Shown: positions 1 through 55,774 of the stretch, piece by piece
Layout of the letters: each line of letters begins with the position of its first letter
Position numbering within the stretch: the stretch's first letter is position 1
NCBI GenBank assembly: GCA_017941355.1
Contig: JAGAWN010000245.1
Location: forward strand, 1 to 55,774
Length of the DNA stretch: 55,774 nucleotides
Reading direction: 5' to 3'
Source of the DNA: Ruminiclostridium sp.
Lineage (GTDB): Bacteria > Bacillota > Clostridia > Oscillospirales > Ruminococcaceae
Program-made: the position numbers and the translations under genes
Notes under the pieces: generated by a model
What the model saw: the letters and a program-made list of their open reading frames with translations, nothing else
What the model was told of the DNA's origin: nothing
Database searches by the model: none

Positions 1-593
1 AGCCCGTCTATAACACCGGGTCTGTTCTCACGTCTGCACTTTTCCGCACGAACAACGGCGAGGAAATCTTCGACCGCGGTCTCAAGTTCGGCGTTTGTCA
101 CGAGATAATCGTAGTTCTCCGCGAATTTAAGCTCTTTCCGAGCAGTTTCAAGTCTCTGCGCGATCACATCGTCTGTTTCCGTGCCGCGCTTGCGGAGACG
201 TCTGTCAAGTTCCTTGAATGACGGCGGGAGTATGAACACCATAGTGCAGTCCGGGAACATCTTACGGACATTCGCCGCGCCCTCGATCTCTATTTTCAAT
301 ATCACGTCTTTTCCCGCTTCAAGCATATCCGTGACAGCTTTTTTCGGAGTTCCGTAATAATTTCCCACATATTCCGTGTATTCCAGCAGTTCTCCGTTCT
401 TTATCATATCCTCGAACTGTTCTCGGGATTTAAAGAAATAGCTTACTCCGTCAGTCTCGCCCGGGCGCATAGCGCGTGAAGTCGCGGAAACCGAGTAATA
501 GAGGTTGCTGTTGGCTTTCAGCGCCTGTTCAAGTATAGTGTCCTTCCCGCAGCCGGCAGGTGCGGATACGACTATAAGAATACCTTTTGCCAT
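1..593 (-). CDS. gmk: Guanylate kinase, 3' end outside window
   Basis: ATP-dependent phosphorylation of GMP to GDP in the cytoplasm. The first 197 residues are visible and the frame runs off the left edge, so only the last few residues are missing for a usual length of about 200-210. A P-loop variant SAPAGCGKDT lies at residues 10-19 (families usually have GPSGxGKST), followed by the GMP-binding segment SATSRAMRPGE and the lid-type stretch RRLRKRGTE. The ATG at 593 follows AAGGAG at a normal distance. It sits 47 bp behind remA, the classic remA-gmk order of Firmicutes, and is probably transcribed with maf and remA. The Ser at the start of the P-loop and the Asp after Lys are small deviations that do not change the call. 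Confidence 0.95.
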   Translation of the reverse strand, partial: MAKGILIVVSAPAGCGKDTILEQALKANSNLYYSVSATSRAMRPGETDGVSYFFKSREQFEDMIKNGELLEYTEYVGNYYGTPKKAVTDMLEAGKDVILKIEIEGAANVRKMFPDCTMVFILPPSFKELDRRLRKRGTETDDVIAQRLETARKELKFAENYDYLVTNAELETAVEDFLAVVRAEKCRRENRPGVIDG

Positions 594-640
594 AAAATCG
601 CTCCTTAATACTATCGTTCATATTTCAGTTAGCCATGAAA

Positions 641-862
641 TTATATTTCTATGCTGTCAGAGTTTTTAGCAGACATTACAATATGCCCGCTGTCCATTAC
701 AATGACCGTCTTTGTCTTTTTTCCGCAAGTGGCGTCTATTGCCATGTTCTTGTCCTTTGCGGCGGAAACGACGCGTTTTGCCGGTGCCGAATCAGCGCCT
801 ATGACCGCAACTATGCGATCGCTGTTTATCCTGTTTCCGTATCCGACATCTACCAGTTTCAT
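641..862 (-). CDS. remA: RemA-type regulator (DUF370), biofilm/matrix regulator family
   Basis: Small protein of 73 residues that matches the RemA family by pattern: MKLVDVGYGNRINSDRIVAV at the start, SAPAKRVVSAAKDKNM in the middle and IDATCGKKTKTVIVMDSGH near the end. In Bacillus subtilis RemA is a DNA-binding activator of matrix and osmoprotection genes and forms ring-like oligomers; the role here is by homology. The conserved position between maf and gmk strengthens the call. The start ATG at 862 has the upstream AAGGCGGTG as ribosome binding site. A promoter inside the 3' end of maf (898-926) could drive remA-gmk independently of maf. Confidence 0.9.
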   Translation of the reverse strand: MKLVDVGYGNRINSDRIVAVIGADSAPAKRVVSAAKDKNMAIDATCGKKTKTVIVMDSGHIVMSAKNSDSIEI

Positions 863-897
863 TGCTCACACCGCCTTTTTGCAATACCATAAATTAT

Positions 898-926
898 ATT
901 ATAACATTTCCAAGCGGAAAAATCAA
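898..926 (-). promoter_or_regulatory. Sigma-A-type promoter for remA-gmk
   Basis: On the minus strand TTGATT (921-926) and TATAAT (898-903) are separated by exactly 17 bp. The -35 overlaps the maf stop region, so remA-gmk can be transcribed separately from maf. Confidence 0.6.
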
Positions 927-1474
927 TACAATTTTCGCAATTCTCTCGCAAGCTTTCCGACCGGCAGTCCCATGACATTGTAATAATCACCGGTTATCCC
1001 GCTCACCAGCAGCGCTCCGATACCCTGAATACCGTAAGCACCGGCTTTGTCAAACGGCTCTCCGGTAGAGATGTAATCCTCTATTTCTTTCTCTGTAAGT
1101 TCAAAAAAACTGACCTTTGTCTCTTCACAGAAGCACACGTTCTTACTTTTGGAAATTATGCACACTCCCGTAAACACCGAATGTTCCTTTCCCGAAAGCA
1201 GCGTCAGCATCTGCTTTGCGTACTGCGCGTCTTTCGGCTTGCCCAGTATCTGCCCCTCTGCCGCAACCACGGTATCGGCTCCGATAACTATATCCGAACG
1301 ACGGGTTTCCGCAACTTCAAGAGCCTTGTGTTTTGCAAGCTCGGTAACATACTCACCCGGCGGCAGCGACTTGTCCGCGCGTTCCTCTCCGACGGCGGGT
1401 ATTATCTGAAAATCCGGCGTTATTATCGAAAGCAGTTCCTTTCTTCTCGGAGACTTGCTTGCAAGTACCAACAT
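923..1474 (-). CDS. maf: Maf/YhdE-family nucleoside triphosphate pyrophosphatase
   Basis: Protein of 183 residues. Maf proteins hydrolyse dTTP/UTP or modified nucleotides to the monophosphate and PPi, acting as a house-cleaning enzyme, and have been linked to septum formation. The family signature SKSPRR is at residues 6-11 and the catalytic segment IGADTVV (Asp67) follows, with GKPKD shortly after; these are the hallmarks of the dTTP/UTP type. ATG at 1474 is preceded by GGGGTGATGAT. It is the first gene of the leftward maf-remA-gmk unit, read from the minus promoter at 1499-1527, and is divergent from the dTMP-kinase-like gene. Length and motifs are ordinary. Confidence 0.93.
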   Translation of the reverse strand: MLVLASKSPRRKELLSIITPDFQIIPAVGEERADKSLPPGEYVTELAKHKALEVAETRRSDIVIGADTVVAAEGQILGKPKDAQYAKQMLTLLSGKEHSVFTGVCIISKSKNVCFCEETKVSFFELTEKEIEDYISTGEPFDKAGAYGIQGIGALLVSGITGDYYNVMGLPVGKLARELRKLY

Positions 1475-1498
1475 ATCATCACCCCACTATATAGTATG

Positions 1499-1527
1499 AT
1501 TTTAACATATTTGGCACAATATGTCAA
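1499..1527 (-). promoter_or_regulatory. Promoter for maf operon
   Basis: On the minus strand TTGACA (1522-1527) and TAAAAT (1499-1504) have a 17-bp spacer. The -35 hexamer is the outer end of one arm of a perfect inverted repeat shared with the opposing promoter. Transcription would start about 18 nt before the maf ATG. Confidence 0.75.
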
Positions 1528-1577
1528 CAAATATTTTGCTCACAGTATCTCGTCGCAGAACAAAATATTTGTTGACA
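1522..1577. repeat. Perfect 17-bp inverted repeat between divergent promoters
   Basis: The arms TGTCAACAAATATTTTG (1522-1538) and CAAAATATTTGTTGACA (1561-1577) are exact reverse complements separated by 22 bp. Each arm ends outward in a consensus TTGACA that serves as the -35 box of the promoter on that side. The inner part of each arm (CAAA-N3-TTTG) is AT-rich and could be an UP element or a regulator site. Confidence 0.85.
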
Positions 1578-1600
1578 TTGTATGAAAATGGTAGTATAAT
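1572..1600 (+). promoter_or_regulatory. Upstream (distal) promoter for the tmk-like operon
   Basis: TTGACA (1572-1577), 17-bp spacer, TATAAT (1595-1600): an exact sigma-A consensus. It would give a leader of about 135 nt before the first gene. Confidence 0.85.
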
Positions 1601-1683
1601 ATATGGTATATTGATCTGCGCCGGTTTTCTGACCTGATATCCTGTTAATGAACAAGGAAATATGAAGAATATCGTAAAATCAC

Positions 1684-1712
1684 TTGACGATTCGCAGAAA
1701 AAATGGTAGAAT
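1684..1712 (+). promoter_or_regulatory. Proximal promoter for the tmk-like operon
   Basis: TTGACG (1684-1689), 17-bp spacer, TAGAAT (1707-1712), followed closely by the ribosome binding site AAGGCGGTG and the start at 1742. Together with the distal promoter this gives a tandem arrangement. Confidence 0.7.
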
Positions 1713-1741
1713 AAAGGGTAATGTTTTAAGGCGGTGAATGT

Positions 1742-2392
1742 ATGGGAAAGCTTATCGTTATAGAGGGACTTGACGGGAGCGGCAAATCCACTCAGCTCGA
1801 ACTCCTGCGCGAGAAGCTTCCCGATGCGCATTTCATAACATTTCCGCAGTATGACAGTGACAGCGGACGGATAATCAGTTCGTACCTGTCCGGACTGTAC
1901 AATGAACAGGATCCGTCTGTGAGTGCATATTCCGCAAGCATTATGTACGCTGTTGACCGCTACACGAGTTTCAGAACCTACTGGGGCGCTCTATACAGCA
2001 GTGACAGACCTGTTATTTCTGCACGCTATGTATCATCTAATGCAGTATATCAGATGACAAAGCTTGACCGTGATAAATGGGACGGTTACCTCGAATGGCT
2101 TTGTGACCTCGAATACTTAAAACTCGGTATGCCGAGACCGGATAAGACAGTGTTCCTCGATATGCCCACCGATGTTTCGCAGAAGCTGCTTCTTAAACGC
2201 TACGGCGGTGATGAGAGCAGAAAGGATATCCACGAACGCGATACCGCCTATCTCGAAAGATGCAGAGATGCAGCAATGTTCGCAGCGGAAAAATACGGCT
2301 GGAGCATTATCCCATGCAGCGAGAGCGGTGAGCCGAGAAGCATAGCGGACATAAATTCCGAACTTATGAACGCTGTTAAGGAGCTGCTATGA
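1742..2392 (+). CDS. tmk: Thymidylate kinase-like nucleoside monophosphate kinase
   Basis: Protein of 216 residues in the dTMP kinase family, which converts dTMP to dTDP with ATP. A canonical P-loop GLDGSGKST is at residues 9-17, the substrate segment FPQY at 34-37 and a VDRY segment near 71-74. In the usual DR(Y/H) motif before the S-x-x-x-YQ stretch, this protein reads SARYVSSNAVYQ: the Asp is Ala94, while Arg95 and the YQ are kept. The insert around LEWLCDLEYLKLGMPRPD fits the clostridial branch of the family. The enzyme may therefore be a divergent dTMP kinase or a related deoxynucleotide kinase. It begins a long plus-strand operon and overlaps the next gene by ATGA. Confidence 0.8.
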   Translation: MGKLIVIEGLDGSGKSTQLELLREKLPDAHFITFPQYDSDSGRIISSYLSGLYNEQDPSVSAYSASIMYAVDRYTSFRTYWGALYSSDRPVISARYVSSNAVYQMTKLDRDKWDGYLEWLCDLEYLKLGMPRPDKTVFLDMPTDVSQKLLLKRYGGDESRKDIHERDTAYLERCRDAAMFAAEKYGWSIIPCSESGEPRSIADINSELMNAVKELL

Positions 2393-2823
2393 AACGTATC
2401 GTCGGAAACATCGGAGCACTGCCGCTTCCGGACGGAAAATTCGCTTTCGGGAGAGTACTTGTACACTCGAACGTTGAGTTTTACCGGCATATCGGCGTCA
2501 GTGAGGATAGCCTGCCTGCCGATCGGGAAGTATGGTTCACCGTATGCTGCCATGTTAGTTTCTTCAGACACATGACGCTCGTCGGAAAACGCTCTTTTGC
2601 TGATGAAAACGAAAAATATCCGCCGTGTAAATACATATATGATGTTATCGGCAAGAGCTATTCGCTGTACACCCCGCAGGGTGATATCGTTCCCTCGGAC
2701 TATGAGCATTGCAGAGGACTCGAACGCGCTTCTGTATGGGAATATGAACATATTATCGACAGAATAATGGGTACGGGCAGGTTTCCTTCCCTTATCCTCG
2801 GACACGATCTGTCACAAGACTGA
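2389..2823 (+). CDS. Imm26-like protein of unknown function
   Basis: Protein of 144 residues without a signal peptide or membrane segment. The N-terminus, with PLPDGKFAFGRVL and a following VEFY, resembles the immunity-protein-26 family, whose members are annotated as putative toxin-neutralising proteins; this is a pattern match only. No toxin gene is seen nearby, and the gene is translationally coupled (ATGA overlap) to the kinase gene, which suggests a housekeeping rather than a toxin-immunity role. Cys residues are present (CCHVSFF, PPCKY) but form no recognised metal motif. Treat it as a conserved hypothetical with Imm26-like features. Confidence 0.5.
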   Translation: MKRIVGNIGALPLPDGKFAFGRVLVHSNVEFYRHIGVSEDSLPADREVWFTVCCHVSFFRHMTLVGKRSFADENEKYPPCKYIYDVIGKSYSLYTPQGDIVPSDYEHCRGLERASVWEYEHIIDRIMGTGRFPSLILGHDLSQD

Positions 2824-2838
2824 AAGGAAGTAATAACT

Positions 2839-3387
2839 ATGGTACTTGTATTTCTCGCAAACGGTTTTGAAGAGACCGAGGCTGTAGCGCCTATCGACAT
2901 TCTCCGCAGAAACGGTCAGAAAGTCGTTACCGTCGGCATCGGCGATGATGTTATCACAAGTTCTCACGGAATTACGATAGTTCCGGACGCTACAGATCTT
3001 GAACTCGCTCTGAGCGATGAGATAGATATGATCGTGCTGCCGGGCGGTATGCCGGGAACGCTCAACCTCGAAAAATCCCGCTCCGTGCAGGATACGATCG
3101 ACTACTGCGCCGCAAACGGCAAGTATATCGGCGCGATCTGCGCTGCCCCCTCGATACTCGGCAAGAAAGGACTGCTCAAGGGCAGGAAAGCTACCTGCTT
3201 CCCCGGATTTGAGGAGTTCCTCGAAGGCGCGGATTTTACCGGCGGACCGGTCGAACATGACGGAAACATCATTACCGCACGCGGTGCCGGGGTCGCTGTA
3301 GAGTTCGGTCTGAAGCTGGTCGAGGTGCTTTCCGGAAAACCCGCTTCGGATAAGATCAGAGAATCCATGCGCTGTGTCGGAGCCTAA
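2839..3387 (+). CDS. yajL: DJ-1/YajL family protein
   Basis: Protein of 182 residues of the DJ-1/PfpI superfamily, variously described as chaperones, glyoxalases or deglycases for methylglyoxal damage and oxidative stress. The nucleophile elbow AICAAPSIL places the reactive Cys at residue 101, and an upstream Glu-rich segment ANGFEETEAVAPID supplies the conserved Glu next to it. Length and order agree with bacterial YajL/ThiJ proteins. The ribosome binding site GAAAGGAAG precedes ATG 2839. The next gene begins inside its last codons, so the two are co-translated. The exact reaction cannot be told from sequence. Confidence 0.9.
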   Translation: MVLVFLANGFEETEAVAPIDILRRNGQKVVTVGIGDDVITSSHGITIVPDATDLELALSDEIDMIVLPGGMPGTLNLEKSRSVQDTIDYCAANGKYIGAICAAPSILGKKGLLKGRKATCFPGFEEFLEGADFTGGPVEHDGNIITARGAGVAVEFGLKLVEVLSGKPASDKIRESMRCVGA

Positions 3388-3928
3388 AAAACTGCTTCGC
3401 GCGGAGCTTGTCGAAACGCGAAGAAATATGGAAAAATCCGTCAGGAAAGATTTTGACGAAAGAATATATAATAATCTTGTGAACCTTGACTGCGTGAAGC
3501 GCTGCGGAACGTTCCTCGTTTACGCGTCATCGCCTGTCGAGGTGGATACAAGACGTTTTATCACGGCAATGCTTGACAAAGGCAAAACAGTGGCAATACC
3601 CAAGTGCGTCGGAAAAGAAATGCGCTTTCTCGCTATAGACTCGCTTTCTTCGCTTGTAAAGAGCGGATTCGGAGTTGACGAGCCTTCAGACGGAGAACAG
3701 ATAGTTGATTTTTCCGGAACGGTCTGCATTGTTCCCGCCCTGAGGTTCGACAAAGACGGCTTTCGTCTCGGCTGGGGCGGCGGGTTCTATGACAGATTCC
3801 TTGCCGATTATAACGGTATATCCGTCGGGATGTGCTATGAGGACTGCTGCGGAGAAGTTCCCAAAGACAGGTATGATATGCCTGTAGATACAGTTATTAC
3901 TGAAAACGGCATATATTGCCGCAGCTGA
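3374..3928 (+). CDS. fau: 5-formyltetrahydrofolate cyclo-ligase
   Basis: Protein of 184 residues that converts 5-formyl-THF to 5,10-methenyl-THF with ATP, returning a folate side product to the one-carbon pool. The family signature LGWGGGFYDRFL is at about residues 132-143, and the start has the basic stretch LVETRRNM used for ATP/substrate contact. It starts with GTG and overlaps yajL by 14 nt. The downstream VPKDRYDMPVD segment also fits the family. Expression probably depends on the upstream operon promoters. Confidence 0.92.
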   Translation: MSEPKKLLRAELVETRRNMEKSVRKDFDERIYNNLVNLDCVKRCGTFLVYASSPVEVDTRRFITAMLDKGKTVAIPKCVGKEMRFLAIDSLSSLVKSGFGVDEPSDGEQIVDFSGTVCIVPALRFDKDGFRLGWGGGFYDRFLADYNGISVGMCYEDCCGEVPKDRYDMPVDTVITENGIYCRS

Positions 3929-3966
3929 ACATAAAAGCTTTTACTGATGAACGGAGGTGATCCCGG

Positions 3967-6171
3967 TTGGACGAACATGAAAAAATGGAATACAACGATA
4001 TAGAAAGCCTTGCCGCTTACCTACATAGCGGTAAGAAGCAGGAAGAGAGAGCCGCCGAGGAGCGCTCTGAAATGGGGCTTCCGCCGGAGCCTGCCGAAAA
4101 CGGAAGCGGAAATGAACTTGAGGGAGTTCTGTTCTCGATCGAAGGCAGAAACAGGCAGAACTCCATAACCGCTCTGCTTGACGACGATGAGTACGGTGCC
4201 GACGATGAGGACGATGACGATATCCCGGAGCGTCATTTACCCAGACAGGCTCAGACAGATCCGTCGATCCCGGCAAATCCTATAAGCAAGGCCGCAGCGG
4301 GGATCGCTCCCGCAGCAAAACCTCCGAGAAAGAAAAGACGTGATGACGGTGACAGCGGTTCATTTGCGGATAAAGCCAAAAGCAGGTTCGATTCCATAGT
4401 TTCCGGCGCAAGAAAAAAGATCGAGTACATCAGAGAAAAGCCCGATACTCTTCCCGATGAGGAAGAAGAAAGCTTTGCTTTGCCGGAAAAACAGGCATCA
4501 TTTCACAGACCCGCCGTGATCCCCGCACCGGAAACCGAAACGGAAGCGGGAAATACCGACAAGAGTGCTTTTCACGAAAAGCCAAGACGGGAAAAAGCTT
4601 TTAAACCCGCTCCGGAACCGAAAGCGAAAGATCAGGAAGAAGAAGTACCCGCTCTTGCTGCAAGCCTTTCCGCGGCCCTCGGAGAAAAAGCAGCTCAGAT
4701 TGTCAGAAAGAACAAAAACGCACTCCCGCCGGAGGATATCCCCGAGATCTACGACGTCGAGGAAGGCTCGGACGAGGAGGAAGAATTCGACAATACCGCG
4801 ACACGCCTTATGAACGCGGTAAACGATCCGAAGTCAAGAAACAGCGCAATGCGCGAAGATATGGAAGCCGAAGAAGAGGATATGCGCGCGGAGAAGATCG
4901 TGGCAGCGCGTATGCGTCTGAATTATGAACGTCAGAAACAGAGTACCCGTACTCTTGCATATATCCTCGTTGCACTTCTGCTGTGTGCGGCGATACTCGG
5001 CGCAGCCGCTTACGCTTCCACTTACATTGTGAAGTGGGCGCTGGACTTCACCGGAGTGGCTTCCGCGGATTTCAAAATAGATGTCACTATCCCGGACGAT
5101 GCCGACATTGAAACAGTTGCCGCAATTCTTTCGGAGAACAATGTTATAAGTGATGCCAAGTTCTTCAAGATGTACGCTGATTTTGCGGACAAGATCAAGG
5201 GCAGCGATACCAAAAAGGATTTCATTCCCGGCAAATATACCGTAAGCTCGACTATGTCCTACAGTACCCTGCTGTCCATTCTGCGAACAAAGGTAAATAC
5301 GCAGAAAACGGTAACTGTCCGCATTGTCGAGGGAATGACAGCCCGTGAGATAGGCGAACTCCTTGAGGAAAACAACATCTGCTTTGCAGAGGATTTTGAA
5401 AAGTATTATAAGAATATTCAGAACAAATACGACTTCGAGCGCAGAGTCAAGGAAAATTCTCTGAAATACAACCAGCTTGAGGGCTATCTGTTCCCCGATA
5501 CCTATGAGTTTTACGTTGTGAACTCAATGGAAACCGGCGGCAAGCCCGAAAAGGGGCAGACGGTAGATGAAGCATACGAGAAAATGAAGAAGGAATCGGA
5601 AGAAAACGCTCTCGAAGCCGCTAAGAAGATGTATTCCAACTTCAACAGCAAGATGACCCGCAGTATGTACAAGAAAATGGGTGAGATGCACTTCACCCTT
5701 GACGATACGGTTGCACTCGCTTCTATTGTGCAGAAAGAGGCAGCTTCCGAGGAAGATATGGGTTTGGTTGCAAGTGTATTCCTCAACAGAATCCGCAGTT
5801 CTGCCGAATATCCCTATTTGCAGTCGGATGTTACCGTGCTTTATGTCGAGAATGATATCAAACCGTATATCAAAGGTTCCGATGCTTCAAAACAGCGAAT
5901 TTATGATGCATACAACACTTACACCTGTCATGGTATCCCGGCGGGTGCTGTCTGCAACCCGGGTGAAGCTGCGATAAACGCTGTTCTTTACGCTCCGGAA
6001 ACACCGTATTATTACTTCTGCGCAAACGAAGAAACGGGCGAGATCTACTATGCCGCTACACAGGCGGAACACGAAGCTAATCTCCGGCTTACCGGACTTA
6101 CAGCCGGTGAACAGACAAGTCCTATGCCTTACGGCGAGGGTGAAGAAGGGAACGGTGCAAGTGCTGAATAA
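3967..6171 (+). CDS. mltG: Endolytic murein transglycosylase MltG with a long cytoplasmic extension
   Basis: Protein of 734 residues. The C-terminal half is a YceG/MltG domain that cuts nascent peptidoglycan near the membrane to set glycan length; it carries the catalytic Glu in IVQKEAA (Glu591) and the typical NTYTCHGIPAGAVCNPG segment. One transmembrane helix (about 330-352, LVALLLCAAILGAAAY) anchors it. The first ~325 residues are cytoplasmic, highly acidic/basic mixed and low in complexity (runs such as DDEDDDDIPE and EEGSDEEEEFD), much longer than in E. coli MltG. TTG is chosen as start because GGAGGTGATC lies 9 nt before it; an ATG at 3985 is the alternative. Charged extensions occur in Firmicute MltG and may bind divisome partners. 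Confidence 0.92.
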   Translation: MDEHEKMEYNDIESLAAYLHSGKKQEERAAEERSEMGLPPEPAENGSGNELEGVLFSIEGRNRQNSITALLDDDEYGADDEDDDDIPERHLPRQAQTDPSIPANPISKAAAGIAPAAKPPRKKRRDDGDSGSFADKAKSRFDSIVSGARKKIEYIREKPDTLPDEEEESFALPEKQASFHRPAVIPAPETETEAGNTDKSAFHEKPRREKAFKPAPEPKAKDQEEEVPALAASLSAALGEKAAQIVRKNKNALPPEDIPEIYDVEEGSDEEEEFDNTATRLMNAVNDPKSRNSAMREDMEAEEEDMRAEKIVAARMRLNYERQKQSTRTLAYILVALLLCAAILGAAAYASTYIVKWALDFTGVASADFKIDVTIPDDADIETVAAILSENNVISDAKFFKMYADFADKIKGSDTKKDFIPGKYTVSSTMSYSTLLSILRTKVNTQKTVTVRIVEGMTAREIGELLEENNICFAEDFEKYYKNIQNKYDFERRVKENSLKYNQLEGYLFPDTYEFYVVNSMETGGKPEKGQTVDEAYEKMKKESEENALEAAKKMYSNFNSKMTRSMYKKMGEMHFTLDDTVALASIVQKEAASEEDMGLVASVFLNRIRSSAEYPYLQSDVTVLYVENDIKPYIKGSDASKQRIYDAYNTYTCHGIPAGAVCNPGEAAINAVLYAPETPYYYFCANEETGEIYYAATQAEHEANLRLTGLTAGEQTSPMPYGEGEEGNGASAE

Positions 6172-7384
6172 CATTCCCGAAATACTCTCCCCCGCCGGAG
6201 ACCGCGAATGTCTTGAGGCTGCGGTGGATTTCGGCTGCGATGCCGTATATGTCGGCGGTCAGACATTCGGTATGCGGGCAGGACCCAAAAACTTCGATAT
6301 GCTGGGACTCGCGGACGCGGTGAGATACGCTCACAATGCGGGAGCAAAACTCTATCTCACCTGCAATACCGTTCCCACAAACGATGAAGCCGAACAATAC
6401 CCGAGATTCATTGCGGAAGCGTATGAGACAGGCATAGACGCTGCGATCATTGCGGATATCGGAGTTATGTCAATGACCAAGAAGTATGCTCCGAAACTCG
6501 ATATCCACATGTCAACACAGGTCGGCATAATGAACTACACCACCGCCAACGAACTTTACAGAATGGGCGCAAAGCGTGTGGTGCTTGCCCGCGAAGTACC
6601 TCTTACGGATATCTGCCGAATACGGAAGAACATTCCCGACGATCTCGAAATAGAAGTTTTCGTGCATGGTGCAATGTGCGTTTCTTTCTCCGGGAGATGT
6701 CTGCTGTCGAAGTACATGACCGGGCGCGATGCGAACCGCGGGCAGTGCGCACAGCCCTGCCGCTGGAACTATCACCTCATCGAGGAACAGCGTCCCGGTA
6801 TCAGCTACGACATTACCGAGGACGAGCGCGGAACTTATATTCTCAACGCAAAAGACCTGTGTATGATAGACCACCTTGACGATCTTATCGAAGCGGGAGT
6901 TTCAAGTCTGAAAATCGAGGGACGCGCAAAATCCGCGTATTACACCGCAACGATCACCAACGCCTACAAAAAGGCGCTCGGATATGCGCTCAAAGGTGAG
7001 AAAGTCCCCGACAGCATAGTCAACGAGGTGTTCAGGGTCAGTCACCGTCCGTACTGCACAGGGTTCTTCTACGACCACGACAACGCGGAGCAATACTACC
7101 CGGACAGCCAGTACTGCCGGGATTACGAATTTGCCGGTATCATCGACGGTTATGAAGACGGACGGCTGCTCATAACGCTGCGCAACTACTTTACGCTCGA
7201 TCAGAAGCTTGAAGTGCTGCCGCCGAAGGGTGAACCGGTGGTTTTCACACCGACGGAAATGTTCGACAAGAACAATGAGCCTGTTCGTGCCGCCAACCGC
7301 GCTATGGACAGGTACTACATACCTTACGAACGCGGGTTTCCGCCGAAGTCGATAATCAGAGCTGAACAGACAAAAAAACAATGA
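6161..7384 (+). CDS. trhP: Peptidase U32 family protein, probable tRNA hydroxylation protein TrhP
   Basis: About 407 residues from GTG 6161; GTG 6155 is an alternative, and AGAAGGG lies 10 nt before the chosen start. The U32 hallmark is present at about residues 168-200: EVFVHGAMCVSFSGRC, then a TGRDANRGQC segment and QPCRW, giving four Cys expected to hold an Fe-S cluster. In E. coli and Bacillus, U32 proteins TrhP/YegQ and YrrN/YrrO are needed for 5-hydroxyuridine at the tRNA wobble position with prephenate. The order mltG then U32 resembles the Bacillus yrrL-yrrO region, which favours TrhP over RlhA or a collagenase. The start overlaps the mltG end by a few codons. Confidence 0.85.
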   Translation: MLNNIPEILSPAGDRECLEAAVDFGCDAVYVGGQTFGMRAGPKNFDMLGLADAVRYAHNAGAKLYLTCNTVPTNDEAEQYPRFIAEAYETGIDAAIIADIGVMSMTKKYAPKLDIHMSTQVGIMNYTTANELYRMGAKRVVLAREVPLTDICRIRKNIPDDLEIEVFVHGAMCVSFSGRCLLSKYMTGRDANRGQCAQPCRWNYHLIEEQRPGISYDITEDERGTYILNAKDLCMIDHLDDLIEAGVSSLKIEGRAKSAYYTATITNAYKKALGYALKGEKVPDSIVNEVFRVSHRPYCTGFFYDHDNAEQYYPDSQYCRDYEFAGIIDGYEDGRLLITLRNYFTLDQKLEVLPPKGEPVVFTPTEMFDKNNEPVRAANRAMDRYYIPYERGFPPKSIIRAEQTKKQ

Positions 7385-7389
7385 GGATC

Positions 7390-7420
7390 AGTGAACAGTG
7401 AATGACCACTGTTCACTTTT
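7390..7420 (+). terminator. Hairpin between trhP and rsmA
   Basis: AGTGAACAGTG (7390-7400) and CACTGTTCACT (7407-7417) form a perfect 11-bp stem with a 6-nt loop, followed by TTT. It lies 5 nt after the trhP stop and 9 nt before the rsmA start. The U-tract is short, so it may attenuate or be a processing/translation-control hairpin rather than a full stop. Confidence 0.55.
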
Positions 7421-7426
7421 GGTAAT

Positions 7427-8287
7427 ATGGAACTTACAAATATAAGCACGATCAAAGATGTGATGAGCAGGAACGGTGTTTCCTTCACGAAATCGCTGGG
7501 ACAGAATTTTCTCATCAATCCGGCGGTCTGCCCTAAGATCGCCGATCTGGGCGGCTGCAAAAAAGGCGCTGCCGCAATCGAGATAGGAACGGGTATCGGA
7601 GTGCTGACAAAGGAACTCGCTCTGCGCAGTGACAAGGTACTCGCCATTGAGATAGACGAGCGGCTGAGACCGGTACTTGCCGAAACTCTCGCTGAGTTCG
7701 ACAACGTAGAGATCGTATTTGCCGATATCCTCAAAACAGACTTATCGGCACTGATAAGCGAAAAGTTGTCCGGATACAGCGACATCGTGGTATGCGCGAA
7801 CCTGCCCTACTACATCACTTCACCGGTGATAATGAAGCTTCTGGAGGAACGTCCGCCTATTCGCTCGATAACTGTTATGGTGCAGAAAGAAGCTGCCGAG
7901 CGGTTATGCGCCGCGGTAGGTTCAAGAGAATGCGGGGCTGTAACGGCGGCTGTGAATTACTACAGCACCCCGAAGATGCTGTTCAGAGTCGGACGCGGGA
8001 GCTTCATGCCCTCACCCAATGTTGACAGTGCCGTGATCCGGCTGGATATCCCGGAAAAGCCGAGATATGCCGTGTCCGACGAAAAGCTGTTCTTTAAGAT
8101 AGTCCGTTCCTCATTCGCCCAGCGCCGCAAACAGATACTGAATCCTCTCGGCGCGGCTCTGGGAATACCCAAACCGGAGCTTGCGAAGCTGCTCGAAGAA
8201 TGCGGCATAAAGACGACCGCACGTCCGGAAGAACTCAAAATGGAAGAAATTGTCGCCCTTTGCGAAAAAATTTCAGCATATAATTGA
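7427..8287 (+). CDS. rsmA: 16S rRNA dimethyladenosine transferase RsmA/KsgA
   Basis: Protein of 286 residues that dimethylates two adjacent adenosines near the 3' end of 16S rRNA. The N-terminal FTKSLGQNFLIN, SAM-binding EIGTGIGVLT (52-61) and the catalytic NLPYY (from residue 125) are all present, as is the C-terminal helical domain with SFAQRRKQI. The start matches the family pattern (MELTNISTIKDV), although no good ribosome binding site precedes it; instead a strong hairpin ends 9 nt before the ATG. The last gene of the operon. Confidence 0.95.
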   Translation: MELTNISTIKDVMSRNGVSFTKSLGQNFLINPAVCPKIADLGGCKKGAAAIEIGTGIGVLTKELALRSDKVLAIEIDERLRPVLAETLAEFDNVEIVFADILKTDLSALISEKLSGYSDIVVCANLPYYITSPVIMKLLEERPPIRSITVMVQKEAAERLCAAVGSRECGAVTAAVNYYSTPKMLFRVGRGSFMPSPNVDSAVIRLDIPEKPRYAVSDEKLFFKIVRSSFAQRRKQILNPLGAALGIPKPELAKLLEECGIKTTARPEELKMEEIVALCEKISAYN

Positions 8288-8300
8288 TCGCTCCCTTTTT

Positions 8301-8354
8301 CTGACACGTTTTTCCCGTTCTTTATGGTATCATATTTACACTTATATATGATAC
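8301..8354 (+). promoter_or_regulatory. Candidate spoIIE control region with 9-bp inverted repeat
   Basis: CTGACA (8301-8306) and TATCAT (8328-8333) are 21 bp apart, the unusual spacing known for the Spo0A-activated spoIIE promoter of B. subtilis. GTATCATAT (8327-8335) and ATATGATAC (8346-8354) form a perfect 9-bp inverted repeat that spans the putative -10 and start. No clear Spo0A box was recognised. Confidence 0.35.
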
Positions 8355-8369
8355 GAAAGGACGTTGAAA

Positions 8370-10652
8370 ATGGAAAGGACAGATTCTTTCACACAAACGG
8401 TCAGAGAAAGGGATTTTTCTTTTATCAGAAACTGTGCAATAACCGCAGTTGGATTCTTTCTCGCTCTTACACGGCTGTTCGGACTTCCCGCGCCGTTTGC
8501 CGCTGCCGGGATATGCGCTATGAGCGGCATCGAGAGCGTTTTCATGTTCGTGGGCGCAGCATCGGGCTATGTGATAAACGGCGGTATTGAGATGTGCGTC
8601 CCTTACATAGCTGCAATGGGCGCGCTTACCGTAATGCGGCTGGTCATCACATCTTTCACGCACAGACCGCGCTCGGTTTTTTTACGGATCCTGCAATCGG
8701 CAGCCGCGGGAATATGCGTTTTCGGTGCAAATATTTTCACATCGGATTCGGTTTACGGTATTTTCCTGTCTGCATCATTCGGCGTTATATCGGCTGTATT
8801 CGCTTACTGCGCGGACAGTCTGCGCTCCGCGGGCATGAAAGCTGCGTTCACCGAGCATAAAGCAGTAAGCGTCGCTGCGGTGAGCATACTTTTCGTTCTG
8901 CTGACCGCAGCGCTTACAAGTCTTGAGATCGGAGTTATAAACATCGGCGTGTTCCTGTCAGTTCTTGCGGTGCTGTACTCCTCCGAAGTCAGAGCGGAGC
9001 CGTCCGCCGCTGTATGCGCTGTACTTTCTTCTGCCGGCATAGCCGCGGGAAAGCCGGAATTCGCGGCTTCCTGTATAATGATCTCGGTCACGGCACCCGT
9101 GATAATGCTGCTGGAGCGGTACGGTCGCATTACCCGCGCCTGCGCGTTCATTCTCACGCTCGGTACGGGTATGATAATAACCGGGATAACCGAAACAAAC
9201 GGTATAGCCGCATTGTCATCGGCAGCCGCGGCAGTGGTATTTATGGCAGTCCCGGAAAAATTCTCACCTTTCTCCGCTTTTGTAAGTCAGGCGGAAATAA
9301 CGTCTGCCGCACGCCCGTTCGCTGCTTTCGGCAGGCGGCTTGCGGGAATGGGAGACGCGATAGACGATATGCGCTCCGCTGTGATACGGACATCAAAAGC
9401 GCTGGAAGCCGAGAATACCCGCGATATTTCATGGGTTTACAACAAGGCTTCCGAGAATATATGCAGGAACTGCCACTCGAATATGAAATGCTGGGGAAAG
9501 CTGTATAACGACACCGCGGACATTATGAACAAGGCGGTCGCGCAGCTGAAAAACGGCTGCTTCGTAAACGAATCCGCTCTCGGAGGACATCTGCAAACCT
9601 CCTGCCCCGAAAGAAGCAGACTTGCGGCTGAACTTAACAGACAGTACGCTGTGTACTGCTCTGCTGAAAGTGCGTCAAGAAAGATATCCGAACTGCGAAG
9701 CGTACTTACCGGTCAGCTCGGAGCAGCCGGGACGATACTTCACAAAATGTCCGAGGAACTGGATCGGAACGATACATTCGACAGTGCGGCGGCGGAAGCG
9801 GCAGAAAGCGTATTCTCGGAATCGGGTCTGACCGCGGCAGCGGTAATAGCTATTGTGATAAACAGCAGACTCAGTATAGATGCTTACGGAACGGGAACGC
9901 TTCTTGTCACACCGGAAGAACTCTCCGACAGGCTTGCCGTCGCGCTGCATAAGGAGCTTGATCTTCCTATGATCTCGGAAAGCGGCGGGCGTGTTCACAT
10001 AACAGTATCGGAGCGTGCAAGATATGACGCACAGATAAAGGTTTTCAGAAAGAACAAATCCGGTAACCGCCACAGCGGGGACTGCGCGGAATGTTTCAAC
10101 GACGGGCGCGGCAGCGTTTATATGATACTTTCCGACGGTATGGGAAGCGGCAGCAGAGCAAGGATAGACAGTGCCTTCTCCTGCGGTATGCTTTCAAAAC
10201 TGCTGAAAGCGGGGATAGATCTTGACGCGTCGCTTGAAATGCTTAACACTTCCCTGCTGGTAAAGTCCTCCGACGAAAGCTTTGCTACCCTCGATCTCTG
10301 CCGCATAGACCTCAATACCGGCGATGTTCTGCTGTGCAAGGCGGGAGGTGCTTCCACATATATACGGTGCGGTGACACTTTCGCCTGCATCGGAGAGGAC
10401 GGACTTCCGCTGGGAGTCGGATTTGAAGCCCGATACAAAGGCAAGCTTTTCCGCATTTCCGAGGGAGATATCATCATAATGACCAGTGACGGCGCGGAGT
10501 TCGATCAGGGCTGGCTCGAACAGCTCGTTATGCGTGACAGACACGCCGATATCGACAAAATAACAGAAACCGCCGGAGAGGCTGTGCGGCTCTCATCTGA
10601 CAAGGAAAGCGAGGACGATATAACGATAATAGGGGTAAAACTTGTACGATAA
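8370..10652 (+). CDS. spoIIE: Stage II sporulation protein E (membrane PP2C phosphatase)
   Basis: About 760 residues. SpoIIE dephosphorylates SpoIIAA to activate sigma-F in the forespore and associates with FtsZ at the polar septum. The first ~320 residues are strongly hydrophobic with many membrane segments. A middle region follows with the Cys cluster CRNCHSNMKCW (about 365-375). The C-terminal PP2C domain begins near residue 585 with MILSDGMGSG and contains LCKAGGAS and a late MTSDGAEFD metal-binding motif. ATG 8370 is preferred over TTG 8364 because AAAGGA ends 8 nt before the ATG. It is direct evidence for a sporulation programme. Length is slightly below B. subtilis SpoIIE (827). Confidence 0.95.
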   Translation: MERTDSFTQTVRERDFSFIRNCAITAVGFFLALTRLFGLPAPFAAAGICAMSGIESVFMFVGAASGYVINGGIEMCVPYIAAMGALTVMRLVITSFTHRPRSVFLRILQSAAAGICVFGANIFTSDSVYGIFLSASFGVISAVFAYCADSLRSAGMKAAFTEHKAVSVAAVSILFVLLTAALTSLEIGVINIGVFLSVLAVLYSSEVRAEPSAAVCAVLSSAGIAAGKPEFAASCIMISVTAPVIMLLERYGRITRACAFILTLGTGMIITGITETNGIAALSSAAAAVVFMAVPEKFSPFSAFVSQAEITSAARPFAAFGRRLAGMGDAIDDMRSAVIRTSKALEAENTRDISWVYNKASENICRNCHSNMKCWGKLYNDTADIMNKAVAQLKNGCFVNESALGGHLQTSCPERSRLAAELNRQYAVYCSAESASRKISELRSVLTGQLGAAGTILHKMSEELDRNDTFDSAAAEAAESVFSESGLTAAAVIAIVINSRLSIDAYGTGTLLVTPEELSDRLAVALHKELDLPMISESGGRVHITVSERARYDAQIKVFRKNKSGNRHSGDCAECFNDGRGSVYMILSDGMGSGSRARIDSAFSCGMLSKLLKAGIDLDASLEMLNTSLLVKSSDESFATLDLCRIDLNTGDVLLCKAGGASTYIRCGDTFACIGEDGLPLGVGFEARYKGKLFRISEGDIIIMTSDGAEFDQGWLEQLVMRDRHADIDKITETAGEAVRLSSDKESEDDITIIGVKLVR

Positions 10653-10665
10653 AACACGAAAAATT

Positions 10666-10683
10666 TTTGTAAATATTTACAAA
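10666..10683. repeat. 18-bp perfect palindrome upstream of the GSF-repeat gene
   Basis: TTTGTAAATATTTACAAA reads the same on both strands with no loop. It lies 13 bp after the spoIIE stop and 34 bp before the -35 of the next promoter, a position suitable for a dimeric regulator site. Confidence 0.7.
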
Positions 10684-10717
10684 TCATTTCTCTGACTTAA
10701 AAAATTCGAGAAATTTA

Positions 10718-10746
10718 TTGCATTATGAAAAATATTGTGGTATAAT
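10718..10746 (+). promoter_or_regulatory. Promoter for GSF-repeat/glycosyltransferase-like pair
   Basis: TTGCAT (10718-10723), 17-bp spacer ending in TGTGG, TATAAT (10741-10746). It gives a leader of about 80 nt before GTG 10835. Confidence 0.65.
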
Positions 10747-10834
10747 GTATAAATGATATTATGCCTATCAGCGACTTTTTTCATAAAACAGTCAATAATA
10801 CTTTTAGGATTTTTTGAGAAACGAGGTGATCACG

Positions 10835-11797
10835 GTGAACAACTGCAGTTGGTATCTGTGGCTCGGCGGCAGAAAGATATTCAATATCAGACAGCTGAGA
10901 GAAAACTTTGATACAGCACTGCTCACCGGATACTTCCTCGGAGGAAGCCTGACCAAATGGCTCTCGGATCTCGGCGAATACAGCATTTTGAAACGGCTGT
11001 CAACGATAGATCTGAACGGTGATATCGGGATTCAGCTTGAGTTCGCTTTCGGCGTTTCACCCGACAGAAAGCCGCAGGAGCAGGAAGCACCCGCGCCGGA
11101 ACAGCCCGATACTGCGGAAACTCCCGACACCGCGGTTATCCCGGTCATTGCCGGTTCGTCATTTAACGGTACAGGCTCATTCTACGGTCTTGCGGAAAAC
11201 TCTGCGGCGGGGATCCTGCCCGGTTCATTCACCGGAACACTTCCCGGCTCTTTCGGCGGATCAGTTTCCGCTGCGCCGGCAGGTTCATACAAAGGACTTG
11301 CCGAGAGCTCTTTCGCCTATATTGTAGGCAACGCGCTCGCCGCAAGGTTTACATCGAGTTTCGGCTCCTACTCCTCGTTTGTCAGCGGACAGGCACTCAA
11401 TATTGCTTCATCCGCTTTCGGCGGCTCCGGCAGCAGCTTTGCTCTGATGATCGGCAGAAATCTGTTCGGTGCGGGAGTTTCCGGTTCATTCGCAGGTTCA
11501 TCGTTCAGCATCGGAAGCTTCGGATACTACTTAGGCAAATACGGACAGTTCACATTCGGTTCGGGCGGTTCTTTCTACGGCTCATTCGGGCTATATCTGC
11601 TTTCTCTGCTGATGTCGGCAGGCAGCAGTTCCGGCAGCCCCGGCAGTTTCGGGAATATCGGTATGTTCTTCGGTGAGGGGAGTTTCCGTTACAGCGCGGC
11701 AGGGGTCACCATTACTGCCGAGGAATACCGCAGAACGCTCATCAACCTTTCCTCCTGCCCCCTCAACGCTTACGGATACGGAATTAATCTGGTATGA
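10835..11797 (+). CDS. Gly/Ser/Phe-rich repeat protein of unknown function (GSF-repeat protein)
   Basis: About 320 residues from GTG 10835, chosen because GAGGTGATC ends 4 nt before it; an upstream in-frame TTG at 10814 lacks a site. Residues 1-72 form a folded-looking domain (SWYLWLGGRKIFNI, then a GYFLGGSLTKWLSDLGEY stretch), of a type I have seen at the N-terminus of diverse clostridial proteins. After an acidic/Pro linker (78-104), the rest is low complexity, dominated by GSF, SSF, GSY and FG units: GSFTGTLPGSFGGS, SGSFAGSSFSIGSFGYY, GSGGSFYGSFGLY. There is no signal peptide or sorting motif. The gene overlaps the next by ATGA. The function is unknown; a structural, assembly-prone or glycosylated protein is possible. 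Confidence 0.8.
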   Translation: MNNCSWYLWLGGRKIFNIRQLRENFDTALLTGYFLGGSLTKWLSDLGEYSILKRLSTIDLNGDIGIQLEFAFGVSPDRKPQEQEAPAPEQPDTAETPDTAVIPVIAGSSFNGTGSFYGLAENSAAGILPGSFTGTLPGSFGGSVSAAPAGSYKGLAESSFAYIVGNALAARFTSSFGSYSSFVSGQALNIASSAFGGSGSSFALMIGRNLFGAGVSGSFAGSSFSIGSFGYYLGKYGQFTFGSGGSFYGSFGLYLLSLLMSAGSSSGSPGSFGNIGMFFGEGSFRYSAAGVTITAEEYRRTLINLSSCPLNAYGYGINLV

Positions 11798-12642
11798 ACG
11801 CAATTCATGTAAATTCAACAGCGCCGTTCTTTGTGCGCCATCCCGGTGCGGAATACGCGGTAGAGGACTTCGGTCTTTACTGCGAGGTGATTTCCGCGCT
11901 CCAATGGCGAAAAATGAACGGCGATATCTATATGGTGACGGACAGCATAGCTGCCGACTATTACCGCAGACTCGGCATAGACAAGGTATGGAACGGGATA
12001 TCGGAGATACTTCCCGCCGACTGCGAGGGCATAGACCCGGAAATGTTCTGGGCTGCCGGGAAGCTGCTTGCTCTGCGGGACATACCGGAGAACGCTGCGC
12101 TTGTAGATGAGGATCTTATCGTCTGGAACACGCTTTCTCTTTCGGATACGGCAGTGACCTGCGCACACAGGGAATACATATCTCCCGACATTTATCCCGA
12201 TCCTCACCTTTTCGGTGTACGCGGATTTTCTCTGCTCGACAGGCTTGATCTGTCGGTACTTCCCTGCAATACGGCTTTTCTGTATATACCGGACAGTTCG
12301 CTGCGACTGTTCTATGCCAATCAGTCGATAGCGTTCATGAAAGAGTGTTCGGCGGAAAAGTCCGCTGACAGGCTTTGCAGAATGGTATTCGCGGAACAGC
12401 GTCTTTTGGCGATGCTGTGCGAAATGACCGGCACTCCGATCGAAGCGCTGCTGGATATGGACAAGCTGTTCATTGCTCAGGACGGTTTCACTCATCTATG
12501 GGGAGCCAAACAGGCTATGCGTGATAATGATGATCTGAGAAACGGATTTCTCGAACGCTGCCGCAGACGTATAAGGAATGACTTTCCGGAATATGGTTAT
12601 GTTATCGAAGCAATAGACAATACGCAGAAAAAAGCCCCGTGA
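11794..12642 (+). CDS. DUF6734-like putative glycosyltransferase-fold protein
   Basis: Protein of 282 residues, soluble. It resembles DUF6734 proteins in overall plan: an early LYCEVISALQWRK helix, IYMVTD at 45-50 (compare the VTD step of GT-A folds), MFWAAGKLLAL at 84-94 and an acidic VDEDLIVW at 104-111 in the place of a GT-A metal-binding DxD. This is a remote pattern match, so catalysis is inference. Translationally coupled (ATGA) to the Ser/Gly-rich repeat protein, it is well placed to modify it. The 3' end runs into the terminator at 12628-12662: the stop codon lies in the stem. Confidence 0.6.
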   Translation: MNAIHVNSTAPFFVRHPGAEYAVEDFGLYCEVISALQWRKMNGDIYMVTDSIAADYYRRLGIDKVWNGISEILPADCEGIDPEMFWAAGKLLALRDIPENAALVDEDLIVWNTLSLSDTAVTCAHREYISPDIYPDPHLFGVRGFSLLDRLDLSVLPCNTAFLYIPDSSLRLFYANQSIAFMKECSAEKSADRLCRMVFAEQRLLAMLCEMTGTPIEALLDMDKLFIAQDGFTHLWGAKQAMRDNDDLRNGFLERCRRRIRNDFPEYGYVIEAIDNTQKKAP

Positions 12643-12662
12643 ATTGCGGCACGGGGCTTTTT
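12628..12662. terminator. Bidirectional terminator between the glycosyltransferase-like gene and ireB
   Basis: GCCCCGTG (12634-12641) and CACGGGGC (12650-12657) form the GC core, extended by A6 on the left and T5 on the right, so it works for both converging genes. The left arm contains the end of the plus-strand gene. Confidence 0.9.
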
Positions 12663-12673
12663 GTATTTGTCTG

Positions 12674-12919
12674 TCATTCTCCGAGATAATTCTTAACGAG
12701 AGCCTGCAGCAGTTCGTCACGGTCAATTCTTCGTATAAGGCTGCGGGCATTGTTGTAAGTCGTTATGTATGTCGGATCCTCTGACAATATGTACCCGACA
12801 AGCTGATTTATAGGATTATACCCTTTCTCGTTCAGAGCCTGATACACCGTAGTGAGAATCTCTTTCATTTCATGATCGCGTTCGTCCTTTACGGAGAAAG
12901 TCATTGTTTTATCCTGCAT
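12674..12919 (-). CDS. ireB: IreB family regulatory phosphoprotein (UPF0297)
   Basis: Small protein of 81 residues. In enterococci IreB is phosphorylated by the Ser/Thr kinase IreK and lowers cephalosporin resistance; the family is widespread in Firmicutes. Recognised by [20 protein letters not shown], then [19 protein letters not shown] and [11 protein letters not shown]. The Thr residue near the N-terminus (MQDKTMTFS) is the expected phosphorylation region. ATG 12919 is chosen because GGAAGG lies 9 nt before it; the 22-residue upstream extension is not family-like. The usual partners alaX/ruvX (yrrK, yrzB) are not beside it here. Confidence 0.92.
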
Positions 12920-13003
12920 ATCCTGATACCTTCCTTTAATTGATATATCTGCAAAATCTCTGTACGGATTTGCGGCAATACTCAAATATTATCTCTCTAT
13001 TAT

Positions 13004-13031
13004 ATTATACACATTTTCTGAAATTAATCAA
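13004..13031 (-). promoter_or_regulatory. Promoter for ireB
   Basis: On the minus strand TTGATT (13026-13031), 16-bp spacer, TATAAT (13004-13009) preceded by TGTG. The whole gap between ireB and the DivIVA-like gene (12920-13220) is AT-rich and holds only this promoter and the opposing one. Confidence 0.65.
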
Positions 13032-13104
13032 TACTTTTTTCAAAAAAAACTGTTTTTCTTTTAAAAGATAAAAAAATATTGTGCATTTTTATCAATAATT
13101 ACTA

Positions 13105-13133
13105 TTGAAAGATATAAAACATTTTGTTATAAT
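13105..13133 (+). promoter_or_regulatory. Promoter for DivIVA-like gene
   Basis: TTGAAA (13105-13110), 17-bp spacer, TATAAT (13128-13133). A leader of about 80 nt follows before the ribosome binding site AAGGAGG. Confidence 0.75.
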
Positions 13134-13220
13134 ATAAATATTAGGGAACTGTACCCTGCTTTGTTTGTTTTGCTGCAATCATTCCGGGCGTACATTCTAT
13201 CGTTTCAAGGAGGCATCTTT

Positions 13221-15593
13221 ATGGCAGACGCTAAACAGGATAAAAAGAATCAGCAGCAAAAGGAGCCCAACAGTGAAGGTCTTGGCTTTAAACGAGTTAT
13301 GGGCGGCTTCGATGTAAACGAAGTCAATCTGTACATAAACAAGCTGAGAAAGCAGATGAAAGAGCAGGAGACTGAGTTTGAAAGAAGGATCTCAAATCTT
13401 CAGACAAACCTCGAAGATGCTCATAAGGAAGCTGCACAGGCAAAATCAGAAAAGAAAACCGCGGAACAGGCGGCTGCTACAGCCTCCGCTCCTATTATAA
13501 AAGACAGCTCCGCAGAGACCAAAAAGCTGATCGACGAACTGAAAGCCGAAAGCGACAAGAAAATAATGGAGCTGCGCAAGAGCGTACTCGACGAGCGCCG
13601 CAACGTTGCAAAATTCGATAAAGAATGTGCAATGGCAAAGATGTCCGAGAAGAAAGTCCGCGAAGAGTATGACAAACTCAAGGAAAAGTATCTCGAACTC
13701 AAGAAAAAGGGCGGCGGAAACGCTGCTCCCGGAAAAGCAGTTACTACCAGCAACGCCGATGCAGTAATGGCGGAAGCAAGCGCATACGCAAAGGAGATCG
13801 TTGCTGCCGCAAAGAGTTATGCCGCAGAAGCTGTAAAGGCTGCCGACAAGTACAAGGCAGATGTCGAAGCCGAACTTAAAGTACGTTCGGACAAACTCAA
13901 CGAAGTAAAGACAAAGCTTGATGCTCAGATCAGGAAAACTCAGACCGAACAGGCTGAGTCCGCAGCAAAAGTCAAGGAGATCACTGGAAAGATCGGCGCG
14001 CTCACTTCCCTTTTCGATTCTTTTGCCGAGCAGTTCAATTCCGTAAACACACAGATATCCGGAGTTACTTCCAATATCGACAATATTTGCAGACAGTTCA
14101 ACGAAACAAGCGGTCAGATCGGAGATGTTGCAAAACATATCACCGAGGCTACAAGCCAGATCGACTCCGTTTCAAAGCAGATCAACGAAACAACCGGTCA
14201 GATCAATACCGTTTCAAAGCAGATCAATGAAACCACAGGTCAGATAGACACCGTTTCAAAACAGATCAATGAAACATCTGCGCAGATAACCGGCTTCGCA
14301 AAGACCATAAGCGAGACGACCGACAAGATCAACGACGCTTCCAGACAGATGAATGAGACGACCGGAATGATAACCGAAGCGTCCAAACAGATGAACGCTA
14401 CTTCCGGAATGATAAGCGAAGCCTCCAAGAAGATCAACGAGACTTCCGGAATAGTTTCCGAGGCTTCAAAGAAGATAGGCGAAACAACCGGTCTTGTTAC
14501 GGAAGCTTCAAAGCAGATGACAGGCTTCTCCGAGCAGCTCAACGGTACCAAGTCTGACATTGACGGCATCACAAAGCTTGTCGATGCAACCAAATCCAAG
14601 ATCGACGGAGCAAAGAACGGCGTTACGGAGGCGCAGAACGCAGCCAATGCACAGGCTTCCGCCGCAGATCTCTCGCCTATCGCTATGATAAGCCAGGAGC
14701 TTTCCGCAGCAGCCGGGTCTATCAAGGCAAAGCTTGTTATGCCCGTATTTGACGAAAGCAAGTTCAGCACTGCAAAGATCGACGCACTCAAGAGCAAGTT
14801 CAAATTTGAGACAACATTTGAACAGACCGGATCCAATGTTGTTGAAGACGATGATGACGAGTTCAACGACAGCAATATCATCTCTTCTCTGGAGATAGAA
14901 TCTCCCGATACAACTATTCCCAGCGATGACGATCTTATGGCTGATGTTCCCGATGTCATCACGGCTCCCGTATTTGAGGAAAGCAAGCCTGCCGCTAAGG
15001 CACCCGCAAAAGCTCCGGCACCTGCCAAACCCGACAAGACCGACAGACCCGGACTTGACTCCGACTTTGAAGATTTCTTCCTCACCGAACCCAAAGACGA
15101 TGATATGTCCGGTGACATTCCGCTCATCAATATGGAAGGTGTCGGCGTAGTTGACGACTTCTCGCTCGATACGACTCCCGATCCTATCGGAAGCGACTTT
15201 GATATCGCACCTATCGACAAAACTGCAAAGGCAGAAAAGGGTTCCGATCTCGGCGCCGATATCTATGATATGGCTATTGATCCCGCCGGTACCGACGATG
15301 ATACTCTCGCCAATATGATGGCTGAAGCGAGTGCTGCCGAAAAAGCCGCAAACGTTGACCTCACTCCTTCCGATCTCAACTTCGACGAGGAAAACACACT
15401 TCCGTCCTCAGCATCAGACGATTTCGGTGAATTTGCCGATCTCTTCGCTGCCGGATCTACACAGACCACTGTTTCCAACGAAAAGCAGAAACCCGCATTC
15501 AGAAAGCCTTCCGACGATCCGTGGTCATTCGGAAGCGACGGCTCGGATTCGGATCTCTCTTCTGATTCCGACCTTTCGGATCTTCTTATATGA
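13221..15593 (+). CDS. DivIVA-like coiled-coil protein with 14-residue repeats
   Basis: About 790 residues. ATG 13221 is chosen because AAGGAGG is 7 nt upstream. Residues 22-45 (GFKRVMGGFDVNEVNLYINK) match the N-terminal membrane-curvature segment of DivIVA/GpsB proteins. A long coiled coil follows, then about ten copies of a 14-residue unit of the type TGQIDTVSKQINET between roughly residues 290 and 435, the two-heptad repeat of a parallel coiled coil and similar to chemoreceptor signalling helices. The last third is acidic, Pro/Asp/Ser-rich and probably disordered. No membrane segment. A scaffold at poles or septum is likely; partner unknown. It overlaps the fumarase-like gene by ATGA. Confidence 0.8.
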   Translation: MADAKQDKKNQQQKEPNSEGLGFKRVMGGFDVNEVNLYINKLRKQMKEQETEFERRISNLQTNLEDAHKEAAQAKSEKKTAEQAAATASAPIIKDSSAETKKLIDELKAESDKKIMELRKSVLDERRNVAKFDKECAMAKMSEKKVREEYDKLKEKYLELKKKGGGNAAPGKAVTTSNADAVMAEASAYAKEIVAAAKSYAAEAVKAADKYKADVEAELKVRSDKLNEVKTKLDAQIRKTQTEQAESAAKVKEITGKIGALTSLFDSFAEQFNSVNTQISGVTSNIDNICRQFNETSGQIGDVAKHITEATSQIDSVSKQINETTGQINTVSKQINETTGQIDTVSKQINETSAQITGFAKTISETTDKINDASRQMNETTGMITEASKQMNATSGMISEASKKINETSGIVSEASKKIGETTGLVTEASKQMTGFSEQLNGTKSDIDGITKLVDATKSKIDGAKNGVTEAQNAANAQASAADLSPIAMISQELSAAAGSIKAKLVMPVFDESKFSTAKIDALKSKFKFETTFEQTGSNVVEDDDDEFNDSNIISSLEIESPDTTIPSDDDLMADVPDVITAPVFEESKPAAKAPAKAPAPAKPDKTDRPGLDSDFEDFFLTEPKDDDMSGDIPLINMEGVGVVDDFSLDTTPDPIGSDFDIAPIDKTAKAEKGSDLGADIYDMAIDPAGTDDDTLANMMAEASAAEKAANVDLTPSDLNFDEENTLPSSASDDFGEFADLFAAGSTQTTVSNEKQKPAFRKPSDDPWSFGSDGSDSDLSSDSDLSDLLI
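14150..14525 (+). repeat. Coding tandem repeat, 42-bp unit
   Basis: Successive 14-codon units in the DivIVA-like gene, for example TGQINTVSKQINET, TGQIDTVSKQINET, SAQITGFAKTISET, TDKINDASRQMNET, TGMITEASKQMNAT and SGMISEASKKINET. The first units are closest to each other and the later ones diverge, as expected for stepwise duplication. Confidence 0.85.
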
Positions 15594-16138
15594 TACAGAT
15601 CAATACTACCCAGATCAAAACCTTATCCCCCGAGCTTCATGCCGGGGATAAGGTTCTGCTGTCAGGAACGGTTTATACTTCCCGTGACGCAGCTCATAAA
15701 CGTATTTCGGAGCTTATAGGCTCCGGCTCCCCCCTGCCCTACGATCTGACCGGCGCGGTTATTTACTATGCCGGTCCCACAGGCACAAAGCCCGGAGCGG
15801 TGATCGGCAGCTGCGGTCCCACAACATCCGGCAGAATGGACAAATTCTCTCCGGATTTTCTCGACAGAGGGCTTGCCGCTATGATCGGTAAGGGCGAACG
15901 CAGTCAGTCTGTGATCGACGCGATAATCAGAAATAAAGCCGTTTATTTCTGTGCAATAGGCGGTGCGGGTGCACTTGCCTGCAAGTGTATAAAGAGCTGT
16001 GATGTCATAGCGTTTGAGGATCTCGGCTGTGAAAGCGTCAAAAAGCTTTATCTTGAAGATTTCCCGCTTACCGTTGCTATCGACTGCCACGGCGGTAATA
16101 TCTTTGCCGAGGGGCGGAAAAAATACCAAAAAAATTAA
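15590..16138 (+). CDS. Class I fumarase/tartrate dehydratase beta subunit (Fe-S hydro-lyase C-terminal domain)
   Basis: Protein of 182 residues. The beta subunit of two-part anaerobic fumarases pairs with an alpha subunit that holds the 4Fe-4S cluster to interconvert fumarate and malate. The signature segment VIYYAGPTGTKPG followed by IGSCGPTTSGRMDKF is clear, and AIGGAGALACKCI fits as well. It is coupled by ATGA to the DivIVA-like gene. No alpha subunit gene is seen in this window, so the partner must be encoded elsewhere, or the protein has another role. Confidence 0.88.
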   Translation: MIQINTTQIKTLSPELHAGDKVLLSGTVYTSRDAAHKRISELIGSGSPLPYDLTGAVIYYAGPTGTKPGAVIGSCGPTTSGRMDKFSPDFLDRGLAAMIGKGERSQSVIDAIIRNKAVYFCAIGGAGALACKCIKSCDVIAFEDLGCESVKKLYLEDFPLTVAIDCHGGNIFAEGRKKYQKN

Positions 16139-16156
16139 AAAATTATTCTAATTGTG

Positions 16157-16185
16157 TTGACATTGTGAAAAGATAGTGATATAAT
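16157..16185 (+). promoter_or_regulatory. Promoter for the sigma factor gene
   Basis: TTGACA (16157-16162), 17-bp spacer, TATAAT (16180-16185): exact consensus. It starts 18 bp after the fumarase-like stop; no terminator is seen between. Confidence 0.85.
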
Positions 16186-16215
16186 CTTTTTAGAAAATCC
16201 GGAAAGGGTGTTTTC

Positions 16216-16761
16216 GTGAGAGTTTCCGATGAAGAACTTGTCATTAAGATCAGAAACCAGCCGGATCCCATGCAGAGCAGCGAAATGGCTCTCTTGATAT
16301 CGCGTTACTCGCCTGTTATAAGGATCAAGGCAGTAAAACTCTGCACCAGTGATATCGAGCCGGAAGATCTTTGTCAGGAAGGTTATCTTGCACTGTTCGA
16401 CGCACTCAGGACTTTCGATGTCAATAAAGGCGTTTTTTCAGCGTTTGCAGGCATCTGTATCACAAACAGAATGAAAAATGCAGTCGCTAAAGCGCACGGA
16501 AAACTGAAAAAGGACGATGACTTCGATCTCGGACAGGTGCCGGACGAGGGTTCATCGGCAGATGACTATATCATTACAAAGGAAGACAATGAGGTTGTTG
16601 AGCAGCTTCTTTCCTTTCTCTCACAAAAGGAATACAGCGTTATGAAGCTTTTTCTTGACGGTTATTCCTACAAACAGATCGCGGAAAAACTGAATATAAC
16701 ACCAAAATCCGCAGATAATGCACTCTCCCGCGCACGAAAAAAGCTGAAACAGCTTTTGTGA
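16216..16761 (+). CDS. Sigma-70 family RNA polymerase sigma factor, SigH-like
   Basis: Protein of 181 residues with regions 2 and 4. Region 2 is the segment with EPEDLCQEGYLALFDALRTFD and FSAFAGICITNRMKNAV; region 4 is the C-terminal helix-turn-helix FLDGYSYKQIAEKLNITPKS followed by a basic tail. The architecture and the LCQEGYLAL pattern are close to the SigH/SigF-K group of sporulation factors, but a general ECF-like role is possible. GTG 16216 follows GGAAAGG. It is read from a consensus promoter, so it may be constitutively available. The next small zinc-ribbon gene follows closely. Confidence 0.85.
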   Translation: MRVSDEELVIKIRNQPDPMQSSEMALLISRYSPVIRIKAVKLCTSDIEPEDLCQEGYLALFDALRTFDVNKGVFSAFAGICITNRMKNAVAKAHGKLKKDDDFDLGQVPDEGSSADDYIITKEDNEVVEQLLSFLSQKEYSVMKLFLDGYSYKQIAEKLNITPKSADNALSRARKKLKQLL

Positions 16762-16835
16762 CCGATGCTGAAAAGAGCTTAGGCGGTGCAAATCCGCAAA
16801 CGGTCAAATTATATTTTTATGGCGAGGTATATCGT

Positions 16836-17108
16836 ATGTACACAGACAAAACGCTTGTATGCAAGGACTGCGGAAATGAATTCATCTTCACAGCCGGTGA
16901 GCAGGAATTCTATGCAGAAAAAGGCTTCACAAACGAGCCCCAGCGCTGCAAGCAGTGCAGAGACGCAAAGAAGAACGCCTCCAGAAACAGAGAGATGTTC
17001 ACGGCAATATGCGCAAGCTGCGGAAAAGAAGCTTTGATCCCCTTCAAGCCGCGTGATGACAGACCCGTTTATTGCAGCGAATGTTTCGCAAAGCAGAGAG
17101 GCGAATAA
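16836..17108 (+). CDS. Zinc-ribbon protein with CxxC pairs
   Basis: About 90 residues from ATG 16836, which has GGCGAGG 8 nt upstream. Four Cys pairs are visible: VCKDCG, RCKQCR, CASCGK and YCSECF, giving two probable zinc ribbons; the second half matches the CxxC-x17-CxxC type zinc-binding domain found in many Firmicutes. It has no enzymatic domain. It lies 74 bp behind the sigma-factor gene and is probably co-transcribed, ending at the terminator at 17182-17212. Nucleic-acid or protein binding is likely, but the function is unknown. Confidence 0.75.
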   Translation: MYTDKTLVCKDCGNEFIFTAGEQEFYAEKGFTNEPQRCKQCRDAKKNASRNREMFTAICASCGKEALIPFKPRDDRPVYCSECFAKQRGE

Positions 17109-17181
17109 GTTTCCGGCATCATTGATTTATGAGATATACTCCGCTTTTGGCTCAGTTATTTCGTATTATACCAATGAAACT

Positions 17182-17212
17182 AAAAGGCACCCGTTGATGC
17201 GGGTGTCTTTTT
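17182..17212. terminator. Bidirectional terminator
   Basis: AAAAGGCACCCG (17182-17193) pairs with GCGGGTGTCTTTT (17199-17211) allowing one G-T pair; A and T tracts lie on the two sides. It separates the zinc-ribbon gene from the minus-strand DUF6472-like gene. Confidence 0.85.
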
Positions 17213-17395
17213 CTATTGCTTTCTCGCAAGGAAATAATCATCGTCCCGGGTATAATACGGACATGTATTCCTGCCTTCAGATACGATGCGATAATACTCG
17301 TCCTCGTCCATATTGACAGCACAGACATAACCGCCGTATTCTTCGTCATAAACGTTGTTAGAGCAGGAATCACACGAGATCTCAGCCATTTTCAC
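17213..17395 (-). CDS. DUF6472-like small Cys protein
   Basis: Protein of 60 residues (GTG 17395; ATG 17389 is the alternative; GGAGG lies 6 nt before the GTG). It has the plan CDSCSNNVYDEEYGGYVC then NTCPYYTRDDDY with acidic stretches, typical of a small family often named DUF6472. The four Cys could bind a metal. It overlaps the end of the flavoprotein gene and is translated last in that operon. Function unknown. Confidence 0.65.
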   Translation of the reverse strand: MKMAEISCDSCSNNVYDEEYGGYVCAVNMDEDEYYRIVSEGRNTCPYYTRDDDYFLARKQ

Positions 17396-18971
17396 TCACC
17401 GCCTCCGCACATTTTAATCCGTCAACCGCTGCGGACACTATGCCGCCCGCATACCCTGCTCCCTCTCCGCAGGGGTACAGTCCTTTCACCGAAACAGCGC
17501 ACAGATCATCTCCCCGAACTATCCGCACAGGCGATGAGCTTCGGGTTTCGGGTGCAGTTATTACTGCTTCCGGTTCCGCAAAAAACGCCGCTTTTCCGGC
17601 AAGCAGCGGAAGCCCGCTTCGCAGCGTTTCCGTGATATACTCCGGGAACAGCTTACCGATATCCGCAAACCGGACTCCCGGAATGTAACTCGGTCTTATC
17701 TTGCCGAAAGCAGAAGAAACACGGGACTGCAAAAAGTCTCCTGCAAGTATGACAGGTGCGGAATAGTCGGAACCGCCCGCTATAAATGCAGCCTGCTCGA
17801 TCTCACGCTGTAATAATGTTCCCGCAAGTGGATCTTCTCCGGGAAGATCACCCGGTGTCACATTCACCAGCAGCGCGGAATTTGCGTTCTCAGCATTCCG
17901 CGCATGACAGCTCATGCCGTTGGTCACGACCGTGTTGTTCTCCGATGCCGCTGCCATTATATACCCGCCGGGACACATACAGAACGTGTAAAGGCTCCTG
18001 CCGTCCGGGAGATGCACAGCGTATTTATATTCCGCGGGCGGCAGAGCCGGGTGTCCGGCATATTCCCCGTACAGGCTGCGGTCAACATCTCGTTGCAGAT
18101 GCTCGATCCGCACGCCCATTGCGAAAACCTTACGTTCCAGCAGAATACCCGCGTTCAGCAGATAAGAAAATGTATCCCTCGCACTGTGACCGGCTGCAAG
18201 TATAACACGGTCAGCCGCGATTTCGTACTCTTTCCCTTCCCTGCTGTAAACCACGCCGCGTACTTCGCCGTCAGCTTTGAGCAGTTTGTCGAAATGCGCA
18301 TTGAACAGCACTTCTCCGCCCAGTGATATAACTTCCTCACGCAGATTTTTTACTGCATTACGGAGTATATCGGTTCCTATATGCGGTTTCGCTGCGTACA
18401 GTATCTCCTGCGGCGCGCCGAAACGTACAAGTTCCCGGAAAATATGCTTGATGCGAGGATCACGGATACCGGTCGTAAGCTTTCCGTCGGAGAACGTTCC
18501 CGCTCCGCCCTCGCCGAACTGCACATTCGTCCGTTCCGAAAGCACTCCGGTTCTGCGGAAAGTCTCTACTGCCGCAGTACGCGTATCAACATCACTTCCG
18601 CGTTCGAGAACTATAGGTCTGAGTCCGCACCGCGCAAGATACAGCGCCGCAAACATACCGGCGGGACCGAATCCGACTACCACAGGACGGTGACTGCGCG
18701 GCACAACCTGCGGTATCCTGTACGGAGAGTCGTTTACCGCACACACCTTGTTTACCGGGAATCTGCGGAGTATTTCCGATTCTCCCGGAACTTCAAGCTC
18801 CACCGAGACAGTGAAATGAACGTCGTTCTTTCTCCGTGCATCGACAGACTTTCTGGCAAGGCGGAGTCCGTGTATCTCCTCGGGATCTGCCCCTATCGTC
18901 TTTGCCGCCTTGTTTATAAGCATTTGTTCCGTAAAACCAAGCGGCATATATATATCGTTTATTCGTATCAT
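17382..18971 (-). CDS. FAD-dependent oxidoreductase of the COG2509 type
   Basis: Protein of 529 residues. Residues 1-90 form an N-terminal domain typical of this family, followed by the FAD-binding motif VVVGFGPAGMFAALYLARCG and an ERG/E acidic end. The family segments GEGGAGTFSDGKLTTG, FMCPGGYI-like (CMCPGGYIMAAASEN) and the C-terminal GLYPCGEGAGYAGGI are present. It belongs to the NAD(FAD)-utilising dehydrogenases of unknown substrate. It is the third gene of a minus-strand flavoprotein operon, 1 nt after the BaiN-like gene. Confidence 0.85.
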   Translation of the reverse strand: MIRINDIYMPLGFTEQMLINKAAKTIGADPEEIHGLRLARKSVDARRKNDVHFTVSVELEVPGESEILRRFPVNKVCAVNDSPYRIPQVVPRSHRPVVVGFGPAGMFAALYLARCGLRPIVLERGSDVDTRTAAVETFRRTGVLSERTNVQFGEGGAGTFSDGKLTTGIRDPRIKHIFRELVRFGAPQEILYAAKPHIGTDILRNAVKNLREEVISLGGEVLFNAHFDKLLKADGEVRGVVYSREGKEYEIAADRVILAAGHSARDTFSYLLNAGILLERKVFAMGVRIEHLQRDVDRSLYGEYAGHPALPPAEYKYAVHLPDGRSLYTFCMCPGGYIMAAASENNTVVTNGMSCHARNAENANSALLVNVTPGDLPGEDPLAGTLLQREIEQAAFIAGGSDYSAPVILAGDFLQSRVSSAFGKIRPSYIPGVRFADIGKLFPEYITETLRSGLPLLAGKAAFFAEPEAVITAPETRSSSPVRIVRGDDLCAVSVKGLYPCGEGAGYAGGIVSAAVDGLKCAEAVSENG

Positions 18972-18972
18972 A

Positions 18973-20241
18973 TCATTGCCTTTTATACAGGTCGGAAGCT
19001 GCGTTCTGTCCTGCTATCGCCCCGGACGAGAAAGCAAAATCGAGATTATAGCCTCCGCAGTCTCCGAATATGTCAAGTATCTCTCCGCAGGCATACATTC
19101 CCGGGTGAGAAGCGATCTCAAACCTATCGGTGATATCTGTTATTCCTCCGGCTGTGACCTGCGAACGATCAAACCCGGCTGTCCCGGTTATCGGGAAAGC
19201 AAGCTGCTTTATGGTCTGCGCAAGATGTTCCGAGTCAGCAATGTCTCCGGTTCTTACAGGCAGCTTTTTATAAGCGCGTTTCAGCAGATACATTCCCATC
19301 GGTTTTGTGAATATCCCGCTTAAATAGTCCTCTGCCGGAGCGTCTTTTCGTATCTTCCGAGTAGTTTTCAGAAGCCCGTTTACCTGCTGTATGTCCATAT
19401 CCGGCAGCAAGTCAAGCCGCAGTTCGCTATTGTTCTTATACCGTTCATACAGATATGAAAGATCAAACACGCATATCCCGGATATCAGTCCGTCTGTGAA
19501 CTGCACCTCACCGCGTTCGCTCTTCACGGCTTTGCCGTATGCGAAAAACGTCACATTCGCATCTGCGCGCTGACCTTTCAGCGGCTTCACCAATGCCGGT
19601 TCTGTTTTCAGCGGCACAAGTGCGGGTGAAGTCTCAGCCGCGGTTATCCCAAGACCCGCACAGATATCGAGCAGGCTTCCGTTGCTGCCGAGTGCCGGCT
19701 GTGATCTTCCTCCTCCCGCGAGGATCACCGTGCGCGCATAAAAAATCTCATCTTCCGAACGCAGAATAAACCCGTCCCTGATCTCAATGTCCGTTATCCC
19801 GGTATTGCAGATCTCGGCGACACCGAGTTTTGCACATTCGAGCCGCAGCGCGTCAAGCACAGATGCAGCCGAGCGGCAGCGCGGGTATATCCTGCCGTAT
19901 CCGTCGTCCTCGCAGAGAACACCGAGTCCCTCAAAAAAGTCCGGTACAGAAAAACCAACCGTCAATCCCGCAAGTTCGCAGGAGCCGTAGTAATGCTTTT
20001 TATATGAGCCTGCATCGGCGTTCGACAGGTTGCAGCGCCCGTTACCCGTCGCAAGCAGCTTTTTACCGGTTTTCGCAAGACGCTCGATAACTGCCACCGA
20101 CGCTTTTCTGTTTGTGCGTTTTGCGGATATGGCAGCGGCAAGCCCGGAAGCGCCTCCGCCGATTATTGCAATATCAAATCTGTTCATAGCGTGTGACATT
20201 ATGATTGACTGGTTGAATACGGCTTGTGTAGCTTCCGACAT
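18973..20241 (-). CDS. BaiN/HI0933-like flavoprotein
   Basis: Protein of 422 residues of the TIGR00275/HI0933 family. The FAD motif IIGGGASGLAAAISAKRTN follows a short N-terminal tail; ATGNGRCNLSN, VILAGGGRSQPALGS and the C-terminal DIFGDCGGYNLDFAFSSG are family signatures. BaiN, a relative, reduces bile-acid intermediates; most family members have no known substrate, so the bile-acid role is not claimed. M1 at 20241 has AAGGT upstream; the more family-like start at 20187 lacks a ribosome binding site. The preceding flavodoxin gene is 20 bp away. Confidence 0.85.
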   Translation of the reverse strand: MSEATQAVFNQSIIMSHAMNRFDIAIIGGGASGLAAAISAKRTNRKASVAVIERLAKTGKKLLATGNGRCNLSNADAGSYKKHYYGSCELAGLTVGFSVPDFFEGLGVLCEDDGYGRIYPRCRSAASVLDALRLECAKLGVAEICNTGITDIEIRDGFILRSEDEIFYARTVILAGGGRSQPALGSNGSLLDICAGLGITAAETSPALVPLKTEPALVKPLKGQRADANVTFFAYGKAVKSERGEVQFTDGLISGICVFDLSYLYERYKNNSELRLDLLPDMDIQQVNGLLKTTRKIRKDAPAEDYLSGIFTKPMGMYLLKRAYKKLPVRTGDIADSEHLAQTIKQLAFPITGTAGFDRSQVTAGGITDITDRFEIASHPGMYACGEILDIFGDCGGYNLDFAFSSGAIAGQNAASDLYKRQ

Positions 20242-20261
20242 ATTGTTACCTTACCGCCTGT

Positions 20262-20801
20262 TCATATTTTAGTGCAGAACTCTGCAATTTCTTCTGTTCT
20301 CGGACAAACATCTTCCCGGTACTCTACCGAACACAGACCGAGACTTCCGCAGCATTCGATCTCAAGATGTCCGTAAAAATGCTCTATACTCTGTATTATC
20401 CGCTCACATTCCCGCATACCCGGACCGGTGCGGAGTGCTATTGTATAGCCCTTTTTCCCGGGAGCAAGAGAAGCATGGGGTTCGTGAGTATTGCACCAGG
20501 GGGTGCATCTGTCAATAAACGCTTTGAACTGACCGGGAATATCAGCCCAGTATGACGGAGATACGCATACGATGATATCGGCACTGTCAAACTCTTTCAT
20601 TATCAGTTCAACATTGTCATGCTGTACACATTCCGCCGTCTTATGGCAGCTCCGGCACCCCTTACAAAACCCGAACGAATAATCGTCTATGCAGATACTC
20701 TTGTTATCGTACCGTGCCGAAAGCTGTCCGGAAACTATCTTCACGATCTCAGCGGTAGCACCGGTTCGTACAGGGCTGCAGTTCACAACGAGTGAGTTCA
20801 T
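20262..20801 (-). CDS. Flavodoxin-family NAD(P)H:FMN oxidoreductase-like protein
   Basis: Protein of 179 residues with a flavodoxin-like fold: an N-terminal NCSPVRTGATAEIV FMN-phosphate loop, a Cys cluster CKGCRSCHKTAEC and SPSYWADIPGQFKAF, which are typical of iron-sulfur flavoprotein-like reductases. An electron-transfer role is likely, possibly with an Fe-S cluster on the Cys. ATG 20801 has AAAGGAGATACG upstream. It is the first gene of the flavodoxin, BaiN-like, COG2509 and DUF6472 operon. Confidence 0.85.
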   Translation of the reverse strand: MNSLVVNCSPVRTGATAEIVKIVSGQLSARYDNKSICIDDYSFGFCKGCRSCHKTAECVQHDNVELIMKEFDSADIIVCVSPSYWADIPGQFKAFIDRCTPWCNTHEPHASLAPGKKGYTIALRTGPGMRECERIIQSIEHFYGHLEIECCGSLGLCSVEYREDVCPRTEEIAEFCTKI

Positions 20802-20826
20802 GCGTATCTCCTTTCAAAATCAGCTA

Positions 20827-20850
20827 AGTGCGGGAATAACTTCCCGCACT
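20827..20850. terminator. Strong hairpin downstream of ahcY / upstream of flavodoxin gene
   Basis: AGTGCGGGAA (20827-20836) and TTCCCGCACT (20841-20850) are perfect complements with a 4-nt loop. It has no clear U-tract on either strand, so it could be the ahcY terminator (minus) or a 5'-UTR hairpin of the flavodoxin operon. Confidence 0.5.
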
Positions 20851-20889
20851 CTGTTAATCAATAAAGTCTTTTTTCTTTTCGCAGATGTT

Positions 20890-20914
20890 CGAATCTCCGT
20901 GAAACGGCATGGGT
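20890..20914. repeat. Dispersed 25-bp repeat, copy 1
   Basis: A 25-bp stretch beginning CGAATCTCCGTG and ending CGGCATGGGT occurs here on the plus strand and at 53167-53191 on the minus strand with no mismatch. The following CCAGCG-TCA-CGCTGG hairpin (20915-20929) and GC-rich GGCGCGC runs up to 20942 are not shared. Confidence 0.8.
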
Positions 20915-20951
20915 CCAGCGTCACGCTGGCGCGCTGGCGCGCTTTTTGCAA

Positions 20952-22199
20952 TTATACGTCCCAGCTGTTGAGATACTTTTCCTGTTCGGGCGTGAGCCTG
21001 TCTATCTCGAATCCCCAGAACTTTATCTTGCGCTCCGCAACAGCGCGGTCAACCTCTTTCGGAACATTGTTTATCATGCTTGTGAGCTTGCCCTTGTTCT
21101 GTACAAGATACAGTGCTGACTGCGCCTGTATAGCAAAACTCATATCCATGATCTCGGCTGGGTGTCCGTCACCTGCCGCAAGGTTCACCAGTCTGCCCTC
21201 CGCGATGACATTCACGGTATTGCCGTTGCTCAGCTTATACGCCATGATGTTATTGCGCGCAAGGTGGGATTCAACTGCGATCTTCCGCAGGCACGCAACA
21301 TCGACTTCCACATCGAAATGTCCAGCGTTGCAGCAGATAGCGCCGTCGTGCATCTTCATGAAGTCCTTTTCGGTAATTACGCCGCTGCAACCGGTTACTG
21401 TCACAAAGAAATCACCGATCTCCGCAGCCTTGTTCATCGGCATGATAGTAAAGCCGTCCATTACAGCTTCCATAGCCTTTATCGGGTCAACCTCGGTCAC
21501 TATCACCTTTGCACCGAGTCCCTTTGCGCGCATTGCAACACCCTTGCCGCACCAGCCGTAACCTGCCACAACAACGTTCTTGCCGGCTACGATAAGGTTC
21601 GTTGTGCGGTTGATACCGTCCCACACCGATTGACCCGTGCCGTAGCGGTTATCGAACAGGTGCTTGCAGTCAGCATCATTCACCAGCATCATCGGGAATT
21701 TCAGCTCTCCTGCCTTATCCATTGATTTGAGGCGGATTATGCCGGTAGTCGTCTCCTCGCACCCGCCGATAACGTTCGGGATAAGGTCGGGACGCTTGCT
21801 GTGTATATATTGTACGAGGTCGCCGCCGTCGTCGATTATGATGTTGGGCGCAGCCTCGATAACTTTAGATATGTGATGTTCATACTCTTCGGGAGTGCAG
21901 TCGTGCCATGCGAACACGTTAAGACCTTCATGCACGAGTGCCGCAGCAACATCGTCCTGTGTGGAAAGAGGGTTGCTTCCGGTGATGTACATTTCAGCGC
22001 CGCCCGCCGCGAGAGTCTTGCAGAGATAAGCGGTCTTTGCTTCAAGATGAACAGAAAGTGCTATTTTCAGACCCGCAAAAGGCTTTGTCTGCTCAAACTC
22101 AGCCTTGTAACTGCGCAGAAGCGGCATATTGCGCTCTACCCAGTCTATCTTTCTCTTTCCGTCCTCCCAGAGGGACTCGTCACGAATTTCACTTGCCAT
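20952..22199 (-). CDS. ahcY: S-adenosylhomocysteine hydrolase
   Basis: Protein of 415 residues that splits S-adenosylhomocysteine to adenosine and homocysteine with bound NAD. Family segments include LSVHLEAKTAYLC, the NAD-binding VVAGYGWCGKGVAMRAKG and CNAGHFDVEVD, with YGTGQSVWDGI before it. ATG 22199 is chosen because GAAAGGA is 9 nt upstream; the upstream in-frame extension to 22442 is not conserved and covers the promoter. It recycles methylation product into the homocysteine pool also fed by MetY in this window. Own promoter at 22236-22264. Confidence 0.96.
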   Translation of the reverse strand: MASEIRDESLWEDGKRKIDWVERNMPLLRSYKAEFEQTKPFAGLKIALSVHLEAKTAYLCKTLAAGGAEMYITGSNPLSTQDDVAAALVHEGLNVFAWHDCTPEEYEHHISKVIEAAPNIIIDDGGDLVQYIHSKRPDLIPNVIGGCEETTTGIIRLKSMDKAGELKFPMMLVNDADCKHLFDNRYGTGQSVWDGINRTTNLIVAGKNVVVAGYGWCGKGVAMRAKGLGAKVIVTEVDPIKAMEAVMDGFTIMPMNKAAEIGDFFVTVTGCSGVITEKDFMKMHDGAICCNAGHFDVEVDVACLRKIAVESHLARNNIMAYKLSNGNTVNVIAEGRLVNLAAGDGHPAEIMDMSFAIQAQSALYLVQNKGKLTSMINNVPKEVDRAVAERKIKFWGFEIDRLTPEQEKYLNSWDV

Positions 22200-22235
22200 T
22201 TTTATCATTTCCTTTCGGTAAAATATACTGCATAC

Positions 22236-22264
22236 ATTATAACATATTCCATACATTACGTCAA
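22236..22264 (-). promoter_or_regulatory. Promoter for ahcY
   Basis: On the minus strand TTGACG (22259-22264), 17-bp spacer, TATAAT (22236-22241). The short leader leaves no room for an S-adenosylhomocysteine riboswitch. Confidence 0.85.
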
Positions 22265-22275
22265 GCACTGCCAAT

Positions 22276-22303
22276 AAAAAAACGCCCGTTCGCAAGAACA
22301 GGC
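22276..22303 (-). terminator. Terminator after the H-cluster-like/GGDEF/EAL gene
   Basis: GCCTGTTC-TTGC-GAACGGGC on the minus strand, with one G-T pair, followed by a run of seven T. It ends the c-di-GMP operon just before the ahcY promoter. Confidence 0.9.
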
Positions 22304-22498
22304 ATGAATATGAAACCGGCATCGCCGGACTGCATTTGGACGCACCGCACCACGCCCGCAATATTTCACGGAAACGGCAGCGGCACTTTTGAGGTTCGGA
22401 ACAGAAGTTCAACAAGACCGCCGCGGCTGAAAGAAATATCATTTCCCGTTTACCGCGGCTATTACTATATGTATGCAGTCCGGAGCGGCAATATTCAT
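22304..22498. repeat. 195-bp block bounded by imperfect inverted repeats
   Basis: ATGAATAT (22304-22311) mirrors ATATTCAT (22491-22498), and CCGGACTGCAT (22325-22335) mirrors ATGCAGTCCGG (22473-22483), with a few bases of slippage between them. The right end overlaps the stop codon of the GGDEF/EAL gene. It has no ORF of its own. It could be a MITE-like element or a large 3'-UTR structure. Confidence 0.5.
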
Positions 22499-25400
22499 AC
22501 TTTCCGATAATTCATCACATCTGTCACATCATCTGTCAGCGTGTATATGATCGGATTTTCTCCGTTTGTCCCAAGATACCATATTCTTGCTTTAAGGATT
22601 ATGTGCCTGCCGTCGGGACGGGTATATCCGAAAACGCATGGAGAACCTTCTTCTCCGGATATTGAGCGTCTGATAGCTTCCGCAACATAGATCCTGTCGG
22701 TATCCGTTATATTTCTGTCAAAAGTGCTGCTGAATTCAACCGGCGCAACTCCGCTGTACCCGAGTATATCAATAAGTGCATCGTTAATGCGCACGATCCA
22801 GAGTCTGCCCATGTTATACTCAAACACAGCCGCTGCTCCGAGATAGCTTTCAAACAGCCGGTTTCCGGCTGAGTCTGAACCAAACAGCCTTATAGGAATA
22901 TCTCCGGCTGCGCTTTCACTGTTCCGGAGATGTTTCGTACTGTTGCTCATCAGTTCCTCGTACTTCGGTACCGGCATGGGGCGCGCGTACAGATAGCCCT
23001 GTATCACGTCACAGCCGACGCTTTTCAGAAAATCCGCCTGATCCAGCGTCTCAACTCCCTCCGCTATCGTCCACAGTCCGAGGGAATGAGCCATTCGTAT
23101 TACCGAACCGATGATACTTCCTCCCTTTTCGCGGTTTGAATTACCGCGCAGGAAGCCCATATCCAGCTTCAATATGTCGATCGGGATATCTTTGAGCGTG
23201 TTCAGAGAAGAATACCCGCTTCCGAAATCGTCCATTGCTATAAGAAATCCAAGCTCGCGGATCTTGCCGATACGCCTGATCAGAGCGTCCTGATCCTTTG
23301 AATATGCGCTCTCGGTGATCTCGAAGTGAAGAAGTTTCTGATCTATCCCGTACTTTTCCTGAAGATCCGAGATCACGCCGACTATCTCGTCATCGACAAG
23401 ACTCATACGCGAGATGTTCACCGAGATCGGTACCGGAGTCAATCCCTCCTCCGTCCATTTGCAGATCTGCCTGAACGCGCTCTCCCACATAAATCTGTCA
23501 AGCTTCTTTATAAAACCGTTTTTCTCGAAGATCGGAATGAACACCCCGGGAGAAACCACGGTCCCGTCCTGTTTTACCCAGCGGCAGAGAGTCTCGGCTC
23601 CCACAAGTTCGCCGGTTGAATGACTGTACTGAGGCTGGAGATACATTGTGAATTCGTTGTCGTACATAGCCTTGCGCATCTGTGATGTGATAGCGGCTTC
23701 AACCGAGATATCCGCCCGCATTTTTTCGTCATACCACATAAACGAGTTGTACGACCTGTCCTCATTTTTCTCCATTGCAAAGGAAGCGCAGTTTGTGAAA
23801 CGTTTGATATCTTCCTTTCCGCTCACTTCACAGAGTCCGAAGCGCATGGTCACAGGCATATTTATCCCCAGATCGCCGCAGTCAAAATAACGTATCGCAG
23901 TCAGTCTGCGCAGGTTCTCTTCGTTATTCTCCATAAGCAGGACGAAGTTGTTTCCTCCCAGCCTTGCGCATATTCCCCTGCCGCTTACTACATCAGACAG
24001 GATATTGGCTATATAAACTATTGCCTGACTTCCGACATTGAAGTTGTACAGATCGTTTATCGTCTTGATGCCGTTCACATTTCCCGCGCATAACACATAT
24101 TTCTTTTCAATGTTTTTCCGGAGCAGTTCGGAAGCCTCCACATGAAAGCCCTGTGAACTCAGCAGACCCGTCAGATCGTCAAAGAACAGCTTGCGCCGGA
24201 ATTCTTCGGTAACATATCTCGAGCAATCCTCAATTCGGGCATATCCCTTTGCAACGGCGACGGCAAGTTCCCGGCAGGTATTGTAACCGCAGTTACGGCA
24301 GTCGATCTGACGCTGCTCCTCACGGGTCATGTGCATTCTGCGGAATATATCGTCGATAACATCTTCGGGAATATCGCGGAACGGGACAAATCTGCTCTCA
24401 AGTTCCACCATGAAATCTGCGGGATCCAGATTTGAAAATTTCTCACCGATAGAACTGTAGAGTTCCCAGTAAGAAGCATAATTCCGTTTCTTCATCATAG
24501 AAGTGCGTCTCAGCCCCTGGAGCGCGCCGAGATATTCGCGGTAGTTTTCCGAAGCCGACCTGTCGGCTCCCGCACCGGAAATGCAGCCATACTCACACCC
24601 CGCAATGGAAACCATGAACGGGCGCGGCACATTCTCGTCCTTTACCGACGCGAGAAGCCCGCGTGTCCTTTTGTTAAGCTTGTGATAGCTTACTATAAGT
24701 TCATCGTCCGAGAACAGCGAGGACATATAGTCTTTCAGTCCGCCGCCGGCGGAAATAATGTCCCCGAAAACGACAGCCTCAAGATCAGGTTCTGTCCTGT
24801 AACCGCTCAGATCAACCTTTCCGATATGCTCCATAAAGTGCTTGTGAGTAACGGTGAAATCTATCTTCACGTCCGATCTGTCGTGGGAAAACTCCGCTTT
24901 TCTTGCTATGCAGGAACTCAGATACACAAAGCGCGACGTATCGCCGAGATATTTCCGTGCGTAGATCGCGGTACACAGAGGCGGAGGCTGAACGGGAACT
25001 ATAAGCTTCACGGCTTCCGGTTCATATCTCTGGATATAATTAAGCACAGTCGGGCATGAATTGAGAATAAACGGTCTTTCAATGATCTCTCCGCTGTACT
25101 CTTTCAGATACCGCGCATTCATATATACGAACAGATCCGCACCGTAGCCGGAATTGTATATGTTCTTTACGCCAAGTGAGCGCAGATAACCGAGTATGTT
25201 ATATGCACGTTCGCCGTAGGTCGTATAGAGATCCGTGGAAACGATCAAAGACAGCTGTTCTCCGGATCCGAGCGCGTCAAGAAAAGCTTCGATGTCATCT
25301 TCATACTCTCTTGCGTCATGCTTGCAGACATTGAAACAATCCCCGCAGCTTATGCAGTTCATATTATTCACCGACAGTCTGCGCACCCCGTTTTCATACA

Positions 25401-25569
25401 CCGAAATGTTCGTCTCTTGTCCCGGACATTCGAGCATACATCTTCCGCATCCTATGCAGTTATTGTTTACCGAGACAAATCCATTGACGGTACTGTTCAT
25501 TTTCTCCTCCGTGTAAGAACCGCTGTTATTCAAAACGAAAGCAGCGTTATATAAGGTCTGCGTTTTCAT
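22495..25569 (-). CDS. H-cluster-like Fe-S sensor fused to degenerate GGDEF and EAL (c-di-GMP phosphodiesterase)
   Basis: Protein of 1024 residues. Two 4Fe-4S ferredoxin motifs at 38-48 and 72-82 lead into a Fe-hydrogenase large-subunit-like domain: L1 NSCP (Cys172), L2 SSCIARKAEF (Cys220) and L3 AGCEYGC (Cys325, Cys329), matching the four H-cluster cysteine ligands. The proton-transfer Cys next to the L1 ligand is Ser171. A further Fe-S domain of the CxxCGYxxC type is at 424-449. GGDEF is degenerate (GGNNF, 538-542), so cyclase activity is unlikely. EAL has the needed residues: ETL (659-661), Asn718, Glu750, DD (780-781), Lys801, Glu837 and Gln857. A PAS-like C-terminus follows. It likely degrades c-di-GMP in response to redox or gas. 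It overlaps the upstream GGDEF gene by ATGA. Confidence 0.85.
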   Translation of the reverse strand: MKTQTLYNAAFVLNNSGSYTEEKMNSTVNGFVSVNNNCIGCGRCMLECPGQETNISVYENGVRRLSVNNMNCISCGDCFNVCKHDAREYEDDIEAFLDALGSGEQLSLIVSTDLYTTYGERAYNILGYLRSLGVKNIYNSGYGADLFVYMNARYLKEYSGEIIERPFILNSCPTVLNYIQRYEPEAVKLIVPVQPPPLCTAIYARKYLGDTSRFVYLSSCIARKAEFSHDRSDVKIDFTVTHKHFMEHIGKVDLSGYRTEPDLEAVVFGDIISAGGGLKDYMSSLFSDDELIVSYHKLNKRTRGLLASVKDENVPRPFMVSIAGCEYGCISGAGADRSASENYREYLGALQGLRRTSMMKKRNYASYWELYSSIGEKFSNLDPADFMVELESRFVPFRDIPEDVIDDIFRRMHMTREEQRQIDCRNCGYNTCRELAVAVAKGYARIEDCSRYVTEEFRRKLFFDDLTGLLSSQGFHVEASELLRKNIEKKYVLCAGNVNGIKTINDLYNFNVGSQAIVYIANILSDVVSGRGICARLGGNNFVLLMENNEENLRRLTAIRYFDCGDLGINMPVTMRFGLCEVSGKEDIKRFTNCASFAMEKNEDRSYNSFMWYDEKMRADISVEAAITSQMRKAMYDNEFTMYLQPQYSHSTGELVGAETLCRWVKQDGTVVSPGVFIPIFEKNGFIKKLDRFMWESAFRQICKWTEEGLTPVPISVNISRMSLVDDEIVGVISDLQEKYGIDQKLLHFEITESAYSKDQDALIRRIGKIRELGFLIAMDDFGSGYSSLNTLKDIPIDILKLDMGFLRGNSNREKGGSIIGSVIRMAHSLGLWTIAEGVETLDQADFLKSVGCDVIQGYLYARPMPVPKYEELMSNSTKHLRNSESAAGDIPIRLFGSDSAGNRLFESYLGAAAVFEYNMGRLWIVRINDALIDILGYSGVAPVEFSSTFDRNITDTDRIYVAEAIRRSISGEEGSPCVFGYTRPDGRHIILKARIWYLGTNGENPIIYTLTDDVTDVMNYRKV

Positions 25570-27473
25570 TCTGTTCGCTTCTGCCCGGCGTTCCTCTGTC
25601 CGCTGCAGACAGAAGAACGTGTGTTTTTCTTTCTTACCTTGTCGGTGTACATAAGATCGTCAGCTTCCGCAAACAGCTTGTCAAAGCTGAGATCGCCGCC
25701 CTTTGCGGTGAATATCCCTATGCTTGAAGAGACCTCGTACGGCTTTACCGCACACTCGTTGTAATCAGCTATAAAGCGTTCGATCCTGTATTTCAGTTCT
25801 TCCTTGTCACAGATCCTCGGTATCGCGGCAAGCAGTTCATCACCGCCGTGCTTTGAGCATATACCGTCGCTGCAGGCAAGTTCCATAGCCTTTGCAACCA
25901 CTCTGATCGCGGTATCACCCTCGGCATGACCGAAGTTGTCGTTTATGTATTTAAGCCCGTCGAGATCGCAAAGCACGAATGTCATTTCCGTGCATTTCCC
26001 GTCCTCGAGCATTTTCTCATACTCCCGCACAAAGCTCTTTCGCGTGTACAGCCCGGTAAGCTCATCGTATTTATAGACTTCTTCTATCCACTCACGCAGC
26101 CGGTTCTGATACCGCATACTGCGCAGACCCGCTATCGCGGTGCTGAGATAGCCGCTTGTCTGTCCTATCTTGTTGTATTCCTCTTTAGAGGGCGACTGAT
26201 AGAAAAAGCAAATATACCCCAGCGGTATATCTATGCAGTGCATTGCCGTGAAAATGAGCGGGACTTTCATTTCCAGAGCCATATCCAGCCTCGGGATTAT
26301 CTGTGAGATGTCCATATTCCTGTCCCTGCCGATAAACGGATTGTCCGTATCCAGCAGCACCACCATATCCCTGCCGAAAGGCGTATCTGTATTGACGACA
26401 GTGGGATCGTATGTGGGATCGGTACACTCTTTCTTCAGAACACAGGTAAGCTCGTAGAATACATGGTCTGTAAGCACCCTTTCGGCTTCGTCTATACATT
26501 CGCAGCCCTGAACCATTGCGCTTATATTATTGAGTTTTCTCTCATCGTTGCGGTACCGGTCAAACATATTCCAGTAAGATGTAACAACATCGGAAACATC
26601 GTTTGCCGACGGCATTATGCAGCCGCAGGATTCCGACAGCACCAGATCCGGCATGATATAGAACGAACTTCCGTTTTCGCAGCCGTCTATCAGTGCCTGC
26701 GCACTCGCTCTCCCCAGCTTTCCGAAATCGCATTTTACCGTACTTATCCTCGGAGAAGTGTATTTCGTTTCCTCTATGCCGTCAAAGCCTGTGACCAGCA
26801 CGTCTTCCGGAACCTTTATACCGTGAGTTCTGAGCGTTCCGCAGACTGCTATAGCCATAGCGTCGTTAGCGCAGATAATAGCTTCCGGGAGCTTTCCCCG
26901 CGAAAGCAATTCCTCGCAAGCCGCAGCTGCCGGCTGAGACCAGAAATCACCGTAGCTTATATGATTTTCATCAAACTCTATCCCGCGCTCTGCCGCCAGT
27001 TCTTTCACAATATCTATGCGTTCTTCCGACGCTTCGTTTCCCTTTGTACCGGCTATCATGCGGATATTCCTGACCTTGTGATCGTCAAGCACATGACGAA
27101 CGATGCTTCTGAACCCGCTTCCGTAGTCAAACAGCATATTTATACAGTCACTGTATGAGGGATTGTCCGTAATTATTATTCTTGAACCCGCCTGTCTCGC
27201 CCGTCTGATTATACCTTCTTTTACGTCACTGTCATGGAGATTGTTCGGGAAAACCACTACCGCGTCAGTGTTTTCATAGTTTATCAGATCAAAAACCGAA
27301 GCCTCTCCCCTGTCCGAACGGGTTTTATGGAAAAGATCGGAATTGACGGTATATACAAAAACGCGCCAGCCGTTTTCCGACAGGACATTATTGAATTCGT
27401 TTATGTAGCTGCAGACATATTCATTGTTTATCTGCGCTGTACATACCGCAGCGATTTTATATCCGTTGATCAC
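25566..27473 (-). CDS. LacI/PBP1-type sensor fused to GGDEF diguanylate cyclase
   Basis: Protein of 635 residues. Residues up to about 300 look like the sugar-binding part of LacI/PBP1 proteins without a DNA-binding domain (for example EAIICANDAMAIAVCGTL and VLVTGFDGIEETKYT). A linker and helical region precede the C-terminal GGDEF domain with signature KHGGDELLAAIP (543-547), a permitted active-site variant, and YDELTGLYTRKSF before it. No inhibitory RxxD is seen. It probably makes c-di-GMP in response to a cytoplasmic small molecule. GTG 27473 follows GGAGG by 8 nt. The next gene, an EAL protein, overlaps by ATGA, so synthesis and breakdown are co-expressed. Confidence 0.85.
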   Translation of the reverse strand: MINGYKIAAVCTAQINNEYVCSYINEFNNVLSENGWRVFVYTVNSDLFHKTRSDRGEASVFDLINYENTDAVVVFPNNLHDSDVKEGIIRRARQAGSRIIITDNPSYSDCINMLFDYGSGFRSIVRHVLDDHKVRNIRMIAGTKGNEASEERIDIVKELAAERGIEFDENHISYGDFWSQPAAAACEELLSRGKLPEAIICANDAMAIAVCGTLRTHGIKVPEDVLVTGFDGIEETKYTSPRISTVKCDFGKLGRASAQALIDGCENGSSFYIMPDLVLSESCGCIMPSANDVSDVVTSYWNMFDRYRNDERKLNNISAMVQGCECIDEAERVLTDHVFYELTCVLKKECTDPTYDPTVVNTDTPFGRDMVVLLDTDNPFIGRDRNMDISQIIPRLDMALEMKVPLIFTAMHCIDIPLGYICFFYQSPSKEEYNKIGQTSGYLSTAIAGLRSMRYQNRLREWIEEVYKYDELTGLYTRKSFVREYEKMLEDGKCTEMTFVLCDLDGLKYINDNFGHAEGDTAIRVVAKAMELACSDGICSKHGGDELLAAIPRICDKEELKYRIERFIADYNECAVKPYEVSSSIGIFTAKGGDLSFDKLFAEADDLMYTDKVRKKNTRSSVCSGQRNAGQKRTE

Positions 27474-27515
27474 TTTAAATGCCTCCGGAAGTCATAATTT
27501 CTCATAATTATCGTT

Positions 27516-27544
27516 ATTATATCACAAAGTGCATAACTTTTCAA
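27516..27544 (-). promoter_or_regulatory. Promoter for c-di-GMP pair
   Basis: On the minus strand TTGAAA (27539-27544), 17-bp spacer, TATAAT (27516-27521). It faces away from the K+ channel promoter 37 bp further on. Confidence 0.8.
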
Positions 27545-27580
27545 CCTTTTTATAAAAAATAATATTGATTTTTACAACAA

Positions 27581-27609
27581 TTGACGTTTTGATGTTTTTG
27601 TGTTATAAT
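27581..27609 (+). promoter_or_regulatory. Promoter for K+ channel gene
   Basis: TTGACG (27581-27586), 17-bp spacer, TATAAT (27604-27609), then the ribosome binding site GGGAGG and ATG 27639. Confidence 0.8.
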
Positions 27610-27638
27610 AGATAAAGCAAAATGCACGGGAGGCTGTC

Positions 27639-28619
27639 ATGAGCAAGAAACGCGTATTTGACATAATTCAGATCGGCAACAAGGAAGATATTCCGAGCAG
27701 GGTTTTTGACATCTTTATTTCAGTTGTCATAATACTTAACATACTTGTGATGTTTCTCGAAACGTTTTCCGGGCTGTCTTTCATATATCCCGTGCTGAAA
27801 GCCGCGGAATATATCACCGTCATAATCTTCTGCATAGAATACGCGCTGCGCATCTGGACTTCGGATCTTCTCTTTCCCAGAAAGAATAAGCTTGTTTCCG
27901 CACTTCGCTTCATGGTATCATTCGACGGAGTTATAGACCTGCTCACAATACTCCCTTTCTTCTTCCTCAACGGCTTCGTTATTTTCAGAATGTTACGGGT
28001 CGTGCGCATATTCCACCTTTTCAGGATCAACTCTCAATACGACTCGTTTAACCTGATAAAAGATGTTCTGAAAGAAAAAAGAAAACAGCTCTTTTCATCG
28101 CTGTTTCTGATAATTATTCTGATGCTGGCAGCCTCACTCGCCATGTACGGCGCGGAACACGAAGCCCAGCCGGAAGCCTTCGACAATGCTTTTTCCGGTT
28201 TCTGGTGGAGTGTCTCCACTGTGCTTACCGTAGGTTACGGCGACATTTACCCGGTCACGGTCATGGGCAAAGTGATAGCTATTGTTTTCGCTTTCCTCGG
28301 TGTTTGCGCAGTCGCGGTGCCGACAGGTATCATAAGTGCCGGTTTTGTTGAAAAATTCAGCCGGAGCGAACATTCCGACAGCCGCTTCCATGATATCCGC
28401 GAAGTAGGTGAAATTATGGTAGATGAGAACAGTGAACTGCTGGGACTCCCCATTGATGAGATCGACGCGAAATACGGAGTCCGCGTTTATATGATAATAC
28501 GCGGTGAACTGACGCTTGTACCGAACGATCGTATAGTTGCCGAAAAAAACGACATTCTGATAGTGAACACCGACAAGCTTGTCAAGAACAAGCCGCGGAA
28601 AAACGGAAAGAAACGCTGA
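27639..28619 (+). CDS. Voltage-gated-type K+ channel with RCK-C domain
   Basis: Protein of 326 residues with six membrane segments. The fourth has regular positives (RMLRVVRIFHLFRI), as a voltage sensor. The pore helix is followed by the selectivity filter TVGYGD. Past the membrane part, a TrkA-C/RCK-C domain (MVDENSELLGLPIDEID to NDILIVN) lies at the C-terminus, without an RCK-N. It would move K+ across the cell membrane, probably gated by voltage and a ligand at the RCK-C domain. It is divergent from the c-di-GMP operon; RCK-C domains can bind c-di-AMP in some proteins, but that is not shown here. Confidence 0.92.
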   Translation: MSKKRVFDIIQIGNKEDIPSRVFDIFISVVIILNILVMFLETFSGLSFIYPVLKAAEYITVIIFCIEYALRIWTSDLLFPRKNKLVSALRFMVSFDGVIDLLTILPFFFLNGFVIFRMLRVVRIFHLFRINSQYDSFNLIKDVLKEKRKQLFSSLFLIIILMLAASLAMYGAEHEAQPEAFDNAFSGFWWSVSTVLTVGYGDIYPVTVMGKVIAIVFAFLGVCAVAVPTGIISAGFVEKFSRSEHSDSRFHDIREVGEIMVDENSELLGLPIDEIDAKYGVRVYMIIRGELTLVPNDRIVAEKNDILIVNTDKLVKNKPRKNGKKR

Positions 28620-28622
28620 ATC

Positions 28623-28898
28623 TCACTTTATCTCAAAATAGTGACTGCCCTCGACCGGTATCCGTTTCACTTTCATATCTTCTATGCTGACGAAGGAACC
28701 GCTGCCTATCTCTGCGATCACTCTGTCAATGCCGCTTTCCGTACCCTCGGCTTCCATTTCCACACTGCCGTCGTACAGGTTGCGTACCCAGCCGCTGACA
28801 CCGTAACTCGCGGCTGCATAATATGCCCGGTAGCGGAAGCCCACACCCTGCACTCTGCCGTAGAAGATGATGTGTTTTCTTATCTTTTCGTTATCCAT
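28623..28898 (-). CDS. acyP: Acylphosphatase
   Basis: Protein of 91 residues that hydrolyses acyl phosphates. The catalytic loop YGRVQGVGFRYRA, with its essential Arg, and the GWVRNLYDGSVEMEAEG segment carrying the catalytic Asn are present. ATG 28898 has AAAGGA 7 nt upstream; the longer reading frame that runs past 28898 to 29393 is opposite the YgjP-type gene and not real. Convergent with the K+ channel gene, with a 3-bp gap. Only 27 bp separate it from the divergent peptidase gene, so its promoter must lie inside that gene. Confidence 0.93.
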   Translation of the reverse strand: MDNEKIRKHIIFYGRVQGVGFRYRAYYAAASYGVSGWVRNLYDGSVEMEAEGTESGIDRVIAEIGSGSFVSIEDMKVKRIPVEGSHYFEIK

Positions 28899-28925
28899 GA
28901 TAATTCCTTTGAAAGAAGTGTTACA

Positions 28926-29504
28926 ATGCGAATAGAAGGTATATCCTCCGAAATAGAGGTGATCCGCAGCAGGCGCAAGACCATGTCCGCCGAGATAAAT
29001 ACCGACGGCAGAGTCATAGTACGCGCCCCCATGAGACTTGCGAACTCGGAGATCGTTCGTTTTCTCACCGAGAAGCGAGTTATCATAGAAAAGCACGTCC
29101 TTAAACGTCTTGCAGAAAACGAACGGCTGTCTGAGACACGCCCGTTCACTCGGGCAGAGATCCGGAAAATGGCGGACAAGGCTGTTGAGATAATCCCGAA
29201 GCGCGCCGCGTATTTTGCGGAGCTTATGGGTGTAAAATACAACCGCATAACGATACGCAATCAGAAGACCCGCTGGGGAAGCTGCACAACAGGCGGGAAT
29301 CTCAACTTCAACTGTCTGCTTGTGATGACACCGCCGGAGGTCCTTGACAGCGTAGTCGTGCATGAACTGTGTCATCTGATACACCCGAACCATTCAAAAG
29401 ACTTCTATGCGGCGGTGTACAAGGTGTTCCCCGATTATGACCGCTGCGACAAGTGGCTGAAAGACAACGGCAGACTGCTGATAAGGAGAATGACAGGCGA
29501 ATGA
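28926..29504 (+). CDS. YgjP-like zinc metallopeptidase (M48/DUF45)
   Basis: Protein of about 192 residues. The zinc motif is VVHELCHLIHPNHSKDFY with the HELCH helix and a third ligand region after it, preceded by the conserved NQKTRWGSCTTGGNLNFN. The family includes E. coli YgjP, a SprT-like soluble metallopeptidase of unclear substrate. ATG 28926 is chosen since the family begins this way; the frame upstream to 28641 lies over acyP. It is coupled by ATGA to a C39-like gene. Confidence 0.85.
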   Translation: MRIEGISSEIEVIRSRRKTMSAEINTDGRVIVRAPMRLANSEIVRFLTEKRVIIEKHVLKRLAENERLSETRPFTRAEIRKMADKAVEIIPKRAAYFAELMGVKYNRITIRNQKTRWGSCTTGGNLNFNCLLVMTPPEVLDSVVVHELCHLIHPNHSKDFYAAVYKVFPDYDRCDKWLKDNGRLLIRRMTGE

Positions 29505-29866
29505 AAGAGATCAGGTATGTGCATGAACCGACCGATCTGCAGTGCGGACAGGCTGTGCTTGCAATGGTGACGGGGATCTGCGTTTCCGAGGTTTGCGCGC
29601 AGCTCGGCAATGAACGGGAAACAAAGCTTTCGGAGATGCGGGATTATCTGTCCGGACACGGTATAATGCTGGAAGCCCGGCGCCGGGAGGCAAGCAGCAA
29701 AAACGAACTGCCGAAGTACGCGCTGCTGAGCCTTGAAACGCCGAGGTGCTGGCACTGGTCACTGTATGCGGACGGAACATTTTACGATCCCGAACACGGG
29801 GTAATGACGGACTTTCCGGACTGCAAACGAAAGTATTACTGGGAGATGAAAGAATATGAAGAGTAA
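29501..29866 (+). CDS. C39-like cysteine-peptidase-fold protein
   Basis: Protein of about 121 residues with the papain-like plan of the peptidase C39 domain: Cys in DLQCGQAVLAMVTG near the N-terminus, His in CWHWSLY and Asp in FYDPEHG. Those three would form the catalytic triad. There is no transporter attached, so it is a stand-alone soluble domain. ATG 29501 lies in the YgjP stop (ATGA). The pairing of a metallopeptidase and a Cys-peptidase-like protein is not one I recognise. Confidence 0.65.
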   Translation: MKEIRYVHEPTDLQCGQAVLAMVTGICVSEVCAQLGNERETKLSEMRDYLSGHGIMLEARRREASSKNELPKYALLSLETPRCWHWSLYADGTFYDPEHGVMTDFPDCKRKYYWEMKEYEE

Positions 29867-30050
29867 TGTGATACCGCTGCCCGACGGTTACACCGCGCAG
29901 GATATTAAAGTAGAATCCAGCACCTGCACCGGCGAAAAGACTATAGGATTCTATGACAAGCACGACAAAAAGCTGCATTACAGCGAGCTTGTGCGCAGCC
30001 GGAAAGACATTGACAGCTTTTACCGCAAATACGGAGTTTCTCCGGAATGA
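29856..30050 (+). CDS. Small hypothetical protein
   Basis: Protein of 64 residues, soluble, mixed charge, beginning MKSNVIPLPDGYTAQDIK and ending with a DSFYRKYGVSPE segment. It overlaps the C39-like gene by 11 nt and is probably its co-translated partner. Two Cys-free halves flank a single Cys (STCTGEKT). I do not recognise a family. Confidence 0.6.
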   Translation: MKSNVIPLPDGYTAQDIKVESSTCTGEKTIGFYDKHDKKLHYSELVRSRKDIDSFYRKYGVSPE

Positions 30051-30062
30051 ACGGGAGAATTG

Positions 30063-30102
30063 CAAAAAGCCGCACCATTTCGGGTACGGCTTATCTTTTT
30101 TT
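30063..30102. terminator. Terminator between small ORF and thrH
   Basis: AAGCCG and CGGCTT with an inner ACC/GGT pair and one mismatch form a stem, followed on the plus strand by a run of T. The leading A-run gives the reverse strand a T-tract for thrH. Confidence 0.7.
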
Positions 30103-30700
30103 ACAGTGCCTTTTTAATTGCGTCAAGCAGTTCGTCAAACTCCTCGAACGCGGGAATATCGGGATAGTCAGCTTTGATCTTATCGGTGCTTTTGAACAGG
30201 AATCCTGCCTTGCTTGCCTGTATCATACCAAGATCGTTGAAGCTGTCACCGCTTGCGATGGTTTCATAGCCAATGGACTGGAGAGCCTTGACTGTAGTGA
30301 GTTTCGATTTCTCACAGCGCATTTTAAAGCCCGTGATCTCGCCGTCCGGAGCAACCTCAAGGGAATTGCAGAAAATCGTGGGATATCCGAGTTTTTTCAT
30401 AAGCGGCATTGCGAACTGCTCGAAAGTATCGCTCAGAATAAGTACCTGTGTTATGGAACGCAGTTCGTCAAGAAACTCTTTCGCGCCGGGCAGCGGGTCT
30501 ATCTTTGCAATAGTCGCCTGAATCTCTTTCAGTCCCAGCTTATGCTCTTTAAGAATACCGAGTCTGAAATTCATCAGCTTGTTGTAATCCGGCTCGTCTC
30601 TGGTTGTCCTGCGAAGCTCCGGGATACCGGAAGCTTCTGAAAAAGCGATCCATATTTCGGGAACCAGCACGCCTTCCATATCCAAGCATACAATGTTCAT
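30101..30700 (-). CDS. thrH: Phosphoserine phosphatase / homoserine phosphotransferase (ThrH)
   Basis: Protein of 199 residues of the HAD superfamily. ThrH from Pseudomonas is a phosphoserine phosphatase that can also transfer the phosphate to homoserine. The start CLDMEGVLVPEIWIAF has the nucleophile Asp7 and the ThrH-type Glu9; LILSDTFEQFAMPL holds motif II and ASGDSFNDLGMIQ motif III/IV. ATG 30700 is chosen because the family starts there and AGAGGA is upstream. It has its own promoter (30744-30772). Homoserine is also the parent of the MetY substrate, but a direct link is not shown. Confidence 0.92.
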   Translation of the reverse strand: MNIVCLDMEGVLVPEIWIAFSEASGIPELRRTTRDEPDYNKLMNFRLGILKEHKLGLKEIQATIAKIDPLPGAKEFLDELRSITQVLILSDTFEQFAMPLMKKLGYPTIFCNSLEVAPDGEITGFKMRCEKSKLTTVKALQSIGYETIASGDSFNDLGMIQASKAGFLFKSTDKIKADYPDIPAFEEFDELLDAIKKAL

Positions 30701-30743
30701 AGTTGTGTCCTCTGCTTTCTTTTGTTTATAATATGACTGATAT

Positions 30744-30772
30744 ATTATATCACAAATGTACGCAAACGTCAA
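30744..30772 (-). promoter_or_regulatory. Promoter for thrH
   Basis: On the minus strand TTGACG (30767-30772), 17-bp spacer, TATAAT (30744-30749). It lies just behind the end of the sulfur operon. Confidence 0.8.
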
Positions 30773-30831
30773 TAGCGGAAAACACATTTTCTGCAAGTTT
30801 TGATTCTGTTTCATTCACCCACAGATCAGAT

Positions 30832-30860
30832 TTGAACATCAGATATGAACATCAGATATA
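30832..30860 (-). repeat. 13-bp tandem repeat at the end of cysN
   Basis: On the minus strand TATCTGATGTTCA occurs twice in tandem and is followed by a partial third unit (AATCTGATCTG). The first copy contains the last codons and stop of cysN. Confidence 0.6.
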
Positions 30861-32555
30861 AGCACCCGATATGAATATTTTCCTGTAGGTATCAAAATCC
30901 AGCCACTTTCCGAAAAGCTCCGGAAGTGTGCTTTCATCGGAGTTTTCGTATTCATAGATGAACTTTTTTACATCTTCGCCGGTCTTTGCGAGAACTGCAA
31001 ACCCCCGCCCGTTGACTATCGGTGCCGAGCAGTCATAGCTGTATTCGTCAAAGCTTATCAGACGTTCGACCTTTCTGCCGCGTATCAGCACCGCTACCCT
31101 GTCACGCATCACAATGACATCAAAATCGTCGGGGTAAGCAAAACTCTTTCCGTGTGTGGGTATTTCGTCACCCACGCGGAATGTGCTGTTTATGGTCTGC
31201 GAATGGAACACATTGTAGCTGTTTACATCATAATAGAATTCCTCGAACAGATCTCCCCTCGCTTTCAGAACGCCGTCCGTGAAAGCGGCTTTTTCCTGTC
31301 CGGAAGCGCTCTTGTCATAGACATTCTCGACAACTCCGCAGGCTGCTGTCATGTTTGTCACGCGGTCAATGAGTATAAGTTCGCCGAGAGTTCTGTGAAG
31401 TGCGAATCTGTCTGCTGTCACCGGTTCGGAAAGCTTGATAGTGCAGCGTGCGATCTCGTTTTTATGCAGAGTTTCAGCAGGTATATGCTCGCCTGTGTTC
31501 ACATCGACGGAATACTTTATGCCGGTCACAACTGCGGGTATCATTTTCGTTCCCAATTTCACTATGCAGTCATCGCCGATGTTCAGCTCACTGTCGTCTG
31601 TCCAGAGCAGCGAAACGTCAAGTGTTCCGTAAGCGGCAAGGTTTTCGTCTGTGGTTATCACGCACCCGCGGGAAACATCGACCTCCCTGTCAAGCGAGAT
31701 TGTCACCGGCTGCCCCGCATACGCGGTATCGGCTTGCTTATCGGTGACAAGTATTCCTTTGACAGTCGCAGTCTCACCGCTGGGAAGTGTTCTTACGGTA
31801 TCTCCGACAGATATGCCGCCGGCTTCCACCTGACCTTGAAAACCTCTGAATGTCCGGTCGGGACGGCAGACGCGCTGCACCGGCATATAAAACTTTTCGG
31901 TACTGCCGCTTTCGCCGACATCAACATTCTCAAGATACTCAAGAAGCGGTTCTCCGGCATACCACGGCATATTGCCGGAATGTGCCGTCACGTTGTCGCC
32001 GGCAGTTGCGGAAAGCGGTATCAACTTGATATCCGGCAGTCCCAGTTCCCCGGCAAGCGCGTTTATATCGGCAAGTATCGTATTGAACCGCTCTTCGCTG
32101 TACTGCACAAGATCCATTTTGTTCACCGCGAAAACGTAATGCCGTATTCCCATGAGACTGCAAATGCGGGCGTGTCGTCGTGTCTGCACCAGAACGCCCT
32201 GCGACGCGTCAACGAGTATAACCGCGAGTTCCGCGAATGAAGCGCCGACTGCCATATTGCGGGTATATTCCTCGTGTCCGGGAGTATCCGCGACGATGAA
32301 GCTTCGTGAATCGGTAGTGAAGTATCGGTACGCAACATCAATCGTTATCCCCTGTTCGCGTTCTGCCATAAGCCCGTCAAGAAGCAGAGAGTAATCGATA
32401 GCGCCGCCTGTGCTGCCGACCTTGCTGTCAAGCTCCAGCGCCTTTTCCTGATCGGCGTAGATGAGCTTCGCGTCATAGAGGATATGTCCGATAAGTGTGG
32501 ATTTTCCGTCATCGACACTGCCGCAGGTTATGAATTTCAAGAGTCCTTTGCTCAT
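30852..32555 (-). CDS. cysN: Sulfate adenylyltransferase subunit 1 (GTPase)
   Basis: Protein of 567 residues, the GTPase half of ATP sulfurylase, coupling GTP hydrolysis to APS formation from sulfate. GTPase motifs: GSVDDGKSTLIG, DTPGHEEYTRN and NKMDLVQ. The C-terminal ~120 residues beyond the usual CysN domains contain no P-loop, so no APS kinase (CysC) is fused. The ATG shares a base with the cysD stop (TAATG). It is the last gene of the metY-to-cysN operon. Confidence 0.95.
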   Translation of the reverse strand: MSKGLLKFITCGSVDDGKSTLIGHILYDAKLIYADQEKALELDSKVGSTGGAIDYSLLLDGLMAEREQGITIDVAYRYFTTDSRSFIVADTPGHEEYTRNMAVGASFAELAVILVDASQGVLVQTRRHARICSLMGIRHYVFAVNKMDLVQYSEERFNTILADINALAGELGLPDIKLIPLSATAGDNVTAHSGNMPWYAGEPLLEYLENVDVGESGSTEKFYMPVQRVCRPDRTFRGFQGQVEAGGISVGDTVRTLPSGETATVKGILVTDKQADTAYAGQPVTISLDREVDVSRGCVITTDENLAAYGTLDVSLLWTDDSELNIGDDCIVKLGTKMIPAVVTGIKYSVDVNTGEHIPAETLHKNEIARCTIKLSEPVTADRFALHRTLGELILIDRVTNMTAACGVVENVYDKSASGQEKAAFTDGVLKARGDLFEEFYYDVNSYNVFHSQTINSTFRVGDEIPTHGKSFAYPDDFDVIVMRDRVAVLIRGRKVERLISFDEYSYDCSAPIVNGRGFAVLAKTGEDVKKFIYEYENSDESTLPELFGKWLDFDTYRKIFISGAYI

Positions 32556-33454
32556 TAAAAGTACCCCTCCCTCTTTCTGCGCTCCATGCTTCCCGCGGCT
32601 TCGTTGTCTATAACGCGGGAAGTGCGCTCCGATTCAACGCTTGCGAGAGTTTCTTCTATTATCTCGTCCAGCGTGGAGGCGGTGGATTCGATACCGCCGG
32701 TAAGCGGGTAACAGCCGAGTGTACGGAAACGCACGGACTTCATCTGCGGCACTTCCCCCTCTTTAAGCGGGAACCGCTCGTCATCTACCATTATGATATT
32801 GCCGTCACGCTCCACCACCGGACGTTCAGCCGCGAAATAGAGCGGAACAATGTCTATGTTCTCGCGGCGTATATACTGCCATATATCCTTTTCCGTCCAG
32901 TTTGAGATCGGGAAAACGCGTATGCTCTCGCCCTTGTTGATCTTCGTATTGTAGAGCTTCCACATCTCGGGACGCTGGTTTTTCGGATCCCACGCGTGTG
33001 AAGCACTTCGGAAAGAGAAGATACGTTCTTTTGCACGCGACTTTTCCTCGTCGCGTCTGCCGCCGCCGAATGCAGCGGTGAAGCCGTATTTGTCAAGTGC
33101 CTGTTTCAGTGCCTGTGTTTTCATTATATCCGTGTATGCAGCACCGTGGTCAAAGGGATTGATGCCGCGCTTTACTCCGTCCTCGTTGATATATTCCAGC
33201 ATTTCGATACCAAGCTTCTTTGCCGTCTCATCACGGAATTTTATCATTTCTTTGAATTTCCACGTTGTGTTGACGTGCAGGAACGGAAACGGAGGCTTTT
33301 CCGGGTAGAAAGCTTTCAGCGCAAGATGCAGCATTACGCTGCTGTCCTTTCCGATGGAGTACAGCATAACCGGCTTTTCACATTCCGCAGCCACTTCACG
33401 GATTATGTATATCGCTTCTGCTTCAAGTTCATCAAGATGCGATAATTCAGCCAT
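32555..33454 (-). CDS. cysD: Sulfate adenylyltransferase subunit 2
   Basis: Protein of 299 residues, the catalytic half of ATP sulfurylase. The PP-loop [18 protein letters not shown], the [12 protein letters not shown] segment, [15 protein letters not shown] and the C-terminal ERKKREGYF-like end are family hallmarks. ATG 33454 has AGGAGATGATGAA upstream; the longer frame overlaps aprB. It forms APS with CysN, which is then reduced by the adjacent AprBA. Confidence 0.96.
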
Positions 33455-33465
33455 TTCATCATCTC

Positions 33466-33780
33466 CTAATACTTGTTTGATTCTTTTGTATCCACTGTGA
33501 CGGTTGTTATCCCGCCGTCCGGAAATTCTATTATCCAATCGAGCAGTTCTCCGCGCTTCAAGGTGTGCATACGGCTTCCGGTACCGCCCATGTCCGCGCC
33601 GAGATAAAACCTTATCGCCTGCACGGGACATTCTTTAAGGCAGCTTGTGCAGCCCCAGCAATCCCGCGGGTACTTTATATACGCACGTTTGTTTTCGTCA
33701 AGAGCGATAAGTGTCCCGGGACAGACATCGCGGCACTTGCCGCAGCCGACACACTTCTGTTTGTTTATCTCAATGCTCAC
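33466..33780 (-). CDS. aprB: Adenylylsulfate reductase beta subunit-like dicluster ferredoxin
   Basis: Protein of 104 residues with two 4Fe-4S motifs: [13 protein letters not shown] (from residue 10) and [12 protein letters not shown] (from about 41), and a C-terminal tail [12 protein letters not shown] of the AprB type. It transfers electrons to the FAD of AprA for reduction of APS to sulfite. It overlaps aprA by 4 nt. It is shorter than dissimilatory AprB (about 150), as in assimilatory-type clusters of Firmicutes. Confidence 0.85.
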
Positions 33781-35432
33781 GGAGTTTTCACCCGCCTTAG
33801 TATTATCTCTGTATTCCCGTTTTCAAAGCGTGAGTTCACAAAAACACTCCACTTCACGTCATCACGCTCCGGATAGTCTGTATTCTCCGCGAAGCAGTGC
33901 CAGCGCGTTTCCTGCCGCGCTTTCAGATGCGCTATGACCGTTCTGCATACCGTCAGACGCTCCCGCAGTTCGTATATATACATAAGCTCCTGCATATCGC
34001 CTGCGTGAAGTGTATCGGACAGCCTTTGCAGCTGCACTATACGGCGGTCTGCTTCATCAAGCGTTTTTTCCGAAAACCTGTAATTTGTTCCTATGCCGCC
34101 CGCGTAGCTGTCCATTGCAGTCTGCATTGCTTCTTCAAGCTGCTCTGCGGTGTAAGGGGAATCACCATTGGAGAGAAAACCGGATATCTCGTTTTCGCGG
34201 AGTGCGATCTCTTCTTCGGGTATCTTTCCCGCCGCGCCGTTCTCAAGGTATCTGCACATCGCAAGTGCCGCTATCTCACCCTCGGCAAGCGCACCGGTGA
34301 CGTATTTCTGCGGCGCGCCGCCTGCCGCGTCTCCGGCGGCATACAGTCCCGGTATCGTTGTTGCACGGTCTGTGTCCACCCAGAATCCGCTTGCCGTATG
34401 TCCTCCGACTATGTACGGCTCCGTACCCTCGATCTCAACATCATGCCCCGACGGCATTTCTCCGCTTTCTGCCCAGTGAAGAGTCTGCGAGGGTGCCATA
34501 TTCAGGTAAGCTTTAAGCAGCGACTGCTCCTGTTCCTCAGTGATACCGGAAGTCCGCAGATAGCACGGTCCCCTGCCCTGCACATTCTCGTTCACTGTTC
34601 CGTAAACACGCTCGGAAGTGGTAAGTCCGTATTTCTGTTCATACACCTCTCCGAGTGCATTTACCTGTTTTGCTCCAACACCCTGCGCAAGCGTTCCTGT
34701 GGGCGCGATCGTGTTCTTGCAGCGCAGTGCGATGAATCTCATCTCAAACGTGGTCATCTCCGCGCCGTGACGTATTCCCATAGCGTAACCCGCGCCGGTG
34801 TTGAACGGGCAGTACCACATCTTGTGCCGCGAAAAGCCGGGATTGTTCGGCCTGTAAAGCCCTGCCGCGCCGCCCGTTGCAATAAGAACGGCGGACGCTT
34901 CGATAACATAGAAAGTATCGTTTTCTATGCTTATTCCGAATGCGCCGTTCACGCGGTTCCCGGTAACGGAAATGTCAATAATGTTCACGCGGTTGAGTAT
35001 GCGCACATTTTTCTGACGCTCCGCCATTCCCGCAAGCAGCGGCTTTATGTTCTCGCCGTTTATCTTGATGTTGCGGTTCCCGCGGGTAACATACTTTCCT
35101 TTCGCGTCTTTGAGGATAACAAGCCCCTCTTTTTCAAGGCGCTCCGTTACAGCATTCAGCCTTTCCGAAAGCGAAAGAAGAAGATCCTCCCTCGCGATCC
35201 CCGCAGCGTCTTTCATGCAGTAATCAACATAATCCTGCGGAGTTCTTCCCTCGGTGATATACGCATTCAGCGCGTTCACTCCGGCAGCGAGACAGCCGCT
35301 TCGCTTAATGTGGGCTTTCTCACATATCAGTATGTTTTTATCCGAATTTTCGGCGGCAGTGACTGCCGCGTAGCACCCGGCAGTACCGCCGCCGATTATC
35401 AGTATATCGGTTCTGATCTTTTCTGTTTTCAT
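33777..35432 (-). CDS. aprA: Adenylylsulfate reductase alpha subunit-like flavoprotein
   Basis: Protein of 551 residues of the fumarate-reductase/AprA flavoprotein family. FAD motif IIGGGTAGCYAAVTAAE at the N-terminus, HIKRSGCLAAGVNALNAYI, VLIATGGAAGLYRPN and RFIALRCKNTIAPTG match AprA more than SdhA or NadB. AprA reduces APS to sulfite and AMP. Dissimilatory forms are about 620-660 residues; this one is short. Neighbours cysDN and aprB, and the absence of a PAPS reductase or APS kinase, support an APS reductase role. Confidence 0.85.
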   Translation of the reverse strand: MKTEKIRTDILIIGGGTAGCYAAVTAAENSDKNILICEKAHIKRSGCLAAGVNALNAYITEGRTPQDYVDYCMKDAAGIAREDLLLSLSERLNAVTERLEKEGLVILKDAKGKYVTRGNRNIKINGENIKPLLAGMAERQKNVRILNRVNIIDISVTGNRVNGAFGISIENDTFYVIEASAVLIATGGAAGLYRPNNPGFSRHKMWYCPFNTGAGYAMGIRHGAEMTTFEMRFIALRCKNTIAPTGTLAQGVGAKQVNALGEVYEQKYGLTTSERVYGTVNENVQGRGPCYLRTSGITEEQEQSLLKAYLNMAPSQTLHWAESGEMPSGHDVEIEGTEPYIVGGHTASGFWVDTDRATTIPGLYAAGDAAGGAPQKYVTGALAEGEIAALAMCRYLENGAAGKIPEEEIALRENEISGFLSNGDSPYTAEQLEEAMQTAMDSYAGGIGTNYRFSEKTLDEADRRIVQLQRLSDTLHAGDMQELMYIYELRERLTVCRTVIAHLKARQETRWHCFAENTDYPERDDVKWSVFVNSRFENGNTEIILRRVKTP

Positions 35433-35836
35433 TCTATTACAAGTTCTTCCTTTGTTGCTTCATTGTTTTCAACATGGAAAGAATTTAGGACAGGTTCCTC
35501 GTCCATAAGCGAGAGTATCATATAGCTTGCCTTGCTGTCGTATGCAAGTCTCTTATCCTCGTCGGACGGACGGGAAGGAGAAACGGGATGGGAATGCCAG
35601 TTGCCGAGCGGCACAAGCCCGTTCGCGCGCATATCTTTCACCGCTGCGAGCTGTTCTTTCGGGTCAAGCGTGAAATGCTCCTCCGCGTGGTCTGTATTGG
35701 TGAGAATATACACCTTTTCGATGTACTTATCGCCGTTCTCCGTCCGTCCCGCGATCAGCCCGCAGGCTTCGACCGGAGCCTCTTTACGGGCGTGCTCAAG
35801 TATTTTCTCGTAGTCTTTTCTATACATTCTTATCAT
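35429..35836 (-). CDS. hcyD: JAMM/Mov34 metalloprotease for the sulfur carrier (HcyD-like)
   Basis: Protein of 135 residues. The JAMM motif is complete: Glu23, His81 and His83 in GNWHSHP, then SRPSDEDKR with Ser91 and Asp94. Such proteases trim the residues after the GG of a sulfur carrier. The carrier in this operon ends in GGGR, so it needs such trimming before activation. In Wolinella succinogenes HcyD removes the C-terminal residue of HcyS; the assignment here is by this parallel. It overlaps aprA by 4 nt. Confidence 0.8.
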   Translation of the reverse strand: MIRMYRKDYEKILEHARKEAPVEACGLIAGRTENGDKYIEKVYILTNTDHAEEHFTLDPKEQLAAVKDMRANGLVPLGNWHSHPVSPSRPSDEDKRLAYDSKASYMILSLMDEEPVLNSFHVENNEATKEELVIE

Positions 35837-35859
35837 AATTATCTACCTGTCTGTAAAGT

Positions 35860-36666
35860 TCAGTGATCGGTGCATTCAGCCTGTTCGTAATCTATCAGTT
35901 CCGTGATCGTCGGGTGATCTCCGCATACTGCGCAATTATGCGTATCTGACGGCAGCTTCACCTTGCGCCATTCCATTTTGAGTGCATCGAATGTGAGCAG
36001 GTATCCGGTCAGCAGATCACCCGCGCCTACTATGTACTTTACCGCTTCCATAGCCTGAAGGCTTCCTATCACGCCGCCCATTGCGCCGATGACTCCCGCC
36101 TGTTTGCAGGTAGGTACAGCGTCCTTCGGAGGGGGATTTTTGAATACGCAGCGGTAGCATGGTCCCTGTCCGGGAACGTATGTCATGAGCTGACCTTTGA
36201 AGCGGATTATACCGGCGTGGGAAAAGGGCTTCTTTGCCATGACGCAGGCATCGTTTATCAGAAACTTCGCGGGGAAATTGTCTGTCCCGTCAAGTATGAA
36301 ATCGTAGTCTTTGATAAGATCGAGAACATTCTCGCTTGTAACGAAAGTATGATATGTGTTTACCGTAACATCGGGATTTATAGCTTCCATTGTTTCCTTT
36401 GCGGACTGAACTTTCGGCTTTCCGATATCGGCGGTGGCGTGTATGACCTGTCTCTGGAGATTTGAAAGATCGACCTCGTCCGCGTCAGCTATGCCTATCG
36501 TGCCTACTCCCGCAGCGGCGAGATACAGAGCGGCGGGCGCACCGAGACCTCCCGCGCCGATTATGAGGACTTTCGCGTTTGCAAGTTTTTTCTGTCCTTT
36601 CGCGCCGACTTCCTTTAGGATAATGTGACGTGAGTAGCGTTCGAGCTGTTCATTTGTGAATGCCAT
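35860..36666 (-). CDS. hcyF: ThiF/MoeB-type adenylyltransferase for the sulfur carrier (HcyF-like)
   Basis: Protein of 268 residues, an E1-like enzyme that adenylates the C-terminal Gly of a ThiS/MoaD-type carrier. ATP motif IIGAGGLGAPAALYLAAAG with the IADADEVDLSNLQRQ segment; zinc Cys pairs CYRC and CAVC. It stands between the carrier gene and the JAMM protease gene, so it is probably the HcyF of the thiocarboxylate pathway rather than ThiF. ATG 36666 follows GGAGG. Confidence 0.88.
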   Translation of the reverse strand: MAFTNEQLERYSRHIILKEVGAKGQKKLANAKVLIIGAGGLGAPAALYLAAAGVGTIGIADADEVDLSNLQRQVIHATADIGKPKVQSAKETMEAINPDVTVNTYHTFVTSENVLDLIKDYDFILDGTDNFPAKFLINDACVMAKKPFSHAGIIRFKGQLMTYVPGQGPCYRCVFKNPPPKDAVPTCKQAGVIGAMGGVIGSLQAMEAVKYIVGAGDLLTGYLLTFDALKMEWRKVKLPSDTHNCAVCGDHPTITELIDYEQAECTDH

Positions 36667-36676
36667 TGCTGCCTCC

Positions 36677-36883
36677 TTATCTGCCGCCGCCCATGAAATA
36701 CAGGAACTCTACCGAATCCCCGTCTTTTATGACGGTTTCCGCAAAAGAACCGCTCTCCACGAACTCGTCGTTCACTGTGACTGTAACGTATTCGGGAGTT
36801 TCCACATTTTCAAGCTCGATAAGCTTTGCAACGGTAATTCCGTCCTCAACTTCCTTTTTTACACCTGCAACTGTAATGTTCAT
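36677..36883 (-). CDS. hcyS: ThiS/MoaD-like sulfur carrier (HcyS-like) with GGGR tail
   Basis: Protein of 68 residues, a ubiquitin-like sulfur carrier. It ends FLYFMGGGR, so the C-terminal residue is Arg, not Gly. Removal of it by the adjacent JAMM protease would leave a Gly-Gly end for adenylation. The thiocarboxylate would then be the sulfur donor for MetY. ATG 36883 follows AAAGGAGA. HcyS of Wolinella is the closest functional parallel. Confidence 0.85.
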   Translation of the reverse strand: MNITVAGVKKEVEDGITVAKLIELENVETPEYVTVTVNDEFVESGSFAETVIKDGDSVEFLYFMGGGR

Positions 36884-36902
36884 TATGTTGTCTCCTTTTG
36901 TT

Positions 36903-37220
36903 TTATTGCAATTTCTCAAATTCCGCTAAAATATCAGCTTTCTTCGCCGCGCCGCGTATCCGGGAAACCTCGCCGCCGTTTCTGAAGAATATCAGCGTCG
37001 GTGAAGCCTGCACCTCGTATTTATCCACAAGCTCCTGCTCGTAACCCACATTCACTTTGTATATATCAAGCTTTCCGTCAAGCTCGCTCTCAAGCTGCGA
37101 AAGCACGGGAGAAAGCATCTTGCACGGTACGCAGCTGTCGGAGTAGAAATCCACGAGAACCGGCTTTTCCGCGTTCAGCACTTTTTCCCCGAATTCCGCG
37201 GACGTTATCCTTGCAGCCAT
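36903..37220 (-). CDS. trxA: Thioredoxin
   Basis: Protein of 105 residues with a thioredoxin fold and the active site SCVPCKM, CVPC rather than CGPC. It starts directly at the tusA stop (TGA then ATG), so it is tightly coupled to the sulfur transfer genes and may serve them as reductant. The rest, including the cis-Pro in QASPTLIFF, is ordinary. Confidence 0.92.
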   Translation of the reverse strand: MAARITSAEFGEKVLNAEKPVLVDFYSDSCVPCKMLSPVLSQLESELDGKLDIYKVNVGYEQELVDKYEVQASPTLIFFRNGGEVSRIRGAAKKADILAEFEKLQ

Positions 37221-37466
37221 TCAATCACCGACTTTCCGCACAATCAGCTGATATGTGCCGTCATCGTTCTGAGTAAGTTTCAGCACCTTGTGTCCCTCTT
37301 CCTTTATGCTGCGCGGGACATTCTGCACGGGTTCACCGTCGTTTAGCCGTATAGAAAGAATGTCTCCGTCATCAAGTTCTTCGAGTGCCACCTTCGCTTT
37401 CACGAATGTTACCGGGCATACCACATCTGTGATATCCACCGTATCTGTAATATCAAATTCAGCCAT
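37221..37466 (-). CDS. tusA: TusA-family sulfur transfer protein
   Basis: Protein of 81 residues with the TusA CPxP-like motif VVCPVTFVKAKVAL, the Cys being the persulfide carrier, and the C-terminal VRKVGD end. ATG 37466 has GGAGGCGATC 5 nt upstream; an upstream extension overlaps the sulfite reductase gene and is not family-like. It overlaps sir by 8 nt. It may pass sulfide or persulfide from the reductase to the carrier. Confidence 0.85.
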   Translation of the reverse strand: MAEFDITDTVDITDVVCPVTFVKAKVALEELDDGDILSIRLNDGEPVQNVPRSIKEEGHKVLKLTQNDDGTYQLIVRKVGD

Positions 37467-38322
37467 TGTTGATCGCCTCCAGTATTCTTTCTCTGAATTT
37501 ATCCTGCCCCACACGTTCGAGTGTGAAACGGAACCTCTCGCTGGGCTTTGCATTTTCCGCGAAAAACTCTATCGCAGCATCGCATACCCGCATAAGAGTA
37601 TCGTGATCGTCGATAAACGGAACTATCGGTTCACCCTTTGCTATGCTGTTCCCGAACAGTCCTCCGAAAGACACGATATAGCCGTTCACGCAGTCCCAAG
37701 CGTCTGTGGGACAGGCTTTGACGCAGCGTCCGCAGAAATTGCATTTACCTGGGTCAACCTCAACTTTGCCGTCGATGATCGTTATCGCGTTCGTCCGGCA
37801 GGTCTTTTCGCAGACTCCGCAGTTGATGCAGTCGGATTCCCGCCACTGCACCTTTATCCCGCCTTTGATACCGAGATCGTTTTCCTCGGCTTTCAGACAG
37901 TTGTTCTGACATCCGGTGATACCGAACTTGAACTTATGCGGAAGTTCTCTCGCGTAGTATCTCTCGTCAAGTTCCTTTGCAAGTTCGTATGTATCTATGC
38001 AGCCGCTGGGGCATATCGCGCTGCCCTGACAGGCGGTTATCGTGCGGACTCTCGGCCCGCATACTCCCGGCTGCACACCGCCCTCGTCAAGAGCGGCTTT
38101 CACCTCGTCTATCTGATCGAGTTTTATGAAAGGTATCTCGATACTCTGGCGCGAAGTGAGATGCACATGACCGTCGCCGTATTTCTCGGAAACTTCCGCT
38201 ATTTTCGCAAGCTGTCCGGCGGTAACATTACCGCCTACAACGCGCAGACGCAGAGAAAAGTTATCCTTTTGCTTCTGCCTCATAAAACCGCCTTTTTTGA
38301 GTGCCGAATAATCAACTGCCAT
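37459..38322 (-). CDS. Siroheme sulfite reductase with ferredoxin insert
   Basis: Protein of 287 residues of the nitrite/sulfite reductase family. The N-terminal domain ends in HLTSRQSIEIPF; the siroheme-4Fe-4S ligands are ACQGSAICPSGC and GCQNNC; a dicluster ferredoxin (CINCGVCEKTC, CNFCGRCVKACP) follows. It reduces sulfite to sulfide. It is a short, single-repeat type, as in anaerobic clusters and in the Sir of the HcyS pathway. ATG 38322 has AAAGGAG upstream. Siroheme would come from the neighbouring hemA operon. Confidence 0.9.
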   Translation of the reverse strand: MAVDYSALKKGGFMRQKQKDNFSLRLRVVGGNVTAGQLAKIAEVSEKYGDGHVHLTSRQSIEIPFIKLDQIDEVKAALDEGGVQPGVCGPRVRTITACQGSAICPSGCIDTYELAKELDERYYARELPHKFKFGITGCQNNCLKAEENDLGIKGGIKVQWRESDCINCGVCEKTCRTNAITIIDGKVEVDPGKCNFCGRCVKACPTDAWDCVNGYIVSFGGLFGNSIAKGEPIVPFIDDHDTLMRVCDAAIEFFAENAKPSERFRFTLERVGQDKFRERILEAINNG

Positions 38323-38323
38323 A

Positions 38324-39556
38324 TTACTGCTCCTTTGAAAGTCTGACCGCATTTCCGAAATCTTCTATGAGATCTTCTATATCCTCAATGCCCACGCTTA
38401 CACGGATCGTATCTTCATACACTCCCGCGCTTTCACGCTGTTTTTCATCTGAATGAAGATATATCGTGCTTGCGGGGTGGATCACAAGTGTCCGCACATC
38501 GCCTATGTTGGTTGCGATAAGCGCGTATTTCAGGTTGTTAATCAGTCTGAACGCTTTTTCCTTGCTGCCCGCGCGTATCGTAAGTATCGCTCCGCCCTTT
38601 CCGTGAAGCTGCGTTCTCACAAGCGGGAAATATGGGTTATCTTCAAGAGCCGGGTAATTTACCGTTATGCCCTCCTGAGTCTGCAAAAACTCCGCAAGTT
38701 TCAGCGCGTTGTCACATATCCGCTCCATTCGCAGTCCCAGCGTTTCCAGTCCGACACAATTCATATACGCGTTGAACGGCGACAGACACGCTCCCGTATT
38801 TCTCCAGATACCGCCCCGCAGCTTTGCGAGATACGCGAACTTCCCGAATTTCTTATACTCTGCGAATCCGGAATATTTTGCGGTATTCCAGCGGAAGTTT
38901 CCGCTGTCGATGATGATCCCGCTTATGGAATTTCCTCCGCCGTTTATGTACTTTGAGGCTGAATGAACAACGATATCCGCACCGTGTTCAAACGGATGCA
39001 CAAGGTAAGGTGTAGCCGTGGTGCTGTCTATGATAAGCGGTATCCCGTGCTGATGACACACTTCCGATACTTTTTCAATATCAACGATATCAAGCTTAGG
39101 GTTTCCGATAAGTTCGGCAAAGACCGCTTTGGTATGCTCGTTTATCAGCGCTCTTATGCTGTCGGCAGTTACGTTATCGACGAAACGCGTCGTAATTCCG
39201 AGCTGTGTCAGATCCCCGAACAAATCTATCGTTCCTCCGAAGAGTCCGGAACCCGCTATCACTTCGTCCCCTGCCGAAAGCAGATTGAGAAGTGACATCG
39301 TAACCGCCGCCATACCCGACGAACAGGCTACAGCGCCTATTCCTCCCTCGATAGCCGCAATGCGCTTCTCAAACGCGTCAACAGTCGGGTTTCCGATACG
39401 GGAATACGCAAATCCCGCTGCCTGATTTGAGAATACTTTTTCAAGCTTTTCCGAGCTTTCGTGTGAGAATGCACTTACCTGATATATAGGAGTCTGAGTC
39501 GAGCCATGCCCGTATTCTCCGACACCGCCGTGTAAAAGAGACGTATTGAAATTCAC
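38324..39556 (-). CDS. metY: O-acetylhomoserine sulfhydrylase (MetY)
   Basis: Protein of 410 residues of the Cys/Met metabolism PLP family. The PLP Lys is in VHSASKYINGGGN; FAYSRIGNPTVDAFE and SSGMAAVTMSLLNLL are family marks. It makes homocysteine from O-acetylhomoserine and sulfide; in this operon the sulfur is probably delivered by the HcyS thiocarboxylate. GTG 39556 is the start, with only a weak ribosome binding site. First gene of the sulfur operon. Confidence 0.92.
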   Translation of the reverse strand: MNFNTSLLHGGVGEYGHGSTQTPIYQVSAFSHESSEKLEKVFSNQAAGFAYSRIGNPTVDAFEKRIAAIEGGIGAVACSSGMAAVTMSLLNLLSAGDEVIAGSGLFGGTIDLFGDLTQLGITTRFVDNVTADSIRALINEHTKAVFAELIGNPKLDIVDIEKVSEVCHQHGIPLIIDSTTATPYLVHPFEHGADIVVHSASKYINGGGNSISGIIIDSGNFRWNTAKYSGFAEYKKFGKFAYLAKLRGGIWRNTGACLSPFNAYMNCVGLETLGLRMERICDNALKLAEFLQTQEGITVNYPALEDNPYFPLVRTQLHGKGGAILTIRAGSKEKAFRLINNLKYALIATNIGDVRTLVIHPASTIYLHSDEKQRESAGVYEDTIRVSVGIEDIEDLIEDFGNAVRLSKEQ

Positions 39557-39587
39557 CGAACCACTGCTTTCTTAATGACTTTAAAAC

Positions 39588-39616
39588 ATTATAACCTATT
39601 TTTCATAGTAAGTCAA
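39588..39616 (-). promoter_or_regulatory. Promoter for metY/sulfur operon
   Basis: On the minus strand TTGACT (39611-39616), 17-bp spacer, TATAAT (39588-39593). Three related 7-mers (CAGTAGG at 39694-39700 and 39656-39662, CAATAGG at 39614-39620) lie at intervals of 38 and 42 bp on and upstream of it. Confidence 0.8.
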
Positions 39617-39723
39617 TAGGATTTAACGCTTTTCTACATATTATACATACAGAATCAGTAGGACATTAAAGTTTTTATCTATTCTTACCATTACAGTAGG
39701 TATTCATGCAGACAGTATAAATC

Positions 39724-39756
39724 ATGCCCCGAAGCAAAGTGAGCACTTCGGGGCAT
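39724..39756 (-). terminator. Terminator after hemL
   Basis: ATGCCCCGAAG (39724-39734) and CTTCGGGGCAT (39746-39756) make an 11-bp perfect stem, followed on the minus strand by a T-poor GATTTATAC. It closes the hem operon. Confidence 0.65.
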
Positions 39757-39811
39757 TGTGTTCTTGTCCGGCTGACGGTATAATTGTTTTTTTGCCTCAG
39801 CATTTTACCGT

Positions 39812-41074
39812 TCATCTGTAAGCCGAGATGATCTCCGCTGTACGGGCAATATCCTCATCGGTATGCGCATACGAAACAAACATCGCTTCAAACTGCGACG
39901 GGGCAGCGTAGATTCCGTTATCGAGCAGATACGAAAAGAACCGTGCGTATTCTGAACGATCGGCAGACTGCGCTGTTTCGTAATCCGTGACTCTCTTTCC
40001 GGCGAAGAACACCGTCATCAGCGAGCCGCAGCGGTTGACATTCAGTCCCGCGTTCCGTGCGGCAGCTTCAAGCTTTGCGGTCTTGCGGTCAAGTTCTCCG
40101 TAAATACCGGGAGTGCGCTCCAACTCGGTTATTGCTGCAATTCCGGCAGCCACGGCTATCGGATTTCCGGAAAGTGTTCCCGCCTGATAGACCGCGCCGA
40201 GCGGTGCCACACACTCCATTATCTCATGCCTGCCGCCGTAAACCGCAAGCGGCATTCCACCGCCGACTATCTTTCCGAGAGCCGTCATATCCGGGGTAAT
40301 ACCATAGTATTCCTGCGCACCTCCCGCAGCAAGCCTGAAACCGGTTATCACCTCATCGAAGATAAGCAGAGCGCCGTACTCCGTTGTGATATCCCGCAGT
40401 CCCTGCAAAAATCCGGGTTCCGGCGGTACTACTCCCATATTTGCCGCGCAGGGTTCAACCAGCACTGCCGCAATGCTTTCCGGGTCATGCTCAAAAAGCT
40501 CCCGCACGGAATCAAGGTCATTATAACGCGCAAGCAGAGTGCAGTCCGCCGCCCCTGCGGGAACTCCCGCGCTGTCCGGCACAGAGCCCGTAAGCAGTCC
40601 CGAACCGCCTTTAACGAGCAGTCCGTCCGAATGTCCGTGATAGCAGCCCTCGAATTTGATTATAAGATCGCGCTTTGTGAATCCGCGGGCTGCCCTGACT
40701 GCGCTCATTACCGCTTCCGTTCCGGAGTTCACAAGCCGCACCAGCTCCATTGACGGGAAATGCCCGCGTATCTTCTCCGCAAGAACTATTTCTCCTTCAT
40801 GGCACGCACCGTATGTAAGTCCTCGTTCACAAGCGGTCTTTACAGCATCGATCACCGACGGGTGAGCGTGACCGAGAATATCGGGTCCCCAGGAACAGAC
40901 GTAATCTATGTATTCGTTTCCGTCCGCGTCGGTTATCCTGTCGCCGCGGGAATCCGCAATAAACAGCGGTTCACGCCCCACACTTCCGAATGCACGGACA
41001 GGGCTGTTCACACCGCCCGGCATCAGCTGTTTTGCTCTTTCAAACAATTCATGTGATCTTTCGGTTCTCATCAT
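39812..41074 (-). CDS. hemL: Glutamate-1-semialdehyde 2,1-aminomutase
   Basis: Protein of 420 residues, a PLP aminomutase that makes 5-aminolevulinate from glutamate semialdehyde. IKFEGCYHGHSDGLLVKGG and the PLP Lys segment TALGKIVGGGMPLAVYGG are family hallmarks. Last gene of the hem operon, 9 bp after hemB. It works with HemA upstream to complete the C5 pathway start. Confidence 0.96.
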   Translation of the reverse strand: MMRTERSHELFERAKQLMPGGVNSPVRAFGSVGREPLFIADSRGDRITDADGNEYIDYVCSWGPDILGHAHPSVIDAVKTACERGLTYGACHEGEIVLAEKIRGHFPSMELVRLVNSGTEAVMSAVRAARGFTKRDLIIKFEGCYHGHSDGLLVKGGSGLLTGSVPDSAGVPAGAADCTLLARYNDLDSVRELFEHDPESIAAVLVEPCAANMGVVPPEPGFLQGLRDITTEYGALLIFDEVITGFRLAAGGAQEYYGITPDMTALGKIVGGGMPLAVYGGRHEIMECVAPLGAVYQAGTLSGNPIAVAAGIAAITELERTPGIYGELDRKTAKLEAAARNAGLNVNRCGSLMTVFFAGKRVTDYETAQSADRSEYARFFSYLLDNGIYAAPSQFEAMFVSYAHTDEDIARTAEIISAYR

Positions 41075-41083
41075 GTTCTCCCG

Positions 41084-42049
41084 TCATTCTTCATCAAGCC
41101 ATTCTGCCGCGTCAAGAGCGTGATATGTGATTATGATATCAGCTCCCGCACGTTTTATCGCCGTCAGATTCTCCATAACTATCCGCCGTTCGTCTATCCA
41201 GCCGTTTGCCGCTGCTGCCTTTACCATGCTGTACTCTCCGCTTACGTTGTACGCGGCTATCGGCAGTTCATACCGGTCACGCGCAGCACGGAGTATATCG
41301 AGATACGCGAGAGCAGGCTTCACCATGACCATATCGGCTCCCTCTTCGATGTCATCGGCTATCTCCCGGAGAGCTTCCCGCCCGTTTGCGGGATCCATCT
41401 GATATGTACGCCTGTCTCCGAATGCGGGAGCAGACTGTGCCGCGTCACGGAACGGCGAATAGTAGCCCGACGCAAACTTCGCGCTGTACGACATGATCGG
41501 AGTATTGACGTGACCGCTGTTATCGAGCGCTTTGCGGATCGCGGCTACACGTCCGTCCATCATATCCGACGGAGCAATGATATCCGCACCGGCATCCGCG
41601 AGACTTACCGCCATTTTCGCAAGCAGCGGGAGTGTATCGTCGTTCACGATCTCACAGCCGCAGACAACTCCGCAATGCCCGTGGGAAGTGTATTCACAGA
41701 GACAAACATCTGCGATAACGAGCAGATGAGGGTATCTCTCCTTTATGTGACGTATTGCGCGCTGAGTTATGCCGTTTTCGCTGTAAGCTTCCGTTGCAAG
41801 TTCATCTTTATGCGCGGGAATACCGAAGATCAGCAATCCGGAAATACCGCTTTTGTCAACTCGGTCAAGTTCCTCGTCAATACGGTCAGTTGACCATTGA
41901 AAGATACCGGGCATAGAGTCCACGGGATTCTTTATACTCTCGCCCTCCGTAACAAATATCGGATATATAAGTTCCTTTTTGTCAAGTCTCGTTTCGCGTA
42001 CAAGATCTCTGATCTCAATGCACGAACGCAGTCTTCTGAAACGTCTCAT
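41084..42049 (-). CDS. hemB: Porphobilinogen synthase
   Basis: Protein of 321 residues that condenses two 5-aminolevulinates. Zinc-type Cys motif [15 protein letters not shown], the first active Lys region [17 protein letters not shown] and the Schiff-base Lys segment [10 protein letters not shown]. It overlaps cobA/hemD by ATGA. Confidence 0.96.
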
Positions 42050-43488
42050 TTCTTATGCTCTCCTTTTATTGTGTCAAGAACTCCCTCCGCGCTGTGGGGA
42101 GAAGCTGTTATTACGGCATTTACAGTGTATTCCTTTGCGGTTTCCGCAGTCTGCGAACCTATACACACAATGCGTGTTCTGCCGGAGACTGCGCTTCCGC
42201 CGTCAAAGAAACTGCGGACTCCGAAAGAACTGCCGAACACGATGTGATCCGTGTTACAGTCCATCGGCGGAATACCGGGGACTGCACGGGTATCATAGAT
42301 CCTCACATCATCGTAATCAACGCCGCGTTCGTCAAAAACTCTGTTCAGTTCGCCGGAACCGAGTTTTGCCCGAAGCACCAGCACCTTTCCGGTACATCTT
42401 TCGCATACAGCGTGAGCAAGGTCTGCGACTGTATATCTTTCGGGAACGATATCGGGATATATTCCCGCATCTTCAAGCGTTCCGGCAGTACCGCTGCCGA
42501 CAGCTGCTATCAGTTTTCCCGACAACGAACGCATATCTGTATGCTTTTTACGGCAGTCGTCAATAAACATTTCCGCGCCGTATGAACTTGTGAAAACGAT
42601 GCAGCCGTACCCGTCAAGCTGCGGTATGTCACATTCCCGCTCAACACGCACATGGCTGTATCTGCGCACCTGCGCGCCCTCGGCTTCAAGCAGGTTCGCA
42701 AGCTTGTCCGTGAATTTCCGCGTCCCGGTGACAGTCACCGAAACTCCGTATAACGCACCGGTTTCCGGACTGCCGGAAAAATCATATCCCGCCGTATCTC
42801 CCACGGCTATCACAGCCGGCGCTGTCATTTCCGCACTTACCGCCGCTGCTGCAATATCACGAAGCGATGCTCGTATTGTACGCTGTCTGTATGTTCCGCC
42901 GTCGGAGATCACCGCAGCCGGAATATCGCCGGACATTCCGCCGCGTATCAGCCCTTCCGCGATATCCGGAAGAGCGTTAAGTCCCATTAGGAAAACGAGA
43001 GTACCGTCAAGCGCCGCATACTGTGAAAAATCTCGGCTGCCGTCGGCGGTGTGAGCGGTGATAACGTGAAATCCGCGGCTTACCTTACGGTGCGTAACGG
43101 GAATACCCGCAAGTTCCGGAACAGCTATTGACGATGATATCCCGGGTATCACTGTGAATCCGATATCATGCTCCCGAAGCGCGGCTGTCTCTTCCCCGCC
43201 CCGCCCGAAAACAAAAGGATCTCCGCCTTTCAGACGTCCCACCGTATGACCGGCAAGCGCTTTTTCCACAAGCAGAGCGTTTATTTTTTCCTGCGCTGCG
43301 CTGTGCTTTCCGGAACGCTTTCCCACACAGATAAACTCCGCGTTTTCCGGCGCGTATATCAGCAGTTCCGGGTCTGTGAGCGCATCGTAAACTATACAGC
43401 TGCACTTTCTCAAAGCATTTATCCCTCGCAGAGTTATGAGGTCATACTTTCCGCAGCCTGCACCGATCAGATAAACATGACCGCTCAA
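42046..43488 (-). CDS. cobA-hemD: Uroporphyrinogen-III C-methyltransferase / uroporphyrinogen-III synthase fusion
   Basis: Protein of 480 residues. About 1-245 is the SAM-dependent methyltransferase CobA/SUMT ([35 protein letters not shown]), which makes precorrin-2. About 250-480 is the HemD synthase ([29 protein letters not shown]), which closes the ring to uroporphyrinogen III. The fusion channels the intermediate to siroheme or corrin. ATGA overlaps join it to hemB, and 4 nt join it to hemC. Confidence 0.95.
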
Positions 43489-44339
43489 AGTTCATTCACC
43501 AGCCTTTCCGCAAGCGCAAAGCGTTCCTCGCTGGGAGCGCTGTCTGTCGATCGTGTTTGCTGGTCTTTGGTCACAGTAAGAGTGATAATACCGTCCGAGA
43601 TATCAGCCAGCGCACCCGCCGGTGACGAACACCCGCTGCTGAACAGTTCAAGCACATTCCGCTCAGTTTCAAAGCACATGAATGTGTTATCATCACTTAT
43701 TTTCCGAATCAGATCCGCCGTTTCGCCGACGCGCGACTGCACGGCGATAATGCCCTGACACGGCGCGGGAAGGAGTACGCTGAAAGGTATCTCCTTATAA
43801 TCAAAACGTTCATCAGAAAACGCGCCGAGCCGTTCAAGCCCCGCTCTCGCAAGCACTATCCCGTCATATTGCTTTTCGTGCAGCTTTTGCAGGCGCGTAT
43901 CGACATTACCGCGTATATCCGATATCAGCGCTTCGGGAAATAAGCTGCGAATGCCTGCCGCACGACGGATACTGCTTGTTCCGATCACAGGCTTTTCCGG
44001 CATTGCTTCACCCCTGCGTGTCACAAGGATATCATGCGCGTCCGCACGCGGCAGCACGGCTGAAATTACGGTTCTCTCCGCAAGCTGAAGCGGAAGATCT
44101 TTCGCACTGTGTACCGCTATGTCGATTTCACCGTCAAGAAGCGCACGCTCTATACCGTCAACAAAAACACCTTTTCCGCCTATCTTTTCCAGCGGTTTGT
44201 CAAGCACGATATCGCCTTTTGTCGTTATATGTACAAGCTCTGTTTCTATATCCGGAAATGCTGTTTTCAGAGCTTTTGCGACTGCTTCCGACTGTATGAG
44301 CGCAAGCTTGCTCTTACGCGTTCCTATCCTTATTCTCAT
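43485..44339 (-). CDS. hemC: Hydroxymethylbilane synthase
   Basis: Protein of 284 residues that polymerises four porphobilinogens. IGTRKSKLALIQSEAV at the N-terminus, DIAVHSAKDLP, GTSSIRRAAGIR and the dipyrromethane cofactor Cys237 in LFSSGCSSPAGA. It is slightly shorter than usual (about 300-310) through a compact third domain. Starts inside the met8-like gene end (26-nt overlap). Confidence 0.95.
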   Translation of the reverse strand: MRIRIGTRKSKLALIQSEAVAKALKTAFPDIETELVHITTKGDIVLDKPLEKIGGKGVFVDGIERALLDGEIDIAVHSAKDLPLQLAERTVISAVLPRADAHDILVTRRGEAMPEKPVIGTSSIRRAAGIRSLFPEALISDIRGNVDTRLQKLHEKQYDGIVLARAGLERLGAFSDERFDYKEIPFSVLLPAPCQGIIAVQSRVGETADLIRKISDDNTFMCFETERNVLELFSSGCSSPAGALADISDGIITLTVTKDQQTRSTDSAPSEERFALAERLVNEL

Positions 44340-44955
44340 GCGCGTTTTTTATCCTTTCAAGCAAATCGTCTATATCACTGTCGTCCGGCAAAACATCACC
44401 TTGCAGGCACAGATCTATAACTGCATCGGCAGCTTCGGCACGCTGTTTTTCTGTGCCGAACATCTCTTTTATCCGTGGACGATATCTTGCGAGTATCTCC
44501 CCTATGCCGAGAGTGAAGCTGTCCATCTCTTCTTCCACTATTTTACGCACGAACTTTGCGAAAGCGGGAGCTGTTCCGCCCGTGCTTATACCGATCGTGA
44601 CATTTCCCTCCCTGACCAGCGCAGGAAAGTAGAACCCGCAGTTCTCGGGGTCATCGACGGTATTCACAAGAATATGCCTTTCGGTGCAGAGTCTGTAGAT
44701 GCGGGAATTGAGCGCCCTGTCGTCCGTGGCTGCGATCACGGCAAACGCTCCGTCAAGGTCTGATTCCTCAAATCGCCTGTGCAGCAGAGTTATACCTTCA
44801 AGTGCAGAGAATCCCGCACTGATCTCCGGTGCCGCAACAGTTAAGCGAGGCTCAAACGGCAGCAGCTTTTCCGCCTTTCGCAGCGCCACATTTCCGCCTC
44901 CGGCTATAAGTATCTTTCTGTCTTTGATATCAATAAAAAACGGGAAAAAAGCCAT
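44314..44955 (-). CDS. Precorrin-2 dehydrogenase / sirohydrochlorin ferrochelatase (Met8/CysG-N type)
   Basis: Protein of 213 residues. The NAD-binding start ILIAGGGNVALRKAEKLL, VIAATDDRALN and ISTGGTAPAFAK match the Met8/SirC family that oxidises precorrin-2 and, in bifunctional members, inserts iron to make siroheme. No separate ferrochelatase is seen, so this may do both. The product is the siroheme needed by the sulfite reductase. Confidence 0.92.
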   Translation of the reverse strand: MAFFPFFIDIKDRKILIAGGGNVALRKAEKLLPFEPRLTVAAPEISAGFSALEGITLLHRRFEESDLDGAFAVIAATDDRALNSRIYRLCTERHILVNTVDDPENCGFYFPALVREGNVTIGISTGGTAPAFAKFVRKIVEEEMDSFTLGIGEILARYRPRIKEMFGTEKQRAEAADAVIDLCLQGDVLPDDSDIDDLLERIKNAHENKDRNA

Positions 44956-46052
44956 TATTTCTCCTCCGGATCTCCGAGGACATCAAGCACAGCGCAGAAC
45001 TGCTCACTGTTCAATCTGTCCCTGAGTTTATACAGCAGTCCGTCAAATGACAGTTCCGAAGCCGCCTTGCGGGCAGTGTCAAGCTTCGGAAGAAACGCGT
45101 GGAACGCAAGCTTTTTTTGCAGTTCATCTATTTCCTCGTTTATGATAAATTCCGCCTGTTCGGCAGCCGACATTTTCAGTTCGTTGTTATGCTTTGCAAG
45201 CGCTCCGATATCGTCGATGCCGATAAAACGAGCGCCGGCGGCGGCGTCGGAGCGTTCGATATCCGGCGGCACCGCAAGGTCAATAAACAGCCGGGGTTTC
45301 GCAGTTTTCAGCGCAGCGGCAAGTTTCTTCGCAGTTACCGTAAAGTGCGGGCTTGATGTTGCGCTTATTATGCAGTCCGCTTCGTCCATAAATTCATAGC
45401 GCCTGTCATACGGAACTGTGCGCACATTGTCAAAATGCAGATCACCGGCAGTATGGGAACGTGCGGTCTGCGTGATATGTACATTTTTGTGCGGCAGCAG
45501 GTTTTTGAGTGTTGCCGAGCCTATCTTCCCGCTTGCACCGATCATAAGCACATTCACATTATCACCGAGATGCGCGGCTTCATTCGCGGCAATGGTAGCT
45601 GCCGAAACAGGTGTTACCGAAAGCGCAGTTTCGGTCTTTATCCGTTTTGCGCACGCCACAGCAGCCTGAAACACAGTATTCAGCGTAAAATCGGTTCTGC
45701 TGTTTACGCAGGCTTCCGCGTACGCTTCTTTTACCTGACGCAGTATTTCGTCCTCACCTATTACCATTGAATCTATCCCGCAGGCAACACGGAAAAGGTG
45801 CCGCATTGCCTTTACATCCTCATATATGCGGATATACTCCGTGATATTGTCCATACCGGATATCTCCGCCAGAAACTTCACTGCCTCCCGAACCGGTCTG
45901 CCCGTAAAGTACAGTTCCGTCCGGTTGCAGGTACAGAGTATCACGGATTTTCCGAGTTTCTCCGTTATATCCGAATATCCGCTCTCATCGAACGCGAACC
46001 GTTCGCGCACGGAAACATCAGCGTTTCTGTAACTTATGCTAATAGCTTTCAT
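44955..46052 (-). CDS. hemA: Glutamyl-tRNA reductase
   Basis: Protein of 365 residues that reduces glutamyl-tRNA to glutamate semialdehyde. Catalytic ILCTCNRTELYF (Cys42), VIGEDEILRQVKEAY and NADPH-binding MIGASGKIGSATL. First gene of the hem operon, with its own promoter at 46069-46097, and it shares a base with the Met8-like gene. Confidence 0.96.
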   Translation of the reverse strand: MKAISISYRNADVSVRERFAFDESGYSDITEKLGKSVILCTCNRTELYFTGRPVREAVKFLAEISGMDNITEYIRIYEDVKAMRHLFRVACGIDSMVIGEDEILRQVKEAYAEACVNSRTDFTLNTVFQAAVACAKRIKTETALSVTPVSAATIAANEAAHLGDNVNVLMIGASGKIGSATLKNLLPHKNVHITQTARSHTAGDLHFDNVRTVPYDRRYEFMDEADCIISATSSPHFTVTAKKLAAALKTAKPRLFIDLAVPPDIERSDAAAGARFIGIDDIGALAKHNNELKMSAAEQAEFIINEEIDELQKKLAFHAFLPKLDTARKAASELSFDGLLYKLRDRLNSEQFCAVLDVLGDPEEK

Positions 46053-46068
46053 TTCATCACCGTCAACT

Positions 46069-46097
46069 ATTATACAACATATTTCCGATTATTTCAA
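46069..46097 (-). promoter_or_regulatory. Promoter for hem operon
   Basis: On the minus strand TTGAAA (46092-46097), 17-bp spacer, TATAAT (46069-46074). Confidence 0.75.
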
Positions 46098-46114
46098 TAT
46101 GTTTTTTTCACGGT

Positions 46115-46143
46115 ATAAAAAATGTGCGGAAAACCGCACATTT
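46115..46143 (-). terminator. Terminator of the sulfate transporter operon
   Basis: AAATGTGCGG-AAAA-CCGCACATTT is perfect and followed by T on the minus strand. It stands between cysA and the hem operon promoter. Confidence 0.85.
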
Positions 46144-46148
46144 ATATT

Positions 46149-47207
46149 TCAGATCACGACCGTTTCCTCACGGACAGCATTATTATTCAGCAGCTGCACC
46201 GAGTCGCCGCGGGTTACGAATATCCGGTAGATGAATACATCTACCGTCTCTCCGACTTCGACAGCAGGATCATCAAGCCCGCGCCTTGCGCTGAAAACGC
46301 TTCCGTTGCAGCTGACAGTTATCTCAATGCTGTTTCCGCGGAACTCGACCGTTTCCACTTTTCCCTCCACCGCCGAGTTTTTATATTTCTGAACCTCGGT
46401 TTTCTTCGTGATCTTCACAAATTCCGGACGTACTATCGCTTTGTCGTATTCTCCTACATCGTCAAACGATCTGAACGATCTGTAATCTCTGAGTTCCGAT
46501 GTGATACCGAAAAATGATGATGTAAACGCAGTCGCGGGATTGCGGTAAATGTCGATCGGAGTTCCGGTCTGCTCCACGCGTCCCTTGTTGGTAACTATGA
46601 TCTCGTCAGAAACTTCGATAGCCTCGTCCTGATCGTGAGTCACGAAAATACCGGTGACGCCGAGCTGGTGTATCATGTCTTTCAGCCACTTGCGAAGTTC
46701 CTGACGAACTTTCGCGTCAATTGCCGCAAACGGCTCGTCAAGCAGCAGCACCTGCGGATTGGGAGCAAGCGCACGCGCAAACGCCACACGCTGCCGCTGA
46801 CCGCCGGAAAGCTGCGACGGGTAACGGTTTTCAAAGCCCTCAAGTCCTATAAGCTTCACAAGCTGAGTGACGCGCTCTTTTATCGTCTGCTTGTTCAGCT
46901 TTCGCACTTTCAGACCGAAAGCTATGTTATCATATACAGTCATGTAACGGAACAGCGCATAGCTCTGAAACACGAATCCTATGTTTCTTTCGCTTGCAGG
47001 TATGTCATTAACGACTTTTCCGTCAATGATTATTTCACCGCTGTCGGGGTTTTCAAGCCCCGCTATCATCCGGAGTATAGTGGTCTTACCGCTGCCGGAG
47101 GGACCGAGAAGCGCCACCAGTTTTCCTTTTTCTATACCGAAACTCACGTTGTCGGAAGCCTTGAAATCACCGTATGATTTGTTTATGTTTTTAAGTTCGA
47201 TATACAT
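46149..47207 (-). CDS. cysA: Sulfate/thiosulfate ABC transporter ATP-binding protein
   Basis: Protein of 352 residues. Walker A GPSGSGKT, signature LSGGQRQR, Walker B VLLLDEPFAAID. The C-terminal TOBE-type domain is short. It powers sulfate uptake with CysTW and Sbp. ATG overlaps the cysW stop by one base (TAATG). Confidence 0.95.
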   Translation of the reverse strand: MYIELKNINKSYGDFKASDNVSFGIEKGKLVALLGPSGSGKTTILRMIAGLENPDSGEIIIDGKVVNDIPASERNIGFVFQSYALFRYMTVYDNIAFGLKVRKLNKQTIKERVTQLVKLIGLEGFENRYPSQLSGGQRQRVAFARALAPNPQVLLLDEPFAAIDAKVRQELRKWLKDMIHQLGVTGIFVTHDQDEAIEVSDEIIVTNKGRVEQTGTPIDIYRNPATAFTSSFFGITSELRDYRSFRSFDDVGEYDKAIVRPEFVKITKKTEVQKYKNSAVEGKVETVEFRGNSIEITVSCNGSVFSARRGLDDPAVEVGETVDVFIYRIFVTRGDSVQLLNNNAVREETVVI

Positions 47208-48106
47208 TACTTTTCGCCTCGTCTCTTTCCGATGTATTCAACAATACTGCGCACGATCAGTATCACTATCGCAAGCACCACAAGTATAGATGATACCGCG
47301 AACGCCGGCATGAACTTGTTGTCTCCGAACAGTATCTCCACCTGCAAAGGAAGAGTCACCGTCTTTCCTCGGAGATGTCCCGACAATACCGAGACAGCTC
47401 CGAACTCGCCCATTGCGCGTGCTGCACAGAGAACGATACCGTACAGAAGCGCCCACTTGATATGCGGGAGAGTTATTGTGCGGAATATCGCAAACCCCTT
47501 TGCTCCCATAAGCGCGGCGGCTTCTTCCTCATCTGTTCCCTGCGCTTCAAGTACGGGAAGTATCTCGCGGGATATGAACGGAAACGTGACGAATACCGTA
47601 GCAAGAATAATTCCCGGAACCGCATAGACCACCATGAAATCGAGTTCTTCGAGGAGCGGATACAGTGCGCTCTGTCTGCCGAATGTAAGTACGAATATAA
47701 GTCCGGCGATTATGGGAGATACCGTGACCGGAAGGTCAATAAGCGTCACAAGCAGCTTCTTCCCGCGGAAGCGGAATTTTGATATCGCCCATGCAGCGAA
47801 AACGCCGAATACTGTGTTTATCACGACTGCAAAAGCCGTCGCTTCGAGAGTCAGCAGCAGCGCGCTTAACGTATCGGGATCGGATATCGCTTCAAAATAC
47901 GGTATCACGCCTTTTCTGAAAGCTTCATAAATAACTGTGATAAGCGGCATTACAAGCATTACGAAAAGGAACAGAACGCTTATTGTTATCAATACTATCT
48001 TTACGGCTTTCGAGCCTGCGGTCTGAGCGTGTATCTCCGTGTTCCCTTCACGGCTCACTATTTTTTCCGGTTTGTTCCGGACAGCCTTTTTGGCATTACC
48101 CGACAT
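47207..48106 (-). CDS. cysW: Sulfate ABC transporter permease CysW
   Basis: Protein of 299 residues with six or more membrane segments and the EAA-type loop region EEAAALMGAKGFAIFRTITLP, typical of CysW. It starts 1 bp after cysT, with GGAGG upstream. An N-terminal charged stretch of about 30 residues precedes the first helix. Confidence 0.94.
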   Translation of the reverse strand: MSGNAKKAVRNKPEKIVSREGNTEIHAQTAGSKAVKIVLITISVLFLFVMLVMPLITVIYEAFRKGVIPYFEAISDPDTLSALLLTLEATAFAVVINTVFGVFAAWAISKFRFRGKKLLVTLIDLPVTVSPIIAGLIFVLTFGRQSALYPLLEELDFMVVYAVPGIILATVFVTFPFISREILPVLEAQGTDEEEAAALMGAKGFAIFRTITLPHIKWALLYGIVLCAARAMGEFGAVSVLSGHLRGKTVTLPLQVEILFGDNKFMPAFAVSSILVVLAIVILIVRSIVEYIGKRRGEK

Positions 48107-48107
48107 A

Positions 48108-48938
48108 TCAGTGACCTCCGTTCAGTATTTTCGTGCTGCGTATCTGCACCAGATTCACAAGGAACAATATCAGAAATGCCGCCGCAAGCATAACAAGCGC
48201 TATCGCGGTAGCACTGGAATAGTCATATTCCTGCAGTTCCGACATTATGATAAGCGGGGTTATCTCGGTTTCATAGGGCTGGTTGCCCGCAATGAATACC
48301 ACGCTTCCGTATTCTCCGAGACAGCGTCCGAAAGCAAGACCGAATCCGGTGAATATCGCAGGACGCAGTTCCGGCAGTATCACCGTGAGGAACGTGCGCG
48401 TGCGGCTCGCACCGAGTATTCCCGCAGCTTCCTCATAAAGCGGGTCAAGCTTTTCAAGCACAGGCTGTACTGTGCGCACAACGAACGGTATCCCGATGAA
48501 TATAAGCGCTATCGTGATACCGATACGCGTGTAGGCTATCTTTATGCCCATGCCCGCGAATATCCCGCCTATCCAGCCGGTATCGGCATACAGCGAAGTG
48601 AGCGATATGCCCGCGACCGCTGTGGGCAGCGCGAACGGCAGTTCTATCATACCGTCGAGTATTCTCTTTCCCGGGAAGTCATACCGCACAAGCACCCATG
48701 CAAGTACAACGCCCATTACCGCGTTTATCAGCGAAGCTATGAGCGCGGTTATCAGACTCACCTCAAAGCTTGCAAGAACGCGCGGACGGGTTATTACTTT
48801 TACTATGTCGGCAAGATCCATTTTCGCCGTGAACACGACAAGTGATGCAAGCGGTATCAGAACCATTATGCCGAGCAGTGCAAGCGTAATTCCCATTGAG
48901 ATCCCGAAACCGGGGATAATGCGTTTGTTTCGTTTCAT
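48108..48938 (-). CDS. cysT: Sulfate ABC transporter permease CysT
   Basis: Protein of 276 residues, first permease of the pair, with the EAA-type motif EEAAGILGASRTRTFLTVILP and LGEYGSVVFIAGN, typical of CysT/U. ATG 48938 has AAAGGTAG upstream; the longer upstream frame overlaps the hairpin and is not conserved. It forms the membrane channel with CysW. Confidence 0.94.
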   Translation of the reverse strand: MKRNKRIIPGFGISMGITLALLGIMVLIPLASLVVFTAKMDLADIVKVITRPRVLASFEVSLITALIASLINAVMGVVLAWVLVRYDFPGKRILDGMIELPFALPTAVAGISLTSLYADTGWIGGIFAGMGIKIAYTRIGITIALIFIGIPFVVRTVQPVLEKLDPLYEEAAGILGASRTRTFLTVILPELRPAIFTGFGLAFGRCLGEYGSVVFIAGNQPYETEITPLIIMSELQEYDYSSATAIALVMLAAAFLILFLVNLVQIRSTKILNGGH

Positions 48939-48960
48939 AAATACTACCTTTTTACAGTAT

Positions 48961-48982
48961 ATCCCCGCCCGAAGGCAGGGAT
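48961..48982 (-). other. TTCG-loop hairpin between sbp and cysT
   Basis: ATCCCTGCC-TTCG-GGCGGGGAT on the minus strand forms a 9-bp stem with one G-T pair and a stable TTCG loop. No U-tract follows, so it is likely an mRNA processing or stability element that allows more Sbp than permease. Confidence 0.7.
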
Positions 48983-49017
48983 ACACCGTTTTTATTGAGA
49001 AGAAAAGTTTATAGCTG

Positions 49018-50082
49018 TCAATCCTGCTCGTATATCTGATCGAACAGTCCGCCGTCCGCGAAGTGCTTTTCAAAAGCCTCGTCCCAGCCGCCGAAGTCGT
49101 TGATAGTTACAAGATTTATGTTCAGGTCAAATACATCAGCAAATTCCGCAAGCACTTTCTCATTTGAAGGACGGTAGAAATTCTCGCCGGCTATTCTCTG
49201 AGCTTCCTCGCTGTAGAGGTAGTTCAGGTATTCTGTTGCTACCTCGCGGGTTCCGTTCTTGTCAACCACCTTGTCAACGATCGCTACGGAGGGCTGTGCA
49301 AGAATGCTGATGCTCGGAGTCACGATCTCGTAATCGTCGGGATATTCCTTGAGGGAAAGGAACGCCTCGTTCTCCCATGCAAGAAGCACATCGCCCTGCT
49401 TGTTCTCGACAAAGGAGTTTGTTGAGCCGCGGGCTCCGGAATCGAGCACAAGAACATTTGCGTAAACCTTTTTGATATAGTCGATGACCTTTGCTTCATC
49501 ATTGCCGTATTCCTTCTGCGCCCATGCCCATGCGGCAAGGTAGTTCCAGCGTGCGCCGCCGGAGGTTTTGGGATTGGGGGTTATAACGCCGACATCATCA
49601 CGCGCAATATCGCCCCAGTCAAGAATGTTCTTCGGATTGCCCTTTCTTACAAGGAATACGATAGTGGAGGTGTAAGGTGAGCTGTCGAGCGGGAATTCGC
49701 TTACCCAGCCGGGTTCGATGAGCCCCGCGTCGCGCACCGAGTTCACGTCATATTCGAGAGCAAGCGTCACAACGTCAGCAGGGTTGCCGTTTGCAACTTC
49801 AAGTGCCTGTTTTCCGGAACCGCCGTGTGACTGTGTTATCTCGACCGTCGAATCATGCTCAGATTCCCAGTGCTTTTTGAAAGCTTCGTTGTATGCCGCG
49901 TAAAGCTCACGGGTGGGATCATACGAAACATTGATTATCGAGTAATTCTTTGCGGATTCCGCAGCCGCGCCTGCCGACTCGGTTTCGCTTGAAGCGGAAG
50001 CGCTTGCGCAGGAAGTTGCTGCGAACAGTGTTGTTATAAGTGCGAGAGAAGCTGCTGTTGTTTTAAAAAATGTATTTTTCAT
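49018..50082 (-). CDS. sbp: Sulfate-binding lipoprotein
   Basis: Protein of 354 residues with a lipobox LFAATSC (Cys25), so it is anchored outside the membrane. Sulfate-binding family marks: NVSYDPTRELYAAYNEAFKK, QSHGGSGKQALEVANG and PKTSGGARWNYLAAW. First gene of the transporter operon. ATG 50082 follows ACGAGGT by 8 nt. Confidence 0.95.
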   Translation of the reverse strand: MKNTFFKTTAASLALITTLFAATSCASASASSETESAGAAAESAKNYSIINVSYDPTRELYAAYNEAFKKHWESEHDSTVEITQSHGGSGKQALEVANGNPADVVTLALEYDVNSVRDAGLIEPGWVSEFPLDSSPYTSTIVFLVRKGNPKNILDWGDIARDDVGVITPNPKTSGGARWNYLAAWAWAQKEYGNDEAKVIDYIKKVYANVLVLDSGARGSTNSFVENKQGDVLLAWENEAFLSLKEYPDDYEIVTPSISILAQPSVAIVDKVVDKNGTREVATEYLNYLYSEEAQRIAGENFYRPSNEKVLAEFADVFDLNINLVTINDFGGWDEAFEKHFADGGLFDQIYEQD

Positions 50083-50141
50083 TTTATTTACCTCGTTTCA
50101 TTATTTTGATCGTTGATGTGTGATGTTAATGAGAGAGGTTA

Positions 50142-50186
50142 TCAACAGCGTTCTATCCCTCCGGCTGTATGGAGTATGGTTTTCAT
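50142..50186 (-). CDS. Possible leader peptide upstream of sbp
   Basis: ATG 50186 preceded by AAGAAAGG encodes MKTILHTAGGIERC, ending 59 nt before sbp. The Cys is the last codon. No terminator follows. A short cis-acting reading frame that senses cysteine is possible but unproved. Confidence 0.4.
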   Translation of the reverse strand: MKTILHTAGGIERC

Positions 50187-50214
50187 TTTTATACGCCTTT
50201 CTTATCCTACTTTT

Positions 50215-50244
50215 CATACCGATTTTGTATGATTTGTCGGTATG
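50215..50244. promoter_or_regulatory. Inverted repeat at the sbp transcription start
   Basis: CATACCGA (50215-50222) and TCGGTATG (50237-50244) are perfect complements separated by 14 bp. They lie just downstream of the sbp -10 box, a typical operator position. Confidence 0.6.
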
Positions 50245-50249
50245 TGCAT

Positions 50250-50278
50250 ATAATACACCATTTCCTCCGGTTTGTCAA
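50250..50278 (-). promoter_or_regulatory. Promoter for sulfate transporter operon
   Basis: On the minus strand TTGACA (50273-50278), 17-bp spacer, TATTAT (50250-50255). Confidence 0.8.
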
Positions 50279-50455
50279 TAGCTTTCCCGCATTTTCGTCA
50301 TACCGCACTAAACAGGCTGCGTAAAACCAAAAACTTTATCATATAATTCCTATAGTTTTTGTATGCTATCAGAAAGATCCCACCGACAGTTCCATTTCCG
50401 GATCAGTATCTCAGAACTCGGCAGATACGCTTTTCTTACCGGCTTCAGATAAAAT
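50279..50455. other. Intergenic stretch without gene
   Basis: Between the sbp promoter and the cobA terminator. It contains an ACTATAGGAATTATA segment (minus strand, about 50340-50355) whose GGAATT end is faintly like a CymR site; otherwise nothing recognisable. Confidence 0.4.
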
Positions 50456-50485
50456 CACCGGGATAACCGAACGTTATCCCGGGTG
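50456..50485 (-). terminator. Terminator after cobA
   Basis: CCGGGATAAC-CGAAC-GTTATCCCGG, with TGATTTTATC after it on the minus strand. Confidence 0.8.
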
Positions 50486-50510
50486 CAAACTTTCTGTATT
50501 TGTACCGCTG

Positions 50511-51014
50511 TCAGTATTCAATGCCTTTCCGTGCAGCCACGCCTTTCCGATACGGGTGACGCAGGCATCTTATCTCGCTGATGTAATCCGCGGCATCTTC
50601 AAACACCTGCGCGGGATCTCTGCCAGTGATCGCTATTTCAATTCTTTCCGCACTGCCGATTATCAGCTCTTCCGCGAGCGCTCTGTCGGCAAGTTCATAA
50701 CCGTATGCGTATGTGAACTCGTCGAGTATGATACCGTCATAACCTCCGGAAAACGCCTGTTCCAGCAGTCTGTTGTGGCAGTCGGTGAGTTCCCGCTTAT
50801 CCTGCTCCGAAAGCGTGCTGAAAAAACCATAGTCGCGGTCACATCGCATAACATCTATATTGTCAAGCTTTTTCAGACTTGCAAGTTCGGCGGTATCCCC
50901 GCCTTTCATGAACTGCACAAAAGCTGTTTTCATTCCCGCGCCTGCCATTCGCACCGCAAGTCCGATCGAAGCGGTGGTTTTTCCTTTTCCGTCTCCGCAG
51001 TAAATATGCAGCAT
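50511..51014 (-). CDS. cobA: Cob(I)yrinic acid a,c-diamide adenosyltransferase
   Basis: Protein of 167 residues that attaches the adenosyl group to cobalt of corrinoids, using ATP. P-loop GDGKGKTTAS at 7-16 and the DEFTYAYGYEL segment. It starts 4 bp after the sugar kinase and is co-transcribed with it. The divergent cobS adds to cobamide assembly. The name BtuR/CobO is also used. Confidence 0.94.
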   Translation of the reverse strand: MLHIYCGDGKGKTTASIGLAVRMAGAGMKTAFVQFMKGGDTAELASLKKLDNIDVMRCDRDYGFFSTLSEQDKRELTDCHNRLLEQAFSGGYDGIILDEFTYAYGYELADRALAEELIIGSAERIEIAITGRDPAQVFEDAADYISEIRCLRHPYRKGVAARKGIEY

Positions 51015-51018
51015 AGTA

Positions 51019-52104
51019 TTACCTCTTGATATCGTAATTCATATTCATAAGATTGCGTATTGCCTGTTCATCATCTGTTATATTTGCGTCACCATGGATA
51101 GTATGTTTCAGAACGCTGCTCGCAACGGCAAAGTTTATCATATCCATAGGCTTATAATCGTGCATAATCGCGTATATAAGCCCGGACGCGAAAGCGTCTC
51201 CCCCGCCAACGCGGTCAAGAATATTGAACGTGAAAAGCTTGCTCTCAAACGTATGGTCGTCGTACCACATGAAAGCTTTCAGGCTGTTCTCGCTTCCGCT
51301 GTGGGCATAGCGGACGTGTCTTGCTATGCAGCGTATGTTGGGGTATCTCTCCACAAAGGCTCTGAATATCTCGTCCTGCTGTTCGTATGACGGCTGCAGC
51401 GGTACACCGTCCTTATAATCACCGAGAGAATGGTCATTTTCGTCCCTCCATAGATGATAAGGCTCTATACCGAGCAGCACATCAACGTACGGCAGACATT
51501 TCGTGCAGTAATCCCGCGCTTCCTCCCACGACCATAACGTGCTCCGGAAGTTACCGTCAAAGCTTACGGTCATGCCCTTTTCTTTTGCCTTCACCATCAG
51601 ATCGTAGATAAGCTTACGGCAGTTCTCACCAAGCGCCGGAGTAATGCCGCTCATGTGCAGCCATGTGAAATCCGACAGAAGTTCGTCAAGATCTACCTTC
51701 GAGAAGTCGTACTCCGTTATGGCACTGTGCTTTCTGTCATAAGTGACCTCGCTTGCGCGTATCCCGAATCCGGTCTCAAGGTAGTATGTACCGAGGCGGT
51801 GAGTCGGAGTTTCCTCCGGCGTACTGAGAATAACGGGCGTGCAGTGAACATCGTTGCCGCGCAGCATTCTTATTGCGCTCTTGCCGAGACTGTTGTTCGG
51901 TACAACGGTGAAGAATGTGCTGTCAACTCCGAGATTCGCAAGTGCAAGCGCGATATTGGCTTCACTTCCGCCGTAGCTTGCGTCAAAAGAATTTGTCACG
52001 CGTATCTTTTCGTAGTTCGGCGGCGTCAGGCGCAGCATTATCTCACCGACCGCCAGAAACTTCTGAGCGGAATACTCCGGCATAAGCGGATTTCTGTGTT
52101 TCAT
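51019..52104 (-). CDS. kdgK: PfkB-family sugar kinase, 2-keto-3-deoxygluconate kinase-like
   Basis: About 361 residues. PfkB signature DRVGGGDAFASGLIYA, with catalytic Asp in GGGDAF, and an N-terminal GEIMLRLTPPN and SYGGSEANIALALANLG as in KdgK. It would phosphorylate 2-keto-3-deoxygluconate to KDPG, but the substrate is by family resemblance only; no other hexuronate gene is present. ATG 52104 is chosen (GGAGG 7 nt upstream) over ATG 52110. Confidence 0.85.
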   Translation of the reverse strand: MKHRNPLMPEYSAQKFLAVGEIMLRLTPPNYEKIRVTNSFDASYGGSEANIALALANLGVDSTFFTVVPNNSLGKSAIRMLRGNDVHCTPVILSTPEETPTHRLGTYYLETGFGIRASEVTYDRKHSAITEYDFSKVDLDELLSDFTWLHMSGITPALGENCRKLIYDLMVKAKEKGMTVSFDGNFRSTLWSWEEARDYCTKCLPYVDVLLGIEPYHLWRDENDHSLGDYKDGVPLQPSYEQQDEIFRAFVERYPNIRCIARHVRYAHSGSENSLKAFMWYDDHTFESKLFTFNILDRVGGGDAFASGLIYAIMHDYKPMDMINFAVASSVLKHTIHGDANITDDEQAIRNLMNMNYDIKR

Positions 52105-52175
52105 TTTCATGCCTCCTAATAGTCCCGGCAGGAGAACAGCTCCCGACAGCAGACACGGTATATTTCTATACTATA

Positions 52176-52204
52176 ATTATACACTATCGGATATTGTATG
52201 TCAA
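52176..52204 (-). promoter_or_regulatory. Promoter for kdgK-cobA
   Basis: On the minus strand TTGACA (52199-52204), 17-bp spacer, TATAAT (52176-52181): exact consensus. Confidence 0.85.
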
Positions 52205-52221
52205 GAGAATAATTACTGAAC

Positions 52222-52251
52222 TTGACACGGGACGATGTAATATGATATACT
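52222..52251 (+). promoter_or_regulatory. Promoter for cobS
   Basis: TTGACA (52222-52227), 18-bp spacer, TATACT (52246-52251). Only 17 bp separate its -35 from the opposing one. Confidence 0.75.
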
Positions 52252-52266
52252 GAAAACGGTGATAAA

Positions 52267-53049
52267 ATGACTGTATTAAAATCGTTGATCTCCGCGTTTT
52301 CCATGTACTCGGCGATACCTATGCCGAAGATCGAATGGCGCGAAGAAAACCACCGCTACTCGCTGTGTTTTTTCCCGCTTATCGGAGCGGTGATCGGCTG
52401 GTTGTACCTGCTGTGGTTCTATATATGCGCGTCGTTCGGCATAGGAGCATTCCTGCGCGGTTCGGTGAGCGCGTTCATTCCGCTGCTTGTGACCGGCGGC
52501 ATACACGCAGACGGCTTCTGTGATGTTACAGACGCACGCAAATGTCTCGGTGACAGGAAGAAAAAGCTTGCCGTGATGTCGGATCCTCACGTCGGCGCAT
52601 TTGCCGTTATTTCGGCTGTGATCTATTTAATACTGCAAGCCGCTGTATTGTCGGAGATCAAAACTGTTTCCTCGGCAATAGTTATCGCGCTGGTATTCGT
52701 TATGTCGCGCTGTTTCAGCGGGCTTGCCGCGGTCACTTTCAGATGCGCCAAAAAGGAGGGGACTCTGCAAAGCTTCTCCCGCCCCGCTCACAAGACCGTA
52801 ACGATCCTCGTTCTCGTTCTTACCGCGGCACTTGCTTACACGCTCATGCTGTTCGCAGATATATGGGCAGGAGCCGCCGCTCTGTTAATGGTGCTGATTT
52901 GTATGCTGTACTACGGCATTTCCGCATACCGGAACTTTGGCGGTATAACGGGAGATACCGAGGGCTGGTTTTTGCAGCTGTGCGAGATAACCGCTCCGGC
53001 GGCGGTTCTGATCGCGGAGATCACCGAACGCGCGCTCACTTCAATGTAA
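52267..53049 (+). CDS. cobS: Adenosylcobinamide-GDP ribazoletransferase
   Basis: Protein of 260 residues, an integral membrane enzyme that joins GDP-cobinamide with alpha-ribazole. The conserved GGIHADGFCDVTDA segment, SDPHVGAFAV and FGGITGDTEGW match CobS. CobT, CobU and CobC are not in the window. It is the only plus-strand gene of this part. Confidence 0.94.
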   Translation: MTVLKSLISAFSMYSAIPMPKIEWREENHRYSLCFFPLIGAVIGWLYLLWFYICASFGIGAFLRGSVSAFIPLLVTGGIHADGFCDVTDARKCLGDRKKKLAVMSDPHVGAFAVISAVIYLILQAAVLSEIKTVSSAIVIALVFVMSRCFSGLAAVTFRCAKKEGTLQSFSRPAHKTVTILVLVLTAALAYTLMLFADIWAGAAALLMVLICMLYYGISAYRNFGGITGDTEGWFLQLCEITAPAAVLIAEITERALTSM

Positions 53050-53125
53050 ATGATAGATACCGCCGGTGTATCAGTCAGACGTCCTACGCGGACAGCGGCA
53101 GGGCGGTCTGTCGGTCAGCCCCTCC

Positions 53126-53157
53126 GGCGCAAGCGCCACCTCCCCGCTTTCGGGGAG
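53126..53157. repeat. Two GC-rich hairpins downstream of cobS
   Basis: GGCGC-AA-GCGCC (53126-53137) and CTCCCCG-CTTT-CGGGGAG (53140-53157) lie side by side just before the second copy of the 25-bp repeat. Confidence 0.7.
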
Positions 53158-53166
53158 ACACCCTGC

Positions 53167-53191
53167 ACCCATGCCGTTTCACGGAGATTCG
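53167..53191. repeat. Dispersed 25-bp repeat, copy 2
   Basis: Exact reverse complement of 20890-20914. Beyond the identity only a CAG/CTG remains after one mismatch. Confidence 0.8.
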
Positions 53192-53235
53192 CAACTCCGC
53201 AAACAGGACACCCGGTACAGCTTTATTGACAGACC

Positions 53236-53269
53236 AAGCCACCGACGGAAATACCGCCGGTGGCTTTTT
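53236..53269 (+). terminator. Terminator downstream of cobS
   Basis: AAGCCACCG (53236-53244) and CGGTGGCTT (53258-53266) with further pairing inside, then T. It ends the plus transcript about 190 bp after cobS. Confidence 0.85.
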
Positions 53270-53334
53270 ACGAATGCGACAGATTCCATGCGGACATAGC
53301 CGGGACTGCACAAACGATACAGCCGGGAAGTGCG

Positions 53335-53655
53335 TCAGTTAAGTCCCACAGTCCTGTTGACCGTCATAGAGAACGCTATTCCCTGCCCCGCCGTACTCAT
53401 GCCCGCAGATTTATAAACCGCGTCAAGCACCGCGTCTTTTATCTCTTTCGGCACAAGTATCATAAGCACCTCTTTGTCCGGGTGTATGGTTATCTGAAAT
53501 ATCTCCTCGGCTTCCTTTCCGGCAGTTCCGCGTGCGCGTATTACCGTACCGCCTCTTGCCCCGGCTTCACGCGCCGCGTCCATGACCGTTTCCGAGAAAC
53601 CGGAGTTTATAATGCAGAATATCATTTCATAGCTTTTATCGCTCATTTCACTCAT
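53335..53655 (-). CDS. PII-like regulator 2 of the DUF1538 operon
   Basis: Protein of 106 residues of the P-II (GlnB-like) fold. GGTVIRARGT, the ITIHPDKEVLMILVPKE strand and GQGIAFSMTV near the C-terminus fit. No uridylylation Tyr loop of GlnB type is seen, so it is a PII-like rather than classical nitrogen sensor. It overlaps the preceding PII-like gene by 8 nt. Confidence 0.8.
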   Translation of the reverse strand: MSEMSDKSYEMIFCIINSGFSETVMDAAREAGARGGTVIRARGTAGKEAEEIFQITIHPDKEVLMILVPKEIKDAVLDAVYKSAGMSTAGQGIAFSMTVNRTVGLN

Positions 53656-54082
53656 CTCCCTTTACCGTATTGACCGCGTTGCATAAGAACGCATATACGC
53701 TCGTCCCGATCATGCTTGTGAACGGGACAGTCACAGCTACTCCCTTGCCGCCGCGTACCGTGCGAAACTTGTTGTCAAGCATATATGTCAGATCGTCCAG
53801 CTTGTCCTCGCGCACCACGCTGAATATCACCGCCTTGTCGGTATCCGCAAGACCGAGGTAATGCAGTATGTCGGCTTTTGCCGTACCGTGCGCGGGAGCC
53901 GTGAACTGGAAGTTGCACTCGAATGACTGTATCAGATCAGCATAGAACTCAGCCTTGTTCTTCTCGACAATGGTTATAAGCAGTTCAAGCCTGAAAGGCG
54001 CAACACTGCCGTTCTGCGCGGGGATCTCAACGCGTGTTTCCGCGGCGGATCCTGTCTTTTTGTTTTTACCGAATATTGCCAT
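53648..54082 (-). CDS. PII-like regulator 1 of the DUF1538 operon
   Basis: Protein of 144 residues. After a charged N-terminal tail of about 30 residues, a PII-like fold follows: LELLITIVEKNKAEFYADL, HYLGLADTDKAVIFSVV and GGKGVAVTVPF, which mirrors the same segment in PII 2. Its T-loop part is different from GlnB. It may bind the DUF1538 membrane protein, as GlnK binds AmtB; this is by analogy. Confidence 0.7.
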   Translation of the reverse strand: MAIFGKNKKTGSAAETRVEIPAQNGSVAPFRLELLITIVEKNKAEFYADLIQSFECNFQFTAPAHGTAKADILHYLGLADTDKAVIFSVVREDKLDDLTYMLDNKFRTVRGGKGVAVTVPFTSMIGTSVYAFLCNAVNTVKGDE

Positions 54083-54093
54083 ATCCCCGCCCC

Positions 54094-55620
54094 CTATTCA
54101 AAATATATGATCTGTGCATCGTCGGCGGACATTATGCGCGACATTGCGATACGGCGTCTCATGCGCTCCGAGATCACAGCCTTGAAGCCGAGGGACTGAA
54201 TGGTTATCAGAGGGGTCATAGCTACCATTGCGACAATTCCGAATGCACTGTACAGAACCTCGTCCGCACCTCTCAGCGCCGCGCAGGCACCGATCGCAAG
54301 CGGAAGTATAAAACTCGATGTCAGCGGACCGCTTGCAACTCCGCCCGAATCAAACGCTATCGCAGTGTAAAGCTTCGGAACAAAAAACGATAGTCCCAGT
54401 GAGATAAGATAACCCGGAATCAGATAGTACAGCAGCGAAAATCCGAATATCATGCGGATTATCGAAAGCCCTATCGACGCTCCCACGCCAACGGACAGCG
54501 CGATCATCATCTCGCGTTTCGTAACGGAACCGCCGGTGACTTCCTCTACCTGATTGTTGAGAACGTGAACGGCAGGCTCCGCAAGCACTACTACCATACC
54601 GATTATGAACGCGAATGCCACTATCGGCACATTGCCGTCGTCCGCAAGTTCCTGACCGAGTTTGAAACCTATCGGCATGAATCCCACAGCGACGGAGGTA
54701 AGAAATATAACCAACCCCGCAAAGGTATATGCAATGCCGACAAGTATCTGGAATATCTTTTTCTTCGGGAGTTTAAGCATGGTAAACTGAAGAACTCCGA
54801 AAGATATAAGGATAAGCATCAGTGAACGTCCGACTTCTTCAACTGTATGTATCAGTGTTTTTATGAAACCGTCACCGAGGTTTGCGTCAATGGAATAATC
54901 CGGCAGCGCATAGGTCAGATCGCCGTTGGCAGTAAGTGACAGCGCGAGAACCGCAATGATGGGTCCCACCGAGCAGAGCGCGATAAGACCGAAGCTGTTC
55001 TCACTTGCGTTTCTGCCGCCTATGGTGAGAGCTATACCGACGCCGAGCGCCATTATGAACGGAACGGTTATCGGCCCTGTGGTAACTCCGCCGGAATCGA
55101 ACGCCAGCGGCATGAAATCTCCTCTTCCGCGTTCAAGCAGCAGCGCCGCAAAAGCGAACAGCATCATATAGAAGAACAGCAGCAGCGGCGCGAGATCTTT
55201 CCTCATTACGATCTTCACGACAGCCGCCAGCAGGAACATACCCACTCCCACACCGACAAACACGATCAGCAGCGTTCCGTCCATGACTGCGCTCACCTGT
55301 CCCGCAAGCACCGAAAGATCCGGTTCCGCAACGGTAATGAGAACTCCCATTATGAAACATACGGTGAACAGCACGCCGAGTTTCCGGGATTTTGTCAGTC
55401 CCTCACCGACGTGTTCTCCCATTGGTGTCATAGCCATGTCGGCACCCAGATTGAACAGCGCTATCCCAAGTATCAGAAACAGCGCAGAAATGCCGAATAC
55501 TGTCATTTCTTTGCCCGACAGCGTTACAAGCGGCGTGAAAGAAATGACAAATACGATTGCAGTTATCGGAAGCACCGATATCAGCGCTTCCTTTATCTTT
55601 GAATATAAAGCCTTTCCCAA
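54094..55620 (-). CDS. DUF1538 membrane protein, two-repeat putative transporter
   Basis: Protein of 508 residues with at least ten membrane segments and two homologous halves. AEP at 98-100 and FDSGG at 174-178 in the first half recur as AEP at 347-349 and FDSGG at 423-427, both 76 residues apart. Conserved Glu/Asp and Gly in the membrane suggest an ion-coupled carrier. TTG 55620 follows AGGAGG by 7 nt. It is first in an operon with two PII-like genes, and the cloverleaf element lies just upstream. The substrate is unknown. Confidence 0.8.
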   Translation of the reverse strand: MGKALYSKIKEALISVLPITAIVFVISFTPLVTLSGKEMTVFGISALFLILGIALFNLGADMAMTPMGEHVGEGLTKSRKLGVLFTVCFIMGVLITVAEPDLSVLAGQVSAVMDGTLLIVFVGVGVGMFLLAAVVKIVMRKDLAPLLLFFYMMLFAFAALLLERGRGDFMPLAFDSGGVTTGPITVPFIMALGVGIALTIGGRNASENSFGLIALCSVGPIIAVLALSLTANGDLTYALPDYSIDANLGDGFIKTLIHTVEEVGRSLMLILISFGVLQFTMLKLPKKKIFQILVGIAYTFAGLVIFLTSVAVGFMPIGFKLGQELADDGNVPIVAFAFIIGMVVVLAEPAVHVLNNQVEEVTGGSVTKREMMIALSVGVGASIGLSIIRMIFGFSLLYYLIPGYLISLGLSFFVPKLYTAIAFDSGGVASGPLTSSFILPLAIGACAALRGADEVLYSAFGIVAMVAMTPLITIQSLGFKAVISERMRRRIAMSRIMSADDAQIIYFE

Positions 55621-55639
55621 TTGAATTCCTCCTATAAAT

Positions 55640-55749
55640 AATGTGTCCTCAATAACTGCCTTTTGGCAGTTATTGACTGAAAATCTGCAAAACAGATTTT
55701 CAGATGTTGTTTAAATGCGCCTGCGGTGCATTTAAACAACGGACACATT
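55640..55749. repeat. 110-nt cloverleaf-forming element
   Basis: A 9-bp closing stem, AATGTGTCC (55640-55648) with GGACACATT (55741-55749), encloses three perfect hairpins: 12 bp (55649-55660 with 55665-55676, TTTT loop), 11 bp (55677-55687 with 55693-55703, CAAAA loop) and 16 bp with one G-T pair (55706-55721 with 55725-55740). Only two bases in the junction are unpaired. It stands between the DUF1538 ribosome binding site and any upstream promoter; a TTGACA (55756-55761, minus) lies beyond it but has a poor -10. Confidence 0.85.
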
Positions 55750-55774
55750 CCTTGATGTCAAGCTCATTTCGTCC

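Follow-up and report, generated by a model that had tools for sequence, protein, structure and literature searches.

Organization of the locus

The window (the whole stretch of Ruminiclostridium sp. DNA that we analyzed, 55,774 nucleotides) carries on its minus strand an open frame of 1,024 codons (22495 to 25569) that encodes a hydrogenase-like domain joined to a degenerate GGDEF domain and an EAL domain. Because a ribosome-binding site of Shine-Dalgarno type, GGAGGA (25505 to 25510, minus strand), can be read directly in the sequence ahead of the ATG at 25500 (Met24), translation probably starts there and not at 25569, which gives a coding sequence of 22495 to 25500 and a product of 1,001 amino acids; residue numbers follow the longer, 1,024-codon frame. 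Upstream on the same strand, Pfam matches and reading frames delimit a gene (25566 to 27473) for a protein with a LacI-type binding domain and a GGDEF domain (GGDEL). It lies 65 bases from the probable start of the fusion gene, its end shares 4 bases with the longer frame, and we infer that the two genes share an operon. A promoter-like TTGAAA-N17-TATAAT sequence (27516 to 27544, minus strand) lies 5′ of the LacI-type/GGDEF gene as a match to consensus only, the region having 12 matches of this type against 8.9 ± 3.2 expected. The divergent gene beyond it (27639 to 28619, plus strand) encodes an ion channel by its Pfam matches (Ion_trans/TrkA_C), and the same gene, judged by its first residues, adjoins the orthologue in loci L035 to L039.

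Domain architecture and conservation of the cysteines

The first-pass annotation of this DNA described the product as a hydrogenase-like domain fused to a c-di-GMP phosphodiesterase, with two ferredoxin motifs and a further Fe-S domain, and proposed a profile search with Fe_hyd_lg_C, PF04060, GGDEF, and EAL. All four profiles matched, as did Fer4_7, and together with the conserved orthologues described below they show that the fusion is real. In order, all on the minus strand, the protein contains two [4Fe-4S] ferredoxin motifs (Fer4_7, residues 37 to 86, E = 4.7e-8; 25312 to 25461), a [FeFe]-hydrogenase H-domain (PF02906, Fe_hyd_lg_C, residues 124 to 333, E = 7.2e-19, score 68.8 bits, cut-off 22.1; 24571 to 25200), an Fe-S domain of the form Cx2Cx4Cx16C (PF04060, residues 421 to 449, E = 4.9e-9; 24223 to 24309), a degenerate GGDEF domain (residues 463 to 604, E = 1.1e-11; 23758 to 24183), an intact EAL domain (residues 630 to 864, E = 2.3e-65; 22978 to 23682), and a weak PAS-like domain at the C terminus (22561 to 22794; PAS_3, E = 0.007, below its cut-off). 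A relative from T. bryantii (L158) also has a PAS match near its C terminus (PAS_9, E = 2.3e-9). Compared with solved [FeFe]-hydrogenases, a profile of the N-terminal part matched 7p5h best (E = 7.6e-23) and CpI, 4xdc, with E = 8.7e-19.

Besides its profile match, the H-domain has the four cubane cysteines in L1 to L3 by which we assign a protein to the PF02906 superfamily. In the alignment these are Cys172 in L1 (25054 to 25056), with Ser171 as the preceding residue, at the C299 position, Cys220 in L2 (24910 to 24912), and Cys325 and Cys329 in L3 (24583 to 24597), all on the minus strand; the annotation had placed every one of them correctly, along with GGNNF at 538 to 542. It had also made its case depend on conservation of the cysteines in orthologues. 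We found that in the eight orthologues of the genus (52 to 67% identical) all 17 cysteines of the N-terminal part (residues 24 to 460) are invariant, compared with 106 of the 420 other residues there; they include the eight of the ferredoxin region (38, 41, 44, 48, 72, 75, 78, and 82) and C424, C427, C432, and C449 of the PF04060 domain. The fusion is therefore not a chance product. Across a wider set of aligned proteins, the cubane ligands are present in 156 of 156, save for one gap at the L1 cysteine.

The output domains

Of 53 EAL-linked proteins, we omitted two truncated ones, leaving 51 with a complete EAL region. E659, R663, N718, E750, D780, D781, K801, and E837 are invariant in all 51, and Q857 is present in 50. 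GGDEF or GGEEF occurs in none of them, the window protein having GGNNF in place of an intact GG(D/E)EF. The annotated combination of a degenerate GGDEF with an EAL domain that keeps all metal and catalytic residues is thus conserved throughout the group, and by these residues the EAL domain is apparently an active c-di-GMP phosphodiesterase and the GGDEF domain apparently inactive. Some GGDEF-EAL tandems are receptors, and the EAL domain might likewise be a noncatalytic, LapD-like c-di-GMP receptor, or the architecture a chance concatenation. We give either reading almost no weight, given the retention of the catalytic residues, the full-length orthologues in other genomes, and the EAL-linked relatives from other families and from another phylum.

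Distribution of the fusion and alternative outputs

The first-pass annotation knew of no such fusion and suggested a survey of other genomes, which showed that the fusion recurs in other families and in another phylum. Among 80 named loci, which were chosen by similarity to the EAL-type N-terminal part and so give no frequency, 52 are EAL-linked and come from Ruminococcus- and Ruminiclostridium-labeled metagenome-assembled genomes, Lachnospiraceae, Oscillospiraceae, and Treponema. Confinement of the fusion to the genus, which we had considered, was rejected on the strength of this named-genome scan. No second EAL fusion was found in surveys of 396 genomes of the family, 394 of the order (surveyed twice), and 398 of the phylum, with two to four candidates scored per genome. 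The survey matches L052 to L080 and further regions, a part of all matches, had no EAL domain by local profile at E values up to 10. EAL was likewise absent from another five long PF02906 frames in the genus (G011, G016 twice, G017, and G046), and a contig scan with a single protein as the query gave no match.

Sister proteins in the genus carry the module joined to an intact GGDEF domain or an MCP, and in another genus it is joined to HD-GYP; in all, the same input module also occurs on GGDEF, MCP, HD-GYP, kinase, and sigma-54 outputs. In 21 of the 52 EAL-type named loci, and in 0 of the 28 others, the gene immediately upstream encodes a FIST protein. This association, like the PAS-like C terminus, would suit an H-domain that is a structural or docking relic, its clusters serving to stabilize the fold, with control exerted by a partner (the neighboring GGDEF protein or, elsewhere, FIST) or by the C-terminal PAS. 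The invariance of all 17 N-terminal cysteines, set against that of about a quarter of the other residues (106/420), and the use of one input module on six kinds of output, which is the pattern of a sensor, make such a relic improbable.

The diiron pocket

We compared the pocket residues in an alignment of 156 proteins, 53 EAL-linked and 103 not labeled EAL. Output labels came from local profiles (EAL and GGDEF) and, for MCP, kinase, sigma-54, and HD-GYP, from family motifs written as regular expressions; 30 of the 156 proteins are unlabeled, among them G058:C4, which is cut at a contig end, falls in the second EAL group on the tree, and was counted alongside three MCP sisters in one pocket tally. 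The tallies exclude near-identical rows (the same first 300 to 350 residues) and named copies of genus loci. Trees were made from 94 of the 156 proteins plus HydA and from 85 of the 156, with the pocket columns omitted; the large EAL clade on them contains several long branches.

The numbers K358 and Ala230-Pro231 are those of CpI. At the K358 position, all eight orthologues have Arg (Arg223 in the window protein, replacing the cyanide-binding Lys; 24901 to 24903, minus strand), whereas 103 of the 103 relatives not labeled EAL have Lys. In place of Ala230-Pro231, the eight have Ser-Thr or Ser-Ser (Ser111-Thr112 in the window protein; 25234 to 25239, minus strand), and among the 103 relatives Ala230 is found in 94 and Pro231 in 101, with two gaps. 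Two residues before the Met497 position, all 103 relatives have the acidic Asp or Glu, which the eight have lost (S, C, I, V, or T). None of the eight orthologues, then, has K358, A230-P231, or E/D before M497, the residues that we looked for as marks of an H-cluster. Among the EAL-linked proteins, Lys358 is missing from 18 of 53, through at least five changes on the trees, and since 35 of 53 keep it, H-cluster binding may still characterize the class overall. The active-site Lys forms a salt bridge with the distal CN− (PMC13321311 and PMC6100070, each in part).

The description of the domain as H-cluster-like thus holds for the four cubane cysteines and fails for the diiron pocket. Ser171, which had been offered as a sign of a HydS-type enzyme, is present but not fixed in the orthologues (five Ser, two Ala, one Asp), and it does not discriminate, because in sensory hydrogenases the residue at the C299 position may be Ala, Pro, Ser, or Cys (PMC10055695, in part). 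Because Lys358, Ala230-Pro231, and the acidic residue have been lost in this branch, we favor redox sensing, and binding of H2 or CO by this H-domain appears less likely. Arg223 could bind cyanide all the same, however, and backbone contacts at 230 to 232 could outlast the change of side chains.

A true H2 (or CO) sensor would hold a full H-cluster with Arg223 in place of Lys358, would be slow like HydS, and would control the EAL domain through H2 binding. Such a sensor would account for the invariance in the eight orthologues of the four H-cluster cysteines and of a Glu three residues past Arg223, and it accords with the HydS-type layout and with Ser at the Met353 position in 8/8, a residue found there in about 32% of sensory enzymes (PMC10055695, in part). 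HydS enzymes tolerate the loss of Cys299, Met353, and Met497 and still take up the H-cluster (PMC8163306 and PMC10055695, both in part), and of the seven orthologue records that are named, three have a ruminant stomach, an H2-rich setting, in their titles. Against it stands the replacement in 8/8 of four residues kept in 103 (Lys358), 94 (Ala230), 101 (Pro231), and 103 (acidic) of 103 relatives, and we therefore regard it as unlikely, although it is the most serious rival.

The maturases bear on the same question. HydE, HydF, and HydG are present in three of the eight orthologue genomes; the window's own, in keeping with an H2 sensor, is among these. They were not found in the other five (83 to 96% complete), which speaks weakly against one. 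HydG is absent from 13 of 41 high-quality genomes of the genus; canonical HydA matches were seen in 12 of those 13. Where the HydA region was read in 14 genomes without HydE and HydG, all five H-cluster motifs were seen in 11; the exceptions are G058, with none (probably because another frame was picked), G008, without the last (contig end), and G043, which misses one pattern. Counts for HydG, 3 of 10 in genomes whose protein has lost the Lys and 14 of 35 in those whose protein keeps it, do not set the two groups apart. Since many genomes without HydG carry canonical HydA, absence of the maturases is a poor test for an H-cluster, and we rejected it as proof that there is none.

A candidate redox input to c-di-GMP

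Taken together, these results lead us to lean towards a cytoplasmic, redox-sensing Fe-S c-di-GMP phosphodiesterase whose input module derives from a sensory (HydS-type, M2f-like) [FeFe]-hydrogenase and would lack a standard [2Fe] site. The N-terminal clusters would take up electrons, with reduced ferredoxin or some other donor as their source. The H-domain, its diiron pocket remodeled in this branch, would hold a [4Fe-4S] cubane without the standard [2Fe] and read redox state and not H2; the redox state of this cubane and its neighbors would shift the conformation, and the dead GGDEF domain, perhaps binding GTP, would relay the change to the EAL domain, turning c-di-GMP breakdown up or down. 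The opposing synthase would be the ligand-sensing GGDEF protein encoded next to it. Of the first proposal, that H2, CO, or redox state is sensed and read out as c-di-GMP breakdown, this retains an Fe-S module on an apparently active EAL domain and makes redox the likelier signal.

More broadly, there is close to an even chance that a hydrogenase became a redox sensor linked to c-di-GMP through loss of the diiron site. The EAL-linked clade would then be a large one, mostly from the gut and spanning two phyla; in it the [2Fe] pocket decayed several times and every cubane ligand was retained, with one genus wiring related H-domains to c-di-GMP synthase, phosphodiesterase, and chemotaxis outputs. 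If true, c-di-GMP would have a hydrogenase-derived input, linking the switch between motile and sessile life to the way in which gut anaerobes handle electrons or hydrogen. The relatives form a natural series from full pocket to pocket lost, with the cubane ligands common to all, so that whether a sensory hydrogenase signals via H2 at the diiron site or via Fe-S redox state becomes directly testable.

Comparison with known systems

Nar1/IOP1 proteins are H-domain relatives without an H-cluster, in which the hydrogenase fold is reused with [4Fe-4S] only, but unlike the fusion they are eukaryotic Fe-S assembly factors with no signaling output. Like the sensory hydrogenases of group C (M2f, Thermotoga maritima HydS) and group D (M2e, TamHydS), the window protein has motifs for two N-terminal [4Fe-4S] clusters, an H-domain, and Cx2Cx4Cx16C, the C-terminal cluster motif of both groups, and has lost Cys299, Met353, and Met497 (PMC8163306, in part). 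It differs from both groups in its degenerate GGDEF-EAL output and from group C in that this output, and not a PAS domain, follows Cx2Cx4Cx16C, the weak PAS lying at the far C terminus. Replacement of the cyanide-binding Lys and of Ala-Pro in the diiron pocket may be a further difference from TmHydS and TamHydS.

The putative HydDB subtypes C1, C2, and C3 (histidine kinase, chemotaxis, and phosphatase linked) likewise join a sensor module to a signaling output, but among the HydDB table entries consulted (PMC5037454) none is a c-di-GMP-linked [FeFe] subtype. Among the titles and abstracts listed in searches of a literature set with no preprints and few subscription journals, there is no [FeFe]-type/c-di-GMP fusion. 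PdeO with its heme PAS, Bhr-HD-GYP, RmcA, and PdeC also feed a redox or gas input into c-di-GMP turnover, but through heme, hemerythrin, flavin, or a disulfide, and a term search of the review that covers them found no mention of hydrogenase or iron-sulfur (4Fe-4S, Fe-S) (PMC8846402). The nearest published parallel is the putative, diguanylate cyclase-linked [NiFe] group 2c, for which H2 sensing read out as c-di-GMP has likewise been proposed (PMC5037454, in part), although it is an unrelated metal enzyme that would make, not break, c-di-GMP.

Gene layout and predicted output

The fusion gene occupies an open frame at 22495-25569 on the minus strand, and we placed its start at 25500 (Met24) on the basis of Shine-Dalgarno spacing. 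Translation of the frame and a Pfam search bore out the domain content given in the first-pass annotation, with the order, from N to C terminus, two [4Fe-4S] ferredoxin motifs, a hydrogenase-like domain (H-domain), a PF04060 iron-sulfur domain, GGDEF, EAL, and a weak PAS match. The next gene upstream, also on the minus strand and separated from the probable fusion start by 65 bases, encodes a GGDEF domain (motif GGDEL) with an attached LacI-type ligand-binding domain, and the two genes may form a single operon. A promoter-like consensus match (TTGAAA-N17-TATAAT) lies 5′ of the LacI-type GGDEF gene; the whole region holds 12 such matches, not clearly above the 8.9 ± 3.2 in shuffled sequences.

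We found orthologues of the fusion in 8 of 71 genomes of the genus, the own genome counted: the window protein, five of full or nearly full length (L006-L010, of which L010 is without the PAS end), one that terminates at a stop (G031), and one truncated where its contig ends (G055). They are 52 to 67% identical to the window protein. Conservation of the cysteines had been named beforehand as a test, and in all eight proteins 17 of the 17 Cys residues of the N-terminal part (residues 24 to 460) are invariant, versus 106 of its 420 other residues. A further five long PF02906 frames from this genus have no EAL.

The claim of an intact EAL domain beside a degenerate GGDEF domain held well beyond these orthologues. 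Of the EAL-linked proteins, 51 have the EAL region complete. In all 51, E659, R663, N718, E750, D780, D781, K801, and E837 are invariant; Q857 is kept in 50, and none has a GGDEF or GGEEF motif. Judged from these residues, therefore, the output is very probably c-di-GMP breakdown, with a GGDEF domain that is not a cyclase. Electrons would enter via the ferredoxin clusters, a conformational signal may then pass through the dead GGDEF domain, and EAL activity would change as the end step.

An altered diiron pocket

Pocket positions were mapped via the genome's own canonical [FeFe] hydrogenase (HydA), and 156 distinct proteins were compared. For C299, M353, and M497 the numbering follows the papers cited below; for K358, A230, and P231 we assume the CpI numbers, and we take K358 to be the active-site Lys that bridges to the distal cyanide. 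An extra Cys (window Cys199), presumably at the canonical Met327 position, is kept in 51/53 EAL-linked, 42/43 MCP, 6/6 GGDEF, and 14/20 kinase types.

The four cubane Cys residues are present throughout, except for one gap. At the K358 position, Lys occurs in all 103 other proteins and in 35 of 53 EAL-linked ones, the rest having Arg (eight, all of this genus), His, Asn, Gln, or Asp (two each), Ala (one), or Ser (one). The A230 position is Ser in all eight genus orthologues, Asp (20), Ala (17), or Ser (8) in the 45 other EAL-linked proteins, and Ala in 94 of the 103 others. The P231 position is Thr (five) or Ser (three) in the orthologues; elsewhere it is Pro in 42/45 other EAL-linked proteins and 101/103 others (two gaps). 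The acidic residue two before M497 is lost in all eight orthologues; Asp or Glu stands there in 40/45 other EAL-linked proteins and 103/103 others. Thus the term "H-cluster-like" stands for the cubane ligands but not for the diiron pocket, where K358, A230-P231, and this acidic residue are replaced in 8/8. At the level of sequence, the branch is set apart by these Lys, Ala-Pro, and acidic-residue losses.

The Ser171 singled out in the first-pass annotation, at the C299 position, recurs as Ser in five of the eight orthologues, but the rest have Ala (two) or Asp (one); the M353 position is Ser in all eight. Changes at C299, M353, and M497 mean little alone, because the H-cluster is described as compatible with their loss in passages of two papers (PMC10055695; PMC8163306). 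Passages of two others describe an active-site Lys that forms a salt bridge with the distal cyanide (PMC13321311, as Lys237 in DdHydAB; PMC6100070).

In trees of the N-terminal part built with the pocket columns removed, most EAL-linked proteins fell into one clade (48 rows and 98 SH-aLRT in the first tree, where it held all rows without Lys at K358); L193, L197, L208, L219, and L220 formed a separate EAL-linked group of five. The careful tree needed two changes of EAL state when G058:C4, a protein cut at a contig end, was left out, five at K358, and eight at A230-P231.

Maturation genes

HydF scored above the cut-off in three of the eight orthologue genomes, and HydG and HydE occurred in the same three, own genome included. 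This is not decisive, because canonical HydA also occurs in genomes without HydG. Among 45 genomes of other EAL-linked loci, HydG was present in 17 (3 of 10 that had lost the Lys, 14 of 35 that had kept it) and therefore does not track the pocket. The L155 genome is suggestive: its EAL-type protein, with Ala at the Lys position, is the sole PF02906 match, and HydG was not found there.

Twelve genomes at least 90% complete (G005, G007, G008, G009, G013, G016, G037, G041, G043, G045, G047, and G070), 12 of the 13 HydG-less among 41 high-quality genus genomes, had a canonical HydA match with HydE and HydG not found; binning loss or another maturation route may account for this.

Relatives and known systems

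Scanning named genomes with a profile of the N-terminal part gave 326 relatives, of which the best 80 were kept. Of these, 52 are EAL-linked (50 by local profile plus two incomplete genus orthologues added), so that the proposed survey for the same architecture reached beyond the genus, by record title to Treponema (including T. bryantii XBD1002), other Spirochaetes, Lachnospiraceae, and Oscillospiraceae. By local profile, a FIST-domain gene lies directly upstream on the same strand at 21 of 52 EAL-type named loci (L144-L150, L152, L157-L160, L162, L163, L165, L167, L168, L171, L172, L181, and L186) and at 0 of the remaining 28; the window itself showed no such gene. The order in G055 is LacI-type GGDEF, FIST, fusion, and G030 is likewise by sequence likeness.

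Other outputs share the module. Genus sisters L043, L044, and L046 join it to an intact GGDEF domain, as does L054 outside the genus, and in the own-genome sister L049 the contig ends as the GGDEF domain begins. RTGGDEF or RSGGDEF is intact in L043, L044, L046, and L054; the GGDEF-joined modules are these four, L049, and L216. MCP and receiver domains follow in the genus sisters L045 and own-genome L048 (Pfam) and L047 (similarity), and a protein of another genus of the family (L052, 805-2826, minus strand) carries HD-GYP with the motif HHERLDGTGYP. Among the Pfam matches listed for 40 relatives (first 25 of 32 families) were 20 MCP and 11 HATPase but no sigma-54 activator; among those listed for 29 relatives (first 25 of 37 families) were 8 MCP, 7 HATPase, and 12 sigma-54 activators.

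The HydDB passages (PMC5037454) give kinase, chemotaxis, and phosphatase as the outputs of [FeFe] groups C1 to C3; [NiFe] group 2c appears there as putatively linked to a diguanylate cyclase. Terms for hydrogenase or Fe-S were absent from a term search of a c-di-GMP sensor census (PMC8846402), and among the matches listed from the openly licensed literature no paper on an [FeFe]/GGDEF or [FeFe]/EAL fusion was found. Given these passages and matches, we call the fusion a new form of sensory [FeFe]-hydrogenase-like protein, as far as the openly licensed literature goes. A5 members such as L106 are sigma-54 activators sharing the same hydrogenase-like input, and in this they are unlike the [FeFe] outputs listed in the HydDB passages.
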